From: a virus
DNA length: 21,814 nucleotides
Reading direction: 5' to 3' (one strand)
Virus record (IMG/VR): IMGVR_UViG_3300022208_000029
Coordinates: 1-21,814 of that record
Of this stretch, positions 1 to 21,814 are shown one piece after another. The position numbers and the translations under genes are program-made. How positions within the stretch are numbered: position 1 is the first letter of the stretch; every line of letters begins with the position of its first letter. Below the pieces are notes generated by a model. That model had not been told where the DNA came from. It saw only the letters and a list, made by a program, of their open reading frames with translations, and did no database searches.

Positions 1-2
1 CT

Positions 3-92
3 TATAAAGAACAAAATAAAAATAAAAGAATAAATCGGAAACTACTATCTAAAGCTGGAAAACTAGGGGCTATCGCTCGTTGTGGTAAATGA
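3..92 (+). CDS. 3' end of a rightward gene cut by the window edge
   Basis: An open frame enters from the left edge and stops at TGA 90-92, giving about 29 residues ending in LLSKAGKLGAIARCGK. It is rich in Lys, Arg and Asn and reads like a basic protein tail. The leftward operon ends convergently at 94, so a rightward neighbour here is plausible. The fragment is too short to assign a family. The alternative is that it is a chance open frame. Confidence 0.35.
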   Translation, partial: YKEQNKNKRINRKLLSKAGKLGAIARCGK

Positions 93-93
93 C

Positions 94-369
94 TTACTCA
101 TCTTGTTTAATTAGTTTATTATTTTTAATCTTATATTTTAATGGTGTTTCTTCTGGGTCGTTATTTTCAAATTTTTGTAATTGTTCAAATTTATCAATAT
201 TATGTTCTATTCTTTCGCCTTTCTTTTCTTCCCAGCCGATAATAAATTTACAAATATCTTTCTCTGGTATCCCAGGATTTATTAAACATTTCATCGATTT
301 TTCATCGTGAACTCTGCCGTCTATTGTAGCAAAAATTTTGCCGTCTTTCTTGTTGTAAAATAATATCAT
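94..369 (-). CDS. hypothetical protein, last gene of the structural operon
   Basis: 91 residues, highly charged, beginning MILFYNKKDGKIFATIDGR. I do not recognise the family. The N-terminal half looks like a small beta-rich fold (FYNKKDGKIFATIDGR, then CKFIIGW) followed by a Lys/Glu/Asn-rich tail. Its ATG overlaps the TGA of the preceding gene by four bases (366-369), so translation is probably coupled to the tail genes. It may be a tail accessory or fibre-assembly protein by position only. Downstream there is no clear intrinsic terminator before the convergent partial frame. Confidence 0.7.
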   Translation of the reverse strand: MILFYNKKDGKIFATIDGRVHDEKSMKCLINPGIPEKDICKFIIGWEEKKGERIEHNIDKFEQLQKFENNDPEETPLKYKIKNNKLIKQDE

Positions 370-800
370 AATTTTCCTTTATCAATAAAAATAAAATATT
401 TGTAGTCTATGCCAACTCTAGATTCTCCAAAAGCGTTCCCCTGATAAATTTTTATATACAAATTAGTGGCATCACAATAATAATAAGCATCCAAAGTATT
501 AGAACCAGTAGCTTCTCCATATGGCAACTCTAGAAAATCTTCTATTCCGTAAGGGTCTATTAAAACTCTAGCAAATGGTATATAACTAAGCCCGTGAGCT
601 ATTGTTATTGTTCTTGTAGTATTATTTAGAATGTCTGGGAATGTCCCTCCTCCAGACAATGAACCTTTCAAATTAGAATATTTTGAAGTGATAACACATT
701 CTTTGTCTGTGCAAGTTTTAACATCTTTACCTCCTTGAGATATTCTAAATCCATAATCTGCCATTACAATTAAAATTAGAATTATTAAAATTATTTTCAT
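366..800 (-). CDS. tail-associated protein with one DYGFRIS-type module
   Basis: 144 residues from the ATG at 800. The body starts with ADYGFRISQGGKDVKTC, the same module that occurs twice in the gene upstream, followed by a beta-rich domain with the HGLSYIPFARVLI motif. Motifs of the form I-x-H-N/G-L-x-Y-x-P-x-x-x-V recur in phage tail and receptor-binding proteins. The first 12 residues (MKIILIILILIV) look like a membrane segment, but they may be untranslated leader. Met13 at 764 gives MADYGF, which matches where the module starts in the paralogue, so 366-764 (132 residues) is a serious alternative. The longer start is supported by the ATGA overlap at 797-800. Confidence 0.75.
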   Translation of the reverse strand: MKIILIILILIVMADYGFRISQGGKDVKTCTDKECVITSKYSNLKGSLSGGGTFPDILNNTTRTITIAHGLSYIPFARVLIDPYGIEDFLELPYGEATGSNTLDAYYYCDATNLYIKIYQGNAFGESRVGIDYKYFIFIDKGKL

Positions 801-1516
801 AGGACTTTATCTTTGAAAATTATATAATACATATAATCTGAAAATGCTAGATAAAGTGTATTTACATCAACATCCCCGTCAAACTCGTATGTTATTGTTC
901 TTATATAAGAATCTCCTGTATCCCTAACAAAAACTAAAACATTTGGAACATATCCTAAATTATGGCTAACATCAGCAGTTGCTATTCCTTTCTTATGAAC
1001 AATCTGATTAAAAAATGAACTTGATAAAACGCATTGTTCGTTCGTGCAAGTTTTAACATCATATCCGTCTTTACTAATTCTTATCCCATAATCAGTGGAA
1101 CTAGCTCCAGAAGATATTCCAGTGTTTATATTAGTCTCAGTTATAGTAGAAAAATCATCTAAAAAAATATAAACAGTGAAATACATTGTGTTCCCGCTTG
1201 TTCCTACATAAGAAGGAATGTCTATTTGCAAACTATTAGCATATTGTCGGCTTACTACTGGCAACGCTGGACCATAAGAATTGAAATGAGCTACATTATT
1301 TCCTGTACCATTACCTATAACAACAAAAGGTGCGTATGCTCCTAAATTATGGGTTATAGTTATTGTGTTAGAACCAGAAGCTGGAATTGTTCCAGTTACG
1401 GACGAAACACTAAAAACCTTCAATGTCTGAAAAGCTGAACTATACACCAAAAACCTGTCAGCACAAGTCTTGACATCATATCCTTTTTGTGAAACTGCAC
1501 TCCCAAAATTTCCCAT
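797..1516 (-). CDS. tail fibre or receptor-binding-like protein with two repeated modules
   Basis: 239 residues built from two related units. Unit 1 (about residues 1-120) opens NFGSAVSQKGYDVKTC and carries HNLGAYAPFVVIG. Unit 2 (about 140-239) opens TDYGIRISKDGYDVKTC and carries HNLGYVPNVLVFV. The following gene carries a third copy. The conserved Cys after DVKT and the HNLG-Y-P motif suggest a compact beta fold displayed on the virion surface; this is inference from repeat architecture and position at the end of the tail cluster. Neighbours overlap or lie two bases apart, consistent with one operon. Duplicated modules of this sort often diversify host range. Confidence 0.8.
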   Translation of the reverse strand: MGNFGSAVSQKGYDVKTCADRFLVYSSAFQTLKVFSVSSVTGTIPASGSNTITITHNLGAYAPFVVIGNGTGNNVAHFNSYGPALPVVSRQYANSLQIDIPSYVGTSGNTMYFTVYIFLDDFSTITETNINTGISSGASSTDYGIRISKDGYDVKTCTNEQCVLSSSFFNQIVHKKGIATADVSHNLGYVPNVLVFVRDTGDSYIRTITYEFDGDVDVNTLYLAFSDYMYYIIFKDKVL

Positions 1517-1518
1517 AA

Positions 1519-1758
1519 TTAAAATTTACCTTCTAAATATCCAATTAAAATCCTATCATTAGTTCCGTCGTTTACTAAAATATTTCTTCCAGCACCGTCT
1601 ATTTTAACATTATTATCCCCAACTATTATCTGCTTCTTAACTCTCATAATATCAGTAAAATTTGTCTGTGACTCGACTATCAAAGCCCTAACCTGTTCTT
1701 CTGTTAGAAAGTTCCCTCCATCTGCTGGAATATTAGTTTGTTTTAATTCTTCTGTCAT
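1519..1758 (-). CDS. small phage structural protein
   Basis: 79 residues, MTEELKQTNIPADGGNFLT at the start and a C-terminal stretch VNDGTNDRILIGYLEGKF. The middle (VGDNNVKIDGAGRNILVND) has the D/N/G-rich rhythm of a beta-solenoid or trimeric fibre segment. The ending DGTNDRILIGY is a pattern I associate with phage tail proteins, but I cannot name a family. It sits two bases from each neighbour. It could be a fibre N-terminal piece, a connector or a fibre chaperone. Confidence 0.7.
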   Translation of the reverse strand: MTEELKQTNIPADGGNFLTEEQVRALIVESQTNFTDIMRVKKQIIVGDNNVKIDGAGRNILVNDGTNDRILIGYLEGKF

Positions 1759-1760
1759 AA

Positions 1761-3326
1761 TTAGTCGTTATTTTCATCCTCGGCGACGTCTATGCTGATG
1801 TCGATTGGGAATATTACTGGTAATTTAACCGTTCCTGCCCACTCCAACTGAATATAAAAATTATTCTGTGGTGTTATTGTCGCATCTAAAATGTCTTGCT
1901 GATTGAATATAATCTTTCTGGTGTTTTCTGAGAAATTAGTCGTATTTATCGTTGTTAGAGTTTTTGACTCTAGCCCATCATCGTAAAATATCTTAACTAC
2001 TAGCGACATATTTGCTTCCAATTTAGCTCCTAAAGGTATTCTTATTCTATCGACTGTAAACCTTGACCCGACTGTAATCATATCTGAACGCCAAATTGCA
2101 TCATAAGTTCCCGAGGTTGAATACTTGTCTAGGGCGTATGCTGACCCTGTACCACTGCCTATAACCATTTTTTGTGTGCTGGCACCATGCTCAACATATT
2201 TTAACGCTGTACAAGCTCCTGTGGCACTTGTAGCCCTTGCTATATTATGAATCCCCTTAGGTAGTTGATTGTTTTTAGAACCGTAAGACATAACCGTTAC
2301 TGCTGTCTCTGGGATGCTAACAGTTTGACCCCAAGCGATACGAGAACCTGAAACATCACAAGCTCCTGCGAGAGGTGGTAGTCCGTCTGCTGAAAAAGCT
2401 ATCTCTGAAATAGAATCTCCTCCGATATATTCTGATAATCTAACTCCTGCTACTGCGTTTCCTGACCAAATATAGAGCCTTCCGTTAGCGTTTACTAAAG
2501 ATGTCGCTATTGGGTCTGGTAGATAAATCGGGCCTCGGTAAAATGTTAAGGTGTTAGTCGGGTCCCACAAGAATAAAGCGGCCTTGCCTTGGTCGAGAGA
2601 ACTTGAAGAAGTTTGAATTGCCAAAATAGCCACATCTAACCCCCAAGAGTCAACATCTGTTATAAACCAACCTGCTGGCAAATCTAAAGAATTATAAGCT
2701 GAACTGTTGTTTGTGTCTCCCTCTGCGGTTGTTTTTGAAGTTTTTATTCTATGCAATACACCAGCACCATTTACTACATCAGCAAAATAAACTGAATTAT
2801 CAGCGTGGGTGTGCATAACGTGGTTTGGGATTGAAACTCCTCCTATTGTTGGATAAGTAGTGTCTGCAAGAGCTGTTTGAGAGCCTAAAGTAGCACCAGT
2901 CCATACTGTATTGACTAAAGCTGGACTTCCGTTTAATGGGCCGTATCTTGAAACGTTTGTTGGTGTAGCGAAATAAAGATAATTATTATAATAAGTAGCT
3001 CCATTCCCTGCTCCGCTTGTTGGTGTTCCGACTAGAGTCTCACTGGCTAAAGTTGCACTATAACTGACTACTTTCCCGTCCGAAGCGTAAGCGTATAACA
3101 AAGCGTTTTTAATGTTAGTTAAAAGCCATTTAGGATAACCAGTAATATTAGCGCCTGAAAACTCTTCATATACAACAGGTACTAGGCAACCAGAGGCTTT
3201 CTTGTTAGCGCCTACTGGCATATCTGGGTCGACTGCTATCGAGGAAAGGTAAGAACTACCTGAACTAAAATATTCAGATATTGAATGACCTCCTAATATG
3301 TTTGAAATAGTTACTTTTTTTTGCAT
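1761..3326 (-). CDS. large tail protein, possibly nozzle or hub with propeller-like repeats
   Basis: 521 residues. The sequence alternates short beta strands with small polar loops and repeated phrases such as NNYLYFATPTNVSRYG, HADNSVYFADV and NANGRLYIWSGN, typical of a beta-propeller. The C-terminal third (TVDRIRIPLGAKLEANMSL, then FYIQLEWAGTVKLPV) looks like a beta-sandwich. In short-tailed phages a large beta-rich nozzle gene commonly follows the adaptor, and here it lies directly downstream of the adaptor candidate (the two share base 3326). I infer a tail nozzle or distal tail role. No catalytic motif is visible. Confidence 0.75.
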   Translation of the reverse strand: MQKKVTISNILGGHSISEYFSSGSSYLSSIAVDPDMPVGANKKASGCLVPVVYEEFSGANITGYPKWLLTNIKNALLYAYASDGKVVSYSATLASETLVGTPTSGAGNGATYYNNYLYFATPTNVSRYGPLNGSPALVNTVWTGATLGSQTALADTTYPTIGGVSIPNHVMHTHADNSVYFADVVNGAGVLHRIKTSKTTAEGDTNNSSAYNSLDLPAGWFITDVDSWGLDVAILAIQTSSSSLDQGKAALFLWDPTNTLTFYRGPIYLPDPIATSLVNANGRLYIWSGNAVAGVRLSEYIGGDSISEIAFSADGLPPLAGACDVSGSRIAWGQTVSIPETAVTVMSYGSKNNQLPKGIHNIARATSATGACTALKYVEHGASTQKMVIGSGTGSAYALDKYSTSGTYDAIWRSDMITVGSRFTVDRIRIPLGAKLEANMSLVVKIFYDDGLESKTLTTINTTNFSENTRKIIFNQQDILDATITPQNNFYIQLEWAGTVKLPVIFPIDISIDVAEDENND

Positions 3327-4228
3327 TAGCTTCCTGTAATGTAATTGTTTATATTTTCAGTTTCTTTTAATTCTTGTGAACAAACTGGGCTTAAAGATGT
3401 GCTTCCGTATTCTTCCATCATATCTTGTTTCATTTCTCTGACTTTTGTTCTGTAATAAGAACTCTTTCCTCCGTCTGGCTTTATAGATGTAAAGTAAGTC
3501 TCTAACGCCTCAAATACTGGTAAAATCTGGTAATCTTCTGGTAATAGTGAAACTTGACCTATTGTATAAGCGGCTGTTCCTGCGGCGATTGATATTCCTT
3601 GATATGGTGCTTTTAGAGTTAAGGCGGTGTTTGATTCAACTGATTCAATCTCATACCAAGTCCCGTCTCCTGTGTTAGCGGTTGATGAATCTGTTATTTT
3701 AATCCACATTCCAGCCATTTTAGCTGTCCATACTGTGCTATCTCCTACGACTGCGGTTGCTCCATTAGCAATACTTGTGATAGTTCCAGTAGTGTAATCT
3801 GCCAAAGTAATGTCTTGAAATATTCTGTGATATTGAAGATAAATTGAATTTGCGTTAGCGGAGGAAGGTGTTGGGTAGAATCCAATTTGTTTTCCGAAAA
3901 TATAACAATATTCTGGAATGTCTGATGTTGGAGTTCCTGAAGCGTTTATTGAATCCCATTGTGCTCTAGTTGTGATTAGTTTAGGGCTATATTTAGTATC
4001 TGAAATCGTTACTGTGATGTTGTTTAATCGCCCAAAGTTGTTAGGAAGTTCGTAGAATTGTTGGGAAGCTACTGTCGAGGAATATCTTGAAGCCTCGGTG
4101 AAATTAAACTTTGTGCTTATTTTTTTTTCAAAAACATTCATCAAAGAATCGCCAACTGTTAAATTAGCCGATGATTTATCATTTGATAGTGTTCCAAATA
4201 AATTACGTCTAGAGGTATATGTTTGCAT
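3326..4228 (-). CDS. head-tail adaptor (connector)-like protein
   Basis: 300 residues, mixed fold. The N-terminal third is helical (VGDSLMNVFEKKISTKFNF), then comes a middle reading DIPEYCYIFGKQIGFYPTP and SIYLQYHRIF. A beta insert follows (about 145-225) with VVGDSTVWTAKMAGMWIKI, and finally helices LLPEDYQILPVFEALETYF and KSSYYRTKVREMKQDMM. The phrase 'IFGKQIGFYPTPSS...YLQYHRIF' and the C-terminal LPEDY helix are what I know from adaptor or connector proteins of short-tailed phages. It would sit below the portal. The assignment rests on pattern and gene order, not on a catalytic signature. Confidence 0.75.
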   Translation of the reverse strand: MQTYTSRRNLFGTLSNDKSSANLTVGDSLMNVFEKKISTKFNFTEASRYSSTVASQQFYELPNNFGRLNNITVTISDTKYSPKLITTRAQWDSINASGTPTSDIPEYCYIFGKQIGFYPTPSSANANSIYLQYHRIFQDITLADYTTGTITSIANGATAVVGDSTVWTAKMAGMWIKITDSSTANTGDGTWYEIESVESNTALTLKAPYQGISIAAGTAAYTIGQVSLLPEDYQILPVFEALETYFTSIKPDGGKSSYYRTKVREMKQDMMEEYGSTSLSPVCSQELKETENINNYITGS

Positions 4229-4237
4229 AAATTTTGT

Positions 4238-4687
4238 TTAATAATCTTCTTTATCCCACTTAGTTTTATTAGTTGATGTTTTAGTCCAGCTTGTGTTTAC
4301 TCCGCTAGGTTTGACCCATCCAGTCGTTATATTAGTAAATTTAGTCCAAGCAGTTCTTAGTCTATATTTTTTTAAAACTATATCAAATCCAGTCATAATG
4401 AATGAACCAACTGAAACTGCTATACAATATCCTTTTGCTAAAACCACGTTTACGCCAGTAACTGTGAACTCTCCGACTGTTACTATCATTGTTATAGCTT
4501 TCTCAAACGCTATATTTATACCAGTCACTGTGAATGTTCCTACCTGAACTAACATACTTATAGCTTTAATTAAACCAGTATCAGTTCCAGTTACAGTAAA
4601 AGCACCGACAATAGCGTTTAGGACATATCCTCCTGTTTTTCTAATTGTTCCGTAAGCCGTTGTGCCATACGCTGATTTTCCATACAT
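4238..4687 (-). CDS. repeat protein with four GxFTVTG units, virion-associated
   Basis: 149 residues. After MYGKSAYGTTAYGTIRKTGG there are four tandem units of about 24 residues, with cores VGAFTVTG, VGTFTVTG, VGEFTVTG and VGSFIMTG, each followed by a hydrophobic run and a Lys. The C-terminus switches to Trp-centred repeats (TAWTKFTN, TGWVKPSG, TSWTKTST, TKWDKED). Similar GxFxLTGxxxxL repeats occur in phage minor virion proteins and suggest a beta-strand stack. The function is unknown. Two internal repeat types in one small protein make it a good candidate for unit gain and loss between strains. Confidence 0.75.
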   Translation of the reverse strand: MYGKSAYGTTAYGTIRKTGGYVLNAIVGAFTVTGTDTGLIKAISMLVQVGTFTVTGINIAFEKAITMIVTVGEFTVTGVNVVLAKGYCIAVSVGSFIMTGFDIVLKKYRLRTAWTKFTNITTGWVKPSGVNTSWTKTSTNKTKWDKEDY

Positions 4688-4724
4688 AGTTTTTAGTTAG
4701 TTTTCTTATTGGGGGTTAAATGGT

Positions 4725-6314
4725 TTAAATTCCATATTCATATTGGAAAGTTAATCTTCTGTTTGTTCCTAATCCAAAATTTGCTTCTGTATATTTTCTG
4801 GCGTAAAGTAATAATCCGGTATTGTGCCATAAGAAACCAGTGAAACCAGCTGCGTCATCTATCATACAAGAATTTGATAAACCAGCCATATCAGATGAAA
4901 TAGCAACTGGTATTTCAATAATGATTGTGTTAGATGCTGTCCCTCCAGTAGTCCCGTAAATTCTAACAAACATTTTTAAAGTTTTCCCAGTTATTTTAAA
5001 TTTTCTAGTAATGATGCTAGTTATAGTAAAAGTCATAGAACCAGATGCCGTTACAACTGGAGTAAAATTAAATAAATCTGGAAACCCTTCTGGTATTTCA
5101 ATCCTAGAATAACTCCAAGTCATAGTATCGTCTGGTATCCAATCGTATAAATCTTGAATTAAGCTAATAGTAGTATCAGTTGAGAAACTTGAACCTATAC
5201 AATAAAAGAAAAAATCCGTTTGATTTAATAAATCAGGAACATCTGAAGCAAAAACTGGAGAGCCAGAAGGTGTTAGTGTGTTTCCGTTTCCGCTGACATC
5301 TGTGTAAACATTTTCTAAAGACCAGCAACCAACTAATCCAGTTTCAGCACCAGTTAGAACTTTAGCCATATTTTGTCTAATCTCTGTGGCGGTTCTGACA
5401 ACATTCCACAGTCTAGTTTCTTTTTGTAATCCATCAGAATAAGAACTTAAAACTGAAATAGCTCCTAACTCAAAATTTGTTGTGCTGTCAAAAATAGAAG
5501 TAGCCAAAGAACTACCAGTCCCAATCGATATTCCATTAACATAAAAAATACAAGTTCCAGCAGAAGCGTTATAAGAAACAGCAAAATGGTAATCTATTCC
5601 TAAAGTTGGGACAAAAGTAACAGCTGCTGTTGTTGCAGCCGTTCCATCAACAGATATGGTAAATTGCAATTGAGAAGAACTGTATCTAAATAAATATGAC
5701 CTTTGACCTGCTGCTCCATATTTTGAGACAATAGGAGCGCTGACATCTGACTCAAATCTCTTCCAACCCTCAATAGTCATATCTCCAGTAATTGAAAGAG
5801 AAGCATTATCAGCTATGTAGGCGAACTGTGAACTTGTTGATTCTAAATCCAAACTATAAACCTGTGCAACAACATCTCTAACTCCTTTTACTTTAACTCC
5901 TTTTTCAAAAATAGAAGTTAAATCTTTTCCTGTAGCGGAGATAGTGTCTTCGTCTGTGATAGAAAAAGTGTCGGATAGCGGAAGCCAGCCAGTTTCAATA
6001 GATGCTAAATCCCGAGCTGTAAACATCCCATAAACTTTCTTATCTCCTGCTGAAAAATTAACTAAAGCCCCAGAGTTTGAAGAAGCATAAACAGTGACAC
6101 GAGTTAAAGTGTCTGGTGTCCCGTCTGTAAAAACTCCTTCTCCTACTTCCCATTCTGTCTCGTCAGCGTTTTCAATACGATATCTAACAGTTGCTCCACT
6201 GGTAAAATCAAAAGGCAAATAGCCATTATCTGCTGAAACTCCTACAAGATTGATTGTTCCTGTTCCTGTGGTTGTTGTGGTGTCTTGACGACTGTCTTTT
6301 CGTTCTAAAGCCAT
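4725..6314 (-). CDS. receptor-binding/tail fibre-like protein with LamG domain
   Basis: 529 residues in three parts. Residues 1-110 carry a phage tail N-terminal domain pattern (TTTTGTGTINLVG, ETEWEVGEGVF, TLTRVTVYASSNSG) that typically anchors fibres. Residues about 153-350 form a concanavalin-like LamG domain: SLDLESTSSQFAYI, MTIEGWKRF, YHFAVSYN, CIFYVNGISIG, ETRLWNVVRTATEI, LVGCWSLEN, YTDVSGNGNTL. The remaining C-terminal part is beta-rich. LamG domains bind glycans, so this is the strongest host-recognition candidate in the window. The start ATG at 6314 follows an A-rich leader without SD. Confidence 0.85.
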   Translation of the reverse strand: MALERKDSRQDTTTTTGTGTINLVGVSADNGYLPFDFTSGATVRYRIENADETEWEVGEGVFTDGTPDTLTRVTVYASSNSGALVNFSAGDKKVYGMFTARDLASIETGWLPLSDTFSITDEDTISATGKDLTSIFEKGVKVKGVRDVVAQVYSLDLESTSSQFAYIADNASLSITGDMTIEGWKRFESDVSAPIVSKYGAAGQRSYLFRYSSSQLQFTISVDGTAATTAAVTFVPTLGIDYHFAVSYNASAGTCIFYVNGISIGTGSSLATSIFDSTTNFELGAISVLSSYSDGLQKETRLWNVVRTATEIRQNMAKVLTGAETGLVGCWSLENVYTDVSGNGNTLTPSGSPVFASDVPDLLNQTDFFFYCIGSSFSTDTTISLIQDLYDWIPDDTMTWSYSRIEIPEGFPDLFNFTPVVTASGSMTFTITSIITRKFKITGKTLKMFVRIYGTTGGTASNTIIIEIPVAISSDMAGLSNSCMIDDAAGFTGFLWHNTGLLLYARKYTEANFGLGTNRRLTFQYEYGI

Positions 6315-6330
6315 TATTTTAAGTTATCTG

Positions 6331-6735
6331 TTAAGCAATTGTAATTGCTGCCCCTGCTGGGAAATTTATAGTGAAAGTATTTGTATCAGCTAAAGTAACC
6401 GCTGAACCGTTGTCATAATACCAGAGTAGCTTATCTCCAGTTGAACTATCATCATATACATAAATGTACTGAAATGGCCCAACTGCTCCCGAGGCTGTTA
6501 AAACTAAATCAGTAAGAACAAGGCTATAAGTTCCTGATGTTTGCCCTGAACTAGTAACTGTAATAACTCGTGCTGATAAGTTTGTGTAATCAATCTGAGT
6601 TAAATCAGCTAGTTCGTCCCAAGTAGCTGTGTGAGCGGTATTAGTCAAGGCGACTGTTAGTCCTGCCCCGCTAAGGTCTATTTGTTTTTCAGCTAAATTC
6701 TCGACAAAGCTGTCTATTTTTGATAATGCTGGCAT
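6331..6735 (-). CDS. phage structural protein, minor head/tail type
   Basis: 134 residues beginning MPALSKIDSFVENLAEKQID. The rest is beta-rich (GLTVALTNTAHTATWDELAD, then SGTYSLVLTDLVLTASG, QYIYVYDDSSTGDKLLWYY) and ends NTFTINFPAGAAITIA. The phrases VALTNTAHTATWDELADLTQI and FTINFPAG are common in phage structural clusters, where the protein is usually annotated only as hypothetical virion protein. It lies between the small zinc-ribbon gene and the fibre gene. A decoration or tail role is inferred; the family name is not certain. Confidence 0.75.
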   Translation of the reverse strand: MPALSKIDSFVENLAEKQIDLSGAGLTVALTNTAHTATWDELADLTQIDYTNLSARVITVTSSGQTSGTYSLVLTDLVLTASGAVGPFQYIYVYDDSSTGDKLLWYYDNGSAVTLADTNTFTINFPAGAAITIA

Positions 6736-6744
6736 TTTTTTAAT

Positions 6745-6915
6745 TTATTTATTTATTCCTATATTTAAAGTTTTTGCTTCCATAAAGTAATCAAAACTGA
6801 TTGAGTGGTTTTTTCTGTTAAAAATGTTAGATTTAGGACATTTGTAGATAATCACATTCTTGAACCATTTTTTGCGTGGGATTAGAGTTTTTCCACATTT
6901 ACATTTTCTACTCAT
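6745..6915 (-). CDS. 56-residue Cys-rich (zinc-ribbon-like) small protein
   Basis: A short gene whose ATG at 6913-6915 overlaps the end of the upstream coiled-coil gene (stop at 6908-6910) by eight bases, with a TAA stop at 6745-6747. The product starts MSRKCKCGKTLIPRKKWF and continues VIIYKCPKSN. It has CxCGK followed 18 residues later by YKCPKS. A second gene in this window (15947-16120) has the same plan (YCETCGAK then YQCPNS), which supports both being real. Such proteins may bind zinc or nucleic acid; three visible Cys is fewer than a full ribbon needs, so metal binding is uncertain. Confidence 0.65.
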   Translation of the reverse strand: MSRKCKCGKTLIPRKKWFKNVIIYKCPKSNIFNRKNHSISFDYFMEAKTLNIGINK

Positions 6916-7393
6916 ATTTTTTCATAAATTTCTTAAACTCTGATAGTTTCTCGTCTGCTTTAGCCTCTTTTTTTTCTATTTCTTTTTCTCGTTTGTCTAG
7001 TTCTGCCTGTTTTTCTGATAATTTAAGTTCTTTGTCGTTTTTATCTTCTTCAAATATAGCTTTTTCTTTTACTATTTTTTCTGCTTCTTCATTGAGTTTT
7101 TCTAGTGTAACCTTTAAGCCCTCTACCTCCTTTTTGTCTCTTTCAACTATCGTACTAACTATTTCAAACTCTTCTTTCAATTCTTTCAAAGCTACTTTTG
7201 AATCTGCTATCTCTTTATTTAAAAACTGTCTTTGTCTGATTAACTGCTCAACTGACGCACTTTCTGAATATCTAGTCTTCTGAATAATCAAAAGCTCGCC
7301 TTTGCTTACTTCTAATTGAGAACGCACCTTGTCAATAGCTTTCTTTATTTCTTCTGGCAATGTTATAGGTTGTGATACGTTTTTTACGTTCAT
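6908..7393 (-). CDS. coiled-coil protein in the structural operon
   Basis: 161 residues, almost entirely helical and charged. From about residue 60 to the end it is one long coiled coil of Lys/Glu heptads (LKELKEEFEIV, EVEGLKVTLEKL, ELDKREKEIEKKEAK) ending LSEFKKFMKKYE. The end resembles that of the coiled-coil protein at 8004-8510 (KLKKFNNFIKEYE), suggesting duplication. It overlaps its upstream neighbour by ATGA (7390-7393). Possible roles are assembly chaperone or virion rod. It is not the tape measure, being far too short. No family recognised. Confidence 0.8.
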   Translation of the reverse strand: MNVKNVSQPITLPEEIKKAIDKVRSQLEVSKGELLIIQKTRYSESASVEQLIRQRQFLNKEIADSKVALKELKEEFEIVSTIVERDKKEVEGLKVTLEKLNEEAEKIVKEKAIFEEDKNDKELKLSEKQAELDKREKEIEKKEAKADEKLSEFKKFMKKYE

Positions 7394-7695
7394 AATTCGT
7401 AGGCTACTATTTTTAAGTCTGTGCTATAAACTGATATGTCTCCTGTATAAGCTATCGGATTGTCTGATGAGGCTGTTCCACCTGTTCCGTCACTGTCTGA
7501 TGTTCCTCCGTGGACTATTGCATTAAAACTTGTTGATGAAGCTCCCGCTCCGAATTTAACGAAGACTGGGGCTGTTCCTACGTTCTGAAGAAACCAATAT
7601 CTTCTAGAAGTATTATTATCAAAAATAGTTCCGTTAGTAGTTATAACTACTGAACCAGTATTAGCTTTGTCTGACCTTGTGATAATATTTGACAT
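7390..7695 (-). CDS. small beta-rich virion protein
   Basis: 101 residues starting MSNIITRSDKANTGSVVITT. It contains RRYWFLQNVGTAPVFVKFGAGAS and ends DISVYSTDLKIVAYEL. The combination 'R-x-W-x-x-Q-N-x-G-x-x-P-x-x-V-x-x-G-x-G-A' is familiar from small phage decoration or fibre-tip proteins, where a Gly/Ser/Thr-rich loop (HGGTSDSDGTGGTASSDN) sits between strands. I cannot name a family with certainty. It sits between two coiled-coil genes, next to the similar-sized 106-residue protein. Confidence 0.75.
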   Translation of the reverse strand: MSNIITRSDKANTGSVVITTNGTIFDNNTSRRYWFLQNVGTAPVFVKFGAGASSTSFNAIVHGGTSDSDGTGGTASSDNPIAYTGDISVYSTDLKIVAYEL

Positions 7696-7702
7696 AGATT
7701 TT

Positions 7703-8023
7703 TTATAGAGTAAAACCTGCTATGTTTGCGTCACATACGCTAGTTCCATCAATCTCAACACTTACTAAAGCTCCAGCAGCTGCTTTTAAAGGAGAACTAA
7801 AGGTGTGTGAGTGTGAGTTATTCCCTGCGGCGGTTGTGGCTAATTGAAGTTGCCAAATTACTGTAGTTCCTTGTTTTACTAACATCAATGCTCCTGCTTT
7901 ATCTGAACTGGCTGCGATATCAGTTATGTAATGAGTTTTTCCAGCTACTCCTGCTTTAGAAGCTGAGGCGGCTGTAGCGTGGGTGGCTGTTACGCTAAAA
8001 GCATCACCGTGTTCTTGTTTCAT
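7703..8023 (-). CDS. small beta-rich virion protein
   Basis: 106 residues, MKQEHGDAFSVTATHATAAS at the start. It carries GKTHYITDIAASSDKAGALM, GTTVIWQLQLATTAAGN and ends SVEIDGTSVCDANIAGFTL. The phrase 'H-Y-I-T-x-I-x-x-S-S-D-K-A-G-x-x-x-L' with a final ANIAGF is a pattern seen in small phage decoration or tail-spike-base proteins. Its start overlaps the end of the upstream coiled-coil gene by 20 bases, so translation is likely coupled. The role is inferred from location in the head/tail cluster. Confidence 0.75.
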   Translation of the reverse strand: MKQEHGDAFSVTATHATAASASKAGVAGKTHYITDIAASSDKAGALMLVKQGTTVIWQLQLATTAAGNNSHSHTFSSPLKAAAGALVSVEIDGTSVCDANIAGFTL

Positions 8024-8510
8024 ATTCTTTTATAAAATTATTAAACTTCTTTAATTTGTCTTCTAAGGCTTTTTCTTTCTTTTCTAGTGCAATCGTCTTG
8101 TTCTTAACTTTAAGCTCGTCATCGGCTAATTTTAAGCCTCTAGCGTCCATTTCTGCCTCTATCTTCTCTAACTTGTCTATTTTCTCGTTTATTATTTGCT
8201 TTTTGATACTTGTGTCTGCTTCTCCCGATTCTAGCTTTTCTTCTATCAAAGGTTTTAGCAGTTCTTCTCTTTTGTCTGTTAAGTCGCTAACTTCTTTGAT
8301 AATCGCAGCTTTCTTTATTTGCATTTCTTTCATAAATCCCCAAAAAGCCTCAACTTCCTTCTGTTTTTCTGGTTCTACTGAATCTTTGTATTTCATTAGT
8401 CTAAGCACTTCTTTCTCGAGAAGTTGTTTAGAACGCAAAGATTTGAAAAGGTCTTCGTTTTGTGAGGCTTTTTTCTTGACTGCTAAAGTTTTTGAGTCCA
8501 ATAATTTCAT
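8004..8510 (-). CDS. coiled-coil protein, paralogue of the 161-residue protein
   Basis: 168 residues, helical throughout, with Lys/Glu/Leu heptads (LLEKEVLRLM, KQIINEKIDKLEKIEAEM, IALEKKEKALEDKL) ending KLKKFNNFIKEYETRTR. The C-terminus matches the plan of the 161-residue coiled-coil protein at 6908-7393. It shares base 8510 with the upstream gene and overlaps the downstream gene by 20 bases. Function unknown. The scaffold is assigned elsewhere, so this could be an internal head protein or an assembly factor. Confidence 0.8.
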   Translation of the reverse strand: MKLLDSKTLAVKKKASQNEDLFKSLRSKQLLEKEVLRLMKYKDSVEPEKQKEVEAFWGFMKEMQIKKAAIIKEVSDLTDKREELLKPLIEEKLESGEADTSIKKQIINEKIDKLEKIEAEMDARGLKLADDELKVKNKTIALEKKEKALEDKLKKFNNFIKEYETRTR

Positions 8511-8917
8511 TATTTTCCTTCAAAGTTATCTTCTTCTTTTTCTTTATTAAGTGTAGGGCAATCTTTTAGATGCCTGACGCCTTTTGAGTCGCAAAACTCA
8601 CAAAATCTCTTTTCTTCAACTTTTTCAACTTTCTGATTTGCTTTTTCAATCTCCATTTCTAGTTTTAAGCTAGTTTCTGATGATAATTCTTCTCCTGATA
8701 AGCATTTGTTGAAAAATTCCTGATACTTTCTGTCATTCATCGGTAAATTCTTCTTGTTTATTTCTCTTTGTGCTAAGTGTTTAGCGAAATGATTAGCAAG
8801 ATAGTCTTGTACCATTTGCGATTCTCCAGCTCTGAATGTGTATTCAACGCTGTCCCATTTGTGAGAGAAATCTTCATTTGTCCAATTATAAAACCTCATC
8901 GCTTTACTTTGTTCCAT
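8510..8917 (-). CDS. virion-associated protein with C-terminal CCHC knuckle
   Basis: 135 residues. The N-terminal part reads FYNWTNEDFSHKWDSVEYTF, RAGESQMVQDYLANHFAKHLA, a pattern I know from small proteins encoded near capsid genes in many phages ('F-x-N-x-T-x-x-D-F ... W-D-x-x-x-Y-x-F-x-A-G-E ... A-x-H-F-A-K-H-L'). The C-terminus has CEFCDSKGVRHLKDC, spacing C-x2-C-x6-H-x3-C, which resembles a zinc knuckle. It would link the virion or an assembly step to nucleic acid or zinc. It is the first gene after the embedded tRNA in the direction of transcription. Leader is A-rich (AACAACAAACAAA) with no SD. Confidence 0.8.
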   Translation of the reverse strand: MEQSKAMRFYNWTNEDFSHKWDSVEYTFRAGESQMVQDYLANHFAKHLAQREINKKNLPMNDRKYQEFFNKCLSGEELSSETSLKLEMEIEKANQKVEKVEEKRFCEFCDSKGVRHLKDCPTLNKEKEEDNFEGK

Positions 8918-8939
8918 TTTGTTTGTTGTTAGTGGGATA

Positions 8940-9085
8940 ATTCTGACCCCAATACGCAGTTGCGAGCTGCTTGATTATCGCATTGAGCCTCCTGTCGGAA
9001 TCGAACCAACGACCTATTCATTACAAGTGAATTGCTCTCCCAGCTGAGCTAAGGAGGCTCATTGGGGCTGATAAGCTCAACCCCA
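8940..9085 (-). other. inverted repeats flanking the tRNA
   Basis: Around the tRNA, CCCCAAT (leader side, revcomp of 9061-9067) can pair with ATTGGGG (trailer side, revcomp of 8947-8953), closing a long stem round the whole tRNA. The leader alone can instead form TTGGGG/CCCCAA. The trailer also has CAATGCG/CGTATTG. These could steer tRNA processing or separate head decoration from downstream mRNA. Seen by eye only. Confidence 0.45.
8986..9058 (-). tRNA. tRNA-Thr (anticodon TGT)
   Basis: The reverse complement folds as a full cloverleaf. Acceptor GCCTCCT/AGGAGGC, D-stem GCTC/GAGC with loop AGCTGGGA, anticodon stem ATTCA/TGAAT around loop CTTGTAA (anticodon TGT, reads ACA and by wobble other Thr codons), variable AGGTC, T-stem GTTGG/CCGAC with loop TTCGATT. 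Discriminator base T. CCA is not encoded; the next bases are CAA. Leader and trailer extend the acceptor helix by three pairs (TGA/TCA). It lies inside the structural operon on the same strand, so it is probably cut out of the operon mRNA. Confidence 0.95.
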
Positions 9086-9100
9086 AAAGCTATAAACAGA

Positions 9101-9817
9101 TTACATATTCAAATAAATGACATTATATTCTGTTGCTACACCAGCGGTTACAGCGTAACCAATTACTGGCAAAATACCATCTCCAATTTCGTAAGCTCCA
9201 GCAGTAGTGTCAGAAGCGGCGACAGATTGACCAATAGCTGTAGTTGCTCCACATAAGCAAGAAACAGGTCCTCGAGTTTGAATCCAACCATATTGAGCAG
9301 CAGTAATGTTTGTTACAGCTACACCAACTGGGATTCCAGTTTCAGTAGAAGCGTGAATAATAACTCCGTTATAAACATTAGCAACTAAGGTTGCTTGTGA
9401 ACTAGTTGTCAAAGCAGTTACGATTGGTTCGTCATCTTCTAATGTAAGAACCAAAGAAGCTGCGGCGTCAGCGGCAGGATGAGATTTGATAGAGTATGTG
9501 AACCCTTGTCCGTCTTCATCGTTGATTATAACTTGTCCTCCAGCATATTGATTGACAGTAGCGGCAGTAGAGCCTAAAGTTACTGTTATTTGAGTTGCTC
9601 CAGCAGTTCCTAATACAACAGCAATGTTTGCGTTGTCAGTGCTTTGAGCAGGACTATCATATACTTTTCCAGCTACCAATGCAGTAGCTCCAGCTTTTAC
9701 ATATCTGAACTCTCTACCATCTCCAACGACAACTTTTGTTCCTAGATTAAGTTCTTGAACAGATGAGTTGCTTCTTACCCCTACTGGGAAAGATGCAGCG
9801 TCTTGTGTAAATTTCAT
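9101..9817 (-). CDS. capsid-associated decoration/head protein
   Basis: 238 residues, Ala/Thr/Val-rich and beta. It starts MKFTQDAASFPVGVRSNSSV and continues ELNLGTKVVVGDGREFRYVK and AGATALVAGKVYDSPAQSTD. 'G-T-x-x-x-x-x-D-G-R-x-F-R-Y-x-K-A-G-x-x-x-L-x-x-G-x-x' is a pattern common in proteins encoded just after the major capsid gene of many phages. The centre repeats VVLGTAGATQITVTLGSTAA and the C-terminus has QYGWIQTRGPVSCLCGA followed by GDGILPVIGYAVTAG. A head decoration role is inferred. Between this gene and the next one upstream sits a strong hairpin. Confidence 0.8.
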   Translation of the reverse strand: MKFTQDAASFPVGVRSNSSVQELNLGTKVVVGDGREFRYVKAGATALVAGKVYDSPAQSTDNANIAVVLGTAGATQITVTLGSTAATVNQYAGGQVIINDEDGQGFTYSIKSHPAADAAASLVLTLEDDEPIVTALTTSSQATLVANVYNGVIIHASTETGIPVGVAVTNITAAQYGWIQTRGPVSCLCGATTAIGQSVAASDTTAGAYEIGDGILPVIGYAVTAGVATEYNVIYLNM

Positions 9818-9841
9818 TTTTTTACTTATTAGTTAAACGTG

Positions 9842-9869
9842 TGGACTCGCACTTTCCGCCTACGAGTCC
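9842..9869 (-). promoter_or_regulatory. 8-bp intergenic hairpin, not a terminator
   Basis: GGACTCG (forward 9843-9849) pairs with CGAGTCC (9863-9869), plus one flanking T-A pair, around a 13-base loop. On the mRNA strand no U-run follows. Its placement between two head genes suggests mRNA stabilisation or processing that sets relative amounts of the flanking products. Confidence 0.5.
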
Positions 9870-9892
9870 AATCAATCTTGTGGCAGAGACAA

Positions 9893-10390
9893 TTACATTA
9901 ATGTTTCTAAGTATGATACCCAGGTATTAGCTGCGGTATTGATACTTGTTATCATCATATGTTTTCCAGTAGTTACTGCGGCAGTTCCACCAACTAGGGT
10001 GTGGTCTGTAGCAGCAGTTATGGTAACAGTTTGGTTTCCATCATTGTGGTATAACCACTTGATAGTTGAACCAACTGCAACACCAGTAACACCAGCCGAC
10101 ATAGCTGTTCCTGTTGGGACAGTAGCCGTTCCAGCACCAGTAGCTGAAGTGTGAACAATTACTCCACCTCTAATCTGTGCGATTGTTGGTGTAGCATTTT
10201 GTGCATCTATATCAGTTATAGTCTGGTTAAGAACTGGGTTAGGGGTGATTGTTGACCCAGTGGCAGTAGTAGCACCAGAAAGAGTAGTAGCACCAGAAAA
10301 GGTGTTAGTACCTGACAAAGCTACATCTTTAGCAGTGTTTAAACCACTATACTTAACTACTGGGATAAAATCTTCTATTAATTGTGTCAT
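9893..10390 (-). CDS. head fibre/decoration-like protein
   Basis: 165 residues. The N-terminal arm MTQLIEDFIPVVKYSGLNT is followed by a repeat-rich linker (NTFSGATTLSGATTATGS), then a beta domain with IAQIRGGVIVHTSATGAG, IKWLYHNDGNQTVTITAAT and ends NTWVSYLETLM. Thr/Ser/Gly repeats of the type SGATTxSGATT are typical of short trimeric phage fibres. It lies right after the capsid gene, so I infer a head fibre or surface decoration. The stop TAA is at 9893-9895. Confidence 0.75.
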   Translation of the reverse strand: MTQLIEDFIPVVKYSGLNTAKDVALSGTNTFSGATTLSGATTATGSTITPNPVLNQTITDIDAQNATPTIAQIRGGVIVHTSATGAGTATVPTGTAMSAGVTGVAVGSTIKWLYHNDGNQTVTITAATDHTLVGGTAAVTTGKHMMITSINTAANTWVSYLETLM

Positions 10391-10442
10391 ATTTTTTTTA
10401 GTTAACCCTCTCTAGTCTAGCTAGGTAAAAGGCAAATATTGA

Positions 10443-11447
10443 TTAAATTCCGGTCACACTTTCCAAAGCTCCCATCCTTTTTGGATTCCAAGAAATGAAA
10501 TTTCCTCCAAGAGTGATTTGAGTTACATAAGCTTTTTGGTTAACAGGTTTTTTCCATCCGTCCCAAGTGAATCCCATACCTACTGGTTGACCGTAGTCAT
10601 TACCTTCAGTAACAGTTTTATACTTGAAAGCATCTTCTCCGTAAACTGGAAGAGCATAGAAATCTAGGTAATCTTCATTAATGAAATAAAGAGTTCCTGA
10701 AGTTGCTTTTTCATCAGCTACGATATCAAAACCTTTGTAAGAAAGACCTGTGAAGCCTGTTCCACCTTTCAATCCACCTTTGTACATATCTACGTTCTTG
10801 CTAATCCTCTCTTGAGGTTGTAGAAGTTGTTCATAAAGATTGAAGATAGTTTCAGTACAAATACCAATGCTAGGTTTTTGAGAACCTGAAGTGATAGCGC
10901 TGTGAAGAGTAGCCATTTTAGCTAAACTCAAAGTTCCACCAGAAGCAGTGATGGTTGAATCAAGAGAATCATAACTTGCTCTTGTTTGTCCACCATAAGT
11001 AGCGGCGTCAGTACCATCATCAACGATGTTAGCTAAACCATTAAAGGTGTTAGTTGTACCAAGACCAGAATATAAAACATCTCCCAAATCATCACCCATA
11101 TCTTGAGCGGCAGTTTCCATATCAGCAGCCATCAAATCGATAACTTTAGTTTCAGAAACAGCATTGATTGACAATTCAGTTACTGGAACTGAAACAGTTT
11201 TGTAGTTGAACTTAGGAGTAAAAGACAACTGGATTCTGTTATCAGTTGCAGTTGTGTCCAAAAGGTCATAACCATCGAAGAAACCACCAGTAGTATTTTT
11301 AGATACTTTGATAGTTTTTTTCATTGTTTCACCACTCCATTTTTTAACACCACCCATAAGTCGTGTCCATAAGACGTTCCCGTTTAAAATGGTATCCAAT
11401 ACTTTTGGAAGCATTTTATCTTGGGTAGTCGTAGTAATTCTACTCAT
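10443..11447 (-). CDS. major capsid protein
   Basis: 334 residues, the expected length for an HK97-fold capsid protein without a large delta domain. It starts MSRITTTTQDKMLPKVLDTI. A likely E-loop region lies near residues 36-75 (WSGETMKKTIKV, GGFFDGYDLLDTT), then the spine helix (VIDLMAADMETAAQDMGDDL) and P-domain strands. The C-terminal region has YLDFYALPVYGEDAFKYK and ends WNPKRMGALESVTGI. The order portal, scaffold, this gene, decoration proteins is the classic head module. The ATG follows TAAATAAATAAAA with no SD, as expected of a very highly expressed gene in this genome's style. Confidence 0.88.
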   Translation of the reverse strand: MSRITTTTQDKMLPKVLDTILNGNVLWTRLMGGVKKWSGETMKKTIKVSKNTTGGFFDGYDLLDTTATDNRIQLSFTPKFNYKTVSVPVTELSINAVSETKVIDLMAADMETAAQDMGDDLGDVLYSGLGTTNTFNGLANIVDDGTDAATYGGQTRASYDSLDSTITASGGTLSLAKMATLHSAITSGSQKPSIGICTETIFNLYEQLLQPQERISKNVDMYKGGLKGGTGFTGLSYKGFDIVADEKATSGTLYFINEDYLDFYALPVYGEDAFKYKTVTEGNDYGQPVGMGFTWDGWKKPVNQKAYVTQITLGGNFISWNPKRMGALESVTGI

Positions 11448-11464
11448 TTTTATTTATTTATTAA

Positions 11465-12199
11465 TTATAGTAGTCCATCCCAACCTTTACCTTTCATATC
11501 GGCAGGTGTGAACCATTTTTTATCCGCTGGTTCAGCTTTGGATTTTCCGTCATCATCAACAATTTCCTTCCGAGCTTTGACTTTCTTTGGGTCTTTAGAA
11601 TTTCTTAACTTTAGAAGTTCTAGCTTTTCTCTAAAATTGAACTCCCCGTCTTGGGTATATGTAGGATTTTCCTCCATAAGTTTTTTTAGTTCGTTCTTGT
11701 CGAATTTCTCTCCAGAGTCTTCTAACTCTTTTAATTGCTCTTCGATTCTATTCTCCCACTTTTTGATAGAGTTTTTCTTTTCTTCTTCTTCTCGTTTAAA
11801 CTCTTCTCTAATCTCTCGTTTTATATCTTCACGAGTTGCTTTATCTTGCTCTTGGTACTTTGCATATGCGACTTCATTTTCTCCATATAGCTCTGTGAAC
11901 CAATTAGGAATAGTCGTTGTCTTGGATTGCGATTCCTTTAATTCGCTGAATTTAGACTCTGTTTCTTCCCTTAACTTTTCAAGTTCTCTGGAAGTTTTAT
12001 CTGCTCTTTCGTTAGCAGAGTTTTTTTCTTCTATAAGTTCCTTGAATCGAGGATGTTCGTGAAAAGGTAATTCCTTCTCTTCCTCTTCTTTTTTTTCAGA
12101 TTGCGAATCCTCAGAAGTTTCTATCTCCTCTTCCTTTTCGATGTCCTCTAATTTCTCTCCATCTGAAGGAAGTTCCGCTAATTCATCTTTAATATCCAT
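11465..12199 (-). CDS. scaffold-like acidic coiled-coil protein
   Basis: 244 residues, strongly acidic at the N-terminus (DIKDELAELPSDGEKLEDIE, repeated Glu runs) with coiled coils about residues 50-165 (ANERADKTSRELEKLREETE, KREIREEFKREEEEKKNSIK). The C-terminus is more basic (KARKEIVDDDGKSK). Acidic coiled-coil proteins located between portal and major capsid genes are scaffolds that bind capsid protein with a basic C-terminal helix; this gene fits position, length and composition. No protease gene is seen nearby, so the scaffold may leave intact or be cut by a protease elsewhere. Confidence 0.82.
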   Translation of the reverse strand: MDIKDELAELPSDGEKLEDIEKEEEIETSEDSQSEKKEEEEKELPFHEHPRFKELIEEKNSANERADKTSRELEKLREETESKFSELKESQSKTTTIPNWFTELYGENEVAYAKYQEQDKATREDIKREIREEFKREEEEKKNSIKKWENRIEEQLKELEDSGEKFDKNELKKLMEENPTYTQDGEFNFREKLELLKLRNSKDPKKVKARKEIVDDDGKSKAEPADKKWFTPADMKGKGWDGLL

Positions 12200-12211
12200 C
12201 GTTGTAGGTGG

Positions 12212-12242
12212 AACGGAATCCTAACTTAGTTTAGCGTTCCAA
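12212..12242 (-). promoter_or_regulatory. 6-bp+ hairpin upstream of scaffold gene
   Basis: GGAACG (forward 12212-12217) pairs with CGTTCC (12236 onwards), with a possible inner CTAA/TTAG helix. It sits in the 78-base gap between portal and scaffold, without a U-run, so it is more likely a processing or stability element than a terminator. Confidence 0.4.
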
Positions 12243-12277
12243 AATTAATGCAGTTGGTGAATCTGCTTTGTTAGCAC

Positions 12278-14086
12278 CTATTTCTTCACTTCTTTTTTCT
12301 CTGGTTCTGGGGCTACTGCTTGCATCCCAATTTGTGCCTCCTCGTTGACTACCATTTCTGTTGCTGCGTTTTCCATTTGAACTGCTTGGTTTGCTTTCAT
12401 AGCTGCCGAAGCCGCATCTGGGTATAGTAATTGTGGGGCTGTGTTCTGCATATAGTTTCGTTCAGCACTTGCCATCGGGTCTGACCAATCTAGCTTGTCG
12501 TATAGTGTTATGTCATCAATCTTATTCATCCCTGCTAGTTCCATTGCTATATTAGCTTGTGAGAAGTCATCTTTAGGTAATAAAGAACCTTCCTTAACGC
12601 TAACTACAACCTTGCTATTCAAGTCTTGGTTAGATAATGATACAAACTCCATTGCCTTATCCCTACCGACTATAGAAGCCATATGAGCCTCATCGTAGTA
12701 AACGTACATCATCTGAACCCACCAATTAAATATTTGGTCAACAAACTGTTCTAAATGTTCTGATATTCCACCACCAATACGAGATGAGTCTTGCTGTTTG
12801 ATAATTTGCTTTCCTCCTAGTGTCTGTTCATTCATTGTTCCTTGAGGAGTTGAGCCTCTAGTTCCGAATATGTTTCTAAGCTCTTCTCTGGTATCTACAA
12901 GGTGATTAAATACATCTCCTGGTAGTCCAGACGCTTTAACCTCTGCAACAGCATCATTAGGGTTTCCTTGAGCTATCCACAACGAACCGCCTTGTCTAGC
13001 AGCCTCCATTGCTTCTGTTGCTTGTTCTTTAGTAAGTCCTGACTTTTCTCCTGATACAATCCAACCGCCATTAATTCCATCTACATTCTTATCTATTTGA
13101 GCCTGTCGTTTGTTTATGATGTCTTGGTTGGCTAAGTTCTGACCGATTAGTGAGGTATCGTCAAATGGATGTTTACCTACATTAAATATTGAAAGAAAGA
13201 CAAACGGAATTTTAGGATAATTAAAGTGGTTCTTCCCTGGTATCATCTTCTCTGTTTCTACTCCAAACTCGTCTGTTTCTATTCCTTTCTCGTCATAATT
13301 CCAATGAGGGTTTTTAATCTTTCCTAAAACTTCGCTTCCTAATGTCCAAAATGTGTAATCTTCTGTCCACCATTCTATATAGGTAATCTTTGAACCCATT
13401 TTCTTTTGAACTGCCTTTGTGATAATTTGCTCTTTTTTAGGAAATCTTTTAACAAGTCTTGAGGCTGTGTCACTTCTGTATTCTCCAACATATTCACCGT
13501 CATACTGCATATCATCGGTAATTGTTCCTTCTGGGTCTAATATAAGCCGTTGAGGTCTGATAACTTTAGTTGAGATGTCGTTTTCATTCAAAGACCATCC
13601 GATTTTAACTACTCCCAACAAATACAACGCCCAAAATCTTGTTACTTTCTTCAATTTCAGCTTAATTCTCTGAATATCAGCTTGATATACTAAGGTTGAC
13701 TGGACTTTGTCTGCTACCTTCTCTCCTGCCTCGGTGTTGTCTCCAATAACTGTTGGCTCTGGGCTTCTCTGGGTTGCGATTGGTAAAAATGTCTCCAATG
13801 CTTCAAATATTACGTTGTCAACGATTGGTCTGTCCTCTATTTTGCTGCCTTCAAACTGTTTACCTAGCCAATAGTTCTCGTTTTCTTCCTGTTTCTTCTT
13901 GATTGTAGGGTAATACAGATTCCATTTCTTTAACCATTCATCTTTTAAAGAGATAAGCTCTTCATCGCTCATATCTAGTTTAAGTTCGTCTAATAGGTCT
14001 AAAGACCCCTCTTGGACTTCATTGTCAGGGTATTTGTGTCGATTAACATTTTTAAATAAGCTATAAAAGCCGTCTAATATACTCAA
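12278..14086 (-). CDS. portal protein
   Basis: 602 residues. An N-terminal helical part (LDLLDELKLDMSDEELISLK) is followed by the NYWLGKQFEGSKIEDRPIVD and NVIFEALETFLPIATQRSPE segments that are characteristic of large portal proteins. Then come the central wing and stem (RFWALYLLGVVKIGWSL, RLILDPEGTI) and the late crown region with QGTMNEQTLGGKQIIKQQ. The 12-subunit ring is the packaging channel and docks the terminase and the tail adaptor. The start is unusual: no ATG is available and the frame begins at TTG (14084-14086) or an adjacent ATT. It is the first gene after the promoter-terminator element at 14105-14199. Confidence 0.9.
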   Translation of the reverse strand: MSILDGFYSLFKNVNRHKYPDNEVQEGSLDLLDELKLDMSDEELISLKDEWLKKWNLYYPTIKKKQEENENYWLGKQFEGSKIEDRPIVDNVIFEALETFLPIATQRSPEPTVIGDNTEAGEKVADKVQSTLVYQADIQRIKLKLKKVTRFWALYLLGVVKIGWSLNENDISTKVIRPQRLILDPEGTITDDMQYDGEYVGEYRSDTASRLVKRFPKKEQIITKAVQKKMGSKITYIEWWTEDYTFWTLGSEVLGKIKNPHWNYDEKGIETDEFGVETEKMIPGKNHFNYPKIPFVFLSIFNVGKHPFDDTSLIGQNLANQDIINKRQAQIDKNVDGINGGWIVSGEKSGLTKEQATEAMEAARQGGSLWIAQGNPNDAVAEVKASGLPGDVFNHLVDTREELRNIFGTRGSTPQGTMNEQTLGGKQIIKQQDSSRIGGGISEHLEQFVDQIFNWWVQMMYVYYDEAHMASIVGRDKAMEFVSLSNQDLNSKVVVSVKEGSLLPKDDFSQANIAMELAGMNKIDDITLYDKLDWSDPMASAERNYMQNTAPQLLYPDAASAAMKANQAVQMENAATEMVVNEEAQIGMQAVAPEPEKKEVKK

Positions 14087-14104
14087 AATCGTTGTTTAAT
14101 ACAT

Positions 14105-14136
14105 AAAAAAAGACCACATCAAAATAAGATGTGGCC
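14105..14136 (-). terminator. intrinsic terminator between groEL and portal
   Basis: On the transcribed strand GGCCACATC, loop TTATTTT, GATGTGGTC, then seven U. The stem is nine pairs including one G-U. It ends the groEL transcript and also lies about 30-60 bases downstream of the start point of the promoter at 14170-14199, before the portal gene. A GACCA stretch upstream (revcomp of 14147-14151) could pair with UGGUC of the descending arm, a weak antiterminator candidate. Confidence 0.85.
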
Positions 14137-14169
14137 TCCAAGTTAATGGTCAGCTATTTAATTACTTAC

Positions 14170-14199
14170 ATTATATCATACCTATCCCTACTTTGTCAA
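14170..14199 (-). promoter_or_regulatory. sigma-70-type promoter for the late structural operon
   Basis: On the minus strand TTGACA (revcomp of 14194-14199), 18-base spacer, TATAAT (revcomp of 14170-14175). The -35 box overlaps the stop region of groEL. Predicted start near 14163. Both hexamers are perfect consensus. Confidence 0.8.
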
Positions 14200-15672
14200 A
14201 TCTTTGTGATTTTCTTCTATAATTCCAGCCTCTACTGTTAGGATTTGATTACCATAACTAAAGGCGTTAGAAAGCGAAGACTTAACTACCTTAGCTGGGT
14301 CTATCACACCAGAAACAAACAAATCTTCCCATTCTCTTTTAACTACATTGTAACCTTTATCGTCCTTATATCCTTTAATAACCTCCGAGAAGTTATCCTC
14401 TCCATTCTCTATAATCTGTTTTAATGGAGCTTTAAGAACTTCTTTAATCAACTTGCTTGACTGTGAACGGTCTTTAATAGTCTCTGATATACGATACAAA
14501 GTCATCCCTCCGCCCTCTACTATCCCGTCATCTATTGCCGACATTACGGCATTCATTGCGTCCTCTAGCTTGTATTTCCTTTCTTTAGCTTCTTGCATAT
14601 TATGCCCTCCTATTCTTAGAGTTGCGATACCGTTTTCTAGCCGTGAGATTTTGTCTTTCAAGTCTGGGTTTTCTTTAAGCTGGCTCTTTAAAGCCTCAAT
14701 CTTCAATCCTATCGCTTCTCTCTGGCTCTCATCTGCTGATACTATTGTTTCTTTACCACTAATTATAATGCTACCAGCACGTCCTAAACTCTCTGGGGTG
14801 AAGTCACTACCTGCCCTAGCTCCTGTTATAAGCTCTAGTTCGTCAAAGTTGTCTGTCTTAACTACACAAGACTGAAACTTTCCTTGTGCTTTGTTGGTTA
14901 GCAAGAAGTTAGTAACATCGTCTGATATTCTATTAGCGAAGATAACCATTGAGTTCTCTCCCGCCTTAAGCATTCCGTCCATTAGTGTAAGTAGTTGGTG
15001 GATTGTGTTGACTGGCTTGTCTAATAACAACACTGGAACATTGCTAAACTCTGCCTTTCCGTTGTCTTGGTTGTTAATGAAGTATGGGGTTATAAATCCA
15101 TCGTCTAACTTAATCCCGTCAATCACTTCTGTCTGAATACCAGTGGTGGAAGATTCAAAGATGTTGAATACTCCGTCCTTGCCAATCTTCTCTACTACCT
15201 CAACGACAACCTCAGCTATCTCTTCGTCTAGTGCGGAATTTAAGGCTACTTTATATAAGTCTCTGCCCTCTGCCTCTTTCTTCTGTTGGTCTATGGTGTT
15301 AACAATGAAGTCTATCTTGCCCTTAATCTCCTCTCTAAGCCCTCGTTGGTCTTTGGTCTTAATCTTCATCATCTCGTTCAAATAAGCCTGCAATAAGACG
15401 ATTGTGGACGTTGTGCCGTCTCCTGCTTCCTCGTTAGTCTTATGCGCTGCTAACTTGGCGAGCATTGCTCCTGTATTCTCTACTACATCATCAAGCTCTA
15501 CTTCCTTGGCAATGTTAATCCCGTCATTGATTATACTCACATACCCGAATGAAGCGTCTCTAATAATAACATTCTTTCCTGCTCCTCCCATTGTTACCTT
15601 AACAATGTTGGCTAGTTTGTCGATTCCAGCCTTTAATCTTTGCTTGGTGTCATCTAGTGTAATTTGTTTCAT
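14188..15672 (-). CDS. groEL: GroEL-type (group I) chaperonin
   Basis: 494 residues, about 50 shorter than E. coli GroEL. The ATPase signature is kept: D50 (NDG, for D52), GDGTTST 84-90 with D85 (for D87), D371 in LED (for D398), GGG 387-389, D458 in GVIDPAKV (for D495). The P-loop-like TLGPKG is altered to TMGGAG (27-32), losing the Pro and Lys. The apical domain (about 180-330) keeps DGFITPYFIN but lacks part of the region after VKTDNFDE. The Gly-Gly-Met tail is absent. It should form a folding chamber with the co-chaperonin encoded at 18476-18730, likely for virion proteins. ATGA overlap with the upstream zinc-finger gene. Confidence 0.95.
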   Translation of the reverse strand: MKQITLDDTKQRLKAGIDKLANIVKVTMGGAGKNVIIRDASFGYVSIINDGINIAKEVELDDVVENTGAMLAKLAAHKTNEEAGDGTTSTIVLLQAYLNEMMKIKTKDQRGLREEIKGKIDFIVNTIDQQKKEAEGRDLYKVALNSALDEEIAEVVVEVVEKIGKDGVFNIFESSTTGIQTEVIDGIKLDDGFITPYFINNQDNGKAEFSNVPVLLLDKPVNTIHQLLTLMDGMLKAGENSMVIFANRISDDVTNFLLTNKAQGKFQSCVVKTDNFDELELITGARAGSDFTPESLGRAGSIIISGKETIVSADESQREAIGLKIEALKSQLKENPDLKDKISRLENGIATLRIGGHNMQEAKERKYKLEDAMNAVMSAIDDGIVEGGGMTLYRISETIKDRSQSSKLIKEVLKAPLKQIIENGEDNFSEVIKGYKDDKGYNVVKREWEDLFVSGVIDPAKVVKSSLSNAFSYGNQILTVEAGIIEENHKDLTK

Positions 15673-15866
15673 TTGTTTGCTTTAGCTATTTTAATTAACT
15701 CTTTATCAACACACTCTCTATGAAAATTATACTCCTCTGGAGGTAAAAAATGTTTAGAAGGTTCAGTAATTCTAAAAAAAGCATTCTCTTGATGCGTGCT
15801 TGTATTAAGTTCTTTACCACAAATTTCGCAAGCGAAAACTTCAACTTCCTTTTTGATTATTTTCAT
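15669..15866 (-). CDS. small CxxC...HxxC protein
   Basis: 65 residues, MKIIKKEVEVFACEICGKEL at the start. C13-x2-C16 and later H49-x2-C52 (FHRECVDKEL) make a plausible treble-clef-like zinc site. The stop overlaps the groEL start (ATGA at 15669-15672), so the two are translationally coupled. The function is unknown; a zinc-binding adaptor or regulatory protein is possible. The leader contains a 15-base motif found upstream of other transcripts in this window. Confidence 0.75.
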   Translation of the reverse strand: MKIIKKEVEVFACEICGKELNTSTHQENAFFRITEPSKHFLPPEEYNFHRECVDKELIKIAKANK

Positions 15867-15920
15867 TTGTTGTTATTAATTATTTAGTCTCCACCCCGTG
15901 GACGAAGTTAAAGAACCCTT

Positions 15921-15935
15921 GCGTTTAAGCCACTT
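15921..15935 (-). repeat. 15-base leader motif, copy B
   Basis: Minus-strand AAGTGGCTTAAACGC in the 80-base gap upstream of the 65-residue zinc-finger gene. Thirteen of fifteen bases match each of copies A (21033-21047) and C (19138-19152). All three are on the transcribed strand in gene gaps. Confidence 0.5.
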
Positions 15936-15946
15936 TAAAATTTATA

Positions 15947-16120
15947 TTATTCTCTTATAAATCCAATCGGCAAGTGTTGGAATAATAACCAACTGTACCA
16001 TTTACTATTAGGGCATTGATAATCTATAAGGTGAGACATTATTAGAGGTTTCATCTTAGCACCACAAGTTTCACAATATACATTATCTTCTTTCGTCCCG
16101 ACAATAATTGTTTTAACCAT
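15947..16120 (-). CDS. 57-residue Cys-rich (zinc-ribbon-like) small protein
   Basis: ATG at 16118-16120, TAA at 15947-15949. Product starts MVKTIIVGTKEDNVYCETCG and continues KPLIMSHLIDYQCPNSKWYS. Three bases separate it from the upstream gene stop. CETCG plus YQCPNSKW repeats the plan of the protein at 6745-6915 (CKCGK then YKCPKS). It is probably a small zinc-dependent or nucleic-acid-binding protein; only three Cys are visible plus His in SHLIDY, which may complete a site. No named family. Confidence 0.65.
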   Translation of the reverse strand: MVKTIIVGTKEDNVYCETCGAKMKPLIMSHLIDYQCPNSKWYSWLLFQHLPIGFIRE

Positions 16121-16123
16121 AGT

Positions 16124-16321
16124 TTATAGTTTAAAATTTACCCTCAACTTCTTAATTGACGATGTTTCCGCCCATACAATAACCCCATCTCTAATCTTGA
16201 TAGTAATATCAGCACTGCCCTTGTTCTTAATGGTAGTGTCGATGAGTTCTTTTTGTATTCTGGCTAGTTTTACTAGCTTATCTTGTTCTCCAGTCATTCT
16301 TTGGTTTTCGTTTATAAGCAT
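16124..16321 (-). CDS. DUF2292-like small protein
   Basis: 65 residues. The core IKNKGSADITIKIRDGVIVW followed by AETSSIKKLRVN resembles the short DUF2292 pattern (a helix, then YGSVxIxIxDGKVxxIexxEKxRL), as I recall it. Function in phages is unknown; a DNA-binding or regulatory role has been guessed for that family. The start at 16321 overlaps the large terminase gene by 44 bases; Met9 at 16297 is an alternative that still overlaps by 20. Confidence 0.7.
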   Translation of the reverse strand: MLINENQRMTGEQDKLVKLARIQKELIDTTIKNKGSADITIKIRDGVIVWAETSSIKKLRVNFKL

Positions 16322-17903
16322 TTAAAGCAAACTTTGCGTCAATCGTCCCTCCTACATACACAACTGGCGATTCTTCTATCTCTCTCTTCTCCCCTATTAT
16401 CTTGTTGTCGTTAGAGCCGAACCTGTCTATGCCTATTCTCCAATAGACTGTTGCTAAAGCCCAATGGTCATCACCCGAACGAACCCACACCTTACGCTTA
16501 ATCTCCATAGTTTTTTGGTCGAACTCCTTAATTCTAGTTAAAGCATTCCAATGGAGATAATAATCATACCAGTCATCCTCTTTTCCCTGTATGGGTATCC
16601 TGCCGTCTGTGAACTCATCTACTGTCATCTGGATACATCTGTTCCTATCAGCTGTTACTGCTCCGTCCTCGTCATTCTTTCCCCAACGAATAAGCTCTTT
16701 GGTCTTACGGTCTGTCCCGAACGAACACAAGAATACTCTCCCTGGATACTTCTGTCTTAACGCTCTTGACCCTGTGATGTCTCCTCCTTGGTCAATTATC
16801 ATTATAGCCTTTGGCCATCTCTGCATTAACTGCTCTAGCTCTTGGTATTTGTCTATCTGTGAGTTTAGTTCCCCCTTGCTAAAGTAATCATAGTGGAATA
16901 TCCCCTGCTCACAACCTACCACATAATGGACATTGTTCCCTGTATCTACACCAATAACTATCCTCTCGTTGTCTCCTGGTGTGATTATCTCCTCTCCTGT
17001 ACAGTTCTGCATTAAGTGAGCCTTGGTTAGCTTGTTTCCTCCCCCAACGTATGGCAAGCCTAGAACTTTATTATAGAAATACTCCTCTGATTTATCTCGG
17101 TAGTAGTTGATGATGTCCTTGGCTGAAACCCACGGAGCTATAAACAATGGTATCCAATACCCAGAAAACTCTCTATCTTTGTATCTAGCCACCCAACGCC
17201 CGACTCTTCGGTCTTCGTCTGCTAATACTCCCTTGCAAAACTTACAGACATATTGTTCGGTATCCATATTGAAACTCTTCGGCCATTCCATAAACTGCTC
17301 TTCTTTGCAGTGAGGGCAGATAATAAACCAATGCTTCTGGTCTGATTTAACCCAGTACTTATCCACTCCTGTGCCAACTGATGACGGATGTGAGAAATAA
17401 TGCTCCCATTTTAGTTTAGAATGTTGTAGTCGTGTGGAATACTGCTCTACTACGTCCTGCTTGCAAGCGTCAACCTCGTCATACATATTCCAATCACTCG
17501 TTACCATAATAGCGGCCTTCTCGCTCCAACTTCCTCTATAATGAATGTAGTTAGCCCCTACTTGCTTCTGTGTTACTGAGTCCTTGTCTTTAGTGTATTG
17601 CTGGAAGATTGGGTTTTGAGCGATGATTCTGTTAACCTTTGAGCCAACCATTGAGTTAACGTCTGAATCTGTTGGTAGAATATAAACTGAGTCAATACAT
17701 TTGTTCTTAACCGCCCATAAGCTCTTGATAATCTCACATGTTGTCATTCCTATTTGGGCTGCTTTTAATACTGCTAACTTAGCTGAGAAATCCCTGTAAA
17801 TATCAAACAGAAAGAAATGATTATAGAAGTCTATAGGCGTTCCTTGTTCGTTCTTAATCTCGTGTTTATTTATGAAAGCATGAATGGAAATTTCCTCTAG
17901 CAC
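16278..17903 (-). CDS. terminase large subunit, GpA-type
   Basis: 541 residues. ATPase: Walker A-like KAAQIGMTT 47-55, Walker B MYDEVDA with D142 E143. Zinc pair C196-x2-C199 (CPHC) and C220-x2-C223 (CKFC), typical of the phage-lambda GpA family. Nuclease acids: D320 in IGVDTGNN, D371 in IMIIDQGGD, D478/D479 in SGDDHWALA. It docks on the portal, cuts concatemers and pumps DNA into the head with the small subunit encoded immediately upstream (7-base overlap). Start is GTG at 17901-17903; no better in-frame ATG is nearby. Length suits the family. Confidence 0.93.
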   Translation of the reverse strand: MLEEISIHAFINKHEIKNEQGTPIDFYNHFFLFDIYRDFSAKLAVLKAAQIGMTTCEIIKSLWAVKNKCIDSVYILPTDSDVNSMVGSKVNRIIAQNPIFQQYTKDKDSVTQKQVGANYIHYRGSWSEKAAIMVTSDWNMYDEVDACKQDVVEQYSTRLQHSKLKWEHYFSHPSSVGTGVDKYWVKSDQKHWFIICPHCKEEQFMEWPKSFNMDTEQYVCKFCKGVLADEDRRVGRWVARYKDREFSGYWIPLFIAPWVSAKDIINYYRDKSEEYFYNKVLGLPYVGGGNKLTKAHLMQNCTGEEIITPGDNERIVIGVDTGNNVHYVVGCEQGIFHYDYFSKGELNSQIDKYQELEQLMQRWPKAIMIIDQGGDITGSRALRQKYPGRVFLCSFGTDRKTKELIRWGKNDEDGAVTADRNRCIQMTVDEFTDGRIPIQGKEDDWYDYYLHWNALTRIKEFDQKTMEIKRKVWVRSGDDHWALATVYWRIGIDRFGSNDNKIIGEKREIEESPVVYVGGTIDAKFALNAYKRKPKNDWRTR

Positions 17904-18292
17904 TTCTTTTGTCTTAGCATATTAGCAACCTTCTCTTCATATTCTTCAACTAAGTCTCTTGATTCTTGAGAGTTTTTAATTTCTGTATTCATATTAAGAT
18001 TGACTGTTTGTTTTTTCTCTGGTGCATAATCTCCTTTAACTTTATAAGCTAAATCTAAAGCCTTTATTTGGATTCCTGCATTATCATCTTCTAAAAGTTG
18101 TCTATGTTTTTTTGAAAGTGTATCATCTGAAATAAGCTCATTGAATATTTCTAAGTATCCCTTGCTTTCTGTTAACTCTTTTGGATTTTTAGCTGTATTT
18201 TTACTATAACCTGACTCTCTCATTGCTTTACTGACGTTTCCATGGTTTTCCAGTATCTTTTTTACAGCCTTCCTTTGCTTAATTGTTGCCAT
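17897..18292 (-). CDS. terminase small subunit
   Basis: 131 residues. The N-terminal half is a DNA-binding helix-turn-helix: KQRKAVKKILENHGNVSKAM, RESGYSKNTAKNPKELTES, the Terminase_2-like arrangement. The C-terminal half is coiled-coil and acidic (ESRDLVEEYEEKVANMLRQK), expected to bind the large subunit. It recognises the packaging site. Overlaps of 7 and 14 bases with its neighbours show tight coupling to the large subunit and to the 66-residue protein. Confidence 0.85.
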   Translation of the reverse strand: MATIKQRKAVKKILENHGNVSKAMRESGYSKNTAKNPKELTESKGYLEIFNELISDDTLSKKHRQLLEDDNAGIQIKALDLAYKVKGDYAPEKKQTVNLNMNTEIKNSQESRDLVEEYEEKVANMLRQKKC

Positions 18293-18479
18293 AATACTTT
18301 AAATATAATTTATCTCCTCTTTGAATAAAATCTCTCTTATGTTCCTCTCTGTAAACATTATTATCTATTCTTCCGTTTTTATCTTTTCTTGTAATTAATT
18401 TCTTTTTACACTCTGCACAATACTCTACTATTACCTGGGCGTTGTCTATTAGTGTCTTGTAGTCGTGGAGGTGTTTCAT
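18279..18479 (-). CDS. small protein with CxxC motif
   Basis: 66 residues, MKHLHDYKTLIDNAQVIVEY then CAECKKKLITRKDKNG. C21-x2-C24 is the only Cys pair; with N-terminal His residues it could hold a metal. The C-terminus is basic and ends YLKYYGNN. It overlaps the co-chaperonin gene by ATGA (18476-18479) and the terminase small subunit by 14 bases. No family is recognised; it may be an adaptor or regulator. Confidence 0.7.
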   Translation of the reverse strand: MKHLHDYKTLIDNAQVIVEYCAECKKKLITRKDKNGRIDNNVYREEHKRDFIQRGDKLYLKYYGNN

Positions 18480-18730
18480 TCTACCGTGCTTAAAACTCCT
18501 TTTTCTTCTAAAAATACATATTCTTTGTCTCCAATAGTCACTATGTCAGTAGCCCACGCCTTAAATAAAACTGTGTCGCCTGTGTGTATGTTTTTAACCT
18601 CTGGCCCAATCTCTAAAACCTCTGCTTGTTCTAATATAATATCTGGGTTAGTGATAACTAAACCGCTTGCTGATTCGTTTTGTTTCTTTATCTCAATTAG
18701 TAATAAGTCTCTTTGTGGTTTAATCTCCAT
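18476..18730 (-). CDS. groES: GroES-type co-chaperonin
   Basis: 84 residues, slightly shorter than cellular GroES (about 95-97). The fold markers are in order: IKPQRDLLLIEI (first strand), a mobile loop about 17-28 (QNESASGLVITN, comparable to EEKTAGGIVL), AEVLEIGPEV, HTGDTVLFKAWAT, IGDKEYVFLEEKGVLSTVE. The hydrophobic LVI edge of the loop would dock on GroEL. Phages such as T4 (gp31) replace host GroES; here the phage also has its own GroEL 2.8 kb downstream in the same orientation. Start overlaps the preceding gene by 11 bases. Confidence 0.9.
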   Translation of the reverse strand: MEIKPQRDLLLIEIKKQNESASGLVITNPDIILEQAEVLEIGPEVKNIHTGDTVLFKAWATDIVTIGDKEYVFLEEKGVLSTVE

Positions 18731-18938
18731 AAATGTCGTCGAGTGGCGTGTCTTTGCCTTTAGCCTCGTTTTGTTTAATTATTATATCTGCTTTTGTTTC
18801 TGGTTTTGGATTTAAAATGGCTGATGTTTGTTTTATTTTTCTTCTTAGCTTTTCTGGTTTTAGTTCTAGCCTCATATATATTTGAGTGACTACTATTAAA
18901 ATTGCAAACAAAAAACCGATGATTATTCCTTGTATCAT
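18720..18938 (-). CDS. small membrane protein
   Basis: 72 residues with one N-terminal membrane helix (residues 3-22, QGIIIGFLFAILIVVTQIYM) and a charged tail (LRRKIKQTSAILNPKPETKA). The ATG overlaps the TGA of the 57-residue gene upstream (18935-18938). It might be a holin-like, regulator-of-lysis or membrane-anchoring protein, but no lysis gene lies nearby and I do not assign it. The likely orientation is N-out or short N-terminus with the tail in the cytoplasm. Confidence 0.75.
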   Translation of the reverse strand: MIQGIIIGFLFAILIVVTQIYMRLELKPEKLRRKIKQTSAILNPKPETKADIIIKQNEAKGKDTPLDDIYGD

Positions 18939-19108
18939 TCGGCTGTCATTATTCTTAATGTATATCCTTCGTCTCCTGTTAAATCTTCTTTTATTTCAAT
19001 TTTCTTTCCAACTTCTTCCGATAAAATATCTGCTATTTCGTTTAGTTCTTTTTCTTCATACTGTTCGTCATAACTTCTGTAAATTGAAAATGTTTTTTGT
19101 GTTTCCAT
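18935..19108 (-). CDS. 57-residue acidic hypothetical protein
   Basis: ATG at 19106-19108, TGA at 18935-18937. The product starts METQKTFSIYRSYDEQYEEK and ends GYTLRIMTAE. It is acidic with an alternating pattern ELNEIADILSEEVGKKIEIK, consistent with a small alpha/beta fold. No family recognised. Its ATGA overlap with the membrane-protein gene supports a real, coupled gene. The leader (19109-19226) contains one copy of the 15-base motif and a GTAAG/CTTAC hairpin. Confidence 0.65.
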   Translation of the reverse strand: METQKTFSIYRSYDEQYEEKELNEIADILSEEVGKKIEIKEDLTGDEGYTLRIMTAE

Positions 19109-19226
19109 ATTATTAGCTAAAGTTTTATATTATCTCTGCTTTTGAGCCACTTGTAAGCTACGAACTTACTTTTAATCTAGCACCAACTAAATTAAAACCT
19201 CAAAGGAGTGACGAGTTCTTTAAGTC
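19109..19226 (-). promoter_or_regulatory. 118-base noncoding gap with leader elements
   Basis: No open frame. It holds GTAAG/CTTAC (hairpin at forward 19154-19170), a poorly conserved promoter possibility (TTACAA, 18, TAATAT on the minus strand) and the 15-base motif copy C. I see no U-run terminator. Confidence 0.35.
19138..19152 (-). repeat. 15-base leader motif, copy C
   Basis: Minus-strand AAGTGGCTCAAAAGC, about 30 bases upstream of the 57-residue gene start. Matches copy B at 13 of 15 positions. Confidence 0.5.
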
Positions 19227-19586
19227 TTATCTACTCTCTAAACTTTTTGGTATAAAACTGTCTTCTCTTGTTTTATCGCCTAAATTTATTCTAACTTTAT
19301 ATCCTAGTTTTTTCATTAAATGTATAAATTCTTCCGATACTCCGATGTAAGAATGCCCTGGTATATCTCCTTTGTGATTTCCGCAACAGCAACCAGTAGT
19401 TATAATTCCTTTATCCCAGAGATATAATAGTTCATCAGTTAGACATTTATCAAATCCGATTAGCTTACGAGATGATTCCCAAGGTGGTTTAGCACAAACT
19501 TGACATTGGTATTCTTGAACTTTAGATTTTCTACAAGGATATTTCATAAGCTTATAGCAGTCATCGACCAATCGGGTCGACACCAC
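19227..19586 (-). CDS. Cys-rich hypothetical phage protein
   Basis: 119 residues. A Cys-rich N-terminal region (YPCRKSKVQEYQCQVCAKPPWE) precedes KCLTDELLYLWDKGIITTGC and CCGNHKGDIPGHSYIGV, ending in SEEFIHLMKKLGYK. The GIxTTGCCCGH-like motif with a following YIGV is a recurring signature of uncharacterised phage proteins. Metal binding is likely from at least six Cys and two His. The start is GTG at 19584-19586; ATG at 19545-19547 (MKYPCRKS) is a credible alternative. It lies 9 bases after the deoxyribosyltransferase-like gene. Confidence 0.7.
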   Translation of the reverse strand: MVSTRLVDDCYKLMKYPCRKSKVQEYQCQVCAKPPWESSRKLIGFDKCLTDELLYLWDKGIITTGCCCGNHKGDIPGHSYIGVSEEFIHLMKKLGYKVRINLGDKTREDSFIPKSLESR

Positions 19587-19595
19587 CGTTATATA

Positions 19596-20042
19596 CTATC
19601 TAATAATTCTTTGCAAGGCTTCTTCAATAGTATCTGCTTGTTCAACCTTATATCTCTCACAAGTTATATCAACATTTCCTTTCCGATAAAATCCTTCAGG
19701 GCAAACAACAATCATCTTCCCAGTTCCAGCAAATAAACCTAACTCTAATAATGAAATTGTGGCTTTAGTGTTTGGGTCAAAATACATTAAAATCTTATCA
19801 CACCCTTCTTGAGCTTCTAATTCCCACTCAACCTGCTCTCTAAATTGTTTATTGTCTTTAGTTTGTTTCCAAGATGTATCCCAGTCGTCTCTCCTGGGGT
19901 TTAATATAGTCCAGTCTGTGTCTTTTAAAAGTCTTTCCACCTTCTCTTGCCAGTTTTCAGCCTTCCCCATTTCTATTGAGCCAGCTAAAAAAATACTTCT
20001 GCTATCTAAAATAAATTTACTTGGTGGTTTTATTATTTTCAT
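19596..20042 (-). CDS. nucleoside 2-deoxyribosyltransferase-like enzyme
   Basis: 148 residues matching the family I know as Nuc_deoxyri_tr2 (PF15891). In order: FLAGSIEMGKAENWQ 18-32, NPRRDDWDTSW 48-58, QVEWELEAQE 70-79, MYFDPNTKATISLLELGLF 86-104 with E100 as likely nucleophile, PEGFYRKGNVDI 115-126. It should exchange or hydrolyse the N-glycosidic bond of deoxyribonucleosides or their phosphates, altering nucleotide pools or salvaging host bases. It is the first conventional enzyme after the structured leader. The leader just before ATG is A-rich without SD. Confidence 0.88.
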   Translation of the reverse strand: MKIIKPPSKFILDSRSIFLAGSIEMGKAENWQEKVERLLKDTDWTILNPRRDDWDTSWKQTKDNKQFREQVEWELEAQEGCDKILMYFDPNTKATISLLELGLFAGTGKMIVVCPEGFYRKGNVDITCERYKVEQADTIEEALQRIIR

Positions 20043-20193
20043 GATTTTTTTTAAGTTTCTCGGGACTTTTGAGCAATTAGAGACACCTGTAAATTGAATT
20101 TTGCATTTTTGTACTAATTTTGTGGATTTTTCTTCAGGTTTTTGGTGTTTCTCGGTATATTTTGGAGTTTCTTTGAGAAAAAAGCGGTCATAT

Positions 20194-20250
20194 ATTTTAA
20201 AGTTGTTTCCCTGATATTGAGGCTCACCGATTACAATATCACTTTAAAAT
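20194..20250 (-). ncRNA. long composite hairpin, domain III
   Basis: ATTTTAAAGT (forward 20194-20203) pairs with ACTTTAAAAT (20241-20250), ten pairs. Immediately inside, GATATTG (20213-20219) pairs with CAATATC (20234-20240), seven pairs. A one-sided bulge of nine bases separates the helices. No gene lies here, about 150 bases upstream of the deoxyribosyltransferase-like gene. Confidence 0.6.
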
Positions 20251-20516
20251 TCATTTTACTTCGCATTTAGAACGAAGGGTTTGAAGATTTGACGGGTGGT
20301 TACGGTCTAGCGAATACCCACAAAACTTTCTGTTATGAACCATAAGACTTAATCCGTTGCTGTATCGAAGTTACAACGTAGCTTATGTAGCTGGTATAGA
20401 TATACTTTAGTGTCCTGCCCGCTCGATACCACACTATCTAAAATGTGGTCACTGCTTACACAGTACAAGCAAGACACTAAAAAATATCTACAACCTATTA
20501 TGTTTGAATCAATGAA
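20251..20516 (-). ncRNA. structured noncoding segment with 20-bp helix
   Basis: Continuation of the leftward leader. A 13-bp helix (20406-20418 with 20469-20481, one G-U) is extended by seven more pairs TAGATAT/ATATCTA (20397-20403 with 20484-20490) across a small internal loop. Inside is hairpin ACCACA/TGTGGT (20428-20433, 20444-20449). Smaller hairpins: CGTTG/CAACG (20355-20359, 20374-20378), TTATG/CATAA (20333-20337, 20341-20345), CTTCG/CGAAG (20259-20263, 20273-20277). No gene over 20 residues in either strand. It may be one molecule with the 20677-21067 domain. Confidence 0.55.
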
Positions 20517-20666
20517 CTACCGCAACATACTTGAAATAAACATTATCGAAAAAAATGAATAAAAAACTAAAAGAAATAGAAACAATTTTAATTTAGTTAT
20601 CTCGGATGCTTGTTTATAAATAACAAACGATTTATCTTCGGTTGTTAATTTTTCTAAGTCTTCCAT
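20517..20666 (-). CDS. 49-residue small membrane protein
   Basis: ATG at 20664-20666, TAG at 20517-20519. A charged N-terminal half (MEDLEKLTTEDKSFVIYKQA) is followed by a long hydrophobic helix (KLFLFLLVFYSFFSIMFISS) and a short basic end MLR. The composition is protein-like, unlike the neighbouring noncoding sequence. The leader GTAAATAAACATAAGACT is A-rich, as for other genes here. It sits between two structured RNA regions, so its translation may be controlled by the RNA fold: the long-range helix 20677-20689/20843-20855 ends ten bases upstream of its start. Role unknown. Confidence 0.6.
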   Translation of the reverse strand: MEDLEKLTTEDKSFVIYKQASEITKLKLFLFLLVFYSFFSIMFISSMLR

Positions 20667-20676
20667 AGTCTTATGT

Positions 20677-21067
20677 TTATTTACTAACAGCTACAAATAA
20701 AGTTTTTAGGTGCTTGACGGATTAGCGCCGAACTCCAGAAATCACTCTGGCAACCTACAGGCCTTCCACTTTCGGTCTTTATTGAGTGGAGATTAAACCA
20801 CTCTCAACCTCTGATTACGGAGAGATAACCGTTACTTGTATGTGTTAGTAAATAATATCTATGCTCTCAACCCATTAACCGATAGAGTTAACAGTTAAGA
20901 GCAAAATAATAATTTCCAATCTCGACAGATTGAAAGCATAGATATTAAAGAGCCAAAATCCACATATCTCTATCTTTCTCTGTTTCTGTGAACACCCGCT
21001 CGGTGTTTGGTGAATGGGGTCGGAGCTCGAAAGCGTTTAGGCAACTTTTGGAGAACTTCTTAGTTCT
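20677..21067 (-). ncRNA. candidate large ornate phage RNA, 5' domains
   Basis: No gene, but a strong promoter at 21073-21100 and many helices. 5' hairpin AGAACT/AGTTCT (21052-21067); long-range CCAAAA/TTTTGG (20953-20958, 21046-21051); hairpin AACACC/GGTGTT (20991-21007) whose loop GAGCG could contact CGCTT upstream. Junction: 13-bp stem 20853-20865/20935-20947, arm CAATCT/AGATTG (20917-20932), arm of nine pairs 20863-20871/20894-20902. A second domain closed by 13 bp (20677-20689/20843-20855) holds GAGTGG/CCACTC, CCAGA/TCTGG and crossing helices (20707-20713/20750-20757 and 20728-20732/20771-20775). The class is not identified; phage GOLLD and ROOL RNAs are comparable in size and setting. 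Confidence 0.65.
21033..21047 (-). repeat. 15-base leader motif, copy A
   Basis: Minus-strand AAGTTGCCTAAACGC in the leader just after the first hairpin of the leftward transcript. Copies B (15921-15935) and C (19138-19152) share 13 and 11 positions. Confidence 0.5.
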
Positions 21068-21072
21068 AACTA

Positions 21073-21100
21073 ATTATACCATACCATATAGAATTGTCAA
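21073..21100 (-). promoter_or_regulatory. sigma-70-type promoter, leftward
   Basis: TTGACA (revcomp of 21095-21100), 16-base spacer, TATAAT (revcomp of 21073-21078), start near 21066. The first bases form a 6-bp hairpin. It would drive the structured RNA and perhaps the genes beyond. Confidence 0.8.
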
Positions 21101-21161
21101 TAAATTATTGGCTTATCTTAGCTAATGTTTAAAGAAATTAAATACTTATTGCAATTTACTA

Positions 21162-21189
21162 TTGACAAATTTTAAATATCTGCTAGAAT
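21162..21189 (+). promoter_or_regulatory. sigma-70-type promoter, rightward
   Basis: TTGACA 21162-21167, 16-base spacer, TAGAAT 21184-21189, start near 21196. It diverges from the leftward promoter about 60 bases away and drives the HTH gene and tRNA-like RNA. Confidence 0.75.
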
Positions 21190-21200
21190 TAGTATATCAA

Positions 21201-21248
21201 GTTAGGGAAGCGAGAAAGTTGCGTTATACGAACTTCCGCTTATCTAAC
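21201..21248 (+). promoter_or_regulatory. 5' UTR stem-loop of the HTH transcript
   Basis: Three stacked 5-bp helices: GTTAG/CTAAC (21201-21205, 21244-21248), AAGCG/CGCTT (21208-21212, 21237-21241) and AAGTT/AACTT (21216-21220, 21231-21235), with a loop at 21221-21230. It begins a few bases after the predicted start point and ends 23 bases before the HTH ATG. It may protect the 5' end, bind the HTH protein or hold back translation. Confidence 0.6.
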
Positions 21249-21271
21249 AAAGTAAGAATTAAAACAAAACA

Positions 21272-21454
21272 ATGACACAAAAGGACAAACTCCTACAACT
21301 GTTACAAAAAGGCTCTTGGGTAACAGTTCAACAAATGCAGACAATAGCTTGGAGGTACGGGGCAAGACTACACGATTTAAGAGTTGAAGGTTATGAGTTC
21401 GAGAAAAGAAAGCAAAAGAACTCAAGACTAGAAGAGTGGAGATTAATAAAGTAA
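21272..21454 (+). CDS. helix-turn-helix DNA-binding protein
   Basis: 60 residues, MTQKDKLLQLLQKGSWVTVQ, then QMQTIAWRYGARLHDLRVEG and YEFEKRKQKNSRLEEWRLIK. This is the phage HTH pattern I know as HTH_39: a winged-helix-like unit where 'ARLHDLR-x-x-G-Y' is the recognition helix and wing. In cells such small proteins repress early promoters; the divergent promoters 100 bases upstream are the obvious targets. It is the only gene of normal size on the plus strand. The A-rich leader AGAATTAAAACAAAACA lacks an SD. Confidence 0.85.
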   Translation: MTQKDKLLQLLQKGSWVTVQQMQTIAWRYGARLHDLRVEGYEFEKRKQKNSRLEEWRLIK

Positions 21455-21463
21455 CGCACCACA

Positions 21464-21529
21464 ATGACAACCATAATAACAGTAGCAATAATATTTTTAT
21501 TCGGGTTGTTCACAGTTTTGACAGCTTAG
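21464..21529 (+). CDS. candidate 21-residue hydrophobic micro-ORF
   Basis: ATG 21464-21466, TAG 21527-21529. Product MTTIITVAIIFLFGLFTVLTA, almost all hydrophobic, one membrane helix with no charged residue. It begins 10 bases after the HTH stop. It may be a membrane peptide of toxin-like or small phage type, or simply a chance AT-rich frame. No RBS distinguishes it; the leader CACCACA is A-rich only in part. Confidence 0.3.
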   Translation: MTTIITVAIIFLFGLFTVLTA

Positions 21530-21554
21530 TACATTAAAAACTAATTACTTAAAT

Positions 21555-21745
21555 GGGGAGATGGCGGAATAGGTAAACGCTACGCTGTAGATTACATAAG
21601 TCCAGTGCACATATAGCTGGGAAACAAGCCTAAGAAAGTAATCCTGCAAGGTGACTATACGAGTAATCGCATTGGAGTTTCATTTAAAGATGCACTACGC
21701 GATTTATTGTGTACGAAACTCTCTCGGCAAATCCTTACTCTCCCC
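21555..21745 (+). ncRNA. tRNA-like structured RNA, 191 bases
   Basis: The 5' half copies a type II tRNA: acceptor-like GGGGAGA, TG, D-stem GCG/CGC with GAATAGGTAAA loop including GG and the usual A. The 3' end TCTCCCC (21739-21745) pairs perfectly with GGGGAGA. There is no T-loop and no normal anticodon stem, although a CTGTAGA stretch resembles a Tyr(GTA) loop. Between lie 150 bases with a pseudoknot: AATCGC/GCGATT (21665-21670, 21699-21704) crossing GAGTTTC/GAAACTC (21675-21681, 21715-21721). GATTAC (21590-21595) can pair with either GTAATC (21638-21643 or 21663-21668). It is probably a processed ncRNA; a tRNA with insertion is the alternative. Confidence 0.45.
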
Positions 21746-21782
21746 CTTTAGGTAATTAGATTAATTAATTAACCCCACCCCT

Positions 21783-21814
21783 ATGAACAGAAATGAAAAA
21801 AGCCTGCGTAATAT
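21783..21814 (+). CDS. possible 5' end of a gene cut by the window edge
   Basis: ATG 21783 opens MNRNEKSLRN and ATG 21793 opens MKKACVI in another frame; both run to the edge. Too short to judge. Low confidence. Confidence 0.25.
   Translation, partial: MNRNEKSLRN

What the first reader, a model, noticed from the sequence alone, without database searches (positions are those of the whole stretch)
20677..21067. Large ornate structured RNA at the head of the leftward transcript
Almost 400 bases without a credible gene contain helices far beyond chance: a 13-bp stem closing a junction with arms of six and nine pairs, a second domain closed by another perfect 13-bp helix at 20677-20689/20843-20855, and a strong promoter right before the first base. 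Large phage RNAs such as GOLLD and ROOL have this size, phage setting and tRNA proximity, from general knowledge; whether this is one of them or a new class is unknown.
Basis: partly seen in the sequence, partly recalled or inferred. Interest (0 to 1): 0.88.

Follow-up and report, generated by a model that had tools for sequence, protein, structure and literature searches.

The report
Structured leader RNA of phage operon
A bacterial virus has a long untranslated stretch right after a near-perfect promoter that folds, as RNA, into three strong and separate hairpin modules; it is best read as the structured start of a viral messenger RNA and matches no known large phage RNA, but no relatives were found to prove its shape or its job.

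Summary
On the minus strand a 12/12 extended -10 promoter (21100-21073) is followed by RNA that folds far better than shuffled sequence. The structure is not one 390-nt ornate fold but three separate modules: B (20853-20947, z -6.8), A (20677-20855, multi-branched, closed by the reported 13-bp helix, z -4.5 to -5.0) and C (20393-20495, z -9.0). C is the strongest and lies outside the reported interval. The first 115 nt and a 49-codon ORF between A and C are unstructured. G-U pairs in B and C point to minus-strand RNA, not a DNA palindrome.

The GOLLD/ROOL comparison is not supported: no Rfam match, no adjacent tRNA (nearest 12 kb away), no terminator to make it free-standing. No homologue was found by any search, so covariation could not be tested.

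Related phages repeatedly place structured modules shortly before start codons, some behind the same promoter type; module A ends 10 nt before the 49-codon ORF. I read the region as the structured 5' leader of the leftward operon, probably a processing, stability or initiation element with RNase III-sized stems (0.5). A new free-standing phage RNA remains possible (about 0.2).

The parts
21073..21100 (-). Promoter P1: TTGACA-16-TATAAT with TG before the -10, predicted start near 21066
   Evidence: 12 of 12 consensus; the only other 12/12 site in the window is before the portal gene, where relatives have one too
21098..21110 (.). CAATAAATTATTG palindrome overlapping the -35 box; possible operator
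   Evidence: read directly from the sequence; significance not tested; operator role is inference
20950..21066 (-). Unstructured start of the transcript
   Evidence: z +1.0
20853..20947 (-). Module B: up to 23-pair stem or three-way junction, several near-equal conformations
   Evidence: z -6.75
20677..20855 (-). Module A: 13-bp + 9-bp closing stem with about five arms; ends 10 nt before the ORF at 20666
20517..20666 (-). 49-codon ORF (MEDLEKLTTEDKSF...), possible small membrane protein; uncertain
   Evidence: open frame; weak hexamer score; no relatives
20393..20495 (-). Module C: 8 + 18 bp stem closing two hairpins of 5 and 8 bp; strongest structure
   Evidence: z -8.99, pair probabilities 0.97-0.99
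20190..20345 (-). Weakly supported hairpins (20277-20259, 20324-20288, 20250-20194) after module C
   Evidence: z -0.8 and -1.6 for the two pieces
19596..20042 (-). Nucleoside 2-deoxyribosyltransferase-like gene, first sure gene of the leftward transcript
   Evidence: Pfam PF15891, E 4e-39
21162..21189 (+). Divergent promoter, 11 of 12 with TG
21272..21454 (+). HTH_39 winged-helix protein, candidate regulator
   Evidence: Pfam PF14090, 21.8 bits against cut-off 21.3

Best explanation
The region is the long structured 5' leader of the phage's leftward operon, not a separate GOLLD-like RNA. RNA polymerase starts at P1 (about 21066), possibly under control of the divergent HTH_39 protein, and reads leftward without an intrinsic terminator into the 2-deoxyribosyltransferase gene and beyond. 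The RNA folds into three independent modules: B and A before a small ORF (A ends 10 nt before its ATG), C before the next genes. I propose that the long stems of B and C (18 to about 26 pairs, the size of RNase III substrates) are processing and stability elements that cut and protect the polycistronic message, and that module A holds the start region of the small ORF in a defined state in a phage that hardly uses Shine-Dalgarno sequences. Shown by computation: promoter match, modules, strand preference, no terminator match, recurrence of structured leaders in relatives. Inferred: transcription, RNase III cleavage, effect on translation.
For: Consensus promoter directly upstream, of a type found again before portal genes in this phage family. 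Modules significant one by one, with flat stretches between them. G-U pairs only on the minus strand in B and C. No terminator-like site between P1 and the downstream gene. Related phages carry long-stem, mostly branched elements ending 7-23 nt before start codons and strongly folded leaders behind similar promoters. Few Shine-Dalgarno sequences: 4 of 27 genes.
Against: No homologue, so no covariation. The small ORF has a weak coding score and no relatives. Several of the relatives' stems end in U-tracts and are terminators, unlike B, A and C, and one pair lies on the strand opposite to the genes. RNase III cleavage is not tested. Some non-coding RNAs are also cut out of longer transcripts.
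Confidence: 0.5

Rival explanations
1. A free-standing large non-coding phage RNA of a new class (B + A, possibly through C), made at high level from P1 and acting as an RNA scaffold or RNP; it would work like GOLLD or ROOL without belonging to them.
For: Size (0.4-0.9 kb), strength of folding, multi-branched module A, perfect promoter, few ORFs: 15% of the kilobase upstream of the 2-deoxyribosyltransferase gene is covered by ORFs of 50 codons or more, the lowest of the loci compared.
Against: Unstructured stretches between the modules, no terminator, no tRNA neighbours, no Rfam match, no homologues.
Confidence: 0.2
2. An antitermination or attenuation leader: nascent RNA modules act on RNA polymerase (as HK022 put RNA does), or alternative pairings in B switch downstream expression.
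For: Location directly after a phage promoter; B has mutually exclusive pairings within about 1.3 kcal/mol; portal leaders of the same family hold terminators right after the promoter. HK022 put RNA is a cis element that suppresses pausing and termination of early phage genes (PMC9378689, abstract).
Against: No U-tract follows B, A or C, and no similarity to put was found in Rfam; near-equal alternative folds are common in AT-rich RNA.
Confidence: 0.15
3. A DNA-level element (replication origin, recombination or packaging site) whose palindromes merely look like RNA stems.
For: Large inverted repeats in a divergent intergenic region; module A folds almost equally well on both strands.
Against: B and C keep G-U pairs on the minus strand only; C has z -8.99 minus against -5.47 plus; the best plus-strand helix (29) is inside the shuffle range.
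Confidence: 0.1

Closest known systems
RNase III processing hairpins in phage polycistronic mRNA, as in the T7 early region (from general knowledge)
   Same: Long intergenic stems of about two helical turns in a phage operon, just before genes
   Different: Here branched and clustered in one leader; cleavage not shown; no sequence relation tested
GOLLD RNA (RF02032) and ROOL RNA (RF03087)
   Same: Phage setting, several hundred nucleotides, extensive predicted folding
   Different: No model match, no tRNA array, separate modules, no terminator, no covariation evidence
HK022 put RNA (antitermination leader; PMC9378689, abstract seen)
   Same: Structured RNA directly after a phage promoter at the head of an operon
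   Different: put is described as a cis RNA element acting on RNA polymerase; here the modules begin about 120 nt into the transcript, are larger, and no action on polymerase is shown
Portal-gene leaders of the same phage family
   Same: Same promoter type; strongly folded leader ending shortly before a start codon
   Different: Sequence unrelated to B, A and C; contains an intrinsic terminator and a conserved CUGACC motif

Membership tests
GOLLD (RF02032) | Match to the covariance model above gathering score | tested here: not met
   No match at E up to 10; control genomes rang only below the cut-off, so sensitivity is unproven
GOLLD (RF02032) | Phage or prophage setting, often near tRNA genes | tested here: not met
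   Phage setting met; only tRNA found is 12 kb away, so the tRNA part fails
GOLLD (RF02032) | RNA-only cage assembly | not testable with these tools
   needs cryo-EM (as in PMC12286853)
ROOL (RF03087) | Match to the covariance model above gathering score | tested here: not met
   No match; the control rang nowhere
OLE, HEARO and other Rfam classes | Match to an Rfam 15 model | tested here: not met
   matches listed are all far below gathering score
New structured RNA class | Homologues with compensatory base changes | not tested
   No homologue found
Structured phage mRNA leader with RNase III-type stems | Promoter upstream and no terminator before the downstream gene | tested here: met
   (consensus scan only)
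Structured phage mRNA leader with RNase III-type stems | Double-stranded stem of about 20 pairs or more in the RNA | tested here: met
   23 pairs in one state of B; 8 + 18 pairs around one mismatch in C
Structured phage mRNA leader with RNase III-type stems | Cleavage by RNase III | not testable with these tools
   needs an experiment
Intrinsic terminator or attenuator | G+C-rich hairpin followed directly by a U-tract | tested here: not met
   No terminator-like site in 19500-21814

The most novel reading that the evidence does not exclude
B, A and C are domains of one new class of large phage non-coding RNA (about 0.4-0.9 kb), abundant, made from its own near-perfect promoter and unrelated to GOLLD, ROOL, OLE or HEARO.
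Probability: 0.2. Interest if true: 0.75.

Novelty: new member of a known kind. Interest (0 to 1): 0.38.

Why it matters
It shows strong, strand-specific RNA structure in a phage group with no close relative among the GenBank phages searched, and suggests that these phages put heavily folded leaders behind one recognisable promoter type in genomes that scarcely use Shine-Dalgarno signals. If the modules prove to be a conserved stand-alone RNA, they would add a class to the few known giant phage RNAs.

Tried and rejected
(1) GOLLD, ROOL, HEARO, OLE: no model match. (2) A 28-nt match (86%) in relative G005 at 7826-7853, sharing AGTAAATAATATC, looked like a homologue of the A/B junction; but the relative's element folds better on the strand that corresponds to the window's plus strand (-86.9 against -60.1), and a viral-contig scan for the motif gave, besides that same contig, four matches in contigs with no like structure around them. 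Rejected as homology. (3) Long noncoding-looking gaps in G004 and G010: partly missed genes and unrelated sequence. (4) Covariance models made from the single window sequence of A, B and C over 437 kb of window and related contigs: only the window itself; A and C over 36 other phage records: one chance-level match of 7.7 bits. (5) Terminase relatives in GTDB genomes, to find the host: none. (6) The 49-codon ORF as a conserved gene: no relatives. (7) The intergenic long stems of relatives as the same element class: rejected as a strict class because several end in U-tracts and are terminators; kept only as a shared habit.

Full report
SETTING. The window is a 21.8-kb virus record (related records come from IMG/VR). 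It carries a GpA-type terminase, a P22-like portal, GroEL, GroES and a nucleoside 2-deoxyribosyltransferase-like gene, with nearly all genes on the minus strand. No close relative exists among 50,697 GenBank phages: the best listed terminase matches are about 25% identical. Relatives at 45-91% terminase identity were fetched from IMG/VR. Only 4 of 27 scored genes have a Shine-Dalgarno-like sequence.

PROMOTER. TTGACA-16-TATAAT with TG before the -10 lies at 21100-21073 on the minus strand, 12 of 12 matches. It is credible because the only other 12/12 site in the window is just before the portal gene, and relatives G003, G006, G010 and G012 have 12/12 sites in the same place before their portal-sized gene. 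A divergent 11/12 promoter leads to an HTH_39 protein. A 13-base palindrome at 21098-21110 overlaps the -35 box and may be an operator (direct reading; inference).

STRUCTURE. The reported 13-bp helix at 20855-20843/20689-20677 is exact. Over 20040-21067 the two best helices (scores 47 and 37) exceed the maximum of 200 shuffles (33), and the third-best (28) exceeds every third-best of the shuffles. Cut into pieces, the signal lies in three modules: B 20853-20947 (z -6.75), A 20677-20855 (z -4.45; -4.98) and C 20393-20495 (z -8.99). The first 115 nt (z +1.0) and the ORF between A and C (z +0.6) are flat, and the stretches after C are weak. So the reported interval holds two modules plus an unstructured lead-in, and the strongest module was missed.

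STRAND. In the main stems of B (23 pairs, 4 G-U) and C (18 + 8 pairs, 6 G-U) every pair that is not Watson-Crick is G-U on the minus strand; on the plus strand these would be A-C mismatches. If strand did not matter this would have a chance of about 2^-10, but the helices were picked on the minus strand, so that figure is too optimistic. The better check is that the best plus-strand helix scores 29, inside the shuffle range, and that C folds at z -8.99 minus against -5.47 plus. Module A does not discriminate.

ALTERNATIVE FOLDS IN B. The 3' strand of B can pair with 20947-20925 (23 pairs) or with 20903-20893, and the 5' strand can pair upstream; these states lie within about 1.3 kcal/mol. This may be a switch or only loose AT-rich pairing.

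HOMOLOGUES. None was found: blastn in phages and plasmids (only short weak Spiroplasma matches), related contigs, back-translated seeds in viral contigs and in GTDB genomes, a motif scan, and covariance models made from the window sequence alone in 437 kb and in 36 further records. The seed searches reach only close relatives. The two closest relatives (91% terminase, L002 and L003) are cut off before this region, so absence there says nothing. Covariation remains untested.

RELATIVES AS CONTEXT. Relatives carry intergenic long-stem, mostly branched structures of about 80-106 nt ending 7-23 nt before a start codon, for example G013 32948-33038, G010 34711-34816 and G005 7840-7927. Several also have strongly folded portal leaders behind the same promoter type. 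Module A ends 10 nt before the 49-codon ORF. Several of the relatives' stems end in U-tracts and are terminators, so this is a shared habit and not proof of one element class.

MECHANISM. Most likely (0.5) this is a structured 5' leader of the leftward operon with RNase III-sized stems and a folded initiation region. Rivals: a new free-standing RNA (0.2), an antitermination or attenuation leader (0.15), a DNA element (0.1). Transcription, cleavage and effect on translation are inferred; the link to RNase III rests on stem length and on general knowledge of T7-type processing sites.

VERDICT. A real and strong structural signal, better delimited here than in the finding. The GOLLD/ROOL parallel is not supported, the function is inferred, and evolutionary proof is missing.

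Noticed in passing
window 14087-14205 (minus) and portal leaders of G001-G006: A 12/12 (or near) extended -10 promoter, a conserved CUGACCGUWAAAUCGGAGG-like motif and an intrinsic terminator lie just before the portal gene in the window and its relatives; the terminator stem changes sequence but stays paired. Looks like a conserved attenuator or small RNA of this phage family.
   Followed up: partly
G003 22539-22628 and G004 4685-4790 (L092, L093): Both carry an extra module AAGGGAGTAATATAAAA...TATTCCTCCCTTAGAAA with the same closing stem and different inner hairpins, ending just before the portal ATG.
   Followed up: partly
window 21557-21757 (+): Begins like a tRNA-Leu (acceptor GGGGAGA, canonical D-arm) and ends with the matching TCTCCCC, with an extra 100 nt or so inside and no good T-arm. 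By eye only; the default ARAGORN run and Rfam do not call it, and relaxed ARAGORN runs give only implausible matches.
   Followed up: partly
window 14188-15672 and 18476-18730: The phage encodes both a GroEL and a GroES homologue, in separate places among head and packaging genes.
   Followed up: no
window genes; relatives G003-G005, G010: Very few Shine-Dalgarno-like sequences (4 of 27 in the window, 2 of 36 in G003), A-rich upstreams; hints at a host that initiates translation without them.
   Followed up: no
window 20970-21044 (minus): A 24-codon TTG-initiated ORF rich in arginine (MPKRFRAPTPFTKHRAGVHRNRER) in the unstructured start of the leader, ending inside a segment that can pair with the 5' strand of module B; a possible leader peptide or chance.
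   Followed up: no
G013 27864-27949 and G008 27559-27641: Nearly identical 18-20 bp branched hairpin followed by U7 on the strand opposite to the genes, just ahead of a start codon; in IMG/VR the exact motif was found only in these two contigs.
   Followed up: partly
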